A DNA stretch of 64,000 bases. Origin: Solirubrobacter soli DSM 22325. Lineage in GTDB: Bacteria > Actinomycetota > Thermoleophilia > Solirubrobacterales > Solirubrobacteraceae. Shown in pieces: positions 1-64,000 of the stretch. The DNA is taken from NCBI RefSeq assembly GCF_000423665.1, contig NZ_AUIK01000020.1:62001-126000 (forward strand), read 5' to 3'. Position numbers and translations under genes: made by a program. How positions within the stretch are numbered: position 1 is the stretch's first letter; each line of letters opens with the position of its first letter. The notes under the pieces were generated by a model. That model did not search any database, was not told the DNA's origin, and saw nothing but the letters and a program-made list of their open reading frames with translations.

Positions 1-726
1 CGTCGCGTGGTCGCCGTGGCGGTCGAGGAGCGTGACGTTGTACGCAGCCTGCACCGGGATGCGCTTCAGCGCCGCGACGCCGTCGGCGACAGTCGCGCAC
101 GTCTCCAGCACGTAGCGCACGACGATCGGGATGCTGAACCCGCGACCTGCGCACCGGCGCCCGCCAAATGTGAAGGACACCGCCAGCCCATGGTCGTTGA
201 CGCCGTCGAGCAGGCCCCACAACTGGTCGGCCATGCCGACCACGCGCGTATTGGCGAGCTGCGTGTGCAGCACGACGGCGTCGAACAGGTGTGGGTCGTA
301 GTCGTAGTTGCGGACCAGCGCCGCGCCGCCGGCGAGCGCGGCCTGCGCGCAGCCGCTCAGCAGCGGTGGCGGGTCGTACAGCGTCAGCATCCGCGCGCCG
401 AGCTCGTCGGCGCCGACCGCGGCGACCAGCGCAGACCACGCCGGCACGAGCTCGGGCATATGACGCTCAAGGGCCGCTCGCGCCTCCGCCAGCGGGGGGC
501 GGGCCGCACCGTGTTGCTCATACCAGCGCCGATATGCGGGCCAGCGCTGCTCGAACAGCCCTCGCAGCCCGCCCGCGCCGACTGCCTGGAAGGCGAGGTC
601 ACTCGAGCGTGGGCCCGGGTCGGCAGATCGCTCGGCGCCCCGGATCTCAGCCAGGACCAGCTCGCGCACCGCGGCATCGGCGATGTACCGCGTGGCGGCG
701 TCCTCAGCGATCTTCTGCCAACTCAT
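1..726 (-). CDS. C45-type autoproteolytic acyltransferase/hydrolase, C-terminus beyond window
   Basis: The minus frame is open from an ATG at 726 down to base 1, giving 242 codons, so the 3' end lies outside the window. The probable nucleophile is the Cys of a short SGCAQ motif near residue 150, followed by LVRNYDYDP. That arrangement is typical of the C45 family (penicillin acyl-CoA acyltransferase-like), where self-cleavage frees an N-terminal Cys that then cleaves or forms amide bonds. Further on, AYNVTLLDR matches the family core. The gene lies 35 bp after the ATP-grasp gene on the same strand and is the last visible member of the permease-amidase-ligase operon, so an amide or acyl-amino substrate is likely. 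The substrate cannot be read from sequence. Confidence 0.8.
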   Translation of the reverse strand, partial: MSWQKIAEDAATRYIADAAVRELVLAEIRGAERSADPGPRSSDLAFQAVGAGGLRGLFEQRWPAYRRWYEQHGAARPPLAEARAALERHMPELVPAWSALVAAVGADELGARMLTLYDPPPLLSGCAQAALAGGAALVRNYDYDPHLFDAVVLHTQLANTRVVGMADQLWGLLDGVNDHGLAVSFTFGGRRCAGRGFSIPIVVRYVLETCATVADGVAALKRIPVQAAYNVTLLDRHGDHAT

Positions 727-761
727 CTCTCGCAAATTAGCAAGAGCGACTTGTCATATTG

Positions 762-2249
762 CTACCCCGGCTGCTTGAGGGCTACCAGCCTCACCGGCGC
801 GGAAGGCTCGCCCGGGGCCACCGGCGTCCCGGCGAACTGCGCCTTGAGCGCGTCGATCCACTCGTGGCACCGCTCGGTCAGCTCGCCGTCGTCGTTCTGC
901 ATCCGCCCGCGCGCGACGAGGATGCCGAGGTCGGCGCCCTTGTAGCGGTACTCCCCGCGGGTGGCGATGCTCAGATAGAACGCCTCACCCTCGTCGATCA
1001 GGCTGTGCCAGTCGTTGGCCCAGCGCCCGAAGGAGATCCTCCCCCGCTCGTCGAGCCGCCAGACCCCCGTCTTCGGCGCGGCGGTCAGGAGCTCGATCTC
1101 GGGGTTGGTCTCCTTGATGATGATCTGACTCCAGACGTCGTCACCGGCACTTTGCGCCCAGCGGCGGTTGATGTCAGCCACGTCGATCTCGTACGGGACG
1201 TCCATGTACTCGAGCAGGTGGAACAGGAACAGCGGCATGTCGGCGTAGGCGCCGGCGGTCACGTTGGTCATCGAGCTGATGCCGCTGAGGCGCGGGTTGA
1301 GCTCGCCCAGATACAGCTCACCCGAGTCCTTGTCGACGAGGAAGTCAACCTCGAAGAACCCCCGGTAGCCCTCTTGCGAGAGCCGATTGCCGAGCTTCTC
1401 GGTGAGGTCGCGGGCTCGCGCGCGATGCACCTTCGGCAGCGCGTCGTGATAGATGTCGTTCCCGCACCATCCGCCCTGGTACGGCGTCAGTTCGGGACAG
1501 CCGATCATGCTGGTCATGAATGGCCCGACGACGGTGCCGCAGCGGGTCAAGCACGCTTCCAGGCACACCTCGAAGTTGTTGATCCGCTTCATGATCTTCA
1601 GCTCGCCGCCGACGAGCTTCTCGGCATGGCGGTCCCAGTCGCGCTGGCCGCGGATGAAGAACGTCGTCTTCCCCGAGTCGCCGTACGCCGTCTGGACGAC
1701 GAGATCGTCACCCAGCGATGCCGCGTCGGCGAGCGTCTGCAGCTCCTGGTAGGTCGACGCCCAGGCCATCGTGTTGGGCACGCTCGGCAGGCCCGCCTCC
1801 TCGGCCAGCCGGGTCGTCACCAGCTTTGAGTCCAGCCGGGAGCGCAACTCGGCCGGGGGATGGATGACCTGCAGGCCGGCCTTGGCGGCCAGCGCCTCGG
1901 TCTCACCGTCGAACATGACGAACGCAGCTTTTCCGCCAGGCCCTCGCGCTGCCATCCACGCGAGGATCTCGGGGTCGCGCAGCAGGTGGTTGCAGACGTC
2001 CTCGATCGACGTGAACTCGCGATGCGTGCGATCGGTGGGCACGACGACGCGCGGATGCCCGCCCTCGAACGAGTCAAAGAAGGTGACGTAGAAGAAATTG
2101 CGCACCCACCGGTCGATCCCTAGCAGGTTGAACGCCGTTGGAGAGATGAAGTAGATCGGCGTCTCGTTGGTCCGGAAGAACTGCCGGATCTCGGCGATGC
2201 CACGCAGCGTCGGGTCGGCAGGGGCGTGCACGACAGCGCTCTTCAACAT
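762..2249 (-). CDS. ATP-grasp ligase (biotin-carboxylase-like fold)
   Basis: This is a 495-residue protein with a central ATP-grasp domain: the SKLVTTRLAEEAGLPS segment near residue 145, a nucleotide-loop region, and the metal-binding stretch LGELNPRLSGISS near residue 315. ATP-grasp enzymes couple ATP hydrolysis to carboxylate-amine ligation or carboxylation. No biotin carrier domain or carboxyltransferase lies nearby, so an annotation as biotin carboxylase would rest on fold only. I chose ATG at 2249 because GGAG lies 8 nt upstream; the upstream GTG at 2255 overlaps the amidase stop (GTGA) but has only 2 nt spacing. The context of amidase, C45 hydrolase and amino-acid permease suggests it makes or remodels a small peptide or amide. 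Confidence 0.8.
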   Translation of the reverse strand: MLKSAVVHAPADPTLRGIAEIRQFFRTNETPIYFISPTAFNLLGIDRWVRNFFYVTFFDSFEGGHPRVVVPTDRTHREFTSIEDVCNHLLRDPEILAWMAARGPGGKAAFVMFDGETEALAAKAGLQVIHPPAELRSRLDSKLVTTRLAEEAGLPSVPNTMAWASTYQELQTLADAASLGDDLVVQTAYGDSGKTTFFIRGQRDWDRHAEKLVGGELKIMKRINNFEVCLEACLTRCGTVVGPFMTSMIGCPELTPYQGGWCGNDIYHDALPKVHRARARDLTEKLGNRLSQEGYRGFFEVDFLVDKDSGELYLGELNPRLSGISSMTNVTAGAYADMPLFLFHLLEYMDVPYEIDVADINRRWAQSAGDDVWSQIIIKETNPEIELLTAAPKTGVWRLDERGRISFGRWANDWHSLIDEGEAFYLSIATRGEYRYKGADLGILVARGRMQNDDGELTERCHEWIDALKAQFAGTPVAPGEPSAPVRLVALKQPG

Positions 2250-2251
2250 GG

Positions 2252-3667
2252 TCACTTCTCCAAAGTCTCGAATTCGGTTGGACGGGCGCTGAAATCGACG
2301 AGTCGCTCGATCGCCTCGGCCGCGGCGAGCACGGCGCCGTCGCTCCCGCGCGGACCGAGTACCTGCACCGAGACGGGCAGCCCGTCGTCGCCGAACCCGA
2401 CGGGCACCGCGCAGGCCGGCAAGCCGGCCAGATTGGCGTCATAGAGGAGCCCGCACCAGTCCAGCCACGGGGCTTCGACCGGGAGCCCGCCGATCCGCCG
2501 CGGGTGCGCCGACCCGTGCGCGAAGGCCTCGATGCCGAGGGTAGGTGTGAGCAAGACGGACGCGCCCGATCGGTCGAAGAGATCGACGTAGGCGCGATGG
2601 ATCGGTTCCCTCGCCATCTGCGCGCTCACGTACTGCTCGCGCGTCACACGGCCGCCGTGCGCCATGAACTCGGCGGCTGCCTCACCGAGCAGGGCATGAT
2701 GATGCTCGAACGAGGAGGCCTCGGCATGTCTGGCCTCGGCCGTCGCGATCGTGGACCACGTCATGACTGACGACCCCAGACCGGTCGTGTCGTCGATGAT
2801 CTGTGCGCCGGCGTCCTCGAGCAGCGCAATGACGGTCCGGAAGGCTGCTCGCACGTCGTCGTCGAGCGGCGCGAACCCGAGGTCCTCTGATGCCACGACT
2901 CGCAGTCCGCGCGGGTCAGCGACGGGGGTGTCGAGAGCGTCGACGTCGAGGCTGTGCCGGTCGCGAGGATGCCATCCGGCGAGCGCCCGGAGCATGAGCC
3001 GTGCGTCGGCCACCGAGCGCGCCATCGGGCCATAGGCGACCAGCGTCTTCCAGGCCACCGCGCACGGCTCGCGAGGGACGAGCCCGAACGTCGGCTTGAA
3101 CCCGACGAGGCCGCAGAAGGCCGCCGGGATGCGAATCGAGCCGCCCCCGTCGCCGCCGAGCGCGAGCGGGCCGAGGCCGGCCGCGACCGCGGCGCCCGCT
3201 CCGCCGGAGGACCCGCCGGGCGTACGGCCGAGGTCCCACGGGTTGCTGGTGCGTCCGTTCACCGGCGAGTCCGTAGTCCCGAAGTAGCAGAACTCCGGCG
3301 TCGTCGTCTTGGCGAAGATGACCGCTCCAGCCGCTTCGAGCCGCTCGACGGCCACCGAGCTCTCAGCCGGGACGAAGGCCTCGAGCGCGCGCGACCCGGA
3401 CGCCGCGCTCACGCCGGCCAGGTAGTGCGAGTCCTTGATCGTGACCGGCACCCCGCACAGCGGCCCGCCGCGCCCAAGCGTCAGGTCCGAATCCGCCGCC
3501 AAGGCCGCGCTCCTGGCGCGCTCGTCCAACCGCACCGCGAACGGGTTGATGGGCCCAGCGAGACGGTCGGCGCGGCCCAACACCGCCTCGAGCACCTCGA
3601 CCGCCGAGACCTCTCCAACCGCCAGCGCCGAACGGAGCTCGACGGCCGAGCGCAAGCAGGGGTCCAT
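2252..3667 (-). CDS. Amidase-signature family hydrolase
   Basis: This 471-residue protein carries the full amidase-signature Ser-cisSer-Lys set: Lys in PVTIKDS near residue 75, cis-Ser in GGSSGGAGAA near 150, and nucleophile Ser in GGGSIRIPAA near 175. The family hydrolyses carboxamides (GatA-like fold, amide to acid plus ammonia or amine). Start ATG 3667 overlaps the permease stop as TGATG, and the open frame upstream of it only reads through the permease in the wrong frame, so it is not coding. Its stop overlaps the ATP-grasp region. Without GatB/GatC partners it is more likely a catabolic amidase than a glutamyl-tRNA amidotransferase subunit. Confidence 0.92.
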   Translation of the reverse strand: MDPCLRSAVELRSALAVGEVSAVEVLEAVLGRADRLAGPINPFAVRLDERARSAALAADSDLTLGRGGPLCGVPVTIKDSHYLAGVSAASGSRALEAFVPAESSVAVERLEAAGAVIFAKTTTPEFCYFGTTDSPVNGRTSNPWDLGRTPGGSSGGAGAAVAAGLGPLALGGDGGGSIRIPAAFCGLVGFKPTFGLVPREPCAVAWKTLVAYGPMARSVADARLMLRALAGWHPRDRHSLDVDALDTPVADPRGLRVVASEDLGFAPLDDDVRAAFRTVIALLEDAGAQIIDDTTGLGSSVMTWSTIATAEARHAEASSFEHHHALLGEAAAEFMAHGGRVTREQYVSAQMAREPIHRAYVDLFDRSGASVLLTPTLGIEAFAHGSAHPRRIGGLPVEAPWLDWCGLLYDANLAGLPACAVPVGFGDDGLPVSVQVLGPRGSDGAVLAAAEAIERLVDFSARPTEFETLEK

Positions 3668-5073
3668 CAGGTCGCCAGGGCGGGTACGCCGCGCCGCCGC
3701 CGGAGCAGGTACGCCCCGCTCACGACCGCCAGTGAGATGAGGCTCAGCACCAACTGCGAGCGGCTGCCCTCGATGAACCACATCGACCCGACAACCACCA
3801 CGATGGCGACCATCGCGAGGTAGGTGAGAACCGGAAACAACCACATCCGCACGCGGATCAACCCCGGGCTCTCGCGTTCGAGTTGCCGCCGCATCCGAAG
3901 CTGTGCAGCGCAGATGAGGAAGTAGACGAACAGCACGATCGCCCCGGACGAGTTCAGGAGGAACAGGAACACCGTGTCCGGCGAGATGTAGGCCAGCGCG
4001 ATCCCGACGTAGGCCACGCCCGTGCACGAAAGGATCGCTTTGACCGGCACGCCACGCGCATTGACCGCGAGCAGCGAGTGCGGCGCGTCACCGTTGCGGC
4101 TGAGCGAGAGCAGCACGCGGGAAGCGGTGTAGATCCCGGAGTTCAGACACGACAGCACGGCCGTCAGGACGACCGCGTTCATGATGTCGGCGGCGCCCGG
4201 AATCCCCATCACGTCGAACGCGGCGACGTAGGGCGAGTCGCCGAGCTTCGCGTCGTTCCATGGCAGGATCGTGACCAGCAGGACGATCGAGCCGACGAAG
4301 AAGAGCAGGATGCGGGAGACCACAGCGTTGGTCGCCTTGGCGATCGCCTTCTCCGGGTTCTTTGCCTCCGCGGCGGCGATCGTCACGATCTCCGCCCCGA
4401 CCATCGAGAAGATCACCACCACGATCCCGCTGAAGATCGCCACCGCCCCTTTGGGGATGAAGCCGTCGTGCGCGGTCAGGTTGCTGAAGCTCGGGCCCTT
4501 GTCGGGCCATAGTCCGAGCACGTAGGCCGCACCGATGACCAGGAACACGATGATCGTGACGACCTTGATCGAGGCGAACCAGAACTCGAACTCCCCGTAG
4601 GCGCGGACCGACCACATGTTCGTGGCGGTCATCAGGATCGTCAGGACCAGCGCCATCAGCCACAGCGGGCCGTCGATCCAGCGCTGCAGGATGCTCGCTC
4701 CCGCCACCGCCTCGAAGCCGACGACGATCACCCAGAAGTACCAATACAGCCATCCGCTCGTGAAGCCCGCCCCGTCACCGAGAGAGCGACGGATCAGTTC
4801 CGTGAACGAGCCCAACGTCGGATGAGCGGTGGCCATCTCGCCGAGCATTCGCATCACCAGCACCACGAGGACGCCGGCGAGTACGTACGAGAGGATCGCG
4901 GCCGGCCCGGTGACGCTGATCACCGCGCCCGATCCGACGAAGAGACCGGCGCCGATCACGCCGCCGAGGGCGATCATCGTCAGATGCCGCTGCTGGAGTC
5001 CGGCCTGCAGGTGCGCGGCTTCGGGTTCCGGCGGCTCCGGACTGCTCACACGCTGCGGTGCGGTGACGGACAT
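3667..5073 (-). CDS. APC-superfamily amino acid permease
   Basis: This 468-residue membrane protein has about twelve hydrophobic segments. It starts with the amino-acid/polyamine/organocation signature, GGVIGAGLFVGSGA near residue 38, followed by GPAAILSYVLAG. It most resembles the GABA/aromatic/Asn permease group (AAT type), which is a proton symporter in the plasma membrane. The start is ATG 5073 with AGGAG 5 nt upstream. It is the first gene of the operon and probably imports the substrate that the amidase, ligase and C45 enzymes act on. An RNA-like repeat (5127-5185) lies in its upstream region. Confidence 0.93.
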   Translation of the reverse strand: MSVTAPQRVSSPEPPEPEAAHLQAGLQQRHLTMIALGGVIGAGLFVGSGAVISVTGPAAILSYVLAGVLVVLVMRMLGEMATAHPTLGSFTELIRRSLGDGAGFTSGWLYWYFWVIVVGFEAVAGASILQRWIDGPLWLMALVLTILMTATNMWSVRAYGEFEFWFASIKVVTIIVFLVIGAAYVLGLWPDKGPSFSNLTAHDGFIPKGAVAIFSGIVVVIFSMVGAEIVTIAAAEAKNPEKAIAKATNAVVSRILLFFVGSIVLLVTILPWNDAKLGDSPYVAAFDVMGIPGAADIMNAVVLTAVLSCLNSGIYTASRVLLSLSRNGDAPHSLLAVNARGVPVKAILSCTGVAYVGIALAYISPDTVFLFLLNSSGAIVLFVYFLICAAQLRMRRQLERESPGLIRVRMWLFPVLTYLAMVAIVVVVGSMWFIEGSRSQLVLSLISLAVVSGAYLLRRRRGVPALAT

Positions 5074-5126
5074 TCGGGCTCCTGGCGCTTGCGTTGTGCG
5101 CCGACCGTCGTTCGGTCATGCGCTAC

Positions 5127-5185
5127 GCCGGCCAAGGGTTGGAGCCGGAACCATCGCTCCGCCGAGGGATGAAAGCCGAGCAAGG
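5127..5185 (-). promoter_or_regulatory. Structured upstream element, copy 1
   Basis: The 22-nt core at 5127-5148 is identical to 7902-7923. Read on the minus strand it can fold as CCGG-(CT)-CCAA, loop CCC, TTGG-CCGG. The next ~35 nt are also clearly similar between the two sites. Here it ends about 54 nt before the permease ATG. It could be a 5'UTR control element or a dispersed repeat; I could not match it to a known riboswitch class. Confidence 0.5.
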
Positions 5186-5366
5186 TGGAGACTACCACCG
5201 CGCACCGCCCAGCAAGGCGCAGTCGCGGGGGAAGTCGCTGACATGCCGACCGAGCACCCCACGGAGCCGACCGGCCCCCCGCGTGACCCCCGAACCGGTT
5301 CGGGACGTGCACGATGCTGCCGGGGGCCACGCGCCGAGCGTCCCGGGGTGATGATCCCGCTGTAAT

Positions 5367-5389
5367 GCCCCGGCGGGTCAGGCCGGGGC
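5367..5389 (-). terminator. GC-rich hairpin downstream of the two-helix membrane protein gene
   Basis: Arms GCCCCGG (5367-5373) and CCGGGGC (5383-5389) are complementary with a 9-nt loop. It lies 30 bp past the stop of the minus-strand gene at 5419. There is no T-run, so termination is inferred from position. Confidence 0.4.
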
Positions 5390-5418
5390 GGGAGGCTGAC
5401 GGAACCAGCGGGTCGCCG

Positions 5419-5976
5419 CTACGCGACGGGGACAGCGGCGGCGGTTGCTGAGCGCTCACGTTTGCGGGCACCCGCTGGGATAAGCGCCGCGAGCGTGAGG
5501 ACGGCGAAACCGATGCCACTGAGCAGCAGGGCAAAGCCCATGACGATCGCGAAGGTGGCCACGCGTTCGGCGAAGAAGGCGGTGTTGAGCGCAGTCGTCA
5601 GCGCGGTCTCGGTGACCCAGATCTGACGCGCCTGGTTGGCGACCGGCTTCTTGGTCTGCGGGTCGACGGCCGCCAGGGCCTTGTCGTCGGTGGGGTTGCC
5701 CTTGGCGTCGAGGTACTGGCCCATCTGCGAGTAGGTCTTGCCGGCGGTGGCCTCGAGCGTGTGGTGGCGCATGATGGCCGCGAACGCCTGCGCCTCGCTG
5801 CCCGTGTCGACCAGCTGCCCGGGGATCGTCGAGTCATCGGTGCCGACGATCTGCTCGGCGGCCAGATCGGTGCGCACCTGGCTACGCCCGTTGAACCCGG
5901 TGAAGATGGCGCCGATGCCGAAGGCGATGAGCACGATGCTGGCGGCGATGCCGCCGTACTGGAGGAGCTTGCGCAT
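5419..5976 (-). CDS. Two-helix membrane protein of unknown function, copy 1
   Basis: A 185-residue protein with one hydrophobic helix at residues 8-28, a soluble domain of about 105 residues, and a second helix near 140-162, ending in a basic Ala-rich tail. The topology suggests an extracytoplasmic loop between two membrane anchors. About two thirds of residues are identical to the protein at 51570-52124, including the N-terminal YGGIAASIVLIAFGIGAI block and TALTTALNTA. Start ATG 5976 has AAGGAG 7 nt upstream. I do not recognise a function. A palindrome (6071-6087) lies about 95 bp upstream and recurs upstream of the paralogue, which points to shared stress control. Confidence 0.85.
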   Translation of the reverse strand: MRKLLQYGGIAASIVLIAFGIGAIFTGFNGRSQVRTDLAAEQIVGTDDSTIPGQLVDTGSEAQAFAAIMRHHTLEATAGKTYSQMGQYLDAKGNPTDDKALAAVDPQTKKPVANQARQIWVTETALTTALNTAFFAERVATFAIVMGFALLLSGIGFAVLTLAALIPAGARKRERSATAAAVPVA

Positions 5977-6070
5977 CCGATGTCTCCTTGAAACTGCGTT
6001 GCCTGGTGAAGCTCACCTCCATCTCACCGGAAAACGACGCACCGCGCGTCCGCAATCGGGCGCTGACCAG

Positions 6071-6087
6071 CTGCGGGAAAGCCGCAG
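6071..6087. promoter_or_regulatory. Palindromic operator candidate CTGCGG-GAAAG-CCGCAG
   Basis: Imperfect version of the palindrome TGCGGG-(3)-CCCGCA found perfectly at 51465-51479 and 61276-61290. It lies between the divergent two-helix protein gene (start 5976) and the ANTAR gene (start 6178). All three sites lie upstream of stress or redox genes. Confidence 0.5.
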
Positions 6088-6177
6088 GGCCGCCGCGCTG
6101 GTCAGCCACGAGCGGACTGGCCGTCACGTCCTATGAGCGCCGCCCTCGTGCGTTTAAACTTGTGTCGGCGGCATCTC

Positions 6178-6774
6178 ATGAGCTATCACGACACCGATCA
6201 CCTGCGGGTCCTGATCGCCAATGAGCGCAGGGATCGCCTTGCGCTCGTCGCGCCGATCGTGGCTGCCCTGGGGCACGAAGTGATCGCGCGCGAGATCGAT
6301 GTCGCCGACGTGGGTGCGGTGACCGCGCGAGAACGGCCCGACGTCGCGCTCGTCGGCCTCGGTGAGAGCTCTCAGCACGCCCTGGACCTGATCGACAAGA
6401 TCGTGCATGAGGCTGCCTGCCCGGTCATCGTCCTTCTGCACGCGCGCGATCCGGCGTTCATCAAAGAGGCGTCCAAGCGTGGCGTCTTCGCCCATATCAG
6501 CGACGCGGACGTCGAGGACTGGCAGAGCTCGATCGACATCGTGCTGCGCCGCTTCGCCGAGTACCACGCCCTCGAAGGCGCATTCGGACGGCGCGCGCTG
6601 ATCGAACGCGCCAAGGGCATCCTCATGGAGCGCCATGGGATCGGCGAGGCGGAAGCTTTCGCACTGCTGCGCGACCACTCCCGGATCTCCAACCGCAAGC
6701 TGATCGACCTGGCTACCGCCATCGTCGACGGACATCGGCTGCTACCCAAAGGTTCAGTCGGCGTGCCGCAGTGA
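6178..6774 (+). CDS. ANTAR-domain response regulator (AmiR/NasT type)
   Basis: The protein is 198 residues if started at ATG 6178; an in-frame ATG at 6133 would add 15 unusual residues. The N-terminal ~120 residues look like a receiver fold (LRVLIANERR start, PDVALVGLGE and CPVIVLLHARD strands) but lack the usual acidic-pocket pattern, so phosphorylation is uncertain. The C-terminal ANTAR helix bundle begins near ALIERAKGILMERHG and continues through EAFALLRDHSR. ANTAR proteins bind tandem hexaloop hairpins in nascent RNA and prevent termination. No target gene is evident in the window. It is divergent from the two-helix membrane protein gene. Confidence 0.88.
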   Translation: MSYHDTDHLRVLIANERRDRLALVAPIVAALGHEVIAREIDVADVGAVTARERPDVALVGLGESSQHALDLIDKIVHEAACPVIVLLHARDPAFIKEASKRGVFAHISDADVEDWQSSIDIVLRRFAEYHALEGAFGRRALIERAKGILMERHGIGEAEAFALLRDHSRISNRKLIDLATAIVDGHRLLPKGSVGVPQ

Positions 6775-6784
6775 CCGCTCGTGC

Positions 6785-7901
6785 TCAGCCAGGGGTGGCA
6801 CCGGCCGGCAGCGCCGCGCAGGCGCGCGCGAACTCGTCGACCGCCGCCCAGTCGGTGAAGTCATAGTCCCGGCTGGCATCGGTCGAATGGTCTTGGCGCT
6901 TCATCAGCAGGCGCGTCGCGAAGTCGTACTCGCGATATTGGTCGAACCGGCTGTCGGAGAGCCCGTGCGGATGCTCGCTCTCGGGCTGCAGGCGCATAGG
7001 TCGACGACGTTGATCAGGCGCACGCGCAACTCTGGAGGTGGTGGCGCCGGAGCGCCGCGGCGGCGACGGTCTCGAGCGTCGGGATGTCCCCCGCGCAGGC
7101 CACGATCACGTTGACGTAGTCGCGCGAGCGCAGGCAGTGGTCGGCCGACGACCTTGAGTCCGGTCCAGCCCTTCGGCGTGCGCAGGACGATCATCGGCCA
7201 TGCCGGTCGCCTGGTCTCTCCCGCGCGTGCGCGTAGTCGGATCCCGGCGGTGTCGTCGGCGACCTCGTCCAGTGTGGCCGCCGTCAGCTGGTGCATGGCC
7301 TCGGGCTCTGAGTCCTCGACGAACCGGGGCGCATGGCCGTAGCCCTACAGCAACGCTCGCAGCTCGCGCTCTCCGATCCGCGCCGGCACCGTTGGGTTGG
7401 CGATCTTGTGGCCGATGAGGTGCAGCACCGGCAACACCGCGCCGTCGCGTGCGGCGTTGAGGAACTTGTCCGCGTGCCAGCTCGCGGCGAGCGGGCCGGT
7501 TTCGGCCTCCCCGTCGCCGATGAGCAGCACTTCGCTGTAGGTCCCGTCGAGGTAGGTGTTCGCGACGAGGCCATGTCAGCCGTGGCCGGGACCAGTCACG
7601 TACAGCACGCCGAGGTCACGTTCGCGGATCAGCCGGTTCAGATGCGCGTACACGAAGTTCAGCCCGGTGTCGTGCCCCAGTGCCCGAGCAGCCGCGGCTT
7701 GACGTTCTCCATCGTGAGCGGCTCGCGCAGCAGGGGTTGGCAAGCAGGTAGATCTGCTCCGACCGAGAGGTAGTTCGCCGCGCGCCAGTAGCCGTCCAGC
7801 ACGGACAGTTCCTCGGCCGAGAGCGGCTGCGCGAGCGGGACGGTCGGGGTGAGAAGGTCGGTCGTGCGGCTCCTGTCGGGTGGCGGCGTCGACGCGCCCA
7901 T
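6785..7901 (-). pseudogene. Phosphoketolase (Xfp/Xpk) relic
   Basis: Short minus-strand stretches in different frames match phosphoketolase in order. They are [13 protein letters not shown] and [10 protein letters not shown] near the N-terminus, [15 protein letters not shown] then [26 protein letters not shown] with GHKIANPTV in the middle, IVLRTPKGWTG, and VRLINVVDL plus MRLQPESEHPHGLSD. Intact enzymes run to about 800 residues (2.4 kb); here about 1.1 kb remains, with at least three internal deletions and several frameshifts. The last ~50 codons (6785-6940) do not look like phosphoketolase and may come from another gene. Phosphoketolase cleaves xylulose-5-P or fructose-6-P to acetyl-phosphate. 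The relic sits among stress genes. Confidence 0.88.
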
Positions 7902-7962
7902 GCCGGCCAAGGGTTGGAGCCGGGGACTGCATTCGCTCGCCGTGGGTTGAGGCGAAGCGAGG
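7902..7962 (-). promoter_or_regulatory. Structured upstream element, copy 2
   Basis: The second copy of the element at 5127-5185: an identical 22-nt hairpin core at 7902-7923, then a diverged but alignable flank. On the minus strand the hairpin abuts the former phosphoketolase ATG at 7901. Both copies therefore precede minus-strand genes, consistent with a leader RNA element. Confidence 0.5.
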
Positions 7963-7998
7963 ACAGCGCGTACACCGCGAGCGTGCGAAGGCCGTGCG

Positions 7999-8718
7999 TC
8001 AGGCGACCGTGCCGACCAGCACGCCAACGCCCGCGGTGATCGCCATGGCGACCGAACCCCAGATGACGATCCGGATCGAAGCGCGACGCTTCGGAGCCCC
8101 TCCGAGCCGCGCGCCAAGATCCCCGAGCCATCCAAGCGCGATCAGCGTTATCGCCACCGTGCCGCCGATCCGCAACGGCTTCGGAAGCGCGGCGACTGCC
8201 ACCAACGGCAAGGCCGCGCCAGCCGTGAAGGACAGCGCGGACGTCCACGCCGCCTGGAACGGACGAGCCAGTCGCCGCTCGTCCAGACCGAGCTCGTCGC
8301 GCGCGTGCGCCTCGAGTGCCCCCTTGCGCGAGAGTGCCTCCGCCACGTGGCTCGCCAGCTCCGGCGTAAGACCTCGCCGTTCGTAGATCCTGGCGAGCTC
8401 GATCAGCTCGCCCTTGGGATCGCTGAGCAGCTCGCGTTGCTCGAGCCGGATATCGGCGCGCTCGGCGTCGCGTTGTGAGCTGACCGAGACGTACTCGCCC
8501 GCGGCCATCGACAGCGCCCCCGCGGCCAGTCCGGCCACCCCGGCGGTGACGATCGCGGCACCCGATGCGCCGGACGCCGCGACGCCGAGCACGAGGCACG
8601 CCGTCGAGACGATGCCGTCGTTCGCGCCGAGCACCGCCGCGCGCAGCCAGTTGGAACGGTGGCTGAGATGCACCGCGGGATGCCGCGTAGAAGCGCGCAC
8701 GCCGAGTCGACCGTACAC
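7999..8718 (-). CDS. VIT1/CCC1-family transporter, copy 1
   Basis: Up to 239 residues from a GTG at 8718; the true start may be a few codons later because the GGGAGG motif overlaps that GTG. The family signature SNWLRAAVLGANDGIVSTA lies near residue 22, followed by a helix, AGALSMAAGEYVSVSSQRDAE, a charged cytoplasmic helical segment, and three further membrane helices. Family members move Fe2+/Mn2+ across membranes. It is strongly similar to the protein at 52196-52900. The gene follows the CPA antiporter by 6 bp, suggesting co-transcription and a role in metal or ion homeostasis. Confidence 0.9.
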   Translation of the reverse strand: MYGRLGVRASTRHPAVHLSHRSNWLRAAVLGANDGIVSTACLVLGVAASGASGAAIVTAGVAGLAAGALSMAAGEYVSVSSQRDAERADIRLEQRELLSDPKGELIELARIYERRGLTPELASHVAEALSRKGALEAHARDELGLDERRLARPFQAAWTSALSFTAGAALPLVAVAALPKPLRIGGTVAITLIALGWLGDLGARLGGAPKRRASIRIVIWGSVAMAITAGVGVLVGTVA

Positions 8719-8724
8719 CTCCCG

Positions 8725-9894
8725 TCAGCCCGCTTCGAGCGCTGGCCGCGGCGCACTCGCCGATGGCTTCGTGCGACGGCTGAGCAGGTCCGTTCCGAGC
8801 GCGCAGAAGCCGAGCGTCGTCAGTGCCGCGAGCGTCAACGCGGCGCCCAGGCCCGGAGTGATGACGTGTTCTTGGAGGCCGATCTGGACCACCGCCGCGG
8901 GCACGCCGAGCTGGGCCGTCGCGACGAGGGCCGCCGCGGGCGGCTGTCGCGTGGCCACCGCAGCGATGGCGTGAACGGCGAGATTGAGCACGATCAACAC
9001 GCCCGTCACGATCAGCAGATGGGGGTGGTCGACCAGCGCACTTACATCCAGCCGTGCGCCGAGCACGACGAAGAACAGCGGGACGAAGAAGCCTTCCGCG
9101 ACGCCGCGGACCTGACCCGACAGGCGCTTCGGTCCTCCGATCCCGGCCACGACGAGGCCCATGGCGAACCCACCGAGGAGGACGCTGGCGCCGCTCTCCT
9201 CGGCAATCCACGCCAGGCCGAAGAGCACCGCCAGTGCGAGCCGCAGATCCAGCGCCCAGCCGCGGCGCTTTGAGCGCTTGCGCAGACGGTGGACCCACGG
9301 CCGCGGGCGGAGCGAGCGGGCGACATAGAAGACGATCAGCGCACACGCGGCGATGAGCAGGCCGCCGAATGCAATATTGACGACCCGGCTCGGCTGCAAC
9401 ACCAGAGGAACGGCGAGGATCGCGGTCACGTCGGCGACGGTGACCTGGGCGATGACGACCAGCGCCTCCGGGCCGTCGAGCCTTCGTTCCTGCAACGTGG
9501 GCAGCACGATCGCCGCCGAGCCCGAGGCCAGGACCACGCCGTACACCGCGGCATGGCCGGTCCCGGTCAGCTCGCCCGCGACCAATGCACCGACGGAGGC
9601 GGCGATCGCTGCCACGCCCGCCGCCAGCGCGCCCCGCCCGAGGGCGCGCCGCAGCCGCCGATCGCGCAGCGGAATGTGCATCCCCACGGTCAGCATCAGC
9701 ATGGCGAACCCGGCCTGCGCCAGAAACGACACCGTCGCGTCGTCGGCCTGGATGACATTCAGGCCGCTGCGGCCGAGGATCACGCCGGCGAGGATCTCGC
9801 CGGCCACGACCGGCACGAACACTCGCCGGCTGGCCGCCAGCAGCGGACCGGCCAGACCGGCGGCCACGATCAGGGCGAGGTCGCCGAGGCTCAC
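8725..9894 (-). CDS. CPA2-type cation:proton antiporter
   Basis: A 389-residue, highly hydrophobic protein with about twelve membrane segments and the monovalent cation:proton antiporter layout: VVAGEILAGVILGRSGL near residue 30, then a long transport core. No TrkA-N (RCK) domain follows, so it is the membrane part only. The start is probably GTG 9894. It exchanges Na+ or K+ for H+ in the plasma membrane by family analogy; ion specificity is not readable. It is followed 6 bp later by the VIT transporter. Confidence 0.88.
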   Translation of the reverse strand: MSLGDLALIVAAGLAGPLLAASRRVFVPVVAGEILAGVILGRSGLNVIQADDATVSFLAQAGFAMLMLTVGMHIPLRDRRLRRALGRGALAAGVAAIAASVGALVAGELTGTGHAAVYGVVLASGSAAIVLPTLQERRLDGPEALVVIAQVTVADVTAILAVPLVLQPSRVVNIAFGGLLIAACALIVFYVARSLRPRPWVHRLRKRSKRRGWALDLRLALAVLFGLAWIAEESGASVLLGGFAMGLVVAGIGGPKRLSGQVRGVAEGFFVPLFFVVLGARLDVSALVDHPHLLIVTGVLIVLNLAVHAIAAVATRQPPAAALVATAQLGVPAAVVQIGLQEHVITPGLGAALTLAALTTLGFCALGTDLLSRRTKPSASAPRPALEAG

Positions 9895-10080
9895 CGGGCG
9901 AGCCTACGCTGCGCGTGCCCGGACGTTGAAGCGCGGAGCAACTCCGCGAGCCGCAAGAGAGGTGGTAGCCGCACGCAGCGGCGGCAGGGGGCCACCGCCG
10001 GGCCGGGCCGGGCGCTATCTCGGCACACATTCGCTGGTCGACTATCTCGCGCTCTTCGAGTGCCTGCTGTTCAACGCTGA

Positions 10081-10724
<644 letters not shown>

Positions 10725-10779
10725 TCTCCCGGCCCGTGCCGGACGTCGTCGATTCACTCGAGGGGCAGCTTCTCTTAGC

Positions 10780-10824
10780 TGTCGCGACAAGTAGGCGACG
10801 AGACCCTGGTCTCTTATCGCGACA
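10780..10824. repeat. Nested inverted repeat
   Basis: Outer arms TGTCGCGA (10780-10787) and TCGCGACA (10817-10824) enclose inner arms GAGACC (10800-10805) and GGTCTC (10808-10813) with a 2-nt centre. The two sides are unequal in spacing (12 versus 3 nt). It could be a protein-binding or recombination site next to the tRNA-like remnant. Confidence 0.5.
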
Positions 10825-10916
10825 ACATCCAGATCGTCCAGAGCGTCCAATGTGTTCACCGGCGTGGACGGAATCGACCGCATAGAACGAAACGACACGC
10901 ATCGCGCAGGCGCGAA

Positions 10917-10974
10917 CCAGGTTGAGGGCCCCGTCCGGGCTAACCGGGTGGAGGTTCGAGTCCTCTTCGGCGCA
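10917..10974 (+). other. tRNA-like 3' half (remnant or attachment-site scar)
   Basis: A good T arm is present, GGAGG-TTCGAGT-CCTCT (10950-10966), followed by TCGGCGC and A, as in the 3' acceptor strand, and then a terminator. Upstream are a class II-like extra arm (CCGG-GCTAA-CCGG) and a leucine-like anticodon loop, TTGAGGG (10922-10928). No 5' acceptor strand GCGCCGA occurs in the preceding ~100 nt and the anticodon stem pairs poorly. It is therefore not an intact tRNA. Confidence 0.5.
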
Positions 10975-10980
10975 TTGCAC

Positions 10981-11006
10981 GAAAGCCCCGCACCCGCGGG
11001 GCTTTC
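10981..11006 (+). terminator. Strong hairpin terminator after the tRNA-like segment
   Basis: GAAAGCCCCGC (10981-10991) pairs perfectly with GCGGGGCTTTC (10996-11006) around a 4-nt loop. It is the type commonly found directly after actinobacterial tRNA genes. Confidence 0.75.
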
Positions 11007-11044
11007 GCCGTTCATCGGCTGCTGGACGGCCTGGCCCCCGGCGG

Positions 11045-12109
11045 CTAGGAGCCGACCGCGACGAGCACTTTGACCTCGGCGCCCTGGGGATCGGCGAGGA
11101 CGTCGAAGCCGCCGCTCACGACATCGCCCGCCTCGACCCGAGCCGTGATCACGTCCTGAACCGGCAGGTCGCCGTTCGCGATCAGCGCGGCGATCCGCGG
11201 CCAGTCGTAGACCTTGTAGCACCAGGTCCCTTCGATGGTGAGGTCGTTGAGTGACCAGAGCATCGGGTCGACCTCGGTGGTGCCGACGTGCAGACCGGTC
11301 TGGACGACGACGCCCGCGCGCCGGGTCGCGCGCACGCAGTCCGAGAGCGCGCGGCCGTTGCCAGCGCACTCGATCGCGACGTCGACGCCGACGCCGCCGG
11401 TGCGCGCGCGTAGCGTTTGCACGATGTCCTGGGCGGTGGGATCGAGAATGTCCGACGGCGCGAGCTTCTCAGCGTGCGCGCGGCGCTGGGCGTTGGGCTC
11501 TGAGAGGTAGACCGCGGCGGCGCCGGCTGCCTTGGCGCAGAGCACGGCGAGCGCGCCGATCGGGCCGCCACCAGTGACCAGGACGGTGTCTCCTGGGCCG
11601 ACCTTCCCGCGCTCGACGCCGTACATCGCGACCGCGGCGGGTTCGATCAGCGCGCCTTGCTCGTACGACAGCGACTCGGGGATCACCGCGGCCTGGTACT
11701 CGAGCACGATCGCCTGCTCGCCCAGCCCGCCCCACGCCCAGCTGAGTCCGACGCAGCCCATCTTCTCGCAGAGGTGGTTGAGCCCGCGCACGCAGAAGTA
11801 GCACTGCCCGCAGTAGGCGAGCGGCATGATCGCGACGCGGTCGCCGACCGCCACGGTCCGGACGTCCTCGCCGATCGCGAGCACGTCGGCCGAGAACTCG
11901 TGCCCGAGGATCTGCGGGTTCTGTGCGCCGGTCAGCGGGTGTGGCTCGACGGGCGTGACGATCGGGCCGGCAACGTACTCGTGCAGGTCCGTGCCGCAGA
12001 TTCCGCACCAGCGCGGCTGGACGAGGATCTCGTGCCCGTGGGGCGCCGGCGGGTCCGGGACGTCCTCGACGCGGATGTCCCGGCGACCGTGGAAGCGAAC
12101 CGCACGCAT
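11045..12109 (-). CDS. Zinc-dependent medium-chain alcohol dehydrogenase (butanediol/polyol type)
   Basis: A 354-residue MDR enzyme. Catalytic-zinc ligands are visible in GICGTDLHEY (near residue 36) and LGHEFSADV (near 69). The structural-zinc four-Cys lobe is CGQCYFCVRGLNHLC. The NAD(P) site is VTGGGPIGALAV near residue 178. The closest family feel is 2,3-butanediol or sorbitol dehydrogenase. It is the last gene of the ten-gene operon, starting 3 bp after the EboE-like gene, and probably oxidises a secondary alcohol of the pathway substrate. Confidence 0.93.
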   Translation of the reverse strand: MRAVRFHGRRDIRVEDVPDPPAPHGHEILVQPRWCGICGTDLHEYVAGPIVTPVEPHPLTGAQNPQILGHEFSADVLAIGEDVRTVAVGDRVAIMPLAYCGQCYFCVRGLNHLCEKMGCVGLSWAWGGLGEQAIVLEYQAAVIPESLSYEQGALIEPAAVAMYGVERGKVGPGDTVLVTGGGPIGALAVLCAKAAGAAAVYLSEPNAQRRAHAEKLAPSDILDPTAQDIVQTLRARTGGVGVDVAIECAGNGRALSDCVRATRRAGVVVQTGLHVGTTEVDPMLWSLNDLTIEGTWCYKVYDWPRIAALIANGDLPVQDVITARVEAGDVVSGGFDVLADPQGAEVKVLVAVGS

Positions 12110-12112
12110 GTA

Positions 12113-13345
12113 TCAGCCCTCCAGAGCGGTGGTCAGTGGGCGCTGGCCGAGCTCGGCCGCCGCCCATTCGATCTCACGTGAGACGTAGTCGACGATGTCT
12201 CCCGTCTTGAACTCGTCGGGAAGCACGTCGAACGTATACGTCTCGATCTCCACGTGTCGTGACAGCGGGCGCTCTCGATGCAGGGCGAGTGCGTCGGAGG
12301 TCTGCGCGCGGGTCGTCTGCACCGCCCCGAGGTGCCCGAGGAAGATCGGCACGTGGAAGTGGATGCGCCATTCACGCGGCGCTCCGCCTGGGTCGGCGGC
12401 GTACGCGGCCAGCGCGTCCTCGAGGTTCAGGTAGTGCGTGATCGCGCTGCCGCGGCGTTCGACGGTCTGGGTCAGGTAGATCGTGCCGGCGAAGCGCTCC
12501 AAGCGCTCGACCTCGTCCGGGCGGACCTCGGGCACGCGCAGCGCGGCGGCGAGCTGGAACTTGAAGATCGGGATGCCCGCGTCCACCAGCTTGTTCAGCG
12601 CCGGGCGTGGATCCTCGAACTCGACGGCCTGGTGGCCGACGTCGTAGACGAGGCCGATGTGGCGGCGCAACGCGGCCGTGGCCTCTGACACGGGGAGGCC
12701 GGCGAGCGCGGCCAGTGTGCGCGCCGCGTCGCCGCTGTAGAGGTGGTTCGCGAAGTAGTCGATCGCCTCGTCCGCGGTTTCGACGAAGCAGGCCGGCTCT
12801 GGCTCGATCGCGAGCGTGATCGTCTTGCCCGTACGGCGCTCGAGCTCGACCAGGTGCGCCGCGACGCGCAGCACGTTGCGGCGGTAGGAGTCGATCACGT
12901 CCGGCCCCGTGACCTTGGGCTTGAAACCCATCGGGGGCGTCTGGATCGACGGCTGGACCTCCGCGGGGGAGATCTCGGCCAGGAGGTCCGCGACCTGGCA
13001 CGTGTAACGCACGCGGTCCTCGGTCTCCCAGTCGGGCTCGTACACGCGCTCCTTGACCAGCACGTCCTTGAAGCCGCCGTAGACGAACGCGTTGACGGTG
13101 AACACGTAGAGGTCGTTCTCGAGCAGGAACGTGCGCAGGGCGTCGCGCGCTGCGGCGTCGGCGGCAAGCGTCGCCGCGGACGCTGCCGAAACGCGCAGAC
13201 AGAGACCGAACGGCGCGTCCGGTGACACGCGGGCCTTCACGCGTGGGACGTAGGTGGTGAGGCTCTCCCACAGCTGGTCCAACGTGTCGCCGGGATGGAC
13301 GAGCATCGAGTACGTCAGGTGGCCGAGCCCGTTGCCGAGCCGCAT
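12113..13345 (-). CDS. EboE-like TIM-barrel protein (sugar-isomerase fold)
   Basis: A 410-residue protein. The N-terminus (GHLTYSMLVHPGDT, then SPDAPFGLCLRVS and LYVFTVNAFVYGGFKD) and the VKERVYEPDW segment match the EboE family of AP-endonuclease-2/xylose-isomerase-like TIM barrels. Glu and His residues typical of a metal site occur in LAIEPEPACF and VYDVGHQAVEFEDP. EboE is known from ebo clusters linked to metabolite traffic, for example with scytonemin, but its reaction is unknown. Here it sits between two alcohol dehydrogenases (start overlaps the upstream stop as TGATG), which favours an isomerase or epimerase role in catabolism. No other ebo gene is nearby. Confidence 0.75.
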   Translation of the reverse strand: MRLGNGLGHLTYSMLVHPGDTLDQLWESLTTYVPRVKARVSPDAPFGLCLRVSAASAATLAADAAARDALRTFLLENDLYVFTVNAFVYGGFKDVLVKERVYEPDWETEDRVRYTCQVADLLAEISPAEVQPSIQTPPMGFKPKVTGPDVIDSYRRNVLRVAAHLVELERRTGKTITLAIEPEPACFVETADEAIDYFANHLYSGDAARTLAALAGLPVSEATAALRRHIGLVYDVGHQAVEFEDPRPALNKLVDAGIPIFKFQLAAALRVPEVRPDEVERLERFAGTIYLTQTVERRGSAITHYLNLEDALAAYAADPGGAPREWRIHFHVPIFLGHLGAVQTTRAQTSDALALHRERPLSRHVEIETYTFDVLPDEFKTGDIVDYVSREIEWAAAELGQRPLTTALEG

Positions 13346-14427
13346 CAGTAGCGCGCCGGTCGAGTGGTCGCCGCCGACGGATCGAACAGCGCCTTGATGC
13401 GATCACTGGAGCCGTTGGCGAGGGGGCGGATGCCGGCGTCGAGCACATCGTCGAGCGGCAGCACGTCGGGCGCCACGTCCGCCCAGCCCACCTCACGCGC
13501 AGCGAGCAAGCGCAGCGCTTCCGGGAAATCGTCGGCGACGACGTGGGCGACCGTGCCGATCAACTCGAGCTCGTCGAGCGTGACCCGCGCCATGTCGACC
13601 GGCGGCGGGGCCTTCTGCACTCCGACGGCGACGATGCGCCCGCCGCGAGGCGCCAGCCGCAGCGCCTGTTCGAGGGCCACCGCCGCGCCCGAGGCCTCGA
13701 AGATCACGTCCGGGGCGCGGTCGAGCGCCTCTTCCAACGTCTCTCCCGCACTCACGTCGACCGTGCGGGCCGCGCCGAGCGCCGCGGCGATCTCGAGCTT
13801 CTGCGGGTCGGTGTCCGCGACCACGACGGTGGCGCCCATCGCGCTCGCGGCGTAGGTGAGGAATGAGCCGATGCCACCGACCCCGATGATCGCGGCCAAT
13901 TCGCCGTCCGCAACACGACCACGGCGAGCAGCGTGGACGGCGATCGCCATGGGCTGTGCGAGCGCGGCGGCGTCAGCGCCGAGGCCGTAGGCGCCGGCGT
14001 CGAAGCAGATGGCCGCCGGTGCCAGTACCGCCTCGGCCAGACCGCCGTCCTGATGGAACCCGATCGTGGCGTATGTGGTGCAGAGGTTCGTCCGGCCGTC
14101 GCGGCACGGCCCGCACGTACCGCACGACATCCCGGCGCCGCACGCGACGAGCACGCCGGGTCGCAGGTCGTCGACGCCGTCGCCAACGGCCGTGACCTCG
14201 CCCGCGAACTCGTGCCCGAGCGTCAGCGGGCCCACATGTCCGGTGACCGGGTGCGGGGTGTCGAGCGGCCGGACGAGGACAGGGCCCTGCTTGTACTCGA
14301 GGCCGTCGGTGCCGCAGATGCCGACCGTGCTGACCCGGAGTAGGACCTGTCCCGGGCCGGGCGCGGGCAGGCCGTCGACCTGCTCGACGCGGACGTCGCC
14401 TGCGCCGTGGAAACGAACCGCCTTCAT
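13345..14427 (-). CDS. Zinc-dependent alcohol dehydrogenase, second copy in operon
   Basis: A 360-residue MDR enzyme starting at MKAVRFHGAGDVRVEQ (ATG 14427, which overlaps the E1-beta stop as ATGA). Ligand motifs are GICGTDGLEY and LGHEFAGEV, the structural-zinc lobe is CGTCGPCRDGRTNLC, and the nucleotide site is IIGVGGIGSFLTYAASA near residue 175. It is only moderately similar to the enzyme at 11045, so the pair may act on successive or stereo-isomeric alcohols. The upstream extension of the open frame is read-through of the neighbour. Confidence 0.92.
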   Translation of the reverse strand: MKAVRFHGAGDVRVEQVDGLPAPGPGQVLLRVSTVGICGTDGLEYKQGPVLVRPLDTPHPVTGHVGPLTLGHEFAGEVTAVGDGVDDLRPGVLVACGAGMSCGTCGPCRDGRTNLCTTYATIGFHQDGGLAEAVLAPAAICFDAGAYGLGADAAALAQPMAIAVHAARRGRVADGELAAIIGVGGIGSFLTYAASAMGATVVVADTDPQKLEIAAALGAARTVDVSAGETLEEALDRAPDVIFEASGAAVALEQALRLAPRGGRIVAVGVQKAPPPVDMARVTLDELELIGTVAHVVADDFPEALRLLAAREVGWADVAPDVLPLDDVLDAGIRPLANGSSDRIKALFDPSAATTRPARY

Positions 14428-15389
14428 CCGAGCCGCTCCTTGATGTTCGCGGCGATCGTCTCCGCCGAAGGCAGGAAGTCGGCCTCGAGCGGTGGGCTGT
14501 ACGGGATCGGCTGGTCGGGGGTGGCGATTCGCCAAGCGTCGTCGAGATCATGGAGGGCCTCCTCGACCACACGGGCCAGCACTTCGCCCGCCCAACCGCC
14601 TGTGCGCGGCCCCTCCTCGACGACGACGATGCGGTTGGTCTTGGCCACCGATGCCAAGACCGTGTCCATGTCGAGTGGGCGCAGCGTGCGCAGGTCGATC
14701 ACCTCGGCGTCGATGCTGTCGTCGGCCAGCTTCGCCGCGGCGTCGAGGCAGTCGGTCACCGACTTCATCGCCGAGACGAGCGTCACGTCGGCGCCCGCGC
14801 GCCGAACCTCCGCGCGGCCCAGTTCGGCGGCGGCGCCGTTGACCTCTCCCTTGACCGAGTACAGGCGCTTGTGCTCGAGGAAGAGCACTGGGTTGTCGTC
14901 GCGGATCGAGGCTTTCAACAGCGCCTTCGCGTCGCCCGGCGTCGACGGCGCGACGATCTTCAACCCCGGCACCCCCATGAACCAGCTGGCCGGGTTCTGC
15001 GAGTGGATCGCGCCGAAGTTGCCGCCCGCACCGAGCGTCGAGCGCACGACCAATGGCACCGACGCCTGCTCGTTGGACAGGTACCAGTACTTCGCCGCCT
15101 GGTTGACGATCGCGTCCATCGCCAGCGGCAGGAAGTCGCCGAACATGATCTCGATCACCGGGCGCAGGCCGTTGACCGCGGCGCCGAACGCCGCCCCGGA
15201 GATGACCAACTCTGAGATCGGCGTGTCGAAGACGCGGTCGGCGCCATGGCGTTCGCGCAGCCCCGGCGTGACCGCGAACACGCCGCCGGGTTTGGCGACG
15301 TCCTCGCCGAAGAACACGACTGACGGATCACGCTCGAGCTCCTCGTCGAGCGCGTCGCGGATCGCCTTGCGGAACTCGATGGTCTCCAC
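14424..15389 (-). CDS. 2-oxoacid (acetoin/pyruvate-type) dehydrogenase E1 beta subunit
   Basis: A 321-residue transketolase-type E1 beta chain from GTG 15389 (VETIEFRKAIRDALDEEL), chosen because AGGAGG lies 6 nt upstream. Motifs are FGEDVAKPGGVFAVTPGL, RVFDTPISE, GAIHSQNPASWF and the C-terminal domain with LVSAMKSVTDCL. With E1 alpha it forms the thiamine-diphosphate decarboxylase that transfers an acyl group to E2 lipoyl-lysine. Order and context (alcohol dehydrogenases, SDRs) favour the acetoin dehydrogenase group, but pyruvate or branched-chain specificity cannot be excluded. Confidence 0.93.
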   Translation of the reverse strand: METIEFRKAIRDALDEELERDPSVVFFGEDVAKPGGVFAVTPGLRERHGADRVFDTPISELVISGAAFGAAVNGLRPVIEIMFGDFLPLAMDAIVNQAAKYWYLSNEQASVPLVVRSTLGAGGNFGAIHSQNPASWFMGVPGLKIVAPSTPGDAKALLKASIRDDNPVLFLEHKRLYSVKGEVNGAAAELGRAEVRRAGADVTLVSAMKSVTDCLDAAAKLADDSIDAEVIDLRTLRPLDMDTVLASVAKTNRIVVVEEGPRTGGWAGEVLARVVEEALHDLDDAWRIATPDQPIPYSPPLEADFLPSAETIAANIKERLG

Positions 15390-15399
15390 GGGTTTCCTC

Positions 15400-16617
15400 C
15401 TACACGAGCAGTCGAAGTGGCTCCTGCAGCCCCGCGCGGACGTCCGCAAGGAACGCCGCAGCATCCGCTCCGTAGAGGATCCGGTGGTCGGAGCACAGCG
15501 TGAGCGTCATCACATGTCCGAGCCGCAGCTCACCATCGCGTACGACGGGACCCGGCTCGAGCGCGCCGACCGCGAGGATCGCCGCCTGCGGCGGGTTGAC
15601 GACGGCGGTGAACCGCGTGACGCCGAACATCCCGAGGTTCGAGATCGTGAACGTCCCGCCGGCCAGCTCGGGCGGTGTGAGCTCGCCGTTTCGCGCGCGC
15701 TCGGCCAGCCGCCGCGTCTCGGCGGCGATCGTGCCGATCGACTTGACGTCGGCGTCGGTGACGACCGGTACGAGGAGCGCGTCCTCGGCCGCGACCGCCA
15801 CGCCGATGTTGACGCGCGTGTAGCGCTCGATCCTGCCGTCGCGGTAGGCGCCGTTCACGCGCGGGTGCGCGGCGAGCGCGCGTGCGCAAGCCTTGATGAC
15901 GAAGTCGTTGTACGACGGCGCCTCGCCAAGGTCGCGCTTGAGCTGCGCCCGCAGCTCGACCAGCGCAGCCGCGTCGACGCGCATCTCGACCTCGAAGTCG
16001 GGGACGGTCGCGCGCGAGTCCGACATCCGCCGCGCGACGGTGGTCTGCAGCCGCGAGAGGTCATCGAACGAGACCGCGCCCTTGGCGCCGTCAGGAGCGG
16101 TGGGCGCGCCCGGCCGTTCGGCAGAAGAGGGCGGCGAGGTCGCGGCCGCGGGCGGCGGCGCGGTGGGCGGGGGCGCCGACGCGGCGGGCGGCGCAGCGGC
16201 GTGGCCCTGCGCGGCACCCGCGCAAGGCGCGGCCGCGGCGCGCTCCACGTCGCGCTTGACCACTCTCCCCCGCGGGCCTGAGCCCGGGAGCAGCGTGGCG
16301 AGGTCGATCGCCAGGTCGGCGGCGATCCGGCGTGCGACGGGCGAGGCCGGGACGCGACCGTTCCCGTCACGCTCCGGGAGCAACTCCGCGAGCGGCGCGC
16401 CGAGCGCGACCGTCTCCCCTACGGCGGCGAGCTGGTGCAAAACGCCGGCGGCCTCGGCTTCGTAAGGCATCGTGGCCTTGTCGGTCTCGATCTCGACGAG
16501 CTCGTCGCCCACCTCGACGACGTCGCCGTCGGCCTTGCACCAGCGGACGATCGTGCCCTCCTCCATCGCATCCGAGAGGCGGGGCATGACGACGAGCGTC
16601 GCGGCCGCGGTCGTCAC
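15400..16617 (-). CDS. Dihydrolipoamide acyltransferase E2 component
   Basis: A 405-residue three-domain protein. The lipoyl domain has its lysine in EIETDKAT near residue 47. The peripheral-subunit-binding domain is VPASPVARRIAADL near 90-125. After a long Ala/Pro linker comes the catalytic CAT domain. The active-site stretch reads SDHRILYGADAA: the His is kept, but the usual DHRxxDG Asp position is Tyr. Start is GTG 16617, overlapping the E1 alpha stop as GTGA; ATG 16587 is a possible alternative. No E3 (lipoamide dehydrogenase) gene lies in the operon, so E3 must be supplied from elsewhere. Confidence 0.93.
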   Translation of the reverse strand: MTTAAATLVVMPRLSDAMEEGTIVRWCKADGDVVEVGDELVEIETDKATMPYEAEAAGVLHQLAAVGETVALGAPLAELLPERDGNGRVPASPVARRIAADLAIDLATLLPGSGPRGRVVKRDVERAAAAPCAGAAQGHAAAPPAASAPPPTAPPPAAATSPPSSAERPGAPTAPDGAKGAVSFDDLSRLQTTVARRMSDSRATVPDFEVEMRVDAAALVELRAQLKRDLGEAPSYNDFVIKACARALAAHPRVNGAYRDGRIERYTRVNIGVAVAAEDALLVPVVTDADVKSIGTIAAETRRLAERARNGELTPPELAGGTFTISNLGMFGVTRFTAVVNPPQAAILAVGALEPGPVVRDGELRLGHVMTLTLCSDHRILYGADAAAFLADVRAGLQEPLRLLV

Positions 16618-17594
16618 GGGCGGAACTCCGCGTCGGAGTCGGAGGGCTCGGGGTACGGAGCGGCGAGCGCCTCCTCGGCGATGCGCTCCATGTCGGCGTC
16701 GACCGCCTCGTCGACGCCCGAGATCTCGTCGTCGCCGATGCCGAACCGCTCGCGCAACGCCGCTGCCGCGACCTTCAGCGGGTCACGCTCGCGCCATGCG
16801 TCAAGCTCGCCGGGCTTGCGGTAGGCAGCGGGGTCACTTCGCGAGTGCCCGACGAACCGGTACGTCAGCGCCTCGAGGAACACCGGGCCGTCGCCTGCAC
16901 GCGCCGCGGCCACCGCGGCGTCAGCTGCCGCCCGCACCGCGAACACGTCCATCCCGTCGACCTGTGACGCGCTGATGCCGTAGCTGCGCGGGCGATCGAT
17001 GATCTGCCCGGCGGTGACCTCCTCCCATGGCGTGAACTCGCCGTAGAGGTTGTTCTCGCACACGAACACGACCGGCAGCCGGTTGACCGCGGCGAAGTTC
17101 AGGCACTCGTGGAAGTAGCCGTGGTTGGTCGCCCCGTCGCCGAAGTACGCGACGGCCACGCCGCCCCGTGCGCGCAACGCCAGCGCAGCGCCCACCGCGG
17201 CGGACATGCTGCCGCCGACGATCCCGAACGAGCCGATCAGCCGGTGCTCGAGGTCGATGACGTTCATCGATCCCGCGCGTCCGCCGCATACGCCGGTGCT
17301 GCGGCCGAGCATCTCGTCCAGCAGCGCTCGCGGATCGACGCCGATCGACAGCGCATGCCCGTGCCCGCGGTAGGTGGCGGCGACGCGGTCGTCGGGACCG
17401 AGTGCGCTGCCGACCCCGGTCGCGACGGCCTCCTGGCCGATGTACAGGTGCGTCGTCCCGTGCACCTCGCCTCGGAGGAAGAGCCGCTGCACGGTCTCCT
17501 CGAAGCGCCTGATCAGCCGGACGGTGCGGTAGAGCTCGAGCGCGTCGGCCGGTGCCGGCTCGGTGGCTTTCGGCTCGCTCTGTGAAATCGTCAT
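16614..17594 (-). CDS. 2-oxoacid (acetoin/pyruvate-type) dehydrogenase E1 alpha subunit
   Basis: A 326-residue E1 alpha chain from ATG 17594 with GAGG 5 nt upstream. The thiamine-diphosphate motif begins at YFGDGATNHGYFHE and ends with VFVCENN, about 30 residues apart as expected. TYRGHGHALSIG, GGRAGSMNVID and the phosphorylation-loop-like RYRFVGHSRSDPAAYR region are typical. It overlaps E2 (GTGA) and starts 13 bp after the VOC gene. It pairs with the E1 beta at 14424. The gene order alpha-E2-beta differs from the common alpha-beta-E2 order. Confidence 0.93.
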   Translation of the reverse strand: MTISQSEPKATEPAPADALELYRTVRLIRRFEETVQRLFLRGEVHGTTHLYIGQEAVATGVGSALGPDDRVAATYRGHGHALSIGVDPRALLDEMLGRSTGVCGGRAGSMNVIDLEHRLIGSFGIVGGSMSAAVGAALALRARGGVAVAYFGDGATNHGYFHECLNFAAVNRLPVVFVCENNLYGEFTPWEEVTAGQIIDRPRSYGISASQVDGMDVFAVRAAADAAVAAARAGDGPVFLEALTYRFVGHSRSDPAAYRKPGELDAWRERDPLKVAAAALRERFGIGDDEISGVDEAVDADMERIAEEALAAPYPEPSDSDAEFRP

Positions 17595-17607
17595 GTCCAC
17601 CTCGATG

Positions 17608-18060
17608 TCAGGCGTTCGAGTACGCGATCTCGACGAGCTCGACCAGGATCCCATCGGGGTCGCGGAAGTAGACCCAGCGCCAGCCGGCGAGCACGCCGTC
17701 GTCGACGACCGTCACGTCGCTGAGGAAGTCGACGCCCAACGCGCGGAGCCGTTCGACCTCGGCCGCCACGTCATGCACATGCAATGCGACGTGCTGCGAG
17801 CCCAGTGCGTTCTGCGGCAGCGGCTCCGCGACCGGCGACGCGGGCTCGACGTACTCGAGCAGCTCGAGCAACCCGTCACCGACGGCGAACGTGACCAAGC
17901 GCAGCTTGGCGCCGGGTACGCCGACCTTCGCGCCGAGCCCGGGGTCGTCGAAGACCCCGCTCGGCTCGGAGGCGAACGGAAGCCCGAGGACGTCGTGGTA
18001 GAAGCCGATGGACCGATCGAGGTCCGAGACCGTGATGCCCGTGTGATGGATCGCGTGCAT
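17608..18060 (-). CDS. VOC (glyoxalase/dioxygenase superfamily) protein
   Basis: A 150-residue protein from ATG 18060 with AGGAG 5 nt upstream. It is a double beta-alpha-beta-beta-beta VOC module: MHAIHHTGITVSDLDRSIGFY at the start and a second half with HVALHVHDVAAEVERL and FRDPDGILVELVE. The conserved His and Glu metal ligands are visible at HHTG, QHVALH and VELVE. VOC enzymes include lactoylglutathione lyases, epimerases and dioxygenases, and which applies here is unknown. In this operon an epimerase or isomerase-type step is plausible. Confidence 0.88.
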   Translation of the reverse strand: MHAIHHTGITVSDLDRSIGFYHDVLGLPFASEPSGVFDDPGLGAKVGVPGAKLRLVTFAVGDGLLELLEYVEPASPVAEPLPQNALGSQHVALHVHDVAAEVERLRALGVDFLSDVTVVDDGVLAGWRWVYFRDPDGILVELVEIAYSNA

Positions 18061-18068
18061 GTCAGCTC

Positions 18069-19139
18069 CTACGCGCTCGGGATGATGCGCTCGCGCCGGA
18101 GCGCGTCGAAGACATCGAGGAACGAGGCGGCGCTGTCCTGGTACGAGAGAAAGCCGAAGCGCCGCGACTTGCCCATGCTCGTGAAGGTCTCGAGCGTGCG
18201 CCCGAGGTCCGCGTCGGTGTGCCACCAGGAGGCCAGTTGCTCGACGCGGTACGACCGCAGGCCGTACCGCTCGACCATCGTCTCCCAGAGCGGGCCGGCG
18301 TCGCGCATCTGTTCCTCGAGCGGCGTCGGAGCGCCGGGGTACGGCGCGGCCTCCAGGCCGAGCCCCTCGGCAACGACGCGCCACATGCGCTTCCAGCGGA
18401 ACACGTCGCCGTTGACGATGTTGAACGCTTCGTCGGCCGCCGCCGGCGTGGTCGCGGCCCATTCGAGCTGCGCCGCCAACAGCCGCGCGTCGGTGATGTC
18501 GGTCACGCCCTCGTATTGCTCGGGGGTGCCCGGGAAGACGAACGGTCGCCCTGTCTGTTTGCAGATCGAGCCGTACACCGCGAGCGTGACGCCCATGTTC
18601 ATGGCGTTGCCCAGCGCCCAGCCGATCATCGTGTGCGGACGATGCACCGACCACGTGAACCCTTCACGCTCGGCCGCCTCGAACAGGATGTCCTCCTGCT
18701 CGTAGTAGAAGTTCTCGTACGGCAGCCGCGGCTGCTCCTCGACGAAGGGCGTGTCGGGCTTGGTCTGCGCGTAGGCCTCGAACGGCCCGAGATAGTGCTT
18801 GAGCCCAGTTACCAGCGCCGCGTGCTGGAGCGAGCCGCCCACCGCCTCGAGCACGTTGCGCAGCATCGCGCCGTTGACGCGGATGTTCCCCGCCTCGTCT
18901 GCCTGCCGGGACCACGTGCAGAAGAAGAGATGAGTCGGCCGCGTATCCGCGAGCGCGGCTCGCGTGGCCTCGGCGTCTGTGATGTCGGCGGCGACGTGGG
19001 CGACGCCCTCGGGCACCTCCGCGGCGCGGCGCGAGACCCCCGTGACGCGCCACCCGTTGCCCGCCAGCCGACGGGCGACGTTGTTGCCGGAGATCCCGGT
19101 GACGCCGACGACCAGCGCGTGACGATCGGAGCCGGACAT
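18069..19139 (-). CDS. PRISE-like short-chain dehydrogenase (atypical SDR)
   Basis: A 356-residue Rossmann protein starting with ALVVGVTGISGNNVARRL. It has NIRVNGAMLRNVLEAV, GLKHYLGPFEAY and FYYEQEDILFEAAER, where a Tyr-rich NFYYEQ motif replaces the classical YxxxK. RPHTMIGWALGNAMN and NIVNGDVFRWKRMW follow. This pattern matches the PRISE group (progesterone 5-beta-reductase/iridoid synthase-like), which are NADPH enone reductases. Its start overlaps the next SDR stop as TGATG. A role in reducing an unsaturated carbonyl intermediate is inferred. Confidence 0.85.
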   Translation of the reverse strand: MSGSDRHALVVGVTGISGNNVARRLAGNGWRVTGVSRRAAEVPEGVAHVAADITDAEATRAALADTRPTHLFFCTWSRQADEAGNIRVNGAMLRNVLEAVGGSLQHAALVTGLKHYLGPFEAYAQTKPDTPFVEEQPRLPYENFYYEQEDILFEAAEREGFTWSVHRPHTMIGWALGNAMNMGVTLAVYGSICKQTGRPFVFPGTPEQYEGVTDITDARLLAAQLEWAATTPAAADEAFNIVNGDVFRWKRMWRVVAEGLGLEAAPYPGAPTPLEEQMRDAGPLWETMVERYGLRSYRVEQLASWWHTDADLGRTLETFTSMGKSRRFGFLSYQDSAASFLDVFDALRRERIIPSA

Positions 19140-19900
19140 CAGTGGAGTTGCATCCCGCCGGTGACGTTGATGCCCTGCCCGGTCATGTTGCGCGCCTGGT
19201 CGGACGCGAGGAACGCGACGACCTCACCGACGTCCTCCGGCGTCTGGGGGCGCCCGAGCGGGACGCCGGCGATGAACTCATCGAACGCCGCTTCGCGCGT
19301 GATGCCCTTGTTCGCGGAGAGCTGGTCCAGGAGCGGCTCCCACAGGGGCGTGCGCACGACGCCCGGGCAGACGGCGTTGACGTTGATGTCGTAGGCGGCG
19401 AGCTCTTTGGCAAGCCCTTGGGTGATCCCGATCACGGCGAACTTCGAGGCCGAGTAGTGCACGAACAACGGGATCGCCTCCTTGCCGACCATCGAGGCGA
19501 CGTTGATGATCTTGCCCGCGCGCCGCTCGATCATGTGCGGGGCAACCGCGCGACAGACCAGGAAGACGCCTTTGACGTTGATGTCGAAGACGCGGTCCCA
19601 TTCGGCCTCGTCGATCTCGACGAACGGCAAGCTCTTCGACACGCCCGCGTTGTTGACGAGGATGTCGATCCGTCCCGCGCGCTCGATCGTCTCGTCCACG
19701 AGCGCAGAGATCGATCCGGCGTCAGTGACGTCGACCTGCGCGGCCCGCGCGCCGATCGCGGCCGCGGTCTCCTCGGCGCCGGTGCCGTCGACGTCGGAGA
19801 CCGTGACATCGGCACCGTGACGGGCGAGCGCCTCTGCGATCCCGCGCCCGATGCCCTTGGCGGCGCCGGTCACGATCGCGGTGCGGCCCTCCAGGGTCAT
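19139..19900 (-). CDS. Classical SDR oxidoreductase (acetoin/3-oxoacyl reductase type)
   Basis: A 253-residue classical SDR. Cofactor motif TGAAKGIGRGIAEAL (near residue 11) lies before NNAGVSKS near 85, Ser in NVASMVGKEA near 138, and the catalytic YSASK near 151. The end, GQGINVTGGMQ, is typical of diacetyl/acetoin and 3-oxoacyl-ACP reductases. An Asp after the second strand (SDVDG) suggests NAD preference. It overlaps the cupin gene by 4 bp (ATGA) and is the second gene of the operon. Confidence 0.93.
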   Translation of the reverse strand: MTLEGRTAIVTGAAKGIGRGIAEALARHGADVTVSDVDGTGAEETAAAIGARAAQVDVTDAGSISALVDETIERAGRIDILVNNAGVSKSLPFVEIDEAEWDRVFDINVKGVFLVCRAVAPHMIERRAGKIINVASMVGKEAIPLFVHYSASKFAVIGITQGLAKELAAYDINVNAVCPGVVRTPLWEPLLDQLSANKGITREAAFDEFIAGVPLGRPQTPEDVGEVVAFLASDQARNMTGQGINVTGGMQLH

Positions 19901-20337
19901 GACGCCTCGGGGATGTACCCCGCCTCGCTCAGCGACGCCGCGCCGTGGTAGGACCAGACCATCACCGCGGTCTCGGTCTCGGACGTGTTGCGGAACCCGT
20001 GCAGCTCGTCGCGCGCCACGAAGACGGCTTCGCCCACGCGCATCGACACGTCCGCATCGCCGACGCGCGCGACCCCTTCACCCTGAATCAGGTACTCGAC
20101 CTCTTCCGCGTGCGGGTGCCGATGGATCTCGTGGGTGCTCCCGGGCGGGAAGTACGTGACGCCGAAGACCGACTTCTCGGCGCCCACGGTCTCGCGCGTG
20201 ACGAGCCAGCGTACGTCCATGTCGATCCACCCGGGCTCACCGGCCTCGGGACGGTCGGCGGCGCTCGTGCGCACGGACTCGAGACTGGTCTTCTGCGGAT
20301 GCTCGTCGACGACGGGTCGATCGGTCTGGCTGGCCAT
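19897..20337 (-). CDS. Small cupin-domain protein, first gene of the operon
   Basis: A 146-residue protein with one cupin barrel. Motif 1 is STHEIHRHPHAEEVEYLIQGEG near residue 70, with two or three metal-binding His and a Glu. Motif 2 is GEAVFVARDELHGFRN near 108. Such proteins can be isomerases, dioxygenases or ligand sensors; the activity is not readable. Start ATG 20337 has GGAGGA 3-4 nt upstream. A TTGACA-based promoter lies 30-60 bp upstream, making this the lead gene of the ten-gene operon. Confidence 0.87.
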   Translation of the reverse strand: MASQTDRPVVDEHPQKTSLESVRTSAADRPEAGEPGWIDMDVRWLVTRETVGAEKSVFGVTYFPPGSTHEIHRHPHAEEVEYLIQGEGVARVGDADVSMRVGEAVFVARDELHGFRNTSETETAVMVWSYHGAASLSEAGYIPEAS

Positions 20338-20365
20338 GGCTCCTCCGGGTGTCTTGGCGATTCAA

Positions 20366-20394
20366 ACTTACTGGACATTTGCGCCAAGTGTCAA
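20366..20394 (-). promoter_or_regulatory. Promoter of the ten-gene operon
   Basis: On the minus strand a perfect TTGACA (20394-20389) is followed after 17 bp by GTAAGT (20371-20366), a weak -10. The sequence TACTGGACA across 20369-20377 recurs in the promoter at 33207-33236 and may be part of an operator. Confidence 0.55.
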
Positions 20395-20442
20395 TCCATA
20401 GTCGACGCCACTCCACAAAATCCCTGCATACAGCCGTTCATC

Positions 20443-20471
20443 TTGACTTTACGCGGTCCGTGGCGTTTAGT
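20443..20471 (+). promoter_or_regulatory. Promoter of the M24 gene
   Basis: TTGACT (20443-20448), 17-bp spacer, TTTAGT (20466-20471). The predicted start of transcription is near 20478, about 37 nt before the GTG start codon. Confidence 0.55.
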
Positions 20472-20514
20472 GTGAGCGGACAAACGGCCCTCGAAGACCA
20501 GGGAACAAGCCACC

Positions 20515-21801
20515 GTGAGCAACGCATCACCGGGCGCCACCATGGGCGTCGATTGGGAACAGCGGATCGACTTCGCCAAGCTGCGGTCGGATCGGCTGGA
20601 GCGGGCGAAGGCCTCGCTCGAGCAGTCGGACCTCGGCGCCTTGCTGCTCTTCGATCCGAACAACATCCGCTACACCACGAGCACGCACATCGGAGAGTGG
20701 GCGCGCGACAAGAACGCGCGCTTCGTCCTGCTTCCCCGCGGACACGATCCGATCCTGTGGGACTTCGGATCGGCCGCGCGCCATCACCAGCTCTACGCGC
20801 CTTGGCTGCCGGAGGAGTCCTTTCAGGCCGGCGTGACCCCGATGCGCGGTGCAATGCCGGACGAGACCGGCGTCCCGGACGCGATGGCCGCCCAGATCGC
20901 CCACGCGCTGCGTGAGCGCGGACTCGAGGGCGAGCCGGTCGGCATCGACATGACCGACATGGTCGCCCTGCACGCGCTGCACCGCGCAGGCATCCCGACG
21001 ACGGACGGCTCGCAGGTGATGCTGCGCGCTCGCGAGCTCAAGACCCCGGAGGAGATCGAGCTGCTCGACCACGCGGCGGCGATCGTCGACGCGGTGTACG
21101 AGGAGATCTATCGAATGCTGCGCCCGGGCGTGACGGAGAACCAGATCGTCGCCCATGCCATGCGCTTCCTGTTCGAGCTCGGCTCCGAGCAGGTCGAGGC
21201 GATCAACGCCGTCACCGGCCCGCGCAGCAACCCGCACCCGCACGTGTTCTCGGACCGCCTCCTGCGCCCCGGCGACACCGCCTTCTTCGACATCATCCAC
21301 TCGTTCATGGGCTACCGGACGTGCTACTACCGCTGCTTCAGCGTGGGCACCGCGAGCCGCTCTCAGCTCGACGCCTACAAGCAGTGCCGCGAGTGGCTCG
21401 ACCAGGCGATCGCGCTGATCCGCCCAGGCCAGACGACGGACGAGATCGCGCGTGTGTGGCCATCCGCGGAGGAGCTCGGCTTCCCCAATGAGGAGGCCTG
21501 CTTCGGGCTCCAGTTCGCGCACGGGTTGGGCGTCGGCCTCTACGAGTCGCCGATGATCTCGCGCTTGCACTCGCTCGAGCGCCCGACGGAGATCAAGGAA
21601 CACCAGGTGTTCGCGATCGAGACCTACTGCGCGGGAAGCGACGGCGTGTCCGCCGCCCGGATCGAGGAAGAGGTCGTCGTCACCGAGACCGGCTGCCGCA
21701 TCATCACCCGTTTCCCGGCCGACGAGCTGCTCGTCGCCGGCCGCGTCTACGTCCGCGGCGCCGACCTGATGCCCACCGCCGAGCCGACGCCGGCAGCGTG
21801 A
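20515..21801 (+). CDS. M24 (creatinase/prolidase fold) family protein
   Basis: A 428-residue protein from GTG 20515, with an N-terminal creatinase-like domain (LGALLLFDPNNIRYTT near residue 35) and a C-terminal pita-bread domain. In the metal site, Asp in FFDIIHSF, His in FAHGLGVGLYESP, and Glu in FAIETYC and RIEEEVVV are present. The position of the second Asp ligand (normally YCSDxTRT) reads YRTCYYRCF, so that ligand is Cys here. It may therefore be a metal-poor, creatinase- or lyase-like enzyme rather than an aminopeptidase. It is divergent from the operon at 11-20 kb and shares its upstream region. Confidence 0.85.
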   Translation: MSNASPGATMGVDWEQRIDFAKLRSDRLERAKASLEQSDLGALLLFDPNNIRYTTSTHIGEWARDKNARFVLLPRGHDPILWDFGSAARHHQLYAPWLPEESFQAGVTPMRGAMPDETGVPDAMAAQIAHALRERGLEGEPVGIDMTDMVALHALHRAGIPTTDGSQVMLRARELKTPEEIELLDHAAAIVDAVYEEIYRMLRPGVTENQIVAHAMRFLFELGSEQVEAINAVTGPRSNPHPHVFSDRLLRPGDTAFFDIIHSFMGYRTCYYRCFSVGTASRSQLDAYKQCREWLDQAIALIRPGQTTDEIARVWPSAEELGFPNEEACFGLQFAHGLGVGLYESPMISRLHSLERPTEIKEHQVFAIETYCAGSDGVSAARIEEEVVVTETGCRIITRFPADELLVAGRVYVRGADLMPTAEPTPAA

Positions 21802-21810
21802 TGTCCGACG

Positions 21811-21839
21811 ACGCCGCCGCGGCTAGTCCGCGGCGGCGT
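21811..21839. terminator. Bidirectional hairpin between the convergent M24 and XRE-cupin genes
   Basis: ACGCCGCCGCGG (21811-21822) pairs perfectly with CCGCGGCGGCGT (21828-21839) around a 5-nt loop. It overlaps the last codons of the minus-strand regulator and lies 10 bp past the M24 stop. Confidence 0.65.
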
Positions 21840-22563
21840 TGTTGCGCGTGACGCGCGTGTCGTCGCGCCCGATCACGAACCACAGCGCTTTGGCCGGCAC
21901 ATCGCCGACGTTGAACAGGCGGTGGGGCGTCGTCGAGTCGAAGGCGATCGAGTCGCCCGGCTCCAGTTCGTAGGTGTCGAACCCGACCGTCACCGCGAGC
22001 CGCCCTTCAAGCAGGTGGCCGTACTCCCGGCCACCATGCCGGATCAGCGAGCGCTCCGGCGCCGAGGCGCCACCGACCTCATAGACCACGTAGAGGAAGT
22101 CGACGCCGTGGTCGGTCGGTGGGCTCATCCGCTCCCACGTCACCCCGGAGCCGAGGTGGATCGACTGGCGCTCGCCGCTGCGGACCAGAGGCCCGTCAGG
22201 ATCGGGCGCCGGCTGCGTGCGCCGCTTGGTCCGTCTGACCGGCGGGTGGCTCGGGTCGTGATCGTCGGCGGTCTCGTCGCGGCGCTGGTGCGCCGGCGCA
22301 CTGCGAGGCGGCGTCTGAGGCCGCTCGTCGAAGAACAGCTCGTCGAGTGACATGCTGAGCTCGTTGACGATCGTGTAGAGCGTGCCGACCGACGGCGTCG
22401 CCCGCCCGAGCTCGATCTGGGAGATCAAGCTGGCCGACACGCCGACGCGGCGAGCCAACTCGCGGAGCCCGATCTTCTGCCGCTCGCGCTCCTGCCGGAG
22501 GCGCTGACCGACCGTCGCGGTCGCTACTGCGGCGGGGTCCTCATCCCCTTGCGGCCGACTCAT
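21823..22563 (-). CDS. XRE-family regulator with C-terminal cupin sensor, copy 1
   Basis: A 246-residue protein if started at ATG 22563; ATG 22575 is also possible and neither has a clear ribosome-binding site. The helix-turn-helix domain is at residues 15-70 (LRELARRVGVSASLISQIELGR). A Pro/Arg-rich linker follows, then a cupin barrel with HGGREYGHLLEGRLAV and DSIAFDSTTPHRLFNVG. This architecture is typical of local regulators whose cupin binds a small ligand. It is a clear paralogue of 29531-30214, and the two sit on either side of the ABC importer and dehydrogenase genes, which they probably control. Confidence 0.9.
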   Translation of the reverse strand: MSRPQGDEDPAAVATATVGQRLRQERERQKIGLRELARRVGVSASLISQIELGRATPSVGTLYTIVNELSMSLDELFFDERPQTPPRSAPAHQRRDETADDHDPSHPPVRRTKRRTQPAPDPDGPLVRSGERQSIHLGSGVTWERMSPPTDHGVDFLYVVYEVGGASAPERSLIRHGGREYGHLLEGRLAVTVGFDTYELEPGDSIAFDSTTPHRLFNVGDVPAKALWFVIGRDDTRVTRNNAAAD

Positions 22564-22636
22564 TGGTTGCAGCATCCGATCATCCGTCCCGACGAGTGTA
22601 AAGCCTCGGTCGACATTGACCCGAGCGACTTGACAG

Positions 22637-25102
22637 TCACGCCACCGCGGTGCCGCCGGCACGCCGAGCTGTGGTGTAGATCGCCGCGGCCGCGAGCGTC
22701 AACAGACCCAGGAACCAGAACTGCCATGCCTGCGACAACTGCAGGAACGTCGTCGCGTTCGTGATCTCGGTGATCAGCGCCGCGCCCAGCAGCGCGCCGA
22801 TGAACGATCCCCGGCCGCCGAACAGGCTGGCGCCACCGAGCACCACCGCGGTGATACTCGAAAGCGTGTAGCTGACACCCTGCGTCGGATCCCCGACCCC
22901 GAGCTGCGCCATCAGCATGATGGCGCCCAGGAACGTCAGTGACGAGCAGGCGATGTAGGCGGCGATGAATGTCCGATGGTTCTTGACGCCGAGCCGATGC
23001 GCGGCCTGCTCGTCAGAGCCCGCTGCACGCAACGACAACCCCCAGCGTGCCCGCCGCAGTCCGACTTCGAGCGCCACGGCCATCACAACGGCGACGATCA
23101 AGGCCACCGGGATCGTGCCGACCGTGGACTGCACGGCATTCACGACGCCGGAGGTGATGAAGCCGCCCTGCTCTGGCCGCAGCAGCAGCGATACGCCTTG
23201 CAGCGCGATGTAAGAGGCGAGCGTCGCCGCCACCGGCGTGAAGCGGCCGTACCGCACGAGTGCGCCGTTGGTGAACCCGACCACGACGCACACGCCGAGC
23301 ATCAGCGCGAACCCGGCCACCATCATTGCCGTCGACTTCCCGTCGACGATGAAGAACGAGCTGACCACGACGGTGAGCCCGGCGAGCGGCCCGACCGATA
23401 GGTCGATGCCCGCGGTCATCACCACGATCAGTTGCCCGAAGGCCATGAAGGCCAGCGCGGCGAGGAGTGTCAACAGCGAGGTGATGTTGAACGAGGCCAG
23501 GAACCGCGCGTTGTCCGACCATGTGTACAGCGCCAGGAGCACGATGACGACGGCGAGGATCACGCTCGGCGCGTAGTCGCCTTTGGCGAGGCGGCGGACG
23601 CGATCGGCCGTGGTCTCCTCGGCGCGCGCGGCCTCGTCGGCGCGCAGCGACGTCGCGGTGACCATCTCGCGGCCGATCCGCTCCTCGGTGACATCATCGC
23701 CGCTGAGCTCGCCCACGACCTGGCCGCGCGAGAACACCACCACGCGGTCGCACAGGCCCTCGAGCTCGACACCGTCCGACGACAGCACCAGGACGGGCGT
23801 GCCGGCGGACGCGATCTCGCGCAGGATGCGGTAGATCTCGACGTGCGCGCCGGCGTCAACGCCCTGCGTCGGCTCCTCCGCGAGCACCAGCGCGGGCTCG
23901 GAGAGCAGCGCCCGGGCGAGGACGACCTTCTGCTGGTTGCCGCCCGAGAGTGTGGCCACCGGGTTCTCGATCGATGCCGTGCGGATGTTCAGCGCGGTGC
24001 GCTGTGCCTCGACCGCGTGCCGTTCGCGGGAGCGGTCGAGGACGCCATGTGACGAGTACGCGGGCAAGGCCGACAGCGCCGCGTTCTCGCGCACGGTCAG
24101 GCTCATCAATAGGCCCTCGCCGTGGCGGTCGGCGGGCAGATAGGCGACGCCGGCGTGACGCGCGGCGTCGGGACGGCCGAGCGCCAGCGCGGCCCCCGCC
24201 AGCTTCGCTTCGCCGGACGCGCGCTCGAGGCCCGCGAGTGCGCGCATGAAATCGCTCTGGCCGTTGCCCGCGATCCCGGCGAGACCGACGATCTCCCCCG
24301 CGCGCACATCGAGGGTGACATCACTGAAGTTGTCGCCGGACAGGCCGCGCACGGTCAATGTGCTGCTGCCGTCGACCGCCTCGGCCTTGGGTGGGAACGT
24401 CGCCTCGACCGCGCGCCCGACGATCAGGTGCAGGATCTCGTCGTCGCTGATCTCCTCGAGCGCCCGCGTGGCCTGGATCGCCCCGTCGCGCATGACCGTC
24501 ACGCAATCGGCGATCTGGCGCACCTCGGGCAGCCGGTGCGAGATGTAGACGACGGCCGCGTTGCGCGCCGCCGCGTCGCGCACGGCCTCGAACACGCGCC
24601 GGACCTTGTCCGCCCCGAGCGCGGCGGTCGGCTCGTCGAGGATCAGGATCCGCGGCTCGAGCGCCAGCGCCTTGGCGAGTTCGATCAACGCGCGCTGCGC
24701 GACGCTCACGTCCTCCATGCGGTCCGAGAGGCGGGCCGTACTGCCGGCGCGGGCGAGCGCCTCGCGCATCCACGCCTCGCCCGGCTTGCGGACCGCGAGC
24801 GAGAGGTTCTCGGCCACGGTCATGTCCGGCAGCAGCGCGGGGTGCTGGTGGACGATCGCCAGGCCGAGTTGCCGGGCGAGGTCGGGCGTCAGACGCTCGA
24901 CGATCTCACCGGCGATCGAGACCGTGCCCTCGTCGGGCGCGATCTCGCCGCCGGCGACCCCCATCAGCGTCGACTTCCCGGCGCCGTTCTCGCCGAGCAG
25001 GGCATGCACCTCGCCCGGCCGCAGCTCGAGCGAGACGTCCTTGAGCGCGACGACGCCGGGGAAGCGCTTCCAGACGCCGGTCAGCTCGAGCAGCGCGGTC
25101 AT
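22637..25102 (-). CDS. Fused ribose-type ABC importer: two ATPase domains plus permease
   Basis: An 821-residue single chain. ATPase domain 1 has GENGAGKST near residue 37 and a degenerate signature with LILDEPTAAL. ATPase domain 2 keeps LSGGNQQKVVLARALL near 385 with a shifted P-loop (GIAGNGQSD), as in RbsA/MglA. From about residue 510 comes an RbsC-type permease with about nine helices and IVVMTAGIDLSVGPLAG. RbsA (about 500) plus RbsC (about 320) explains the length, so this is a true fusion. It overlaps the binding-protein gene (ATGA). A second, separate permease (26261) is encoded upstream, so the channel may be a heterodimer of fused and free subunits. Confidence 0.92.
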   Translation of the reverse strand: MTALLELTGVWKRFPGVVALKDVSLELRPGEVHALLGENGAGKSTLMGVAGGEIAPDEGTVSIAGEIVERLTPDLARQLGLAIVHQHPALLPDMTVAENLSLAVRKPGEAWMREALARAGSTARLSDRMEDVSVAQRALIELAKALALEPRILILDEPTAALGADKVRRVFEAVRDAAARNAAVVYISHRLPEVRQIADCVTVMRDGAIQATRALEEISDDEILHLIVGRAVEATFPPKAEAVDGSSTLTVRGLSGDNFSDVTLDVRAGEIVGLAGIAGNGQSDFMRALAGLERASGEAKLAGAALALGRPDAARHAGVAYLPADRHGEGLLMSLTVRENAALSALPAYSSHGVLDRSRERHAVEAQRTALNIRTASIENPVATLSGGNQQKVVLARALLSEPALVLAEEPTQGVDAGAHVEIYRILREIASAGTPVLVLSSDGVELEGLCDRVVVFSRGQVVGELSGDDVTEERIGREMVTATSLRADEAARAEETTADRVRRLAKGDYAPSVILAVVIVLLALYTWSDNARFLASFNITSLLTLLAALAFMAFGQLIVVMTAGIDLSVGPLAGLTVVVSSFFIVDGKSTAMMVAGFALMLGVCVVVGFTNGALVRYGRFTPVAATLASYIALQGVSLLLRPEQGGFITSGVVNAVQSTVGTIPVALIVAVVMAVALEVGLRRARWGLSLRAAGSDEQAAHRLGVKNHRTFIAAYIACSSLTFLGAIMLMAQLGVGDPTQGVSYTLSSITAVVLGGASLFGGRGSFIGALLGAALITEITNATTFLQLSQAWQFWFLGLLTLAAAAIYTTARRAGGTAVA

Positions 25103-26226
25103 TTCGCCAGCGCCGCCTTGATCTGGGGCTTGGTCAGGTGGCTGGAGAGGAACGCGTCACCGGACAGCGTCGGGTCACAGGTGACCTTGTTGGGCTGGCC
25201 GGAGATCGAGTCCTCGAACGCCTTCTGCGGGACCTCGGTGGAGTCCGGGACCTTCCCGCCCGTCGCCTTGGCCACCGCGAACTGCACCGCGGTGCGCGAC
25301 ATCCAGTTCTGCGAGTCGACCGTGAACAGCTTGAAGTCCGGGTTGGAGGACTGCTGCTTATCCCATGCGCAGGCGAGGACGTTGGCGTCCTCGGTGGCCA
25401 CCGCCGGGATCTTGCGGTTGGCCTGATCGAACGCGCCGAACGAGCTCGCCAGTGCCGCGCCGAAGTCGGTCGTGATGGCATCGATCTGGGGGTACTTGGC
25501 GAGCACCGCGGTGACGACCTTCTGCGTCTCGGCAGGGTCCCAGTTGGTGACGTAGTAGGGCGTCGTACCGATGAACTTGATCCCCGGGCTGCCGGCGATC
25601 GCCTGCTTCATCCCCTCGAACTCGGCCAGGCTCTGCGAGTTCGCCGGCGGGCCGCCGAGGTTGATCACGTTCCCCTTGCCGTTGAGCGCCTTGACCAGCC
25701 AGTCGCCCCACAACTTCCCGGCCTGCGTGAAGTCGGTCGAGATGAAGTAGTCGTAGTCCTTCCCGGGGGTGCCGCCGGGGTCCACCCGGTAAGGCACCGT
25801 GACGACGCCGGCCTGATGCGCCTGGCGCAGCGAAGGCAGGATCGCCTTGCCGGCGTCGGGGAAGACGACGAGCGCGTTCACGCCCTGGGCGACGAGGCCC
25901 TTGATGTCACTGATCGCCTTCTGCGTGTTGCCCTGGCCGTCGGTGTAGATGTACTTCGTCACGCTCGGACACTTCTTGGCCTCGTCCTGGGCCTCCGCCG
26001 AGGTGATCCGCCGCCAGTTGTTCGCGCCGAACCCGTCGGCCAGAGCGAGCGTGATCTTCTTGGACCCGCACCAAGACGGCGCCCCGGCGACCGGCTTGCC
26101 GGCAGCTGCCGAAGCGTCTCCACCACCGCCGTCGCCCCCGCACGCCGCGACGCCGATCGCGAGCGCCGCGGCGCCGATGGCGAACCACGCCGCGCTGCCG
26201 CGGCGGAACTGCGCAAAGACGCTCAT
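25099..26226 (-). CDS. Sugar-type ABC substrate-binding lipoprotein
   Basis: A 375-residue protein from ATG 26226 with AGGAG upstream. A signal peptide ends in a lipobox GVAAC near residue 30, so the mature protein is a lipid-anchored exported binding protein. The periplasmic-binding type 1 fold shows in TLALADGFGANNWRR, GLVAQGVNALVVFPDAGKA, PYRVDPGG and AITTDFGAALASSFGA. It belongs to the ribose/xylose/autoinducer-2 class. The ligand is not predictable. It lies between permease 26261 and the fused ATPase-permease in one operon. Confidence 0.92.
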   Translation of the reverse strand: MSVFAQFRRGSAAWFAIGAAALAIGVAACGGDGGGGDASAAAGKPVAGAPSWCGSKKITLALADGFGANNWRRITSAEAQDEAKKCPSVTKYIYTDGQGNTQKAISDIKGLVAQGVNALVVFPDAGKAILPSLRQAHQAGVVTVPYRVDPGGTPGKDYDYFISTDFTQAGKLWGDWLVKALNGKGNVINLGGPPANSQSLAEFEGMKQAIAGSPGIKFIGTTPYYVTNWDPAETQKVVTAVLAKYPQIDAITTDFGAALASSFGAFDQANRKIPAVATEDANVLACAWDKQQSSNPDFKLFTVDSQNWMSRTAVQFAVAKATGGKVPDSTEVPQKAFEDSISGQPNKVTCDPTLSGDAFLSSHLTKPQIKAALAK

Positions 26227-26260
26227 GCTTGCTCTCTCCTCGATTGCATTCCGGCTTGAC

Positions 26261-27352
26261 CTAGTCCTGCGTCGCGAGCCCGGGGCGGTGAGACCGCCAC
26301 TCCGTGAGGCGCTGGCGAACGCGAGACCACGGGACGCTGTAGATCGCGATCCCGACCACAAGAGCGAACGCCTGGACCAGGCTCTGAAGCGCCTCGCTGA
26401 CGCCCGAGGTGAGCAGGAACTGGTCCAGTTGCGTCAGAAACAGCGCGGCGATCGCGCTGGCGGCGACATCACCGCGGCCGCCCAGCAGCGACGTACCGCC
26501 GAGGACCACCGCGGCCACCGACGGGAGCAGGTAGCTGTCCCCCTGAAAGGCGCTGGGCGTCGACACGACGCCGGCCAGCAGCACGCCCGCGCAGCAGTAC
26601 AGCAGCGTCGCCCCGACGTAGGCGCTGAGTTTGTAGCGGCGGACGACCAGGCCGGCCGCCCGCGCGCCCGTGTTGCTGGCACCGACGCCCTCGAAACGTC
26701 GGCCGGCGACCGTCCGCTTGACCACGAACGCGACCAGCAGCGTGACCGCGACCGCGATCGGCACCGTGATCGGGACGCCCAGGACGCGGTCGCTGGCGAA
26801 GTTGCGCAGAGCGTCGGTCGTGGTGCGGGGCGTACCGCCCGAGATCTGCAGCACGGCGCCGTAGAGCAACGCGTTCATGCCGAGCGTCGTGACGATCGCG
26901 GTGATCCCGACGCGGCTCACGAGCAGCCCGGTGATCACCCCGGCGACGAGCGCCGCGCCGAACGCGAGCAGCAGCGCCACCACGACCTTGCCCGAGTCCC
27001 CGTTCGGGTAGCGCGTCATGATCACGACGGTCAACGAGATCATCCCCGGCACCGACAGGTCGATGCCACCCTGCTGGATGACCAACGTCTGACCGACCGC
27101 GACGATCGCGAGGATCGCCGCGAACGGGAGCATCCCCAGCAACGAGCTGTGACGCACGCTCTCGGGCTCGACGATCAGGCTCACGAGGAACAGCAGCACG
27201 GTCGCAGCGACGATCCCGGCCGCCCCGCCGATGCGGATTCGCGTCCGGGCTCGCGGCGCGGACACCTGGTGAGGGACCGGCGCCGCGCGTGCCGGCTCGG
27301 CCACTGGTGTGCTCGAGCTGGGACTGGAACTGCCGGGGATATCGGGGCTCAT
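26261..27352 (-). CDS. Ribose-type ABC importer permease
   Basis: A 363-residue membrane protein with a Pro/Ser-rich cytoplasmic N-tail of about 40 residues, then about ten helices. The RbsC family marker GQTLVIQQGGIDLSVPGM lies near residue 88, and GGTSLLGGRGDVAASAIAAL near the end. It is the first gene of the importer operon, about 60 nt after a predicted promoter, and 34 bp before the binding-protein gene. Confidence 0.92.
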   Translation of the reverse strand: MSPDIPGSSSPSSSTPVAEPARAAPVPHQVSAPRARTRIRIGGAAGIVAATVLLFLVSLIVEPESVRHSSLLGMLPFAAILAIVAVGQTLVIQQGGIDLSVPGMISLTVVIMTRYPNGDSGKVVVALLLAFGAALVAGVITGLLVSRVGITAIVTTLGMNALLYGAVLQISGGTPRTTTDALRNFASDRVLGVPITVPIAVAVTLLVAFVVKRTVAGRRFEGVGASNTGARAAGLVVRRYKLSAYVGATLLYCCAGVLLAGVVSTPSAFQGDSYLLPSVAAVVLGGTSLLGGRGDVAASAIAALFLTQLDQFLLTSGVSEALQSLVQAFALVVGIAIYSVPWSRVRQRLTEWRSHRPGLATQD

Positions 27353-27419
27353 CCGCTCATTCCTCCGCTCGCCGCGCGTGCTCGCCGTTCGAGCCAGCCG
27401 CGTCGGCCACAGTTCAGCA

Positions 27420-27448
27420 TTACTACACAGCTACTGCGGTCGTGTCAA
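27420..27448 (-). promoter_or_regulatory. Promoter of the ABC importer operon
   Basis: On the minus strand TTGACA (27448-27443), 17-bp spacer, TAGTAA (27425-27420) followed by T. Transcription would start about 60 nt before the permease ATG at 27352. This is the best -35/-10 pair I found in the window. Confidence 0.65.
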
Positions 27449-27545
27449 GTCTCAGCAGACGATTGGAATCGACGGTTCTCGGCCGTGCAGCGGAGTTCCG
27501 AGAGCTATCCGTCAATCCGGGATGGACGAGCGTCGTTCAAGCGAG

Positions 27546-28433
27546 CTACACGAGCTGCGGCAGCGTCTTGCGCTGTCCCGCGTCCTGTTGCAGCTTGGCC
27601 ACAAGGACCGCGAAATCGAGTTCGCCGAGCCCGGCGCCGATGCACGCGCGCAGAAGTTGCTGGACCGTCGCGGCGATCGGGACCGGCACACCCGCCGCGT
27701 CCGCGCAGTCCAGCACCAGGCCGAGATCCTTGTGCATCAGCCGAGCGGCGAACGTGGTGCTGTAGTCGTCGGCGATCAGGGGTTCTGCCTTGTACTTGGC
27801 GAACGGCGAACCGACCACCGAACCGCCGATCACCTCGAGCATCTGCCCGCGGTCGAGCCCGTGCCCCTCGCCCATGACCAGCGCCTCGGCCAAGAGCTGC
27901 ATCGTGCCGGCGACCATCAGATTGAGCGCGAGCTTCATGACCCGCGCCTCCTCGCCGGCACCCAGATGGAGCACGGTCGGGCCGATGGCATCGAGCACGG
28001 GCCGCACCGCGGTGAATGCGTCGTGATCGCCCGAGGCGAGGATCACGAGCCGGCCAGCAGCGACGACGCCGGGATTGCCGCTCACGGGCGCGCGCACATA
28101 CGCGACCCCGGCCTGCGCGATGCGCTCTGCCACGCGCGTCGACGAAGTCACGTCGATGGTCGACATGTCGATCACGACGTTGGGCGGTGACGGCGCCGCA
28201 AGCACCTCGCCCAGAACCGTCTCGACGGCTGGGCCGTCGGACAACATCGACACGCAGACGTCGACTCCGGCGCAGGCCGCTGCGGGTGTTCGAGCGACCT
28301 GTACACCGCGTTCCGCGAACTCGCGCCCGGGCCCGGGCGAGCGGTTGTACACCGTGAGGCCAAACCCGGCCGCCTCCAGGCGCCGTGCGATCGGCGCGCC
28401 CATCGCGCCGAGGCCGAGCACTGCGACGTTCAT
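27546..28433 (-). CDS. 3-hydroxyisobutyrate dehydrogenase-family (beta-hydroxyacid) oxidoreductase
   Basis: A 295-residue protein from ATG 28433 with GGAGG 5 nt upstream. The N-terminal Rossmann motif is VLGLGAMGAPIARRLEAAG. The substrate-binding motif is VRAPVSGNPGVVAAGRL near residue 117 (family DAPVSGG). The catalytic Lys lies in EARVMKLALNLM near 165, and KDLGLVLDCADA near 235. Relatives reduce or oxidise 2-hydroxy-3-oxopropionate, 3-hydroxyisobutyrate or related beta-hydroxyacids with NAD(P). It is divergent from the dehydrogenase at 28515 across a shared operator region. Confidence 0.92.
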   Translation of the reverse strand: MNVAVLGLGAMGAPIARRLEAAGFGLTVYNRSPGPGREFAERGVQVARTPAAACAGVDVCVSMLSDGPAVETVLGEVLAAPSPPNVVIDMSTIDVTSSTRVAERIAQAGVAYVRAPVSGNPGVVAAGRLVILASGDHDAFTAVRPVLDAIGPTVLHLGAGEEARVMKLALNLMVAGTMQLLAEALVMGEGHGLDRGQMLEVIGGSVVGSPFAKYKAEPLIADDYSTTFAARLMHKDLGLVLDCADAAGVPVPIAATVQQLLRACIGAGLGELDFAVLVAKLQQDAGQRKTLPQLV

Positions 28434-28459
28434 CAAGTCCTCCGCCGTTGCGTTCAGCT

Positions 28460-28497
28460 CGACTGTACAGTATACGTAGATGCCGACTGAACAGTCG
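28460..28497. promoter_or_regulatory. Paired palindromic operator between divergent dehydrogenase genes
   Basis: CGACTGTACAGT (28460-28471) and CGACTGAACAGT (28484-28495, extended by CG) are near-identical 12-mers spaced 24 bp apart. Each is palindromic around ACTG-(T/A)A-CAGT. Both lie in the 80-bp gap between divergent start codons 28433 and 28515. One of the nearby XRE-cupin regulators is the obvious candidate binder. Confidence 0.55.
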
Positions 28498-28514
28498 CTC
28501 GACGAGGAGAGAAG

Positions 28515-29498
28515 ATGAAGGCCTTGGTGTTCGAAGCCCCGCATCGCGCGGCGGTAGCCGAGATCGACGCGCCCGAGATCGGACCCGATGAAGTCCTTAT
28601 CCGCTCGCGCGCCGTCGGCATCTGCCACTCCGACTTCGAGCTCTTCGAAGGTCGCTACATCATCCCGATCTCCTACCCGATCATCCCCGGGCACGAGTGG
28701 GCCGGAGAGGTCGTCGAGGTCGGCTCGGCCGTGAACGACCTGCGTCCCGGTGATGCCGTCGTCGGCGAGTGCGTCGTCGGCCCGGGCGGGCGCGATCACT
28801 TCGGCTTCTCCATCAGCGGGGCCGACGCCGACTACTTCAAGGCTCGCGCAGAGTGGCTGCACCGCCTGCCCGAGGAGATCGATTACCGCACGGGAGCGCT
28901 CGTCGAGCCGTTCTCGGTCGCCTACAACGCGGTCCTGACCGCGGGTGGGATGGATGCGAGTGACACGGTCGCCGTGATCGGCGGCGGCCCGATCGGCCTG
29001 CTGTGCGTGCTCGCCGCGTCAGCGAGCAATGCGCGCGTCGTGCTGATCGAGCCGCAGGCGACGCGTCGCGAGCGAGCGCTGACGCTGGGTGCGCGCGCCA
29101 CGCTCGACCCGACCGCCGACGATTTCGAGGAAGCCGTCGCCGAGGTCACCCAGGGACGGGGCTTCGACGTCGTCCTCGAGGCCGCCGGCGTGCCCGCGGC
29201 GATGGCGAACGCGCTGCAACTCGCCGGCCACGGAGCGCGCATCGTCTACGTCGGGATCGACGTGGGCTCGAGCGCCCCCGCGCAACTCGGTCTGATCCAG
29301 TCCAAGGCGCTGCGCATCCAGGGTGTCATCGGCTCGCCCGGCGTCTGGCCGAAGACGATCCGGTTCCTGGCGAGCGGCGTCGTCGATCCGACGCCGATCG
29401 TGACCGCCGCGTTCCCGCTCGATCGCGGCCTGGAGGCGCTCGCCGCCGCGCGCGACACAAGCGCCAACGTCAAGGTCCACATCGAGCCAGGCGCTTAG
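28515..29498 (+). CDS. Medium-chain zinc-type dehydrogenase lacking the structural-zinc lobe
   Basis: A 327-residue MDR enzyme from ATG 28515 with GAGGAG upstream. Catalytic-zinc motifs are GICHSDFELF near residue 37 and IIPGHEWAGEVV near 61. The nucleotide site is AVIGGGPIGLLCVL near 155. The four-Cys structural-zinc lobe is absent: the region reads GECVVGPGGRDHFGFS. It resembles threonine or sorbitol dehydrogenase-like enzymes without structural zinc. Probably a catabolic dehydrogenase for the transported compound. Confidence 0.88.
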   Translation: MKALVFEAPHRAAVAEIDAPEIGPDEVLIRSRAVGICHSDFELFEGRYIIPISYPIIPGHEWAGEVVEVGSAVNDLRPGDAVVGECVVGPGGRDHFGFSISGADADYFKARAEWLHRLPEEIDYRTGALVEPFSVAYNAVLTAGGMDASDTVAVIGGGPIGLLCVLAASASNARVVLIEPQATRRERALTLGARATLDPTADDFEEAVAEVTQGRGFDVVLEAAGVPAAMANALQLAGHGARIVYVGIDVGSSAPAQLGLIQSKALRIQGVIGSPGVWPKTIRFLASGVVDPTPIVTAAFPLDRGLEALAAARDTSANVKVHIEPGA

Positions 29499-29530
29499 CC
29501 ATCCTCGACCAGCCCCTAGGATCCCGGGCA

Positions 29531-30214
29531 GTGCCCGCCCGGGACCCAGCATCGCTGCCCTCGCCACTCGACCAGACGGGCGACCGCCTCCGCGAGCGCC
29601 GGCAGGAACTCCGGATGTCCGCCCGCGAGCTGGCGCGCCGCGTGTCGCTCTCACCCAGCCTGATCTCGCAGATCGAGCGGGGAAACTCTGTGCCCTCCGT
29701 CGCGACGCTGTACGCGATCGTGTCCGAACTCGGTCTGTCGCTCGACGAGTTGTTCTCGCTCACCGGCAACGGCGATCACCCGCCCGCACCGGTCGCGCCG
29801 CGGCCGAACCCGGTGGTGCGGGAGGACGAGCGCGAGAGCTTGAAACTGGCCTCCGGGGTGCGCTGGCAGCGGTTGACCCCGGCGACAGACCCGCGCGCCG
29901 ATTTCCACTTCCTCATCTACGAGCCGGGCGGGGCGTCGTGCGAGGAGGGTGTACTCGTGCGTCACTCGGGCCATGAGTACGGCCACGTGATCAGTGGCCG
30001 GCTCGCGGTCACGATCGGTTTCGATACGTATCGGCTCGGCCCGGGGGACTCGATCTCGTTCGAGTCGGCCCAGCCGCACCGGCTCGCCACCATCGGGGAC
30101 GAGCCGGTGCACGCGGTGTGGGTCGTTGTCGGGCGCCTGGAGCCCTACGGCACGTTCGACAGCGCTGGGATGGCCGACTCCTCGGCCTCGTCGACCAGCG
30201 GGCCGACGTCGTAG
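29531..30214 (+). CDS. XRE-family regulator with C-terminal cupin sensor, copy 2
   Basis: A 227-residue protein from GTG 29531. A TAGGAT element ends 8 nt before the start, predicting a nearly leaderless mRNA. Its N-terminal HTH (MSARELARRVSLSPSLISQI) and cupin half (HSGHEYGHVISGRLAVTIGF, then DSISFESAQPHRLATIGD) align with 21823-22563 over the whole length. The last 70 bp overlap the 3' end of the convergent hydrolase gene, so antisense interaction is possible. Confidence 0.9.
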   Translation: MPARDPASLPSPLDQTGDRLRERRQELRMSARELARRVSLSPSLISQIERGNSVPSVATLYAIVSELGLSLDELFSLTGNGDHPPAPVAPRPNPVVREDERESLKLASGVRWQRLTPATDPRADFHFLIYEPGGASCEEGVLVRHSGHEYGHVISGRLAVTIGFDTYRLGPGDSISFESAQPHRLATIGDEPVHAVWVVVGRLEPYGTFDSAGMADSSASSTSGPTS

Positions 30215-31605
30215 GGCTGAATCCAGCCGTCGGACACCGCGTCGTTGACCGCGCGGGTGAACTTGCGCACGTAGATGTCGTGCGTCGGGTACAGCGACGC
30301 CAGGGTCGCCGCGTCGTAGGGCTGCTTGTTGCCCGCCAGCGTGCACGTCCCGACGCCGGTGTTGCCCTCGCCCTTCTGCGCGCCGGTCGGAACCACGATC
30401 TGCGGGAGGCGAACGCCGCCCTTCGTGATCCCCAGCTCGTTGCGGACGTAGTCGGTCGCCGTGCCGTTGGTCTGCACCTGCAGCAGCGGCGGTGTTGCCG
30501 GCTTGCGACCGTTGACGATCCAGCGCCCGATCGCGTCGAACGCCGTGTCGACGAGATCGCTGACATGGACGTCGTTCATCTGCTCAGGGCAGGTGTTGTA
30601 CTGCAGCGGCGGGTTGGCGAAGGGCCACTCGCGGAACGCCTGGATGCGCATCAGCGCCTCCTCCTCGGCGTTGAAGTGCGAGGTGCCGGCGGCCTCCCAG
30701 AGGCGGAACGAGTCCGAGTTGGCCTGGCGCGCCAACACGTAGCGAGGCTGGCCATTGCGGACGACGTCCGACTCCGACTCGAGCGTCAGCACCTTCGCCG
30801 GGACGTCCGCGCGGATCAGCGTCGGCGAGGGGACCGGGATGCCCGGCGCGAGGTCGGCGCCGCCCGCCGAGCGGCTGTGGATCAACAGGGCGTCGAACAG
30901 CTGATCGCGCGGCTGAATGGCGTCCGCGTACGTCACCAGACGCGACGCCGATTGCGAGTCTCCATACGCGACCGTCTCACGCGGATGCCCGCCCGCGAGC
31001 GGATCGACCTTGCGACCGTTCAGTACGCCTTGCGCCACCTGGGAGAAGATGTCGTAGGAGTACTGGTCGCCCGGATGCGTCAGGGTCCCGTAGCGGTCCG
31101 GATCCCACGCGATCAACCCCGTGGGCGATGTCACAGTGATCGCCTGCGCGGTCACGCCGACGTAGATCGAGCCGCTCTTGAGCAGTTCGTTGTGGCCGAA
31201 GATCCAGCCGACGTCCAGGTCGCGACCGGTCGTCGCGTTCATCCACTCGAACACGACGGTGCCGTTGAAGCGGCTCATGTCGATCGGACGTCGGACGATG
31301 ATGCGGGTCTTGTAGGGCGCCGTCGTGGACGGCTTCACCTGCCACCGGCCTTCACTACCCAGCGTGCCGACGGGCGCGTACGCCCGCGCGGTCCCGGAGA
31401 CGAAGAACTCCTGCTCGGTGTACCCGTGCGAGCGCAGGTCGACCGACGACGACGTGTACGGGATGCCGTGCGTCCCGTCGAGCGAGCGTGGCGTTTTCAC
31501 GGGGCCGCTGATGGCCGGCGACGGGACGATTGCGGCCTGTGCGGCGCCGGCGATCGACAGCGTCGCGGCCAGCGCGACGGCGGCGAACATGCAGCGCGGG
31601 CTCAT
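30145..31605 (-). CDS. Secreted alpha/beta-hydrolase-domain protein A
   Basis: A 486-residue protein from ATG 31605 (ATGA overlap with the previous gene). A signal peptide (MFAAVALAATLSIAGAAQA) precedes an alpha/beta hydrolase domain of the type often annotated only as alpha/beta hydrolase domain-containing protein. The probable nucleophile Ser is in VAYGDSQSASRLV near residue 225; an acid and His (SHFNAEEEA region) follow. It is about 35% similar to its neighbour 31602-33125 and probably arose by duplication. Substrates may be extracellular esters or lactones; none is identifiable. Confidence 0.82.
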   Translation of the reverse strand: MSPRCMFAAVALAATLSIAGAAQAAIVPSPAISGPVKTPRSLDGTHGIPYTSSSVDLRSHGYTEQEFFVSGTARAYAPVGTLGSEGRWQVKPSTTAPYKTRIIVRRPIDMSRFNGTVVFEWMNATTGRDLDVGWIFGHNELLKSGSIYVGVTAQAITVTSPTGLIAWDPDRYGTLTHPGDQYSYDIFSQVAQGVLNGRKVDPLAGGHPRETVAYGDSQSASRLVTYADAIQPRDQLFDALLIHSRSAGGADLAPGIPVPSPTLIRADVPAKVLTLESESDVVRNGQPRYVLARQANSDSFRLWEAAGTSHFNAEEEALMRIQAFREWPFANPPLQYNTCPEQMNDVHVSDLVDTAFDAIGRWIVNGRKPATPPLLQVQTNGTATDYVRNELGITKGGVRLPQIVVPTGAQKGEGNTGVGTCTLAGNKQPYDAATLASLYPTHDIYVRKFTRAVNDAVSDGWIQPYDVGPLVDEAEESAIPALSNVP

Positions 31606-33125
31606 GGGACGTCCGCCCGCGCGGCTTCGGCCACGGCCTCGACGGCGTCGGCGGGCAGCAGCCACCCCTCACGGACAAGCTGGGCGGCGCGCAGCGTGAC
31701 CTTGAGGACGTAGACGCCGTGCGTCGGGTAGAGCGCCTTCAGCTTCTGGTGGCTGAACGCCTCCTGATGTCCCACGCTCGAGTTGCTGCAGAACCCGGCG
31801 TCACCGGGCAACGGAGCGTTCGTGTCGAAGTACGTCGCGGTCGGAACGTCCAATCCGATCGAACGCACACCTCCGAGCTCGTTCCCGTTGGCGTCCTTCG
31901 CCGTCGTACCGTCCGCGTTGAGACGGATGCGCTGCGCGTGCGGCGGTGACCAGCGCGGATCAGTCGTCCAGCGCTCGAGGTTCTCGAGCGCGACGCCCCA
32001 TTGCTGCCGGAACGGGAACGCGTTCATCGGGTGCTGGCACCGGAACGGGTACATCGTTGCCCCGAACGACGTGTTCTTGAGCTGCAGGAACGTCGGGAAC
32101 TGGTCAGGATGGGTCGCCGCGTCGGCGTGCGCCGGGCCGGCGACCTCCCACGTCCGGTAGCGATCCGCGGGCGCGTCGCTGTCGGGCCGCTGCTGCGAAG
32201 CGGGCTCGGGATGGCTGTGGAGCTTGATCACCGGTACGCCCGGTGGGATCACCTTCTGGCGCGGGTCGGTAGCGGGGATCGCGGGCGCCGTCGAGTTGAT
32301 GCGCGGGTAGCCGCTCGGCTCGCCGACGATGTAGCCGTCGACGATCGGGCCGCCGCCGGGCATCCGCATCACGCGGGAGAAATCGTTGACCCAGATCTGC
32401 ACGATCGCTCCGGCGCCCGACCACCCTGACATCAGCATTCGCCGGACTGGATAGCCGGCGAGCGGGCTCGTCGGGCCGCCGGACTTGATCAGCTTGCCGA
32501 CCTGTGCGATCACGTCCCAGTTCAGGCCGTCCTCGGGGTAGTTGATCGACGCGTACCGGATCGGGTCGTACTCCTTCGCCAGCCCGACGCTCGACGTCAG
32601 CGGACCGCCGCGGCTGGTCGTGATCCGCACCCACGCGTCGCCGTCGCGCATCATCTTGTCGTGGTTCCACGCCCACACCTGCGTGTCCACGCCGAACTGC
32701 GGATGGCTCATCTCGTACTGGACGGTGCCGCTGAACCGATGCGGGTTCTTCGGCCGGCGGACCAGGATCAGTGTCGTGTACGGGACGTTCGGCGTCTTGA
32801 CCTGGAGCGTCTGGCCCGACGCGTCGTACTCGTAGACGTTGGCGTTGCCGGAGACGAAGTACTCCTCTTCGACGTACCCGTTGCGGGCGAGATCGACCGA
32901 CTCGGCTGCGCCCGGCAACTGTGCCGTCCCGATCGGGATGGACGTTGCGGTCCGCGGGATCGGCCCCTGCAGCGTCGGAGTCGTGGGCACCGTCGGTACC
33001 GCCGGGGCCGCAACGGCCACCCCCGGCATCACGAGCAGGACCAGTGAGAGACCCGCGACCGCTCCGCGGCGGCGCGCGACACGAGGAAGCGCGTCGACAA
33101 ACGTCGACGTCGGACGACTGAACAC
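31602..33125 (-). CDS. Secreted alpha/beta-hydrolase-domain protein B
   Basis: A 507-residue protein from GTG 33125 with GGGGAG upstream. It has a basic N-terminus, a hydrophobic helix and an Ala-rich cleavage region (GVAVAAPAVP near residue 40). The nucleophile elbow MLMSGWSGAGAIV near 215 is a standard GxSxG, unlike the GDSQS of its neighbour. AGPAHADAATH could carry the catalytic His. The promoter at 33207-33236 probably drives both hydrolase genes. Confidence 0.82.
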   Translation of the reverse strand: MFSRPTSTFVDALPRVARRRGAVAGLSLVLLVMPGVAVAAPAVPTVPTTPTLQGPIPRTATSIPIGTAQLPGAAESVDLARNGYVEEEYFVSGNANVYEYDASGQTLQVKTPNVPYTTLILVRRPKNPHRFSGTVQYEMSHPQFGVDTQVWAWNHDKMMRDGDAWVRITTSRGGPLTSSVGLAKEYDPIRYASINYPEDGLNWDVIAQVGKLIKSGGPTSPLAGYPVRRMLMSGWSGAGAIVQIWVNDFSRVMRMPGGGPIVDGYIVGEPSGYPRINSTAPAIPATDPRQKVIPPGVPVIKLHSHPEPASQQRPDSDAPADRYRTWEVAGPAHADAATHPDQFPTFLQLKNTSFGATMYPFRCQHPMNAFPFRQQWGVALENLERWTTDPRWSPPHAQRIRLNADGTTAKDANGNELGGVRSIGLDVPTATYFDTNAPLPGDAGFCSNSSVGHQEAFSHQKLKALYPTHGVYVLKVTLRAAQLVREGWLLPADAVEAVAEAARADVP

Positions 33126-33457
33126 ATCTCTCCCCTCTTCAGGACGCAGACGCGCCTCACGGAGACCGGGCGAGGCGCCTACGACCGCATGGTTAAGACG
33201 TACTGGACACTAGTCCGATCTGAGCGCGCGTGTCAAGCGAAAATGAACGCGGAGCGCACACATCGAGGTGCACGGTGTTCACTTCTGGACAACACGCCAG
33301 CTGACCTTGTTGCGGTCACGCCTCTGCCGAGGAGGCTTCTAGCCCGCGAACGCGACCGCGGCGCACACCTGAGCCTGCTCGATCGGGTGCTTCACCGCGA
33401 GAGCCTTAGTCGACTCCACCCTCATACGAGGGGTCGCATCGGGCGAAACGGCTTGAA
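33126..33457. other. Intergenic region upstream of the secreted hydrolases
   Basis: It contains the hydrolase promoter (33207-33236). A minus-strand open stretch at 33339-33422 encodes 28 residues starting MRVESTKALAVKHPIEQ that looks protein-like but matches nothing I recognise, possibly a gene fragment. Nothing else is evident. Confidence 0.5.
33207..33236 (-). promoter_or_regulatory. Promoter of the secreted hydrolase pair
   Basis: On the minus strand TTGACA (33236-33231), 18-bp spacer, TAGTGT (33212-33207), about 75 nt before the GTG at 33125. The 9-mer TACTGGACA (33201-33209) also occurs at 20369-20377 in another TTGACA promoter. Confidence 0.55.
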
Positions 33458-34456
33458 TCAATCGAGGCTGATGACGACTTTGCCGTTGGCGCGGCCCCGT
33501 TCGACGTAGGCGAGGGCCTCCGGAACCTGGTCGAAGGGGAACGTCTTGTCGATGATCGGTCGGAGGTACCCCGCGTCGTAGAGGGAGGCCAGCTCGCTCA
33601 ACTGGGCGCCGCTGGCCTGCATGAACAAGAACGAGTAGCTCACACCGAGCTTGCGGGCCTGCGTGTGGACCTTGCGGCTGAGCAGCCCCATCACGATGCC
33701 CATGACCTTCGGTGCCCCGAGCTGCTTCGCGAACCCGGGATCGGGAGGGCCTGCCACGCCGATCGCCAGTCCGCCGGGTTTGAGGACCGTGAGGGACCGC
33801 TCGAGGTTCTCGCCGCCTCGCGAATCCAGCACGACGTCGTAGCCCGAGAGGACCTCGGTGAAGTCCTCCTTGGTGTAGTCCACGACGACGTCCGCACCGA
33901 GGCTGCGCACCAGCTCCGCGTTGTCGCCGCGGGCGGTCGTCGCCACTGTGGCGCCGAGGTGCTTGGCGAGTTGGATGACGGTCGAGCCCAGGCCGCCGGA
34001 CCCGGCATGGACGAGAACCTTCTGACCGGGCCGCACGTGGGCTCGGTCGACAAGGGCCTGCCATGCGGCCAGTGACACGAGTGGTACCGCGGCCGCCTCG
34101 TCCAGTGTGAGAGAGGCCGGCTTGAGTGCGACGTCGTTGTGGTCGATCGCGATGTGTTCGGCGAATGATCCGATCCGCAGATCGCGCGGACGAGCGAAGA
34201 CCTGGTCGCCGACCTGGAAGTCGCGCACGGCCGGTCCGACCCTGGTGACGATTCCAGCGACGTCGTGACCCAACACGAACGGGGTGCGGTACTTCAGGAG
34301 CCGCTTGAACTCCCCGTTGCGGACCATGGAGTCCAGTGGGTTGATGGCGGCCGCGCTCACCTTGACCAGCACGTCACCGTCGCCGACCTCAGGCTCGGGT
34401 ACGTCAGCGGCGCTGAGACCGTCCTTGCCGTACCGCTCTACGACGAACGCCTTCAC
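33458..34456 (-). CDS. Zinc-independent MDR oxidoreductase (quinone-oxidoreductase type)
   Basis: A 332-residue protein from GTG 34456, which overlaps the hydrolase stop as GTGA. It begins MKAFVVERYGKDGLSAADVPEPEVG and has INPLDSMVRNGEF, LGHDVAGIVTRVG and the cofactor motif VLVHAGSGGLGSTVIQLAKHLGA. No zinc-ligand Cys set is present. Relatives reduce quinones or enones with NADPH. It forms a two-gene unit with the upstream alpha/beta hydrolase, repressed by the divergent TetR in all likelihood. Confidence 0.92.
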   Translation of the reverse strand: MKAFVVERYGKDGLSAADVPEPEVGDGDVLVKVSAAAINPLDSMVRNGEFKRLLKYRTPFVLGHDVAGIVTRVGPAVRDFQVGDQVFARPRDLRIGSFAEHIAIDHNDVALKPASLTLDEAAAVPLVSLAAWQALVDRAHVRPGQKVLVHAGSGGLGSTVIQLAKHLGATVATTARGDNAELVRSLGADVVVDYTKEDFTEVLSGYDVVLDSRGGENLERSLTVLKPGGLAIGVAGPPDPGFAKQLGAPKVMGIVMGLLSRKVHTQARKLGVSYSFLFMQASGAQLSELASLYDAGYLRPIIDKTFPFDQVPEALAYVERGRANGKVVISLD

Positions 34457-35316
34457 AGGAACTCGAGCGCGCGTTTGACGAAGTCCTCGTGGAACTGGAA
34501 CACGCCGCCATGCCCGGCATCGGGATAGATGACGAGCTGGCTGTTCGGGAATCGCCGGTCGAGATCGACGGTGTTCTTGGTGGGCACCATCTTGTCGCTC
34601 TCGCCGTTCATCACGAGCACCGGTTGATCGATGCTCGAGAGGTCCGCCGGCTCCTGGCGACCCCACCGGTGGATGGCCTTGAGCTGGGCGCGAAATGCGC
34701 CGACGGAGATGGCGTTGTCGCGGTCGTCCGTACGTTCTTCGAGCCGTGCCAGGAACTCCTTCGCCGCGGCGCGCCCGTTCGGCGTCCTGGTGAAGAACAG
34801 GAACTCCTTGGGGTCATGGCGGGTGAGAAGGCCTCGCGCGGTGTCCAGATAGGAGATGCGGGTGACCTTGTCGATGCCCTCGCCGCCCGCGGGACCGGTC
34901 CCGGCGAGGATCATCTTGCGCACCAGTCGCGGCTCGCGCTGCGCGATCACCTGGGCGATCATGCCGCCCATCGAGAACCCGAACAGGTCGACCTGATCGA
35001 AGCCGAGCGCGCGGATGAAGGTCACGGCGTCACTCGCCATCTGCTCGATCGTGGTCGGCGTGGAACCACTCGAAGCGCCAACACCGCGGTTGTCGAAGGC
35101 GATGACCGGATGCCTGGTAGCGATGCCATCAACGACTCGGGGGTCCCAGTTGTCCAGGACCGCCGCCAGGTGCGTGAGGAGCACCACGGGCACGCCGGTG
35201 GCCGGACCCAGTCGACGGTAGGCAAATCGTACGCCGCCGGTGTCGAGGAAGTGCGTCGGCGCGTTCTTCCACGTCGTGTTCAAAGCCGCGTCAGTGCGTG
35301 CGCTGGTCGTTGTCAT
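34453..35316 (-). CDS. Cytosolic alpha/beta-fold hydrolase
   Basis: A 287-residue hydrolase. The oxyanion region is VVLLTHLAAVLDNWDPRV (HLAA replaces HG). Nucleophile Ser in LFGFSMGGMIAQ near residue 118; acid in VMNGESDKMVPT near 235; His in PDAGHGGVFQ near 264. No signal peptide. It is close to the non-heme haloperoxidase/esterase/enol-lactonase group. Paired with the oxidoreductase at 33458 and divergent from a TetR gene, it looks like an inducible detoxification or degradation module. Confidence 0.9.
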   Translation of the reverse strand: MTTTSARTDAALNTTWKNAPTHFLDTGGVRFAYRRLGPATGVPVVLLTHLAAVLDNWDPRVVDGIATRHPVIAFDNRGVGASSGSTPTTIEQMASDAVTFIRALGFDQVDLFGFSMGGMIAQVIAQREPRLVRKMILAGTGPAGGEGIDKVTRISYLDTARGLLTRHDPKEFLFFTRTPNGRAAAKEFLARLEERTDDRDNAISVGAFRAQLKAIHRWGRQEPADLSSIDQPVLVMNGESDKMVPTKNTVDLDRRFPNSQLVIYPDAGHGGVFQFHEDFVKRALEFL

Positions 35317-35352
35317 CCCGTCGCTCCCTGCGAGTCCCGCATCGTGATTGAC

Positions 35353-35383
35353 TTACGATCATAATATCATCGTACGATCGTAA
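35353..35383. promoter_or_regulatory. TetR operator (inverted repeat) in divergent promoter
   Basis: TTACGATC (35353-35360) and GATCGTAA (35376-35383) form a perfect inverted repeat around 15 bp of AT-rich sequence. The right arm abuts the TetR -10 TACAAT (35384-35389). On the minus strand TATTAT with a TTGTAT 16 bp upstream could drive the hydrolase pair. The local AT content contrasts sharply with the rest of the window. Confidence 0.7.
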
Positions 35384-35396
35384 TACAATGCGGGTC

Positions 35397-35975
35397 ATGC
35401 GCTACGGCAAGGACCAAAAGCAGGCCACGAGACAACGCATCGTCGAAGCGGCCGGGCGGCGCTTCAAGAAGGACGGCATCGACGGCGCCGGCGTAGCAGC
35501 AGTCATGTCCGACGCCGGCCTGACCAACGGCGCCTTCTACGCCCACTTCGCCTCAAAGGAGGATCTCGTCGCGAACGTCCTCGCCGACCAGCTGCGCGGC
35601 CAACGCCAGAACCTTGACGCCGAGGCCGCGGATCGAGCAGGACTCGAGGCGTTCATTCGCGCCTATCTATCTCCCGAGCACCGCGACCAGACCGCCGATG
35701 GCTGCCCTTCGGCTGCGCTGCTCGACGAGATCGTCCGACGCTCCGTCGCCACCAGACAGGTGTTCACCGACGGACTGATGGCCGAGATCGATGACATCGC
35801 GTCGCGCCTGGAGACGACGGACATCGAGGCCGCTCGCATCGATGCGCTCACGGCGTTCGGGCTGATGGTCGGCACCCTGCAGCTGGCCAGGGCACTGACA
35901 GACCGTGACTTGTCCGATCAACTCCTCGCCCGCGGCGTGGAAACGACGCTGAAGCTGCTCGCCGAAGCGACGTGA
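35397..35975 (+). CDS. TetR-family repressor
   Basis: A 192-residue protein from ATG 35397. An in-frame ATG at 35388 overlaps the -10 element and is unlikely. TACAAT ends 7 nt before ATG 35397, so the mRNA is probably leaderless. The N-terminal HTH is ATRQRIVEAAGRRFKKDG, then GVAAVMSDAGLTNGAFYAHFASKEDL. The all-helical C-terminal ligand domain follows, with DGCPSAALLDEIVRRS as in the AcrR/NemR-like group. It presumably represses itself and the divergent hydrolase-oxidoreductase pair through the operator at 35353-35383. Confidence 0.93.
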   Translation: MRYGKDQKQATRQRIVEAAGRRFKKDGIDGAGVAAVMSDAGLTNGAFYAHFASKEDLVANVLADQLRGQRQNLDAEAADRAGLEAFIRAYLSPEHRDQTADGCPSAALLDEIVRRSVATRQVFTDGLMAEIDDIASRLETTDIEAARIDALTAFGLMVGTLQLARALTDRDLSDQLLARGVETTLKLLAEAT

Positions 35976-36348
35976 CCGACACTCTCCTGGGCGATCAGCG
36001 CGAGTGTCCGGACGAACGCCCAGCGCGGATGTCAGCCAGATCCTGGACGGCGTGCTCCGGCGGGTCCGTCTCGAGCTCGCGAAGCCGCTCGACCCTCGAC
36101 GGGCTTGTCAGCTCCTGTGAGTGGTGCGTATCGCTGCCTTCGACCGCGCTCAGCGCGTTGCGAAGGAGAATCGAGACACGCCCGGTGCACAGTCCCACGT
36201 GCTGGGCAAGGTCCTTCTGCGTCTCGACCTGGGAACGAAACCGCCGTCTCGGCACGATCCGAGAACTCAAGGCGCCATGGTTGCGAGCCGGTTCGCGAAC
36301 TGGACGTCCTGTCGCTCCTCCGCGAGGAGGCCACAGCCGCGAACGTGG
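35976..36348. other. Gene-poor stretch between TetR and the beta-propeller gene
   Basis: Apart from the sigma-like remnant, I see only a short palindrome CCTCC-TCGC-GGAGG near 36320. No intact gene is evident. Confidence 0.5.
35995..36270 (-). pseudogene. Remnant resembling SigB-type sigma factor region 4
   Basis: The frame encodes RIVPRRRFRSQVETQKDLAQ then HVGLCTGRVSILLRNALSA. This lines up with the region 4.2 pattern of SigB/SigF-like sigma factors (LRF, TQxxIA, GxSQMxVSRLLRxxL). The upstream sigma regions 2 and 3 are missing in the 80 bp to the next gene, and the downstream ~45 residues are not sigma-like. It is thus at best a fragment. The match is by eye and moderate; a stray HTH gene piece is the alternative. 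Confidence 0.4.
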
Positions 36349-38592
36349 CTAGGGACGGTGACCCGTAGATGCGGCGGCCGTGGATGCTGCCGGGAAGATT
36401 CCGAGGCCCGTTTGGCCCGTACCGCCGAGCGAGGTGAATGATCCGGCGGCCACGAGCCCCGCGGGCATGGTCAACAGGGCCGTGACCACTCCGTCGGCTC
36501 CGGGGTCCCAGGGGGTTGGCGCTCCGCTCTCTGCGTCGAGTGCGGCGATGTGGTGCCGCGCGGCGCCGGCGATGGTTCTGAAGGCACCGCCGACGTAGAT
36601 GGTGCCGTCGAGGACGGCGAGCGCGTGGACCGGCGCGTCGGCGCCGGCTCGCCACGATTCGACCTTGCCGGACGAGGCGTCGACGGCCGCGAGGTGTGCC
36701 CGGGACTTCCCGCCGACGTGGCGGAAATCGCCGCCGAGATACACCGTCCGGACGGTCAGGGCGATGGCACGAACGCGGCCGTCCGGGTTCGGGTGCCAGG
36801 CTGTGACGCGACCGGTACGCAGGTCGATCGCAGCCAGGTGGCGACGGCGTTGGCCTCCCACGCGGGTGAAGTTGCCGGCGACGTAGAGCGTGTTGGCTTT
36901 GATCGCGAGCGTGTTCACGGCGCCGTTCGTGTCGGCGTGCCAGCGTGTCGCGCTGCCGGTGCGAACGTCGAGAGCTGCCAGGCCGCGGCGCGGGCGGCCG
37001 CCGATGCGCCTGAAGTCACCGCCGACGAACAGCCGGCGCCCATGCACGGCGAGCGCCCGTGGCCGGCCGGTCGGGCTGACGTGTGCGTTCCAGCGGCGTG
37101 CTCTGCCTGTGGTGGCATCGAGCTCGGCGAGCCCGTGGCGGTGGCGGCCGCCGATCTCGACGAAGTCTCCGGCGGCGAACAGGCGGTCGTGGTGCGTCGC
37201 CATGGCGTCGATCGGTCCCAGGTCCCAGTTGTCGGTCAGATCGGGGGCGAACGCGAGCAGCGCGCCCGTGTCGAGATCGATCGCCGCTCCATTGGTACGG
37301 GTCTCGCTGTCCAGGCCGCTGAAAAGGCCGCCGGCAAGCACACCGTCGTCGGTCGCGACCAGCGACGACACCTCCCCATCCGGCCTCGGATTCCACGACC
37401 CCAGCACGCCGGTGGTTGCGCTGACGACGCGAAGGAACCGACGGTTTGGTCCAGCTACCGAGTCGTAGCCGCCGCCGGCGTACACGCGGTCGCCGGCGGC
37501 AGCCAACGCCAAGATCGGCGAGAGCTCGGAACACCAGCGGACGTCAGCTCGCGTCGTTGCGGCGAGAGCGACGAGGTACATCGGATGACGCCCGTCGAAG
37601 CTCCCGCATCGCTCGCCGGTGAAGCCGAAGCTCACACTGACGTACACGGTGTCCCCGGCCGCCGTGATTGCTTCGACTTCGTTCATGAGCCTGTCGATCT
37701 CGCGGGGGTTCCACGGGCTCAGCTCCCCGGTGGTGGCGTCGAAGGCCGCGATCCCTGGACGGACCTGACCGGCGACCGCGTCGAACTGACCCGTGACGTA
37801 CAGGGTGCCGCGATCGATCAGTAGGCGCTGCACCGCCAACGGCTCGCCCGGAAAGTCTTGTCCGGTCACGTCGGGGTTCCAGGCGTTCAGGCGGCCGCCG
37901 GCCGTGTCGAAAGCTGTGAGATGCTCGCGGCGCGCCGAGCCCACGCTCGTGAAATCCCCGGCCACGTACACGGTCCCGGCCGTCGCGGCAAGCGCGGTCA
38001 CCTCCGAGCCGTCGAGACGTGGAGCCCACGTACGCACCTGACCGCTCACGGCGTCGACCGCGGCCAAGTGGCTGCGCGGCTGCCCGTCGATCTCCTCAAA
38101 ACGCCCGCCGACGTACACCGTGTCGCCCACGACGGACAACGCCATGACCCCGCCGAACCCCGGGTCCCAGTTGCTCAGATCCACGTCAGGCGACCAGTTC
38201 AGGTCGAGTTCACCAGCGGACCCGACATGCGCCAGCCCAACTCGCCGCTGGCCGGCCACATGCGTGAACGCGCCGCCGATGAACCAGCCGCCCCCGCCGT
38301 CCGGCACTACCGCGCGCACACTGCCGTCGACCTCCGGCCATGCGGCATCGCGCGCCCCCGAGGCGTCGAAGCGCACCCAGTGGCCCGTGCGCTTGGCCAC
38401 GGATGAGAACGTACCTCCCAGATACATCACGTTTCCGGGTCCGGCCAGCAGGGACGTCACAAGACCGTCGGTGGTGAACCCCGACGCGGGAACTGGGGCA
38501 ACCTGCGCGCTCGCCGGAGTGCCGGCGATCAACAGCAACATCGATGCCAATGCGAGTTGCCCCAGCCGCACGATGGGCGATCCGGATCCCAT
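36349..38592 (-). CDS. Secreted beta-propeller-like repeat protein
   Basis: About 747 residues from ATG 38592 (no clear ribosome-binding site; start approximate). A signal peptide ends near GTPASAQVAP (residue 30). The rest is about 13 imperfect ~50-residue repeats with the pattern VYVGGDFxxVGGxxRxxLAAxDxxTGxxxxWxP, a blade-type motif seen in secreted actinobacterial beta-propellers and delta-60 repeat proteins. No catalytic motif is visible. It is probably an extracellular or wall-associated binding scaffold. It is divergent from the secreted protein at 38703. Confidence 0.85.
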   Translation of the reverse strand: MGSGSPIVRLGQLALASMLLLIAGTPASAQVAPVPASGFTTDGLVTSLLAGPGNVMYLGGTFSSVAKRTGHWVRFDASGARDAAWPEVDGSVRAVVPDGGGGWFIGGAFTHVAGQRRVGLAHVGSAGELDLNWSPDVDLSNWDPGFGGVMALSVVGDTVYVGGRFEEIDGQPRSHLAAVDAVSGQVRTWAPRLDGSEVTALAATAGTVYVAGDFTSVGSARREHLTAFDTAGGRLNAWNPDVTGQDFPGEPLAVQRLLIDRGTLYVTGQFDAVAGQVRPGIAAFDATTGELSPWNPREIDRLMNEVEAITAAGDTVYVSVSFGFTGERCGSFDGRHPMYLVALAATTRADVRWCSELSPILALAAAGDRVYAGGGYDSVAGPNRRFLRVVSATTGVLGSWNPRPDGEVSSLVATDDGVLAGGLFSGLDSETRTNGAAIDLDTGALLAFAPDLTDNWDLGPIDAMATHHDRLFAAGDFVEIGGRHRHGLAELDATTGRARRWNAHVSPTGRPRALAVHGRRLFVGGDFRRIGGRPRRGLAALDVRTGSATRWHADTNGAVNTLAIKANTLYVAGNFTRVGGQRRRHLAAIDLRTGRVTAWHPNPDGRVRAIALTVRTVYLGGDFRHVGGKSRAHLAAVDASSGKVESWRAGADAPVHALAVLDGTIYVGGAFRTIAGAARHHIAALDAESGAPTPWDPGADGVVTALLTMPAGLVAAGSFTSLGGTGQTGLGIFPAASTAAASTGHRP

Positions 38593-38702
38593 GGCCGGAA
38601 TCGGATCACGTCCCCCCGGCGTCGACAACCGCAACCGACCACGATCCCAAGTCCGTAGTTCGACGCGATGACCGCGGAGTCGCCGACGGCGACGATTGAC
38701 CG

Positions 38703-39269
38703 ATGTGGAGGACGTCTTTCTGGCTCTCAGGAGCCGGTCGTGCAGTGTTGACGACCGTCGCAGTACTCGCGGCCAACGTTGCCGGCGGTTTCGACGCTGG
38801 CGCAGCGACGGCTGCCGTGCGACTGGACAGCGGAACAGCATCCGTACTGGCCGACGACATCGGTTTCGATCACTTCTGCGACGCGGACTGTGACGTTTCG
38901 CTTCACCGCTGCTATCGCGTCGATTCCCTGCGCGTCGACTGCATCATGAGCCTGGACACCGGTGGCGACGACTGGCGCTATTTCGTCATCGCCACGGCGC
39001 TCGTCGGGGACGTATTGCAGTTCGGGGACTACTCGATCAGCGGACACCCGCGCATCACACGATCGTTGATCCGACGGTGGCCGCCCGGCTTCCACACGCG
39101 CCGAATCGCCGAGTGGTACGCGCACTCCCCGTGGACCAAGAGTGGGTTCAAGATCTTCTATCCGAACCGCCTTCTGCGAAAGCACGTGGGCTACGGGAGG
39201 CCGCACCTGCGATCGGTCATACGCGCCCAGTGTCACCTGCAGCCTCGGCTGCACTGCTCCTGGCGCTAG
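38703..39269 (+). CDS. Small secreted Cys-containing protein, unknown
   Basis: A 188-residue protein with a hydrophobic N-terminal segment (residues 12-35) ending in Ala-rich sequence, so probably exported. Cys occur in HFCDADCDVSLHRCYRVDSLRVDC and again near the C-terminus (RAQCHLQPRLHCSW), suggesting disulfides. I recognise no family beyond similar short secreted proteins of this lineage. It is the first gene of a plus-strand row of exported proteins (38703-40951). Confidence 0.7.
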   Translation: MWRTSFWLSGAGRAVLTTVAVLAANVAGGFDAGAATAAVRLDSGTASVLADDIGFDHFCDADCDVSLHRCYRVDSLRVDCIMSLDTGGDDWRYFVIATALVGDVLQFGDYSISGHPRITRSLIRRWPPGFHTRRIAEWYAHSPWTKSGFKIFYPNRLLRKHVGYGRPHLRSVIRAQCHLQPRLHCSWR

Positions 39270-39345
39270 CCGTACTTGCTGCTGATCCCGTCTCGGTAGT
39301 CCGGCCTGATGCGCTCGCCTGGAGCGAGCGGTATCCATCGATGGC

Positions 39346-40134
39346 ATGGCGCCCGGGACACACCAAGCCGCACCGAGACGCTCGTGGAGCGTACGGTCGG
39401 CGGTGCTCGTCGCCTTGCTCGGAACGGCGGCGTGCGCCCTGACGGCGACCGGTGCCCCCGCCTCCGGTCGCACCGTCAATCTCACGGCGTTGCGCGTCCG
39501 CACCGCCGATCATCCCGCCGCAGTCCGGGTGGTGGTCGACTTCACGGACGGCCGGCTCGATGGCAACGACGGTGAAGTCACCGATCCAGTGCCGTTCGAC
39601 GGCTCGGCCATCGTCGTCGTGCGGCATCGCGCGATCGAGAATCGTGCGGCGAACGTCAACGCCGACGGCGTGCGGACCACGATCGCCCAGGGCACCGACA
39701 AGCTGACGATCCGCCTCCGGAGCGACGCTGGGCGCTTCAAGTACATCGCCTACAGCCAACTTCGCTCGCCCGAACGTGGCGTCATCGATCTCTACAAGAG
39801 CGCGCCACCGAGCCCGGCGGCCGAGATCAGGCAGAGCGCTGACGGGTGCCTTGCCTTGCGCAGCTGGCGCGTCTCGGGCGAACGCGTGCTGGTGAGTGGC
39901 AACGCGCGTGACATCTTCGAGAACCAGTTCGTCACGATCGTGCGCGATCGAGTCGGGCACGTCATCGGCCACCGGCCGGTCAGCTTCGGAGCATCGGGCG
40001 CCTGGTCGAGCACGATCCGGTATCGAAGCAGCCGCGTCCAACCCGCGACGCTCGAAGCGGTCGACGACTCCGAGCGCGACGGGTCGCTCGCATGCCTCGC
40101 GCAAGTGCGCGTCCAACTGCAGCGGACGAAGTGA
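39346..40134 (+). CDS. Exported protein with AMIN-like and Gmad2 Ig-like domains
   Basis: A 262-residue protein. A signal sequence (AVLVALLGTAACALTATGAPAS) includes a Cys at the end of the helix, so a lipoprotein is possible. Residues ~45-160 (VRVVVDFTDGRLDG, FKYIAYSQLRSPERGVIDLYK) look like the AMIN-like beta domain found in actinobacterial exported proteins. Residues ~165-262 (WRVSGERVLVSGNARDIFEN, GAWSSTIRY) match the Gmad2 immunoglobulin-like domain. Both are cell-envelope binding folds. Start at ATG 39346; ATG 39341 is out of frame. Confidence 0.78.
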   Translation: MAPGTHQAAPRRSWSVRSAVLVALLGTAACALTATGAPASGRTVNLTALRVRTADHPAAVRVVVDFTDGRLDGNDGEVTDPVPFDGSAIVVVRHRAIENRAANVNADGVRTTIAQGTDKLTIRLRSDAGRFKYIAYSQLRSPERGVIDLYKSAPPSPAAEIRQSADGCLALRSWRVSGERVLVSGNARDIFENQFVTIVRDRVGHVIGHRPVSFGASGAWSSTIRYRSSRVQPATLEAVDDSERDGSLACLAQVRVQLQRTK

Positions 40135-40149
40135 ACGGAGCCATTGCCA

Positions 40150-40443
40150 TGATCCGCTTGAGCATCCCAGTGCTCGCTGTATCCCGGCAAGCTGCGCGTC
40201 CGCTTCTTCCGCGGCAGCAGTCACTACTGGGTGCACCAGATCTCTGTCGCCGGACCGACCGACCGCACAGCCAAGGGCATCGGTGTCGGCTCGACTTCCG
40301 ATGAAGTCAAGGCGCGTCGCCCATGTCAAGTGCGACGCGACGAGCTGCTACACGACGAATCCCGCAACCACGCCGGTGTTCACGATCTTCGCTCTCAAGG
40401 ACGGCCGAGTCTCGAAGGTCGTCGTCGCCTACGTCCCCGACTG
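40150..40443 (+). pseudogene. Frameshifted small exported-protein gene
   Basis: A ribosome-binding site and ATG 40150 lead into a signal-like MIRLSIPVLAV. The frame then breaks: the protein-like text continues in a second frame (YPGKLRVRFFRGSSHYWVHQ, KGIGVGSTSDEVKARR) and a third (HVKCDATSCYTTNPATTPVF, FALKDGRVSKVVVAYVPD, stop 40443). The pieces fit a family of ~150-residue exported proteins with a GIGVGSTxxxV motif and two Cys. Two frameshifts and a missing mid-N-terminal piece make it non-functional unless the sequence is wrong. Confidence 0.65.
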
Positions 40444-40456
40444 AGAAGGGCATCCG

Positions 40457-40951
40457 ATGCGCACAAAGCTGATTCTCCCTGCCGCCGTCTGTGCGATCGG
40501 CGCGATGGCGGCGGCCTGGTCGAGCGGCGCCCGCGGGGCGGCTGTCCAGCGCTGCACGGCGAGGGGCCTCGCAGGCGCGATCATCGACGTCCAGGGTGCC
40601 GCGGGCTCGAGCTACGCGCGCATCGTTCTCGTGAACACCTCGAATGGTCCGTGCTTTCTCAAGGGCTTCGTCGGCGGCCGGCTGTACACCGCGGACAATC
40701 ACGCGCTCACCACCACGGTTCGACGAGATCACACGCACAAAGCGCGCCGCGTGAACCTGCGTCCGGGCGCCGCCGCCGCGTTGCAGCTGCGCTGGAGCAA
40801 CGTGCCGAGCGACAACACGCCCTGCCCAACCGCGGAATGGCTCCGAATCACGCCCCCGGACGACACGAAGACGCTTCGGGTCTACTTCGGAACGGCAGCC
40901 TGCCGCGGAGATCTGGAGGTCCGTCCCGTCGTCGATGCTCGCAACGTGTGA
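40457..40951 (+). CDS. Exported DUF4232-type protein
   Basis: A 164-residue protein from ATG 40457 with AAGGG upstream. Signal peptide to about residue 28 (AVCAIGAMAAAWSSGARGA). The mature part has the DUF4232 pattern: AGSSYARIVLVNTSNGPCFLKGF, LRPGAAAALQLRWSNV, and paired Cys (RCTA, GPCFL, TPCPT, AACRGD) likely forming two disulfides. The function of DUF4232 is unknown; members are secreted or lipid-anchored in actinobacteria. Confidence 0.85.
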   Translation: MRTKLILPAAVCAIGAMAAAWSSGARGAAVQRCTARGLAGAIIDVQGAAGSSYARIVLVNTSNGPCFLKGFVGGRLYTADNHALTTTVRRDHTHKARRVNLRPGAAAALQLRWSNVPSDNTPCPTAEWLRITPPDDTKTLRVYFGTAACRGDLEVRPVVDARNV

Positions 40952-41081
40952 GCAGCGCCGACGGCGCTGACGTGCCCTCGCGCCCTGCCGGCCATCGTCG
41001 CGTCCACGCCCGCGCCCTGAGCCTCGGAGTTCCGGACTTCCCGCGGATGACGGGCCGGCGTCCTTCGGCTCGCCGGCCGGA

Positions 41082-43253
41082 TCAGCGTGGACACGCCGGG
41101 CAACGGAGCGTCCCCGGCCGGAGCTCGGCGACGGCCGTCGCGGTGGCCTGGCCGCCGAGGACGTCCCGGAAGTGCGCCGTCACGTGGACGCGCAGCGGAG
41201 CGTGGCGACGCAGCTTCGTGAGGCCGTCGCGGGTCAGGGCGACACCGACGAGTTGCCGGCCGATGCGCGGTACGTCGACGGTCTCCTGGGCGATCGTCGA
41301 CCCGCCCGCTGTCACCGTGATCGCCGCGAGGCCCGGACCGGAGCTGTCCAGACGCAGCGTGACCCGAGGCGGGATCGCGATCGTCGCGGTCCAAGTGACG
41401 TCGACGCGGGTGTCGGCGACGGCGGCTCGCAGCGTGGTCGTCGGTGCGGTGGGTGCGCCGAAGCGCGGGTCCGGCTGGAGGCCGTGGTCGACGACCAGGA
41501 TGGCGGGTTCGTTGAGCACGGCGTCTTCCTCGCCGGCAGGGGCGGCGATCGACACGGCGCCGGTCATGACGATGCGGCCGCCGGGGGCTGCGAACGTCGC
41601 GGCGGCGGTGAAGGCCGTCTGGTCGACGGGAGGCTGCGAGGTGACGAAGAGGTCCGCGGTGCCGCTCGCGCGGCCGCCCCCGAACAGCGGCCTCGCGGTC
41701 ACCGGGACCCCGACGCTGCCGTCCGCGCCCATCGAGATCGCGCTGATGCGGGTGACCGGCGCGACGAACGGGGTGCTCTGGACGCCGACGAAAAGCTCGT
41801 CGCCGCCGGGCAGGGACAGGAGCGCTCCCGCCGGCACCAGGTAGTCGCCTGTGGGGGCGACCGGAAGTGTCGCGACGACCGAACCGGCGACGCCGGAGCG
41901 AGCGATCCGCTCAACCTGCATGGCGCCGTTGCTGCGGGTGAGGAGGTCGAGCGTGCCGTCTGGGCGCTCGACGGGGGCGTCATCCACGAACCCGCTCAGC
42001 GGGACCGGCGCACCGCCGTTGAAGCTCGTGTCCGGGCTGCCATCGGGGTGTAGCACCGCGAGCTCGGGGGTGTTGCCCGCGTAGCCTGTGGTGGCGACGC
42101 TGCCGTCGGCCCGAAATGTGGCGCTGCTGCCGGTGCCCTCGCTCGTCGACACGACGGTGACGCCACCCGTGCCGAACCCGAGATCTGGGGTTCCATCGGG
42201 GTGCAGGTGCTCCACGGCCCAGCGATAATGGGCGGGCGTCACGAGCCGGCCGCCCTGCACGACGGGCGGCGTTCCGGTCATGCCGGCGATGACGATGTCC
42301 CCGTCGGGCCCGATCGTGACGGAAGCGCACTGCCCACACCCGAACGCGAGCTGTGACCGTGCCAGCCCACCGGCGCCGAACGACCCGTCCAAGGCACCAC
42401 CGGCGGTGAGCGCGATCAGGTCGAGCGACGCACCCGCCTGAGGCGTCACCCCGGGCACGGCGACGGCCAGCAGGAGACGCCCATCTGGGCGCACGCGAAG
42501 GGTGAACCCGCTCGCCAACGGTGCGAACGTGACGGGAAGATGCACCGTCCCGTCCAAGCCGAACGACCGGTCCTCGCGCCCGTCAGGCTCCAGACGGATG
42601 AGCCCGACGCCGGAGACTTCACGCCGCGCGAGCACGAGCCGGCCGTCCGGCTGCGCGACACCAGCGAGGAACGGACCCGAGTTCGATTGAGAGCCAGGGG
42701 CCTCGCGGTCCTGCGGATAGACGACGCGGCCCGGAGCCTTCAGGGTGGCCGGTGCTGGGGCCACCGAAGTGAACTCGATGACCACCCGCTTCACTCGTGT
42801 CCGCGGCGTGAAGCGGTCCACCACGAACGCGGTCCGCACGCTGCGGCCCTGGTATCGCCCCGCGATCACGTAAGCGCGCCCGAGCGCCGGGTCGCGGCGC
42901 GGTCGCAGCCGGCTGCCGAACCGATGGCGGATCTTGACCAAGGCACCGCGAGTGAACACCGACTCGCCGCCGGACAGGCGCCATTCCGGTCCGCGCGATC
43001 TGATCGACATCCGATCGATGAGACCGTCACCGGCAGCCTCATGAAGGGTCAAGACGCCCGCCGAATCGGTGTAGCTCAAGGTCGACGCGCTCTCGGTCGT
43101 CGGCAACCCCAGGGCCAGCAGGACCTCTGCCCGCCCCATGCCCAACGTCGCGCCGCCGGCACCGCGCCCGATGTCGATCGTGCCCGCCGACGCGGGGGCG
43201 GCGAGCAGCAGCGTCGCGGCTGACGTGGCGAGCGCTTGACGTAACCGGAGCAC
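41082..43253 (-). CDS. Secreted delta-60-like repeat protein with C-terminal Ig-like tail
   Basis: A 723-residue protein with a signal peptide to about residue 23 (AATLLLAAPASAG). Residues 24-190 form a separate N-terminal domain (IGRGAGGATLGMGRAEVLLALG resembles the small SmpA-like 'structural zipper' start). Then come delta-60-type repeats (GLIRLEPDGREDRSFGLDG, LHPDGTPDLGFGTGGV, LHPDGSPDTSFNGG). The C-terminal ~110 residues are a beta-rich domain ending CPACPR. Probably extracellular and structural. It has no operon partner. Confidence 0.82.
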   Translation of the reverse strand: MLRLRQALATSAATLLLAAPASAGTIDIGRGAGGATLGMGRAEVLLALGLPTTESASTLSYTDSAGVLTLHEAAGDGLIDRMSIRSRGPEWRLSGGESVFTRGALVKIRHRFGSRLRPRRDPALGRAYVIAGRYQGRSVRTAFVVDRFTPRTRVKRVVIEFTSVAPAPATLKAPGRVVYPQDREAPGSQSNSGPFLAGVAQPDGRLVLARREVSGVGLIRLEPDGREDRSFGLDGTVHLPVTFAPLASGFTLRVRPDGRLLLAVAVPGVTPQAGASLDLIALTAGGALDGSFGAGGLARSQLAFGCGQCASVTIGPDGDIVIAGMTGTPPVVQGGRLVTPAHYRWAVEHLHPDGTPDLGFGTGGVTVVSTSEGTGSSATFRADGSVATTGYAGNTPELAVLHPDGSPDTSFNGGAPVPLSGFVDDAPVERPDGTLDLLTRSNGAMQVERIARSGVAGSVVATLPVAPTGDYLVPAGALLSLPGGDELFVGVQSTPFVAPVTRISAISMGADGSVGVPVTARPLFGGGRASGTADLFVTSQPPVDQTAFTAAATFAAPGGRIVMTGAVSIAAPAGEEDAVLNEPAILVVDHGLQPDPRFGAPTAPTTTLRAAVADTRVDVTWTATIAIPPRVTLRLDSSGPGLAAITVTAGGSTIAQETVDVPRIGRQLVGVALTRDGLTKLRRHAPLRVHVTAHFRDVLGGQATATAVAELRPGTLRCPACPR

Positions 43254-43409
43254 CCACGAATCGTGCCCGTCCGCCGCGCCGGCGTCATCCGCAATTCGCC
43301 GCGAAGACGATCGCAGGAAACCCCCCGGTCTCGGCGTCGTGTCGCGATACCACGGCGCCGGGGAAGGCTCTCTGAGTCTGCATGCGCCGGGGCGCGGTCG
43401 CAGGATCTC

Positions 43410-43577
43410 TCAGCGTGAAGCGCGCGGGCGCGCGAAGAACGCGACGACCGCGGTGAAGAACGCGATGAAGCCGAGCACCAGCGCGGCGGGTCCGAGGGCG
43501 ATGCCGACGACGATGACGACGGGCAGCGCCAGCACGGCAGCCAGCATCCCCACAACGATGGTCAATAGGACCTTCAC
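43410..43577 (-). CDS. Very small two-helix membrane protein
   Basis: A 55-residue protein from GTG 43577, with AGGAGG 9 nt upstream; GTG 43586 would leave no spacing. It has two hydrophobic helices (LLTIVVGMLAAVLALPVV and LVLGFIAFFTAVVAFF) and an RPRASR tail. It resembles nothing specific. Independent expression is likely because 161 bp separate it from the ABC permease upstream. Confidence 0.6.
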   Translation of the reverse strand: MKVLLTIVVGMLAAVLALPVVIVVGIALGPAALVLGFIAFFTAVVAFFARPRASR

Positions 43578-43738
43578 GATGTTCACCTCCTCGCTCGTGT
43601 GGAACGTAGCCCTCGCAGGCGCCGGGGTCATCGGTACATGCGCGTCGCTTCGCTTCGGGCTACCACGGTCATGCCGGTCGCGCGATCCGTAGTCCGCCTC
43701 GCACCCGTCCAACGGCCTACCGCCTCGATCTCAAAGGG

Positions 43739-44581
43739 TTAGAGGACGTCGCGCCGCTCGAAGAGCATGGCTCCGGCGACCGCGAGGATCAGCGCGACGA
43801 GCAGGATGCCGCAGAACGCGACCGGGTCGATGCCGTTCTGGATCGCCGAGCCGTAGTACTTGAAGGCGGAGACCGCGCGCATCGGGTCCAGGGGCGAAGC
43901 GAGCTTGCCGACCAGGTCGAGGACGTACATCCCGATCAGCGTTCCGGCCGCGACCGCGGTCACCGGAGACCCCGAATGGAGTCGGCCTGAGGCGAGCACG
44001 GCGAGGCCTGCGAAGAGCATGGCGAGCGGCCACACGTTCGCGAAGCCGCGGGCCAGCACGGCCATGGAGGGGTCGGCACCGACGAGGGTCCCCGCGAGCC
44101 ATGTCGTGACGGTCACCATCGCGAGCACGCCGGCGGTGACCGCCCCGGCCACGATGACGGCGCCGGCGACGAGCGTCCGGCGGGCGACGGGCGCGGTGAG
44201 GATGATGTCGAGATAGCCGCGCTCCTCGGCGCCTGTGAGTGTGCGGACGACTGTGCGGATCGCGAGGAAGGCGACCGCGAGGGGCACGATGAAGCTCAAC
44301 ATCTCGGCGTCCACATACGCCTCGACGCTCGTGATGGACGTGATGTTGAATGCCTGCTTGAGCTGGGCCGGGTAACTGTCCATGAGCGTGCTCATCGAGT
44401 CCTCGATCGTCGGCCAGACGGCGGCCATCAGCGCGCCCATCACGCCCAAGGGCGCGCCCCAGCTCAGGACGGTGCGCCGGCCGTCGCGCAGGCCGCGGCG
44501 GACGACGGCCCGCAATGAGGCGCCGCGACCGGGCGGACGGGCGACGACGGGCTCGGCGCGGTCTGGCAGCGTGGCGGTCAC
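43739..44581 (-). CDS. ABC exporter permease subunit
   Basis: A 280-residue protein with an N-terminal cytoplasmic part, then about six helices. The ABC-2-type layout is visible: SWGAPLGVMGALMAAVWP, an external segment, LAIRTVVRTLTGAEERGYLDIILT, and later helices ending FERRDVL. Its start overlaps the ATPase stop (ATGA). It pairs with the ATPase at 44578 to form an exporter. The motif VRTLTGAEERG is frequent in antibiotic-export permeases. Confidence 0.87.
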   Translation of the reverse strand: MTATLPDRAEPVVARPPGRGASLRAVVRRGLRDGRRTVLSWGAPLGVMGALMAAVWPTIEDSMSTLMDSYPAQLKQAFNITSITSVEAYVDAEMLSFIVPLAVAFLAIRTVVRTLTGAEERGYLDIILTAPVARRTLVAGAVIVAGAVTAGVLAMVTVTTWLAGTLVGADPSMAVLARGFANVWPLAMLFAGLAVLASGRLHSGSPVTAVAAGTLIGMYVLDLVGKLASPLDPMRAVSAFKYYGSAIQNGIDPVAFCGILLVALILAVAGAMLFERRDVL

Positions 44582-45468
44582 TGCAAGCTCCCGTAGTAGG
44601 TGAGGAAGACCTCCTCGAGCGTCGGTCGCGCGAGCTCGATGTCGGTCACGGTGTGACGCGCGGCGGCCTTGATGATCGGGTCGAGATCGCCGGTGGCCTT
44701 GAAGGAGATCGTTCGCCCGCTCGCATCGAGGTCGGTGACGCCTCCGAGCCGGCGGAACTCGTCGGGGTCGATCGCCGAGGCGAACTCGAGCGTCACGTGC
44801 CGGTAGGCGCGGCCGGTGATGTCGGCGACATGCTCGACGGCCGCGAGGCGGCCGGCGCGGATGATGCCGACGCGGTCGCAGGCTCGCTCGACCTCGTCGA
44901 GGTCGTGCGAGGAGAGAAACACGGTCCGGCCGCGATCGCGCTCGTCACCCACGAAATCGAGGAAGGCTTCCTGCATCAACGGGTCCAGCCCGCTCGTCGG
45001 CTCGTCGAGCACGAGCAGCTCGGGGTCATGGAACGCGGCCTGCACGAGACCGATCTTCTGACGGTTGCCGCGCGAGAGCTGCCCGAGCGGGCGGTCGAGG
45101 TCAGCCTGGAAGCGCTGCGCAAGCTCGTCGGCCCGCCCGAGACCGGCGACGCCTCGCAGGTCTGCGAGAAAGGTCAGCAGCTCGCGGCCTGTGACGCGCG
45201 GGTCATAGGCGAAGTCGCCGGGAAGGTTGCCGAGGCGGGCATGGATGGCTTCGCGATCGCGCCGGCTGTCCAGACCGAAGACACGTGCAGCGCCGCTGGT
45301 CGGATGCAGCAGGTCGAGGACGGTCCGGATCGTCGTCGTCTTGCCGGCGCCGTTCGGCCCGAGGAAACCGAACACCTCCCCTCCTTGCACAGCCATCGAG
45401 ACGTCCTCGATGCCACGCGAGGCGCCGTAGCTCTTGGTCAGGTGCTCGAGCTCGATCACTGCGGTCAC
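44578..45468 (-). CDS. ABC exporter ATP-binding subunit
   Basis: A 296-residue ATPase from GTG 45468 (GTG 45459 is an alternative). Walker A is GPNGAGKTTTIR near residue 41. The signature is LGQLSRGNRQKIGLVQ near 132, with an R in place of the usual second Gly. Walker B is LLVLDEPTSGLD, and the switch His is in VFLSSHDL. The C-terminal ~80 residues (ITFEAR-like domain) match the DrrA/daunorubicin-resistance class. Substrate unknown. Confidence 0.92.
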   Translation of the reverse strand: MTAVIELEHLTKSYGASRGIEDVSMAVQGGEVFGFLGPNGAGKTTTIRTVLDLLHPTSGAARVFGLDSRRDREAIHARLGNLPGDFAYDPRVTGRELLTFLADLRGVAGLGRADELAQRFQADLDRPLGQLSRGNRQKIGLVQAAFHDPELLVLDEPTSGLDPLMQEAFLDFVGDERDRGRTVFLSSHDLDEVERACDRVGIIRAGRLAAVEHVADITGRAYRHVTLEFASAIDPDEFRRLGGVTDLDASGRTISFKATGDLDPIIKAAARHTVTDIELARPTLEEVFLTYYGSLQ

Positions 45469-45543
45469 GATGCCCCGATCGTGCCGCCGCCGCCTCGGCC
45501 CGGCATCCGTCGTTCCCCGCGGAGCGTCCACGGGAAGTACGCA

Positions 45544-46452
45544 TCAAGCGCGGGCGCCGGCGAACGCCGAGCGCACCGCCCGGACCGGACGGACGCTGCG
45601 ACACACGGTCATCGCCGCCGCCAGGCCGATGGCGGCGTTGACCACGGTCACGCTCGCCTGCATCGCGAGGGAGAAGGACACGACGGCCGCGGCGGACGCG
45701 GTCTTGCTCAGCGCCACCGCGAGGAGCACCTGTTGCGTGCCCGCGCCGCCGGGGGTCAGCGGGATCACGGTCGACGCGCCGCCGACGACCATCACGAGTG
45801 CGGCCACGGCGACCGTGGCGGGGAGGCCGAACGCCGCCAGGAGGCACAGGACCACGCACACCCTGCAGCACCACGCGGCCAGCTGCGGCAAGGCGACGGC
45901 GACGAGATACCGCGCCGGCGTCCGCAGCACCGCGCCGCCCTGTCGCAACCGGGCGGCGAGCGCCCGCAGGCGACCTCGGAACAGGAACCCGGCGACCGTC
46001 ACGACGAGGATCACCGCGGCGATGATCGGCGCCGCGGTCGTCACCCGACCGACACCCGCTCCGAGATCCAGTGGCACGGCGCCTGTCAGTCCCACCGTCA
46101 ACACCAGCAGCGTGCCGATCACGAGATCGAGGGCGACGAGCACCGACAGCGTGGCGGCGATCGTGGTGAACGTGGAGCCCGGGATCGCCGTGCGGACGAG
46201 CCCGACCTTGACCGCGTCACCCCCGCGGGCCGGTGTCACGGCGTTCAGTGCGACGCCGGCGGCATAGCCGGACAGCACCGGCAGCAGCCGCACGCGCTCT
46301 CTGGGGTAGGCCGCGGCGAGCACGCCCCGCCAGGCGACCGAGCGCAGGACGTGGTTGGCGAGGTGGGCGAGCAGCGCGAGCACCGCTAGGCGCAGGTCGG
46401 CGCCGGCGAGCCGGTTGCCGACCTCGTCGAGCATGCGCAACGCCGCGTTCAC
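45544..46452 (-). CDS. UPF0104/lysylphosphatidylglycerol-synthase-type membrane protein
   Basis: A 302-residue protein from GTG 46452, overlapping the GDPD stop as GTGA. About eight helices; family marks are LNHVLRSVAWRG-like text near residue 35, ALNAVTPARGGDAVKVGLVR near 75 and VIPLTPGGAGTQQVLLAVAL near 235. It lacks the cytoplasmic aminoacyl-transfer domain of MprF, so it is the flippase-like membrane part only. Coupled to a GDPD and an ABC exporter, it suggests lipid or envelope remodelling. Confidence 0.88.
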   Translation of the reverse strand: MNAALRMLDEVGNRLAGADLRLAVLALLAHLANHVLRSVAWRGVLAAAYPRERVRLLPVLSGYAAGVALNAVTPARGGDAVKVGLVRTAIPGSTFTTIAATLSVLVALDLVIGTLLVLTVGLTGAVPLDLGAGVGRVTTAAPIIAAVILVVTVAGFLFRGRLRALAARLRQGGAVLRTPARYLVAVALPQLAAWCCRVCVVLCLLAAFGLPATVAVAALVMVVGGASTVIPLTPGGAGTQQVLLAVALSKTASAAAVVSFSLAMQASVTVVNAAIGLAAAMTVCRSVRPVRAVRSAFAGARA

Positions 46453-47078
46453 GCGATCGCCTCCGCGAGGGTCTCGAACTCGGACGTCGTGACCCCGTGG
46501 ACGCCCAAGCGGCCGAGCCGCAATGCCTCCTCGGGGGTCTCGACCGGCCATGAGACGATCAGCTCCGCTCGCCTGCGCAGCTCGGCGGCGACGTGCTCGT
46601 CCAGCAGCCGCCGGTGGATCGAGACCCCCGACAGCCGCCGGCCGGCGAACCGGCGCCGCAGCGCCCGCAACTGGCGGCGGCTGCCGACGGAGTGGACGAC
46701 CCGGACGCGCGCGTCGGCCTCGAACGCTTCCAGCAGCCGCCACGACCGGGAGCACACGACGATCTCATCCACCCCGGCGTGGACCGCCAGCTCGGCGAGC
46801 ACCGCGCGGGCCAGGCGCCGGCGGAAGCCCTTGAGGTCGAGCATCAGCACGGTGTCGCGCCCGGCGGCGACCAGGAGGTCCGCCAGCTCGAGCCGCGGCG
46901 TGCGGGGCGACGCGATGTACCAGCGATCCCACAGGATCGGTCCCACCGCCTTCAGATGTCGCACCTCGAGCCGGCCGCGGCGGAGGTGCACGTCGGCCTC
47001 GACGAAGCGCGCCCGGCCGGCGCGGCGGAGCTGTGCGAGGTCGTTGCCGGCGCGATGGGCGACGATGAACGGCGGCAT
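46449..47078 (-). CDS. Short glycerophosphodiester phosphodiesterase
   Basis: A 209-residue GDPD-type TIM barrel. The start is FIVAHRAGNDL, where His is catalytic; VEADVHLRRG gives the metal Glu/Asp; VLMLDLKG, SWRLLEAFEA and VSWPVETPEEALRLGRLGV complete the core. The second catalytic His of the HD motif is not obvious in VHLRRG-RLEVRH, so activity may be altered. ATG 47078 follows a TACAGT element by 7 nt, predicting a leaderless mRNA. It is the lead gene of the minus-strand unit running to 43739. Confidence 0.85.
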   Translation of the reverse strand: MPPFIVAHRAGNDLAQLRRAGRARFVEADVHLRRGRLEVRHLKAVGPILWDRWYIASPRTPRLELADLLVAAGRDTVLMLDLKGFRRRLARAVLAELAVHAGVDEIVVCSRSWRLLEAFEADARVRVVHSVGSRRQLRALRRRFAGRRLSGVSIHRRLLDEHVAAELRRRAELIVSWPVETPEEALRLGRLGVHGVTTSEFETLAEAIA

Positions 47079-47151
47079 CGTTCCGACTGTATTCGCCGGA
47101 AGGGGCGATTTTCGCGAGTCGCGCGACGACGCGGAGAACTACGGATGGCAA

Positions 47152-47188
47152 CGGCGGGGGAACGCGGTTGGCGGGCGTTCCCCCGCCG
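47152..47188. promoter_or_regulatory. Long perfect hairpin upstream of the universal stress protein gene
   Basis: CGGCGGGGGAACGC (47152-47165) is perfectly complementary to GCGTTCCCCCGCCG (47175-47188) with a 9-nt loop. It lies 40 bp before the GTG of the stress protein, in the gap between divergent genes. No T-run follows, so a control element (RNA hairpin or protein-binding palindrome) is more likely than a terminator. Confidence 0.6.
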
Positions 47189-47228
47189 ACGAAACTTGGG
47201 GTCGATCACCCGGCGCAAGGAGTCCATC

Positions 47229-48128
47229 GTGCCCACCATGCTCATCGGTGTCGACGCCACCAGCCGCTCTGAGGACGCCATCGCGTTCGCACGGCAACTC
47301 GCGCCGGCCACAACGGGCGACGTCGTCGTCGCCACGATCATCCCGCGATCCGCCGAACTCGGATCCCCTGCGCGTCATGCAGCGCACGAGACGGTCAACC
47401 GCATGAGCGGCCTGCTCGCCGGCGTCGAGTTGCAGCGCGTCCACACGGCAGTGATCGCCGAGCGCAGTGCGCCACAAGGTCTGCACCTGCTGGCGGCGGC
47501 CGAGTCCGCATCGCTGGTCGTCGTCGGCTCCACGCACACCGGTCCGCTCGGTCGCGTCCGTCCTGGCAGCACGTCGGAGCGGCTGCTCGCCGGCGCGCCC
47601 TGCGCCGTGGCGGTCGTCCCGCTCGGGTACCGGACGGGGTCCGACCCGCCGATCAGCCGGATCGGCGTCGCCTACGACGGCTCCGCCGAGGCCAAGAACG
47701 CGCTCGACCTCGGGGTCACCGCGGCCCGAGCGCTCGGGGCCGCGCTCGACATCATCTCCGTCGTCCCTTCGGACGTCTACGGCGCGCCCGCCCTGATGGC
47801 CGGCCCGAGCTACATCGTGGTCGCCTCGGACGTGGTGGCGGACATCCGCGCGGATCTCGACGCCGCCAAGGCCGGGCTTCCGTCCGACGTGCCGACGCGA
47901 GGGATCGTGCTCGAAGGCCGCCCCTGGCGCGAGCTGGCGGAAGCGAGCGAGAAGCTCGACCTGCTGATCGTCGGCTCGCGCGGGTACGGGCCGCTCCACG
48001 CCGTCATTCTCGGCGGGACGAGCGGACCGCTGATGCGCGAGGCACACTGCCCGGTCGTAGCGCTGCCGCGCGGGGCCGGGAGCGATCTCGCCGAGCTCTT
48101 CGCGTCGCAAACGGCGACGACAGCCTGA
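47229..48128 (+). CDS. Tandem universal stress protein (two USP domains)
   Basis: A 299-residue protein from GTG 47229 with AAGGAG 6 nt upstream. Domain 1 (residues 4-140) starts MLIGVDATSRSEDAIAFARQ and ends with VVVGSTHTGPLGRVRPGSTSERLL, the ATP-binding G-2x-G-9x-G(S/T) pattern. Domain 2 (from ~150) starts RIGVAYDGSAEAKNALDLG and ends LLIVGSRGYGPLHAVILGGTSG. Both domains thus look ATP-binding. Tandem USPs of this kind are hallmark dormancy or hypoxia genes in actinobacteria. Confidence 0.94.
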   Translation: MPTMLIGVDATSRSEDAIAFARQLAPATTGDVVVATIIPRSAELGSPARHAAHETVNRMSGLLAGVELQRVHTAVIAERSAPQGLHLLAAAESASLVVVGSTHTGPLGRVRPGSTSERLLAGAPCAVAVVPLGYRTGSDPPISRIGVAYDGSAEAKNALDLGVTAARALGAALDIISVVPSDVYGAPALMAGPSYIVVASDVVADIRADLDAAKAGLPSDVPTRGIVLEGRPWRELAEASEKLDLLIVGSRGYGPLHAVILGGTSGPLMREAHCPVVALPRGAGSDLAELFASQTATTA

Positions 48129-48134
48129 ACCACG

Positions 48135-50132
48135 GTGCTCCCGGAGTGTCGGAAGGGCAACGCGCGGCGCGCGATCGTCGCGTTGAGCGTCGCCGTCGCG
48201 TCGTTCGCGGTGACGGCTCCGGCGTCGGCCGCGCCGCAATGGCTCGCGCCGGTCGACCTAGCGGGCCCATCCGCCACCTACATGGGCGGCGATCTCGCGG
48301 TCGCGGCCGACGGCAGCACGCTCGTCGTCTTCACCGAGATCATCGACGGCTTCTCGCGCGTCCGCGCCCGGCTGCGCCGCCCGGGTGGTGGCTTTGGAGA
48401 CACCTTCGAGCTGAGCCCGCCCGGCCGCCGCGCCGACAGTCCTAGCGTGGCAGCCGATCGGCAGGGCAACTTCACCGTGGCGTGGACCGTGCTCGGGACC
48501 CCCGGCGGCGTGCAGGCCGCGCGGCTCCCGGCGGGCTCGAACGCATTCGAGGCGACCCAGACCGTCTCTTCGGCATCGGAGTGCCTGCCGTTCCCGAACG
48601 TCGTCGCCGTTGGCGCGAACGGGACCGCCGTGATCGTGTTCAAGACCCGGGGCTGCGTCAGCTCGGCGCACAGCTTCCTGAAGGCGGCGATCCGGACGGG
48701 CGCACAAGGCCGCTTCGACGAGCCGACGACGATCTCCGCGGCCGATCCGAGCGATTACAGCGTCGCGGTCGATGACGGCGGCGACGCGATCGCCGTCTGG
48801 GCGCGAAGGTTCTCCGCGGACGCCATCGTCGTTGAGGCAGCGGAGCGGCCGGCCGGGCTCGCGTTCCAGCCGGCGCACACGCTCTCCAGCGAGTCCTCCG
48901 GAGAAACGAGCTTCAGCCCTGCGATCGGGATGGCGCCGGATGGTCGCGCGCTCGTGCTCTGGAACCATCGGATCGGGTCCGGCCCGTACGAGGTTCAGTA
49001 TCGCGAGCGCGGGCCCGATGGCGTCTGGACGGGCACGCCAGAGGTCGCCTCACGACCCGGCGAGCAAGCGCGGGATGCCGAGGTCGCGGTCGCGCCCGAC
49101 GGAGCGGCGGTCGCGACCTGGAGGGTGACCGACGCCGGCGCCGACGTCCTCCGGATCGGCGTGCACCCGCCCGGCGGTGCCTTCACGGACTTCGCTCCGA
49201 CCGCGAGCGCGATCGGGGGGATGCGGCCCGTCGCCGGCAATCGAGCGGGCGACATCATGGTCGGGTGGCAGAGCGCCGACTTCATCTTCGTCGTGCGCCG
49301 GCCCGCGGGCGGGGTCTTCGGCGGCCCCGAGAAAGTGGCGCCCAGCTCATCCCTCACCCCCGATCTGGACACCTCCTTGTCGCTCCTCGACCTCGCCGTC
49401 GACGACGAGGGGAACGCCACCGCGCTGTCGAGGAGGTGGACGAGCACACGAGGGACGAGCTTCTACGGCCTGGAGACGGCGACGTTCGACGCCGCGCCAC
49501 CGCGACTCGATGCCGTCACCGTGCCCAGCAGTGGCTCGGCGGGTGCAGCCATCGGGATGGCGGCAACGGCGTCTGACCGAGTCTCGACGCCCGCGATCGC
49601 GTGGGCCTTCGGCGACGGTGCCCGCGCCGCCGGACCGACCGTGTCCCACACCTACCCCGTCCCCGGCACCTACACGGTCACGATCACCGCCACGGACGTT
49701 GTGGGCAACAGCGCGAGCGTCGAGCGTCCGATCGTGATCACACGGGCGCCCCCACCGCGGGTCGTCTCTCCTGTCTCGGCGCGGTGGGGGTTCCGGCGCG
49801 GACGCGTCTACCTGCTGCGACTCCGCGTAGATGCCGTGCCCGTCGGCGCCACGGCGCAACTGCGCTGCGCGGGCCACGGGTGCCCGTTCAGGCGGATGAG
49901 TTCGAGCAGGGTCCGCGACCGCGCGATCGTGCTGTTCAAGGACCTCGTGCTGCGCAAGGCGGTCGCCGTCAAGCACCGCCGGCTGCGCCCCGGTCAACGC
50001 CTGGAGCTGCGGATCACGGCACCCGGCCACGTCGGCGAGGTCGTGCGGTACCGGCTCAGACGCGGCAAGGTCCCCGTCACCAGCGTCCTGTGCCTGCCAC
50101 CCGGGGCGGCCACGCCGCAGACGACGTGCTGA
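48135..50132 (+). CDS. Secreted PKD-domain protein
   Basis: A 665-residue protein from GTG 48135, 6 bp after the stress protein. Signal peptide to about residue 33 (SVAVASFAVTAPASAA). Residues 35-455 contain repeated segments of the type VAVAPDGAAVATWR and LAVDDEGNATALSRRW, suggesting a beta-propeller. A PKD domain (ATASDRVSTPAIAWAFGDG, VSHTYPVPGTYTVTITATD) lies at about 465-540. A C-terminal domain of ~120 residues has Cys pairs. Extracellular role, unknown ligand. Confidence 0.85.
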   Translation: MLPECRKGNARRAIVALSVAVASFAVTAPASAAPQWLAPVDLAGPSATYMGGDLAVAADGSTLVVFTEIIDGFSRVRARLRRPGGGFGDTFELSPPGRRADSPSVAADRQGNFTVAWTVLGTPGGVQAARLPAGSNAFEATQTVSSASECLPFPNVVAVGANGTAVIVFKTRGCVSSAHSFLKAAIRTGAQGRFDEPTTISAADPSDYSVAVDDGGDAIAVWARRFSADAIVVEAAERPAGLAFQPAHTLSSESSGETSFSPAIGMAPDGRALVLWNHRIGSGPYEVQYRERGPDGVWTGTPEVASRPGEQARDAEVAVAPDGAAVATWRVTDAGADVLRIGVHPPGGAFTDFAPTASAIGGMRPVAGNRAGDIMVGWQSADFIFVVRRPAGGVFGGPEKVAPSSSLTPDLDTSLSLLDLAVDDEGNATALSRRWTSTRGTSFYGLETATFDAAPPRLDAVTVPSSGSAGAAIGMAATASDRVSTPAIAWAFGDGARAAGPTVSHTYPVPGTYTVTITATDVVGNSASVERPIVITRAPPPRVVSPVSARWGFRRGRVYLLRLRVDAVPVGATAQLRCAGHGCPFRRMSSSRVRDRAIVLFKDLVLRKAVAVKHRRLRPGQRLELRITAPGHVGEVVRYRLRRGKVPVTSVLCLPPGAATPQTTC

Positions 50133-50135
50133 CCG

Positions 50136-51419
50136 TCAACCTGCCAGGGCGACTCGGGTCTGCCCGGCGAACGCGCCGGCGGTGGACGGGCGATCGGCGG
50201 GATCCTTGGCCATCGCCGCGGAGATCGCCGCCACAAGGCGTTCCGGCAGGTCGGGCCGGACGGACTGGAGGTCAGGGACAGGTTCGTACACGTGCGCCCA
50301 CAGGTTGTCGAGGTCGCTCTCGTGGTCGAAGGGCAAGTGGCCCGTGAGTGAGTGGAAGAGCACGCACGCGAGCGACTACACGTCGGCTCGTGCGTCGACC
50401 GACCGCCCGCGGGCCTGCTCGGGGGCCATGTAGTCCGGCGTGCCGATGGCCAATCCGGTACCGGTCAGCTCCGCACCCGCCGCGCGGTGCTTGCTCACGC
50501 CGAAGTCCGTGAGGTACGCGCGCTCTTCGGCGGCGCGCTGCCGGATCAGGATGTTCGCGGGTTTGACGTCGCGATGCACGAGCCCTGACGAGTGCGCTTC
50601 GTCGAGCGCGCCCGCGACCTGTTCGACGAGCGCGACCGCGCGCGGCGGCTCGAGCGCGCCCTGGGAGCGCAGCAGTGCACGGAGGTCCGTGCCCTCGATG
50701 AACCGCATCGTGACGTAGAGCCGTCCTCGTTCCTCGCCTGCGTGGAACACCGTCACGAGGTTCGGGTGGTCGAGCGATGCCGCCAGGCGGCACTCGCGCT
50801 CGAACCGCGCGCGGAAGACGTCGTCGCGCGCGTGCGCCGGCGCGATCAGCTTGAGCGCGACGCGCCGGTCGAGCGCGAGGTCCGTCGCCGCGTAGACGAC
50901 GCCCATGCCGCCCTGGCCCGCGATGGCGTCGATCCGGTGCCCGGCGAACTCGGCGCCGATGCTCAGGTGCTCGTCGTCCGTCGCGGTCAAGAGCCGGGCT
51001 CCGAGCGTGGGATCGACGTAGCTGCGGCCGTTCGCGGCCGCCCGCACCGCATCCACGAGCGACGACTCGGCGCCTTCCTTGAGCACGTAGCCACGGGCGC
51101 CCGCCGCCAACGCCGCCCGCGCCATCGAGGGATCGTCCTCCATGGTCAGCACCACCACGGCGCTGCCCGGAGCCAGTGCGAGGAATCGGTCGATCGCCGA
51201 GATCGTCGGCGTGCCCGGCATGTTGAGGTCGAGCACGACCACGGCCGGCCGCAGGTCGCGAGTGCGATGGAGCGCGGTCTCGACGTCCGAGGCTTCGGCG
51301 ACCACGGTGAGGCCGGGTTCCGCGTCAAGCACCATCCGCAGGCCGTGGCGGACCATCGTGTGGTCGTCGGCGAGCACGATCTCGATCCGCTCACGGTCGC
51401 CGGAGGACGGGTGCGACAT
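50136..51419 (-). pseudogene. Response-regulator receiver fused to a Ser/Thr protein kinase, interrupted by one TAG
   Basis: From ATG 51419 the frame encodes a NarL-type receiver (ADDHTMVRHGLRMVL; phosphorylatable Asp in VVLDLNMPG; VVLTMED; Lys in YVLKEGAE). The DPTLGARLL linker that normally precedes a LuxR HTH follows, and then instead a Ser/Thr kinase: GQGGMGVVY, VALKLI, HRDVKPANIL, DFGVSK and APEQARG. A TAG at 50378-50376 replaces the expected Tyr codon in DVYSLACVLF. The same frame then continues for 79 clean kinase codons to a stop at 50136. Without it the protein would be 427 residues. The truncated 347-residue product keeps the whole receiver and kinase subdomains I-VIII. Recent inactivation, a sequencing error or functional truncation are the options. 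Confidence 0.88.
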
Positions 51420-51464
51420 AGCAGTGCCGATTGAATCGCATCGCGAGGTTCTGCTCTCGGAGTC

Positions 51465-51479
51465 GCGGGTTTCCCGCAG
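51465..51479. promoter_or_regulatory. Palindromic operator candidate GCGGG-TTT-CCCGC
   Basis: A perfect palindrome (core 51465-51477, then AG) about 90 bp upstream of the two-helix protein gene at 51570 and 46 bp upstream of the divergent receiver-kinase gene. The same element is at 61276-61290 and, imperfectly, at 6071-6087. Confidence 0.55.
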
Positions 51480-51569
51480 TGAATCGGCGCCGTTCTGCGG
51501 AAGTCCGGAGCGCCGATCCGGGATGAAATGGCCGCAGTCACCAACCACCGCAGCCAAGGAGCAAGGGAA

Positions 51570-52124
51570 ATGCGCAAGCTCTTCCAGTACGGCGGGATCG
51601 CCGCCAGCATCGTGCTGATCGCCTTCGGGATCGGCGCCATCTACATGGGCATCGACGGACGCAGTTATGTCCGCGACAACCTCGCCGCCGAACACATCGT
51701 CGGCACCCCCGACTCCACGATCCCCGGCCAGAAAGTCGACACCGGCACCGAGGCCCAGGCCTTCGCCAAAGTCATGCGCAAGCACACCCTCGAAGCCACC
51801 GGCGGCCAGACCTACGCCCAGATGGGCCGCTTCCTGGACAACAACGGCAAGCCCACCAACGACGAGAACGCCGCCGCCATCGACCCCAAGACCAAGCAGC
51901 CCGTCGAAAACGGCCTGCGCAACATGTGGGTCAACGAGACCGCGCTGACCACCGCCCTGAACACCGCCTACTTCGCCGAACAGGTCGCCACCTTCGCCAT
52001 CGTCATGGGCATCGCCCTGCTGCTCGCCGGCATCGGCTTCGGCATCCTCAGCCTCAACGCCCTGCCCGCCACCAACCGCAAGGAGGAACGCGCCCCGGCC
52101 ATGGCTGCGGTGCCTGCCGCCTGA
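51570..52124 (+). CDS. Two-helix membrane protein of unknown function, copy 2
   Basis: A 184-residue paralogue of the protein at 5419-5976, with the same YGGIAASIVLIAFGIGAI first helix (residues 8-28), the same soluble segment with DSTIPGQ and HTLEAT, and a second helix near 140-162. Start ATG 51570 has AAGGAG upstream; the longer open frame has no support. It is divergent from the receiver-kinase gene and convergent with the VIT transporter, with a strong hairpin between. The function is unknown. Confidence 0.88.
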   Translation: MRKLFQYGGIAASIVLIAFGIGAIYMGIDGRSYVRDNLAAEHIVGTPDSTIPGQKVDTGTEAQAFAKVMRKHTLEATGGQTYAQMGRFLDNNGKPTNDENAAAIDPKTKQPVENGLRNMWVNETALTTALNTAYFAEQVATFAIVMGIALLLAGIGFGILSLNALPATNRKEERAPAMAAVPAA

Positions 52125-52153
52125 GCGCCACCCGTCACACCTCCCTGCAGGAC

Positions 52154-52185
52154 CCGCCGCCCCGACCCAACAACCGGGGCGGCGG
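52154..52185. terminator. Bidirectional hairpin terminator
   Basis: CCGCCGCCCCG (52154-52164) pairs perfectly with CGGGGCGGCGG (52175-52185) around a 10-nt loop, between the convergent genes ending at 52124 and 52196. Confidence 0.65.
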
Positions 52186-52195
52186 TGGTATGTCG

Positions 52196-52900
52196 CTAGA
52201 CCACGCCGCCCACCAGGCTGCCGATGCCATAGGTCACCGCCATGGCCGCCGCGCCCCAGCACAGGACCCTGACGGCGGCGGCCTTCGGCGGCGCGCCACC
52301 GAGCCGCGCGCCGGTGGCACCGAGCAGGCTCAACGCGACGAGCGTGACGACCACGATCGCGGCCGCGCGGACGTCAGGGGGCGCGAGCGCGGCCGCGGCC
52401 AACGGGAGGATTGCCCCTGAGGAGAAGGCGGCAGCGGAGGACCACGCCGCCTGCAGCGGGCGGGCGCGGCGGTCTTCCTCGAGGCCGAGCTCGTCCCGCG
52501 AGTGCGCTGCGAGCGCGTCCCGCTGGGTCAAAGCCACGGCGACCTCTTCGGCGAGCGCGTCGGGCAGCCCGCGCGCGCGGTAGATGTTCGCGAGCTCGCG
52601 CAGCTCGCCGTCCGGGTCGCTCGCGAGCTCGCGCCGCTCCAACTGCAGGTCCGCCTCCTCGGCGTCGCGCTGTGAGCTGACCGAGACGAACTCCCCGGCC
52701 GCCATGGAGAGGGCGCCGGCGACCAGGCCCGCGATCCCAGCGGTGACGATCTCGCTGCTCGAACCGCCCGCGCCGACGACGCCGAGAACCAGACCTGCCG
52801 TCGAGACGATGCCGTCGTTGGCGCCCAGCACCGCGGCACGGAGCCAGTTCGAACGTGTGCTGAGGTGTCGCTCGCGGTGGCGTGCAGGCACGACGATCAA
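52196..52900 (-). CDS. VIT1/CCC1-family transporter, copy 2
   Basis: Up to 234 residues; the start is uncertain (TTG 52900 or GTG 52891). SNWLRAAVLGANDGIVSTAG near residue 17 and AGALSMAAGEFVSVSSQRDAE near 65 match copy 1 at 7999-8718 almost exactly. The middle helical segment and last three helices diverge more. Likely a divalent-metal (Fe/Mn) transporter. As at the first locus, it neighbours a copy of the two-helix protein. Confidence 0.9.
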   Translation of the reverse strand: MIVVPARHRERHLSTRSNWLRAAVLGANDGIVSTAGLVLGVVGAGGSSSEIVTAGIAGLVAGALSMAAGEFVSVSSQRDAEEADLQLERRELASDPDGELRELANIYRARGLPDALAEEVAVALTQRDALAAHSRDELGLEEDRRARPLQAAWSSAAAFSSGAILPLAAAALAPPDVRAAAIVVVTLVALSLLGATGARLGGAPPKAAAVRVLCWGAAAMAVTYGIGSLVGGVV

Positions 52901-52987
52901 CCTATGGCATGTCCGCCTCTGGCCGCTGTGCGCCGAGTGTTTCAGGGGTCTCGATCGGCAGGCAATGGTTCCGGCGAAGGCCGAGGC

Positions 52988-53437
52988 TCAGCGAGCGCCG
53001 GCGATCGCCACGCGAGTGCGGCGGGCGAGCATCGTCACCGGTCGCAGCGCGGCGAGCGCGTAGCCGGCGACGGCGATCACGGCGCCTTCGACGAACAGGG
53101 CGGCGAGCCCGAGCGGCTCGCTCCAGTTGCCGATGTCCCCGTGGGCCTGCGGCAGGCCGACCGTGCGGGTCAGGACGAAGCCCACGATCGCCGAGGCGGG
53201 CAAGGCGATCGCGGCGAGCCAGGCCTCGCGAGCGTGACTGTGCAGGAGCGTCGCGGCGGCAGCCAGGCAGGCGATCATGAGGCCGACGTACATCCAGCCC
53301 ATGTAGGGCGTCTCCTGGAACTTGCCGAGCGAGTCGAGCAGGTGGATCAGCGCGATGCCGGCGAGGCCGATGGCGGCCACGGAGCGCGTGACGATCTCGC
53401 GTGCCAGCCCGGCGGGGTGGTCTATGGAGGGGTGCAT
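52988..53437 (-). CDS. Four-helix membrane protein, unknown
   Basis: A 149-residue protein from ATG 53437 (an upstream alternative at 53464 lacks support). Four hydrophobic helices, with HLLDSLGKFQETPYMGWMYVGLMIA and GNWSEPLGLAALFVEGAVIA as recognisable text common to small membrane proteins of Thermoleophilia and other actinobacteria. No enzymatic motif. It is divergent from the two-component system at 53528, whose promoter region it shares. Confidence 0.75.
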   Translation of the reverse strand: MHPSIDHPAGLAREIVTRSVAAIGLAGIALIHLLDSLGKFQETPYMGWMYVGLMIACLAAAATLLHSHAREAWLAAIALPASAIVGFVLTRTVGLPQAHGDIGNWSEPLGLAALFVEGAVIAVAGYALAALRPVTMLARRTRVAIAGAR

Positions 53438-53527
53438 GGGCAGAGTGTCGGATCCGGTGAGCAACGGATCGGCACGCGAACGGCAAAGGTTTGGTCAAGG
53501 TCTCCGATTGCGGCCTAGGATCAGGTC

Positions 53528-54180
<653 letters not shown>

Positions 54181-54181
<1 letters not shown>

Positions 54182-55404
54182 TGCGCCGGCGGCTGATCGC
54201 CACCACGGCGCTGATCGCGCTCGTGGCGACGCTCGTCCTCGGGATCCCGCTCGGACTCGTCGAGAGTTCCCGCGCGCGCGGCGACGCGCTCAGCCGGCTC
54301 GAGCGCGAGGCCGACGACATCGCCGCCGCCGTCGACGATCGCGCGGCCAAAGGGCTCACCGCCGCCGCGCTCGCCCCGTGGCTGCGCGCAGGACATGCCG
54401 CCGACGTCGTCTCCGGCACGACACGGATCAGGGTCGGGCGGATACCGGTGGGTGGCGTCCTCTCCGCCCGCTCCGGCGCGACCCAGGGCGTTCGCGTCAC
54501 CGTCTACGCCTCCGCCGCCGAGGTCACCCGCCGACGCCGCCAGATCTGGCTGCTCGTCGGCGGTCTCGCCCTGGCCGGCACCGCCGCCGCCGTCGCACTC
54601 GCGGTGCTGCAGGCGCGCCGCTTCACCCGCCCGCTCGACCGCCTCGTCGCCACCTCCGGCCGGCTCGGCCAGGGCGACTTCTCCGCCCGCACCGGCCACC
54701 TCGACCTCCCCGAGTTCGACCGCGTCGCCACCGCACTCGACGCCGCCGCCGTCCAGATCGCCCAGCTCGTCGGCCGCCAGCGCGAGTTCACCGCCAACGT
54801 CTCCCACCAGTTGCGCACCCCGCTGACCGCCATGCGCCTGCGCCTCGACGAGCTCAGCACCCTCCAAGACCCCGCCGCCGCCCGCGACGAGCTCGACGCC
54901 ACCCTGCGCGTCGCCGACCGCCTCGAGCGCACCGTGACCGAACTGCTCGCCCTCGCCCGCGCCGGCGACATCGGTCGCCCGACCGATGTCGATCTTGCGA
55001 GCGTCGCTCGCGATCACACGGCGACCTGGAAGCCCGTGTACGCACGTGCAGGCCGCACGCTGGTCCTCGAGGCAACGGTCCCGCTGCCCGCCCGCGTCAG
55101 CCCCGGCGGTGTCGCGCAAGCGCTCGACGTCCTGCTCGAGAACGCCCTCCACCACGGATCCGGGACCACACGGCTGCAAGCGACCGTGACCAACGGGCGC
55201 AACGTGCTCACCATCGAGGACGAGGGTGCGGGTGTCCCCGTCGCACTGGAGACGGCGATCTTCGAGCGCAACGTCTCGACCGCCGGCTCGACCGGCCTCG
55301 GGCTCTCGCTGGCACGCGCTCTCGTCGAAGCCGACGGCGGCCGTCTGATCCTCGTCCGCCCTCGCCCGGCGCGCTTCGAGATCATCCTTCCGCCGCGCTC
55401 CTGA
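54181..55404 (+). CDS. Membrane histidine kinase partner of the OmpR regulator
   Basis: A 407-residue protein. First helix at residues 5-25, a short sensor segment of ~90 residues, and a second helix near 122-140. HAMP follows (ARRFTRPLDRLVATSGRLGQGDF), then HisKA with the phospho-His in FTANVSHQLRTPLTAM near 210. The ATPase domain has LLENALHHG, EDEGAGVP and TGLGLSLARALVEADGG. The small extracytoplasmic loop could sense envelope stress or a small ligand. Start ATG 54181 overlaps the regulator stop. Confidence 0.94.
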
Positions 55405-55445
55405 CGATCAGCCGGCGCGCTGCCCACACGCGAAGAGGGTGAACT

Positions 55446-56984
55446 TCAACTCGGGCGCGTGGCCGCGGCGGCCGGCTCCAGGCAGCCCGACCCGCGGCGT
55501 GCCCGCAACAGCGCGATCCGCATCCCATCGACGCGCTGGCGGGCCGAGAACACGCCCCCGCAGTACGGCTTGCCCACCGTCCCGTGCTCGTCGAAGTCGG
55601 TGAGCACCAGGCCGCAATCGAGACGCCGCGTGCCGCGGATGGCACAGCGTCCGAGCTCGCTCTCGACGCCCCCGCCTGGATCGCCGACACCGCTCCGCTC
55701 AGCCTGCTCACGGATCAGCCTGCGGGCTCGCGCGAAGTCGAGGCGTCGCCGCGTACTCACGGCCAAGCGGGCCGTGGCGGTACTCGCCCCGTTCTGGACC
55801 TGCATGGTGACCCGCAGATCTCCGCGCGGCGGCCGCGCCGGGAGGGGCACGCTTCCGCGGCCGCGCTCGACCGGGAAGGTCACGTAGTCCAGCATCGCGT
55901 CTCCTCGTTGGATCCAGAGACGCGCTTGGCCGGCGATCGACGAGCGGTAGCTGACCCGGCCGCGCGCCAGCGAGCTGAACGTCGCCCGGGTGAGCGCAAC
56001 GGCCGAGCGGCGCGGAAGTCTCCTGGTCGCCAACCGGAGCAGTCCGCTCTCTGGATTCGTCTCGGCCCGGTCGAGGTCCGCGATCCAGCGCCCGCGGCGC
56101 ACGCTCGCCCACGCCGCGAACCGGCCGCGAAGGAACGGTGCGGTTCTGTCGACGAACACGAAGCCGCCACTGGGCAGGCCGGCCAGAGCCACCGGAGCGA
56201 TCAGTGCGCGGCTCAGCGCCCCTCCGTCACCGATGCCTGGCCCGGGCGTCACCGAGACGTAGGGCTGTACCCGAAGCCGCTGGTCCACCCGGAGGAGCCG
56301 GTCTCCGGTCGCGAGGAGCACGTCACCACCGGGCAATGCCAGGATGTCGCCGCTGACCCCGTCTTCGAAGCGGCCGCGGAACCGACCTCCGGCCGAGCGG
56401 ATGGCCAGACCGTCGTAGCCCGTCAGCAACGCGAGTCCACCGCCGTCCAACTCCGCGACGCCTTCGCCACCGCCACGATGAAGCGTCTCGATGGTGCCGC
56501 CGTCGTGGTCCAGCACCCAGGACAGGTACGTTCCGCCCACGAGGACCCTTCCACCCGACATGTGCGAGACCCGCTCGGCCTGCGCGGCGTTCAGGGCCGG
56601 CGCGTGCGCGGGCGGGGGCGTGAACACGAGTTGCCACGTCGTCATGCCGGCCGGAAGCCGGAAGAGCTGTCCCGTGGACACAGCCAGCAGCGAGCCGTCA
56701 GGCTCGGCGTCGATGTCCTCGGCGCGTGCGACCAATGCCGGCAGGCGGTGGAGGAGACCGTCAGCGTCGACCGCCCACGGCTGACCTGACTCGAGGAAGA
56801 CGACCGTCCCGTCGGCCTCGACGGTCACCGCGGTCGGCTCCAGCCATGATTGCGCCGCCAGCATCCCTTCAACAGGGCCTCCGGTGCCGCCCCCACCAAC
56901 GGTGAACACCACATCCTCGGCAGACGCCGGCGCGGCGCAGCCGAGCACCGCGCAGGCGACGAAGATCACAGCTGCCGCGCGCAC
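55446..56984 (-). CDS. Large secreted protein with beta-propeller-like N-terminal half
   Basis: A 512-residue protein. Signal peptide to about residue 23 (VIFVACAVLGCAAPASAE); the Cys at 16 makes a lipoprotein possible but the cleavage context is weak. Residues 25-300 show NHL-like text (LEPTAVTVEADGTVVFLESG, ALIAPVALAGLPSGGFVFVD). A C-terminal region has four Cys (GRCAIRG, DCGLV, PYCGGV, SGCLEP). Function unknown. It lies between the two-component system and the ATPase relic. Confidence 0.78.
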   Translation of the reverse strand: MRAAAVIFVACAVLGCAAPASAEDVVFTVGGGGTGGPVEGMLAAQSWLEPTAVTVEADGTVVFLESGQPWAVDADGLLHRLPALVARAEDIDAEPDGSLLAVSTGQLFRLPAGMTTWQLVFTPPPAHAPALNAAQAERVSHMSGGRVLVGGTYLSWVLDHDGGTIETLHRGGGEGVAELDGGGLALLTGYDGLAIRSAGGRFRGRFEDGVSGDILALPGGDVLLATGDRLLRVDQRLRVQPYVSVTPGPGIGDGGALSRALIAPVALAGLPSGGFVFVDRTAPFLRGRFAAWASVRRGRWIADLDRAETNPESGLLRLATRRLPRRSAVALTRATFSSLARGRVSYRSSIAGQARLWIQRGDAMLDYVTFPVERGRGSVPLPARPPRGDLRVTMQVQNGASTATARLAVSTRRRLDFARARRLIREQAERSGVGDPGGGVESELGRCAIRGTRRLDCGLVLTDFDEHGTVGKPYCGGVFSARQRVDGMRIALLRARRGSGCLEPAAAATRPS

Positions 56985-56988
56985 CCCG

Positions 56989-57427
56989 TCACCGCCTCGC
57001 GCGCACCCGCCATCGGCGCAGCTCGTCGACGCCCCACACGATGAACGGGAACGTCGTGAGCACCGCCAGGTCGCCGAGCCCGAGCGCCCGCGTACCGAAC
57101 ACCGACTGCGGCGGCGGGGGGTAGATCAGCGCCGCCGCGAAGACGAGCTCGAAGGCGATACCCCAGAGCAACAGCGGGTTGCTGGTGAACCCGATCGCAC
57201 GCGACGAGGACCGTTCGACGCGCGAGGCGAACGCGGTGCCGACCTGGCAGGCGACGATCCCCGCGAAGGTCATCGTCGTCGCGCGCAGCCAGTCGTCGTG
57301 GAGCGGCAAGCCGGCGCTCGTGTCGTCGCCGGGATGCCAACCGGCGCGGAGCAGCGTGAAGGTCAGCGAGAACGCGCTCTGGCGGCTCGGCCTCCAGGAG
57401 CTCGACGGACGTCTGTTCGGTATCCAT
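56989..57427 (-). pseudogene. P-type cation-transport ATPase relic (5' end joined to 3' end)
   Basis: ATG 57427 starts MDTEQTSVELLEAEPPERVLA, typical of the N-terminus of a Ca/Mg-type P-ATPase. Immediately afterwards a different frame carries the last ~125 residues of the same family: FTLLRAGWHPGDDTSAGLPL, TMTFAGIVACQVGTAFASR, NPLLLWGIAFELVFAAALIY and FPFIVWGVDELRR, stop 56989. About 700 residues, including the phosphorylation and ATP sites, are gone. The start overlaps the stop of the FAD oxidoreductase as TGATG, so it was once the next gene in that operon. Confidence 0.85.
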
Positions 57428-58473
57428 CAGACGGGCTGTGACGCCGTCTGTGCCCAGCGCGCGAGGTACGGGCCGAGGTGGGCGCCGGGAAGCTTGTCCG
57501 GTCCCTGTCCGCCGTTGAGGAGCAGCGGGTCGCCTTTGCCGGTGTGCAGCGTCGCGCGAAGCTCGGGCTCGAACCGCTTGGGTGTGGTGGCATGGCCGTA
57601 CAGCGCGGCGACGGACTGGGCGGCGATGTCGGCCTGCTGGCACGCGATCTCGCCCTGCTTGACCGGAAAGTCCGTCGCATCGCCGATGGCGTACGTCCCC
57701 CGCAACCCGACGACATGCCCGAAGCTGTCGACCGGGATCAGGCCGTACAGGGTTGTCGTGGGCACGCCCGCAATCTCCGGCCCACGGACGAGCGGCACGG
57801 AGACGACCCGGTCGACCGTGAGTGGGTCGAACCGTTGGCCGCCGCCGGCGAACTCGATGCCGGCTTGTTCGAGCGCCGCAGCCACAGCGTCGCTGGCGGC
57901 CGCGCCGAACCGCTCGAGCGGGCGGTCCTCGGGGGTGAAGAGCGAGACCGAGACCGCGTCATGTCCGTTCGCGGTGAGCAACGCGGCCTCGTAGACCGGG
58001 AGGGTCCAGCCGGCGCGCGAGGGGATGACGAAACCGACACGCCGTACGTCGCCGGACTCGATCTCATCACGCAGGTGGCGGAAGCCTTCCGCGCCCGCGG
58101 CGTCTCCGAGATGGATGGCATCGTCGAAGGTGGGGAGGGTCCTCGCTCCCAGCGCCAGGACGAGCGTGTCGTAGCCCAACGCGTCACCGGTCCGATCGAT
58201 GATCCGGCGGTGGTCGTGATCCACCGCGCGCACGGCGGCGGTCACGAGCGAGAACCCCAGCTCGCTCGCGAACTGGCTCAACGGGCGCCGCCAATAGCGG
58301 CCGACACCGAGCGGGGCGGCGACGAGTGCCGGTCGCAGGACGAAGTCGGGATCGGGCGCGACGACGGTGAGCTGGATGGCATCACCCGCCAGTGCCCGCA
58401 GCGCGAGGACGAACTCGAGCGCGGCGACGCCGCCACCGGCGACGACGACCTGAGGCTGTCGATTGCGGGTCAT
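57427..58473 (-). CDS. FAD-dependent oxidoreductase (SQR/NDH-2-like), paralogue 1
   Basis: A 348-residue protein with an FAD-binding start (VVVAGGGVAALEFVLAL), a second dinucleotide region near residue 145 (VGFVIPSRAGWTLPVYEAAL), and the C-terminal FAD motif TYAIGDATDFPVKQGEIACQQAD. The fold is that of sulfide:quinone reductases and type II NADH dehydrogenases, but the catalytic Cys pair of SQR is not evident. TACGGT ends 6 nt before ATG 58473, predicting a leaderless mRNA. It is followed by the ATPase relic and belongs to a set of four with 60030, 61348 and 62487. Confidence 0.87.
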   Translation of the reverse strand: MTRNRQPQVVVAGGGVAALEFVLALRALAGDAIQLTVVAPDPDFVLRPALVAAPLGVGRYWRRPLSQFASELGFSLVTAAVRAVDHDHRRIIDRTGDALGYDTLVLALGARTLPTFDDAIHLGDAAGAEGFRHLRDEIESGDVRRVGFVIPSRAGWTLPVYEAALLTANGHDAVSVSLFTPEDRPLERFGAAASDAVAAALEQAGIEFAGGGQRFDPLTVDRVVSVPLVRGPEIAGVPTTTLYGLIPVDSFGHVVGLRGTYAIGDATDFPVKQGEIACQQADIAAQSVAALYGHATTPKRFEPELRATLHTGKGDPLLLNGGQGPDKLPGAHLGPYLARWAQTASQPV

Positions 58474-58538
58474 GATCCGACCGTACGCCGCACGATCTGA
58501 CCCGCCATCGGCGCAACGCCGCGCTCCGATGTGGCGGA

Positions 58539-60026
58539 CTACGGAGCCGGAATCGCCGCCGAGACCGTCGTCCCGTCGGCTGATGAGGCGATCTCGAGGT
58601 CGCCGCGCAGCATTGCTACGCGTTCGCGCATCCCGGCCAGGCCGAACCCGTCCGCCGGACGCTCAGGATCGAAGCCGTGGCCGTCGTCGGTCACGCGCAG
58701 GCGCACGACGCCCGAGTCATCGCCGATGGCGATCGCGACCCTGGTCGCGTGGGCGTGCCGGATCGCGTTGCCCAGCGCTTCTTGGACGATGCGATAGATC
58801 GCCGTCTCCAGGTCCGGCGCGTAGCGCTCCGGCGGCAGGCGCACGGTCGCATGCACGTCGACGGCCTCCCGCTCGGTGGCGCGGGTGACGAGGCCTTCGA
58901 TGGCGGCGGCGAGCCCCAGATCGTCGAGTGCCGCGGGCCGCAGCTCGCGGATCAGCCCACGCAGGCTGTCGATCTCGCCTTCGATCCGCACGACCGCGTC
59001 GCGGACCGCGCTGTGCAACCGGCCGGGATCATCGATCCGCGACGCGGCGACGAGCAGCATCCGCAGTCCGCCGAGACCTTGCAAGGTGTCGTCGTGGAGC
59101 TCGCGCGCCCAGCGCTTGCGTTCGTTCTCGGCCGCGTCCATCGCGTCGTGCACGCGTTGCTCCTCCACGCTGCGGGCCGTGGCGACGGCGGTCGCGGCGC
59201 TGGCGGCGAACGCCTGCAGCAGTGCCGCGTCGTCGGGGTCCGAGTGTGCGCCGAAGGCGACCAGCATCCCGAGCGTCCGGCCGTGGTAGAGCAACGGCAC
59301 GAGCGTGCCGCCGGCTGCGGCGAGGCCGAACGGATCGCGGAGCGCGGCGGGGACCTCGCCTGCTTCGGCCGCCGCGACCATCCCGCTCGCCTCGCGCAGG
59401 AAGATCACGAGGCCGCGCGCCTCGAGGATCCCGCAGCCGCGCTCGACGATCAACCGCAGGATCCGGTTCAGATCGGTCTCGCCGCCGAGGGCGCGAGCGA
59501 TCGCGGTCGTGGCCTCGAGGCGGCGTACGAGCCCCTCGAGCTGTACGCGCCGGCGCTCGCTCTCCTTCAGGTTGCGGGCGTTGTCGATCGCGGTCGCGGC
59601 CCACTCCGCCAGCGCGACGACGGCATCCTGGTCCGCGAGCGTGAACGGCTCGCCGTCCGCTTTGTCGCAGAGGTAGAGGTTGCCCCACGCCTCGTCGTGC
59701 AACATCACGGGCACGCCGAGGAAGCTCTCCATCGGTGGATGGCCCGGCGGGAAGCCCGCGGACGCTGGATGGTCGCGGACCGCGTCGACGCGCACCGGGT
59801 GGGGATTCGCGATGACGGCGCCGAGAAGGCCCGCGCCGTGGGGCGGCGCACCGATCGCCCGGCGCTCCGCTTCCGTGACGCCGTGGGTCACGAAGCGCTC
59901 GAGTCCCGATCGGTGCTCGTCGAGGATGCCCAGCGCGGCGTAGCGCGCGCCGGTCATCTCGGCCGCCGCCGCGAGAAGGCGGTGCAGGACCTCCTCGACT
60001 TCGATGTCGGTTGCGACCGCGGTCAT
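58539..60026 (-). CDS. Double-GAF histidine kinase (DevS/DosT-like)
   Basis: A 495-residue cytoplasmic kinase. GAF 1 at about residues 5-150 (MTGARYAALGILDEHRSGLERFVTHG, PMESFLGVPVML, WGNLYLCDKADGEPFT) matches the first GAF of mycobacterial DevS-type sensors. GAF 2 is at about 175-290. HisKA_3 has its phospho-His in WARELHDDTLQGLG near 310; the NarL-type ATPase has VQEALGNAIRHAHA and FGLAGMRERV. No cognate NarL/LuxR regulator with an HTH lies in the window. Start ATG is 3 bp after the FAD oxidoreductase gene at 60030, so the two are co-expressed. The haem-binding His of DevS cannot be assigned by eye. Confidence 0.92.
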   Translation of the reverse strand: MTAVATDIEVEEVLHRLLAAAAEMTGARYAALGILDEHRSGLERFVTHGVTEAERRAIGAPPHGAGLLGAVIANPHPVRVDAVRDHPASAGFPPGHPPMESFLGVPVMLHDEAWGNLYLCDKADGEPFTLADQDAVVALAEWAATAIDNARNLKESERRRVQLEGLVRRLEATTAIARALGGETDLNRILRLIVERGCGILEARGLVIFLREASGMVAAAEAGEVPAALRDPFGLAAAGGTLVPLLYHGRTLGMLVAFGAHSDPDDAALLQAFAASAATAVATARSVEEQRVHDAMDAAENERKRWARELHDDTLQGLGGLRMLLVAASRIDDPGRLHSAVRDAVVRIEGEIDSLRGLIRELRPAALDDLGLAAAIEGLVTRATEREAVDVHATVRLPPERYAPDLETAIYRIVQEALGNAIRHAHATRVAIAIGDDSGVVRLRVTDDGHGFDPERPADGFGLAGMRERVAMLRGDLEIASSADGTTVSAAIPAP

Positions 60027-60029
60027 GGC

Positions 60030-61217
60030 TCAGTGAAGGTGCAGGACCTCGACGCTGCGGCTTCCGGCGTCGCCGATGTCGACGTTGACCGGCATTCCGG
60101 GAGCGCGGCCGGTCTCTTCGTCGAGCGCTTCCAGGTAGCCGGCGAGCTCGCGTCCGGCGATCTTGGTCGGCGGCCACCACAGTGCACGGCCGGCCACGTC
60201 GTCGCCCGCGGCGGGATCGTGGCGGAGGAATCGTGCCCAGCGCTCGGTCAGCAGCATGCCGCGCAGCACCGGTTTGAACGGCTCGGCGTCGACCTGGGCC
60301 CCGGCGCGGCGCGCGACGTCGGCGGCCACGGCGTCCGCCTGCTGGCAGGCGATGCCGCCCTGCTTGATCGCGAACGCGGTGATGTCGCCCGCGGCGTAGA
60401 CGTCGTCGACGCCTTCGACGCGACCGTGCTCGTCGGTGACGAGGAAGCCTTCGGCGTTCGCCGGGAGGCCTGGGATCGCCGGGCCTTCGAGTCGAGGCAG
60501 CGTGACCAGGCGGTCGACGTCGATCTGCTCGCCGGTCGCGGTCAGACGGATCCGGCCGTGCGTCATCAGCTCGATGTCGGTTCCGACGTGCACCCTCACG
60601 CCGGCCTCGCCGAGCAGCTTTGCCACTTCCGCGGAGGCCTTGCTGCCGAAGATCGCCAACGGCGCCGTCTCGGGCGTGACGACGTGCACCTCGAGCGTCG
60701 CGCACATCTCATACGCGCGTTCCGCGAGCATCAGCGCCAGCTCGTACAGCGGCAGCGGCCACGTGCTCCCGGATGGGACGACGAACGCGAGACGCTTCAG
60801 ATATCCCTCTTCGACGTCCTGCACGATGCCGTGGAGACGTTCCTGATCCGTCGGCGACCCCGTGAACATCGTCGCCGTCTTGAACGGCTCGACCGGGCGG
60901 GCGCCTGACGCCATCAGCAGCATGTCGTAGGCCAGCCGTTCACCTTCGGTCGTCACGACCTCGCGCGCCGTCGCGTCGACGCGCGCCAGCCGGCCGCGGA
61001 AGTGCTCGAAGCCGGCGTCGGTCGCGATGCGCTTGAGCGGGTAGGTCGGCGCGCCGCCGGCGGCGAACGGCGACAGCACGCTCAGAGGGCGGTAGGTGAG
61101 GTTCAGCTCGGGTGCGAGGAGCGTCGTCGTGACGCGATCGCCGGCCAGCCGGCTCAAGGCGAGGGCGGCTTCCAGCGCGGCGGGTCCGCCACCGGCGATC
61201 AGGACGTTGGTGGGCAT
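60030..61217 (-). CDS. FAD-dependent oxidoreductase (SQR/NDH-2-like), paralogue 2
   Basis: A 395-residue protein: FAD motif NVLIAGGGPAALEAALAL, middle motif LAFVVPSGSTWPLPLYELAL near residue 145, end motif VYAAGDITAFAIKQGGIACQQAD near 285, then a C-terminal segment with ALWWPPTKIAGREL. This WWPP(T/H)KI motif recurs in 61348 and, as WWPQGKV, in 62487. TAGCGT ends 6 nt before ATG 61217, predicting a leaderless mRNA. It forms an operon with the GAF kinase. The palindrome at 61276-61290 lies in its promoter. Confidence 0.88.
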   Translation of the reverse strand: MPTNVLIAGGGPAALEAALALSRLAGDRVTTTLLAPELNLTYRPLSVLSPFAAGGAPTYPLKRIATDAGFEHFRGRLARVDATAREVVTTEGERLAYDMLLMASGARPVEPFKTATMFTGSPTDQERLHGIVQDVEEGYLKRLAFVVPSGSTWPLPLYELALMLAERAYEMCATLEVHVVTPETAPLAIFGSKASAEVAKLLGEAGVRVHVGTDIELMTHGRIRLTATGEQIDVDRLVTLPRLEGPAIPGLPANAEGFLVTDEHGRVEGVDDVYAAGDITAFAIKQGGIACQQADAVAADVARRAGAQVDAEPFKPVLRGMLLTERWARFLRHDPAAGDDVAGRALWWPPTKIAGRELAGYLEALDEETGRAPGMPVNVDIGDAGSRSVEVLHLH

Positions 61218-61223
61218 GGTGCA

Positions 61224-61341
61224 ACGCTAGGTGCCCGCAGCGCTTGATTCGTCCGGGACAAGCGCGGTTCATGTGTGCGGGAAACCCGCAGTCTGTCCGC
61301 ATGTAGCGACGGATGCCGGGGCCGGTCGGCGCGCCTAGGTT
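61224..61341. promoter_or_regulatory. Divergent promoter region with two start-proximal -10 elements
   Basis: Minus strand: TAGCGT (61229-61224), 6 nt before ATG 61217. Plus strand: TAGGTT (61336-61341), 6 nt before ATG 61348. Both fit TANNNT placed for transcription to begin at or beside the start codon. The palindrome lies between them, 46 bp from each -10, so one bound protein could serve both genes. Confidence 0.6.
61276..61290. promoter_or_regulatory. Palindromic operator candidate TGCGGG-AAA-CCCGCA
   Basis: A perfect 15-bp palindrome in the centre of the divergent FAD oxidoreductase promoters. It is identical in the core to 51465-51477. Confidence 0.6.
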
Positions 61342-61347
61342 GAGGGC

Positions 61348-62475
61348 ATGCCGGACCGTTCCGAACTGCTGATCGCCGGTGGTGGGCCGGCAGCGCTCGA
61401 AGGCGCCATGGCGGTCCAACGCCTGGCCGGCGAGCGCGTCCACATCACCCTGCTGAGCGATCGCGAAGACTTCGTCTACCGCCCCGTGTCCGTCGCCGAG
61501 CCCTTCGGACTCGCGCCGCCCGAGCGTTTCTCTCTCCGTGGCATCGCGGCCGAGCGAGGGATCGGCTTCAGGGTCGGCCCGTTGCGTGCGGTCGATGCCG
61601 AGGGCCATCGGGTCCTGTGCGACGACGAGTGGGTGCCCTACGACACGCTGCTCCTCGCGATCGGTGCCCGGCCGGAGGAGGCTGTCCCTGGCGCGCTGAC
61701 GTTCCGCGGCCCGCAGGACAGCGCGCGGCTGCGCGATGCGCTCGGGCGTCTCGGGCCCGACCCGTGCCGGGTCGCGTTCGTGTCAGGCCCGGAGACCGGG
61801 TGGACGTTGCCCATGTACGAGCTCGCCTTGATGACCGCGCACTGGAGCGCGACGCGGCCCGCGTCGATCGAGGTGTGGGTGGTGACCTACGAGCATCGCC
61901 CGCTGAGCGCCTTTGGCGACCGGGCCGCGGCCGACGTCGCGCAGCTGTTGGACGAAGCGGGCGTGCGCCTCTGGACCGGCGCCTTCGTCGAGGCCGTCGA
62001 GGACGGCCGCCTCTGGGTCAGCATCGAAGGCGGGCTGCCGGTCGACCTGGCGGTCGCCTTGCCGCGGCTCGCGGGCCCCGCGATCCCCGGGCTCCCATGC
62101 GACTCCGCCGGGTTCGTCGAGGTCGATGAGCATGGGCGGGTGCGTGGCGTGGACGACGTGTACGCGGCGGGTGACATGACGAGCCGGCCGCTGAAGCAGG
62201 GCGGCCTGGCCACGCAGCAGGCGGACATCGCCGCGGCCGCGATCGCCGCCGCCGCCGGCGCGGACGTCGAGGCCGAGCGCTACCGCCCCGTCCTGCGCGC
62301 GATGCTGCTCACCGGCGGCCGGCCGCGCTATTTGCGGCACGGCGCAGGTGACCGTGGCCATGCCTCCGATGACGCGCCGTGGTGGCCGCCGCACAAGATC
62401 TCCGGCCGCGAGCTCGCCCCGTACCTCACCGCCCACCCCGAATTCAGGCTCGAGTCAGCTCAACCCACTCCGTGA
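61348..62475 (+). CDS. FAD-dependent oxidoreductase (SQR/NDH-2-like), paralogue 3
   Basis: A 375-residue protein: LLIAGGGPAALEGAMAVQRL at the start, VAFVSGPETGWTLPMYELAL near residue 140, VYAAGDMTSRPLKQGGLATQQAD near 275 and PWWPPHKISGRELAPYL near the end. The Cys found before QQAD in paralogues 1 and 2 is Thr here. Start ATG 61348 with TAGGTT 6 nt upstream. Its stop overlaps a GTG of the next paralogue's frame, so the two are translationally close. Confidence 0.88.
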   Translation: MPDRSELLIAGGGPAALEGAMAVQRLAGERVHITLLSDREDFVYRPVSVAEPFGLAPPERFSLRGIAAERGIGFRVGPLRAVDAEGHRVLCDDEWVPYDTLLLAIGARPEEAVPGALTFRGPQDSARLRDALGRLGPDPCRVAFVSGPETGWTLPMYELALMTAHWSATRPASIEVWVVTYEHRPLSAFGDRAAADVAQLLDEAGVRLWTGAFVEAVEDGRLWVSIEGGLPVDLAVALPRLAGPAIPGLPCDSAGFVEVDEHGRVRGVDDVYAAGDMTSRPLKQGGLATQQADIAAAAIAAAAGADVEAERYRPVLRAMLLTGGRPRYLRHGAGDRGHASDDAPWWPPHKISGRELAPYLTAHPEFRLESAQPTP

Positions 62476-62486
62476 AGGTGCCGCAC

Positions 62487-63659
62487 ATGTCCGCCCCGCT
62501 CCACGCTCCCCCACTCCGCGTCCTCGTCGCCGGCGGTGGCGTGGCGGCCCTCGAGACCGTGCTTGCGCTGCGTGTGCTCGCGGGTTCGCGGGTGAGAATC
62601 GAGATGCTGGCGCCGACGGGCGAGTACGTCGAGCGCCCGTCCTCGGTCCTGTCGCCGTTCAGCGGTGCTCCCGCACCGCGGGTGCCGCTCGACGAGTTGT
62701 CGGCGCTCGGCGTCGTCCGCCACCGCGGCGCGCTTGCCGCCGTCGACGCGGACCATCGCGAGGTGCGCACGACCGACGGCGGCCGGCTGACGTATGACCG
62801 CCTCGTGGTCGCTCCCGGCGCCCACGCCATCGACGGTGTGCCGGGCGCGGTCACGTTCCGCGGTTCGATCAGTGCCGGCGCGGTCGAGGGGTCGATCCGC
62901 GGTGCGACCTCGCGCGTCGTCTTCGTGGCACCAGCCGGGGCGGGCTGGATCCTGCCGCTCTACGAGCTCGCTCTGCTGACCGCGCACGAGTTCCCGGATG
63001 GCCCGGACGTCACCGTCGTCACTCCTGAGCCGCGGCCACTCGACGTCTTCGGCCCGGTCGCATCGGATGCGCTCGCACGCCTGCTTCACCGGGCCGGGAT
63101 CGAGTTCATCGGCCGCACCCACGCGGTCGAGTACGTCGACGGCGCGCTCGCGATCAGCGATGGCTCGCTCATCGCCGCCGACGCGGTGATCTCACTCCCG
63201 CGCATGCAGGGTCGCTTCATCGAAGGCCTCCCGGGCGACGAACGCGGGTTCATCCCGACCAACGCCAACGCCCGCGTCATCGGAGTTCCGCACGTGTTCG
63301 CCGCCGGCGATGTCACGACCGAGCCGATCAAGCAAGGCGGCCTCGCCACACAACAGGCCGACGCCGCCGCCGAGGCGATCGCGGCCGAGGTCGGCGCGGC
63401 GCTGATCCCGCGCCCGTATCGGCGCATCCTGCGCGGTGTTCTGCTCACGGGCGAGCGCCCGCTCTACCTGCGCCGTGACCTCGACGAGGCCGACGGCATC
63501 ATCCGCCCACTGCGCGGCGTGCCGCCAGGAGTCGCTCGCAGCCAGCTCTGGTGGCCGCAGGGCAAGGTCGCGGGCCGGTACTTGACCTCCTTCGTCGCCG
63601 AGGGCGGGAGGCCCGGCGCGCCCCTTGCCGACCGCCCTCCCGCGACCAACCACGTCTGA
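62487..63659 (+). CDS. FAD-dependent oxidoreductase (SQR/NDH-2-like), paralogue 4
   Basis: A 390-residue protein from ATG 62487 with AAGGTG 6 nt upstream; GTG 62472 overlaps the previous stop and is an alternative. Motifs: VLVAGGGVAALETVLALRVL, VVFVAPAGAGWILPLYELAL, FAAGDVTTEPIKQGGLATQQAD and LWWPQGKVAGRYL. I see no Cys anywhere in the chain, which rules out the SQR cysteine chemistry. It probably oxidises NAD(P)H or reduces a quinone or partner protein; the electron donor and acceptor are unknown. Confidence 0.87.
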   Translation: MSAPLHAPPLRVLVAGGGVAALETVLALRVLAGSRVRIEMLAPTGEYVERPSSVLSPFSGAPAPRVPLDELSALGVVRHRGALAAVDADHREVRTTDGGRLTYDRLVVAPGAHAIDGVPGAVTFRGSISAGAVEGSIRGATSRVVFVAPAGAGWILPLYELALLTAHEFPDGPDVTVVTPEPRPLDVFGPVASDALARLLHRAGIEFIGRTHAVEYVDGALAISDGSLIAADAVISLPRMQGRFIEGLPGDERGFIPTNANARVIGVPHVFAAGDVTTEPIKQGGLATQQADAAAEAIAAEVGAALIPRPYRRILRGVLLTGERPLYLRRDLDEADGIIRPLRGVPPGVARSQLWWPQGKVAGRYLTSFVAEGGRPGAPLADRPPATNHV

Positions 63660-63703
63660 GCGTTCACCTCCGCCGCACGAGCAGTGTGTACGGTCCGCGC
63701 CGG

Positions 63704-64000
63704 ATGCGCGACTACCGCCCACAGTCGGAGAAGTCCCGCTTCGATCGCGTCCTGCAGGCGTTCGCGCAGACCCGGTTGGGCGGCTGGCTGTTCATCAACG
63801 TCCTGCCCACGGTCGACCGGCCGCTGCTGCGGTTGAGCCGCGGCCGCATCTCGACCGGGATGGGACAGACCTACGTGCTGTTGCACGTGCGCGGGGCGAA
63901 GAGCGGCATCGAGCGAACCGTCCCGCTCCTGGGCACCAAGTGGGGTGACGCGATCCTGCTGGTCGCATCCAAGGCCGGTGCCGCGCACCACCCCGCGTGG
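63704..64000 (+). CDS. F420-type (DDN-like) nitroreductase family protein, 3' end beyond window
   Basis: The frame is open from ATG 63704 to the window edge (99 codons). GGWLFINVLPTVDRPLLRLSRGR, then a TYVLLHVRGAKSGIERTVPL segment and GDAILLVASKAGAAHHPAW match the deazaflavin-dependent nitroreductase (DDN/Rv3547) family, where the RGAKSG and ASKAG...HPAW blocks bind F420. A TACGGT lies 9 nt before the ATG. It follows the fourth FAD oxidoreductase by 44 bp, adding to the redox character of this region. Confidence 0.88.
   Translation, partial: MRDYRPQSEKSRFDRVLQAFAQTRLGGWLFINVLPTVDRPLLRLSRGRISTGMGQTYVLLHVRGAKSGIERTVPLLGTKWGDAILLVASKAGAAHHPAW

What the first reader, a model, noticed from the sequence alone, without database searches (positions are those of the whole stretch)
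61276..61290. A shared palindrome TGCGGG-NNN-CCCGCA marks three stress/redox promoters
Perfect copies occur at 61276-61290 and 51465-51479 and an imperfect one at 6071-6087. They lie upstream of divergent FAD oxidoreductases, of the two-helix protein copy 2 with the receiver-kinase gene, and of the two-helix protein copy 1 with the ANTAR gene. I saw it nowhere else. Distances to start codons are similar (about 60-100 bp). This suggests a small regulon analogous in content to the mycobacterial DosR regulon but with a different operator.
Basis: partly seen in the sequence, partly recalled or inferred. Interest (0 to 1): 0.72.

Follow-up and report, generated by a model that had tools for sequence, protein, structure and literature searches.

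The report
Operator of a Solirubrobacter DosR-like regulon
The short palindrome is a real control switch that soil bacteria of the Solirubrobacter group place in front of oxygen- and redox-stress genes, most likely read by a relative of the tuberculosis dormancy regulator DosR through a DNA signature not found in the literature searched here.

Summary
Only 61276-61290 is a perfect TGCGGG-N3-CCCGCA; 51464-51478 and 6072-6086 each have one mismatch. With a free centre the pattern is at or below chance (76 vs 112 control hits genome-wide). With the AAA centre kept (TGCGGGAAACCCGCA, up to 1 mismatch) it occurs 6 times in 9.3 Mb (0.46 expected, 0 control hits), always intergenic.

The genus is Solirubrobacter. 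The site is the symmetric form of one operator built from two interchangeable half-sites, A = TGCGGG and B = TCCGTAG, around a fixed G-NNN-C centre. Around 103 devR-type loci the A/A, A/B and B/B forms peak only at half-site spacings 5, 6 and 7, upstream of devR, devS, FAD oxidoreductases, universal stress proteins and the two-helix protein. The commonest position is 65-66 bp before a leaderless start.

Best explanation: the binding site of a NarL-family DevR-like response regulator paired with DosS/DosT-like haem-GAF kinases, one encoded in the window (58539-60026). DosR and OsdR boxes are absent, and the recognition helix differs at the DosR base-contact residues. Binding is inferred, not shown.

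The parts
61276..61290 (.). Operator, A/A form (TGCGGGAAACCCGCA), shared by two divergent FAD-oxidoreductase operons; centre 65 and 66 bp from the two start codons
51464..51478 (-). Operator, A/A form with one mismatch (TGCGGGAAACCCGCG), between the two-helix gene (99 bp) and the receiver-Ser/Thr-kinase gene (52 bp)
6072..6086 (+). Operator, A/A form with one mismatch (TGCGGGAAAGCCGCA), between two-helix copy 1 (103 bp) and the ANTAR gene (99 bp)
47130..47145 (+).
61336..61341 (+). -10-like TAGGTT, 6 bp before ATG 61348: putative leaderless promoter
61224..61229 (-). -10-like TAGCGT, 6 bp before the ATG at 61217: putative leaderless promoter
60030..61217 (-). FAD-dependent pyridine-nucleotide-disulphide oxidoreductase (Pyr_redox_2), first gene of the leftward operon
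58539..60026 (-). DosS/DosT-like sensor: GAF, HisKA_3, HATPase. GAF matches DosT 2vzw E=1.9e-39 and DevS 2w3d E=1.7e-34; His of the GFPPGHPPM motif aligned. Starts 4 bp after the FAD gene
57427..58473 (-). second FAD oxidoreductase of the leftward operon
61348..62475 (+). FAD oxidoreductase, first gene of the rightward operon
62487..63659 (+). FAD oxidoreductase, second gene of the rightward operon
63704..64000 (+). F420H2-dependent quinone reductase (PF04075), 5' part; continues beyond the window; third gene of the rightward operon
51570..52124 (+). two-helix membrane protein, copy 2; family-wide target of the operator
5419..5976 (-). two-helix membrane protein, copy 1
6178..6774 (+). ANTAR-domain protein, possible target on the other side of operator 6072
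50376..51419 (-). receiver (54% identical to the DevR-like regulator) fused to a Ser/Thr kinase domain, no DNA-binding domain; possible target
47229..48128 (+). universal stress protein (two Usp stretches), target of the hybrid operator

Best explanation
The palindrome is the operator of a DevR/DosR-type two-component regulon in Solirubrobacter and its family. Haem-GAF kinases of the DosS/DosT type sense low oxygen, NO/CO or redox state and phosphorylate a NarL-family response regulator (about 219 aa; copies on contigs C8 and C12 of this genome). The regulator's GerE-domain dimer binds the operator. The operator has two half-sites, each either A (TGCGGG) or B (TCCGTAG), on either side of a fixed G-NNN-C centre (usually AAA). 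A/A, A/B and B/B forms are interchangeable at the same kinds of promoter. Bound about 65 bp upstream of leaderless TANNNT promoters (further upstream where there is a leader), it activates, probably by class-I contact with RNA polymerase, FAD oxidoreductases, universal stress proteins, the two-helix membrane protein, F420-type reductases, fermentation enzymes, cytochrome bd, and in many genera its own devR/devS genes. Shown: the sites, their enrichment, spacing, positions, gene content and co-occurrence. Inferred: that this regulator binds them, that it activates, and that oxygen or redox state is the signal.
For: Genome: 6 sites at up to 1 mismatch against 0.46 expected and 0 control, all intergenic. 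In 1.66 Mb around 103 devR-type loci: A/A 18 upstream, 0 coding, 0 control; A/B 50 upstream, 3 coding, 0 control; B/B 17 upstream, 2 coding, 0 control. An unbiased palindrome search in these loci ranks B/B first and A/A second and third. Spacing test: TGCGG-Nk-CCGCA peaks only at k=5, TGCGG-Nk-ACGGA only at k=6 (42 upstream, 37 loci), TCCGT-Nk-ACGGA only at k=7, as expected of one dimer reading two kinds of half-site. Targets include devR itself (e.g. L195, L205, L179, L188, L267) and devS (L199, L250, L261). Co-occurrence: in devR+ genomes A/B has 311 vs 82 control hits, in devR- genomes 54 vs 45 (Fisher p=2e-6); A/A has 96 vs 23 and 12 vs 9 (p=0.025). Within the genus, G001 and G006 lack the close regulator (best 41% identity), the two-helix gene and the A/A site together. 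Sensor GAF matches DosT and DevS at E 1e-34 to 1e-39 with the haem-His region aligned (His149/His147 as ligand: PMC4082495). Fixed distance of 65-66 bp and a TANNNT element.
Against: No binding, expression or mutant data. The regulator's best solved relatives are NarL and VraR, with DevR third (E 5e-24), and no DevR-specific family model was available, so 'DevR-like' rests on gene neighbourhood and the sensor. In this genome none of the devR copies has a recognisable operator directly in front. Many NarL-type paralogues exist (21 matches in this genome). Several devR neighbourhoods carry no clear site, and the A/B form was derived partly from the loci on which it was counted; the whole-genome scans are the more independent test. 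devR- genomes tend to be smaller or less complete.
Confidence: 0.83

Rival explanations
1. The operator is real but is read by another regulator, for example the OmpR-type response regulator at 53528-54181 with its kinase at 54181-55404, or another NarL-type paralogue.
For: The OmpR-type pair lies near A/A sites in the window and in S. pratensis (L180), and its kinase near a site in G020 (L043). The genome has 21 NarL-type matches.
Against: The OmpR-type regulator is found in only a few of the devR neighbourhoods examined (window, L180, L183, L197), while operators occur in many more loci; OmpR-type regulators usually bind direct repeats (general knowledge), not this inverted repeat; devR and devS promoters themselves carry the operator in many genera.
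Confidence: 0.1
2. Two different regulators bind A/A and B/B sites separately, and the targets merely overlap.
For: A and B half-sites differ in sequence; in S. phytolaccae and G002 devR carries B/B while other genes carry A/A.
Against: Hybrid A/B sites are the commonest form (50 upstream) and have a fixed spacing of 6, exactly between 5 and 7. They occur before the same genes at the same distances.
Confidence: 0.05
3. The palindrome acts as an RNA or DNA hairpin (terminator, leader or repeat element) rather than as a protein operator.
For: A/A can form a 6-bp stem with a 3-nt loop; a one-mismatch variant (TGCGGGAAAACCGCA) in some MAGs sits near group II intron maturase fragments.
Against: Sites lie upstream of inferred start points, often between divergent genes, and the equivalent hybrid form cannot pair with itself. 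The maturase-linked variant is a different, repeated element.
Confidence: 0.01
4. The three window copies are a chance coincidence.
For: With a free centre, counts do not exceed chance.
Against: The AAA-centred form exceeds expectation more than tenfold in the genome, all sites are intergenic, and it recurs at orthologous promoters in other genera.
Confidence: 0.01

Closest known systems
DosR/DevR regulon of Mycobacterium tuberculosis (DosS, DosT, DosR)
   Same: NarL-family regulator beside haem-GAF histidine kinases; universal stress proteins, F420-type reductase and an AAA/phosphotransferase-like gene in the neighbourhood; operator in front of the regulator gene itself in many genera
   Different: Operator is TGCGGG/TCCGTAG-based, not GGGACTTNNGNCCCT (consensus as given in PMC6448022). 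DosR base-contact residues Lys179, Lys182, Asn183 (PMC4082495) align with Arg, Glu, Thr/Ser. FAD oxidoreductases and the two-helix protein are prominent targets.
OsdR/OsdK regulon of Streptomyces coelicolor
   Same: DevR-type system outside mycobacteria with universal stress protein and pyruvate phosphate dikinase targets (PMC5069765)
   Different: OsdR consensus AGGGCCGATCGGCCCT conforms to the M. tuberculosis box and OsdR binds M. tuberculosis targets; that sequence is absent from the promoters here.
NarL/VraR-type response regulators
   Same: Receiver plus GerE domain; best matches among solved structures
   Different: Different operators (general knowledge) and no DosS-type haem GAF sensor.

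Membership tests
DosR/DevR-type regulon | Cognate haem-binding GAF histidine kinase of the DosS/DosT type | tested here: met
   GAF of window 58539-60026 matches 2vzw E=1.9e-39 and 2w3d E=1.7e-34, with the His of FPPxHPPM aligned; met by sequence, haem binding itself not tested
DosR/DevR-type regulon | NarL/FixJ-family response regulator encoded with the kinase | tested here: met
   Response_reg plus GerE; devR and devS adjacent on C8 and in many genera
DosR/DevR-type regulon | Regulator specifically orthologous to DosR rather than to another NarL-type protein | tested here: inconclusive
   PDB best hits NarL and VraR, DevR third; no tree with DosR was built
DosR/DevR-type regulon | DosR box GGGACTTNNGNCCCT or GGGAC-N4-GTCCC at target promoters | tested here: not met
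   None in the window; in 103 loci GGGAC-N4-GTCCC occurs only in coding DNA
DosR/DevR-type regulon | Recognition-helix base contacts Lys179, Lys182, Asn183 | tested here: not met
   Aligned residues are Arg, Glu, Thr/Ser; Arg and Glu invariant in the aligned family regulators
DosR/DevR-type regulon | Targets include universal stress proteins and redox/anaerobic functions | tested here: met
   USP, FAD oxidoreductase, F420H2 quinone reductase and phosphoketolase by Pfam; cytochrome bd and acetate kinase by inspection of sequence
DosR/DevR-type regulon | Induction by hypoxia, NO or CO | not testable with these tools
   No expression data
OsdR regulon | AGGGCCGATCGGCCCT operator | tested here: not met
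   16 coding and 0 upstream hits at up to 3 mismatches in 103 loci

The most novel reading that the evidence does not exclude
A whole order of Actinomycetota runs a DosR-like low-oxygen regulon through a rewired operator that mixes two unrelated half-sites (TGCGGG and TCCGTAG) in fixed geometry. One regulator would then read two distinct half-site sequences, with the mix perhaps tuning promoter strength or direction.
Probability: 0.7. Interest if true: 0.72.

Novelty: new variant of a known kind. Interest (0 to 1): 0.64.

Why it matters
It gives a concrete, testable operator and target list for a DosR-like oxygen/redox regulon in Solirubrobacterales, a soil group whose regulation is little studied; the library searched holds no paper with both DosR and Solirubrobacter and none with these operator sequences. 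It offers a natural case of operator rewiring while sensor and gene content stay DosR-like. The two half-sites in 5/6/7 spacing raise a sharp question of how one helix-turn-helix dimer reads two sequences. It also predicts a physiological role for the two-helix membrane protein, which has no recognised family.

Tried and rejected
Free-centre pattern TGCGGG-NNN-CCCGCA: not enriched, dropped. TGCGGR-NNN-YCCGCA: 13 places vs 10 control, not useful. B/B form with loose centre: above control in the genus, but the listed sites look mostly like background and include G001 and G006, which lack devR; the stricter form gives 6 vs 3 in this genome. DosR and OsdR boxes: absent from the promoters. Hairpin/terminator reading: rejected because hybrid sites cannot self-pair. 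OmpR-type regulator as the reader of the site: kept as a weak rival. The variant TGCGGGAAAACCGCA in genera g14 and g35 looks like a separate repeat next to group II intron maturases and inflates the A/A family count somewhat. NCBIfam gave no DosR-specific model; nearest are MctR/MctS, far below cut-off. No structure prediction was run, as it would not decide binding.

Full report
What is there. The window lies in contig C12 (62001-126000) of a 9.31 Mb Solirubrobacter genome. Genus-mates were identified from record titles and matching contig lengths as S. phytolaccae, S. taibaiensis and S. pratensis. The pattern with a free centre does not exceed chance. The three copies share an AAA centre, and in that form there are six sites in the genome at up to one mismatch: the three in the window, C12:142497, C8:100342 and C13:196356. 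Expectation is 0.46, the reversed control gives 0, and all six are intergenic. C12:142497 belongs to a recent duplication of the two-helix gene (98% identical) and is not independent. C13:196356 precedes a close paralogue (about 80% identical) of the oxidoreductase at 61348.

What it sits in front of. The sites precede FAD oxidoreductases (61217, 61348, C8, C13), the two-helix membrane protein (three copies), a universal stress protein on C8, an ANTAR gene and a receiver-kinase gene. The leftward operon from 61217 continues into a DosS/DosT-like sensor at 58539-60026, whose GAF domain matches DosT at E=1.9e-39 with the haem-His region aligned (ligand role of that His in PMC4082495). The rightward operon from 61348 ends in an F420H2-dependent quinone reductase. 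On C8 the site lies beside a DosS-like kinase and a NarL-family response regulator.

Conservation. Orthologues of the two-helix gene in other genera of the family carry versions of the same palindrome, mostly 90-122 bp upstream. The close response regulator is present in G000 and G002-G005 and absent (best 41% identity) in G001 and G006, which also lack the two-helix gene and the A/A site.

One operator, two half-sites. An unbiased search for palindromes in 103 non-redundant loci, nearly all devR-type neighbourhoods, put TCCGT-N7-ACGGA first and TGCGG-N5-CCGCA second. Expectation-maximisation on 180 upstream regions showed that the two are halves of one operator: hybrids such as TGCGGGAAACTACGGA are common before the same genes. 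Counting by spacing is decisive: A/A peaks only at 5, A/B only at 6, B/B only at 7. In 1.66 Mb the three forms have 18, 50 and 17 upstream hits against 0, 3 and 2 in coding sequence and none for reversed controls. In whole genomes of the family, A/B has 311 vs 82 control hits where the regulator is present and 54 vs 45 where it is absent. In the present genome the A/B form adds 47130-47145 of the window, 91 bp before a universal stress gene, and C13:204162, 65-66 bp before a receiver/USP/phosphoketolase run; reversed control 0.

How it probably works. In the FAD-oxidoreductase promoters the operator centre lies 65-66 bp from the start codon on both sides, and aligned promoters show T and A 12 and 11 bp and T 7 bp before the start codon, a TANNNT element expected of leaderless promoters. 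The site thus ends upstream of the -35 region, as for class-I activators. Other targets have the site about 90-105 bp away, as expected with a transcribed leader. The operator lies before devR and devS in several genera, which suggests autoregulation. I infer that DosS/DosT-like kinases phosphorylate the NarL-type regulator, which then binds and activates.

Comparison with the known. The gene content is that of a DosR regulon, but DosR and OsdR boxes are absent (consensus sequences in PMC6448022 and PMC5069765). The recognition helix reads R-T-V-E-(T/S)-H where DosR has K-T-V-K-N-Y, changing the three residues reported to contact bases (PMC4082495). It works like a DosR system; strict membership by operator and contact residues is not met, and orthology of the regulator to DosR was not settled. 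No paper in the searched library mentions DosR with Solirubrobacter or contains these operator sequences; the library is incomplete.

Limits. No binding or expression data exist here. Some devR neighbourhoods have no clear site, and the devR copies of this genome have none directly in front. Part of the A/A family count comes from an unrelated repeat near group II intron maturases.

Noticed in passing
window 50136-51419 (-): The receiver-Ser/Thr kinase gene is interrupted by an in-frame stop after ...SVDARADV; the kinase sequence reads on in the same frame beyond it, so it may be a pseudogene or a truncated protein. Its receiver is 54% identical to the DevR-like regulator but it lacks a DNA-binding domain.
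   Followed up: partly
window 7345-7901 (-): Short pieces resembling phosphoketolase, apparently remnants (read from sequence, not searched); an XFP gene beginning at L037:19160 lies downstream of a hybrid operator on contig C13.
   Followed up: partly
window 56989-57309 (-): Only the C-terminal part of a cation-transporting ATPase (Cation_ATPase_C) is present as a separate short gene.
   Followed up: no
window 5419-5976, 51570-52124; C12:142603-143154: Three copies of a two-helix membrane protein with no recognised family (weak sub-threshold DUF3185 match); one is a recent duplication carrying its operator.
   Followed up: partly
L035:14618-18502 and L039:1800-2444: Beyond the window's two ends, C12 carries another DosS-like kinase, an AAA/phosphotransferase-like gene with a truncated DevR-like receiver, and a second full DevR-like regulator (82% identical to that on C8).
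   Followed up: partly
L112, L114, L116: A repeat containing TGCGGGAAAACCGCA recurs in genera g14 and g35; L112 and L116 encode group II intron maturase fragments beside it; unrelated to the operator.
   Followed up: partly
L180:12521 and L037:9708: A conserved palindrome TGCGG-N5-CCGCA overlaps the start codon of a small membrane-protein gene (MPHLSELHG...); in L180 it lies about 100 bp from an OmpR-type regulator start.
   Followed up: no
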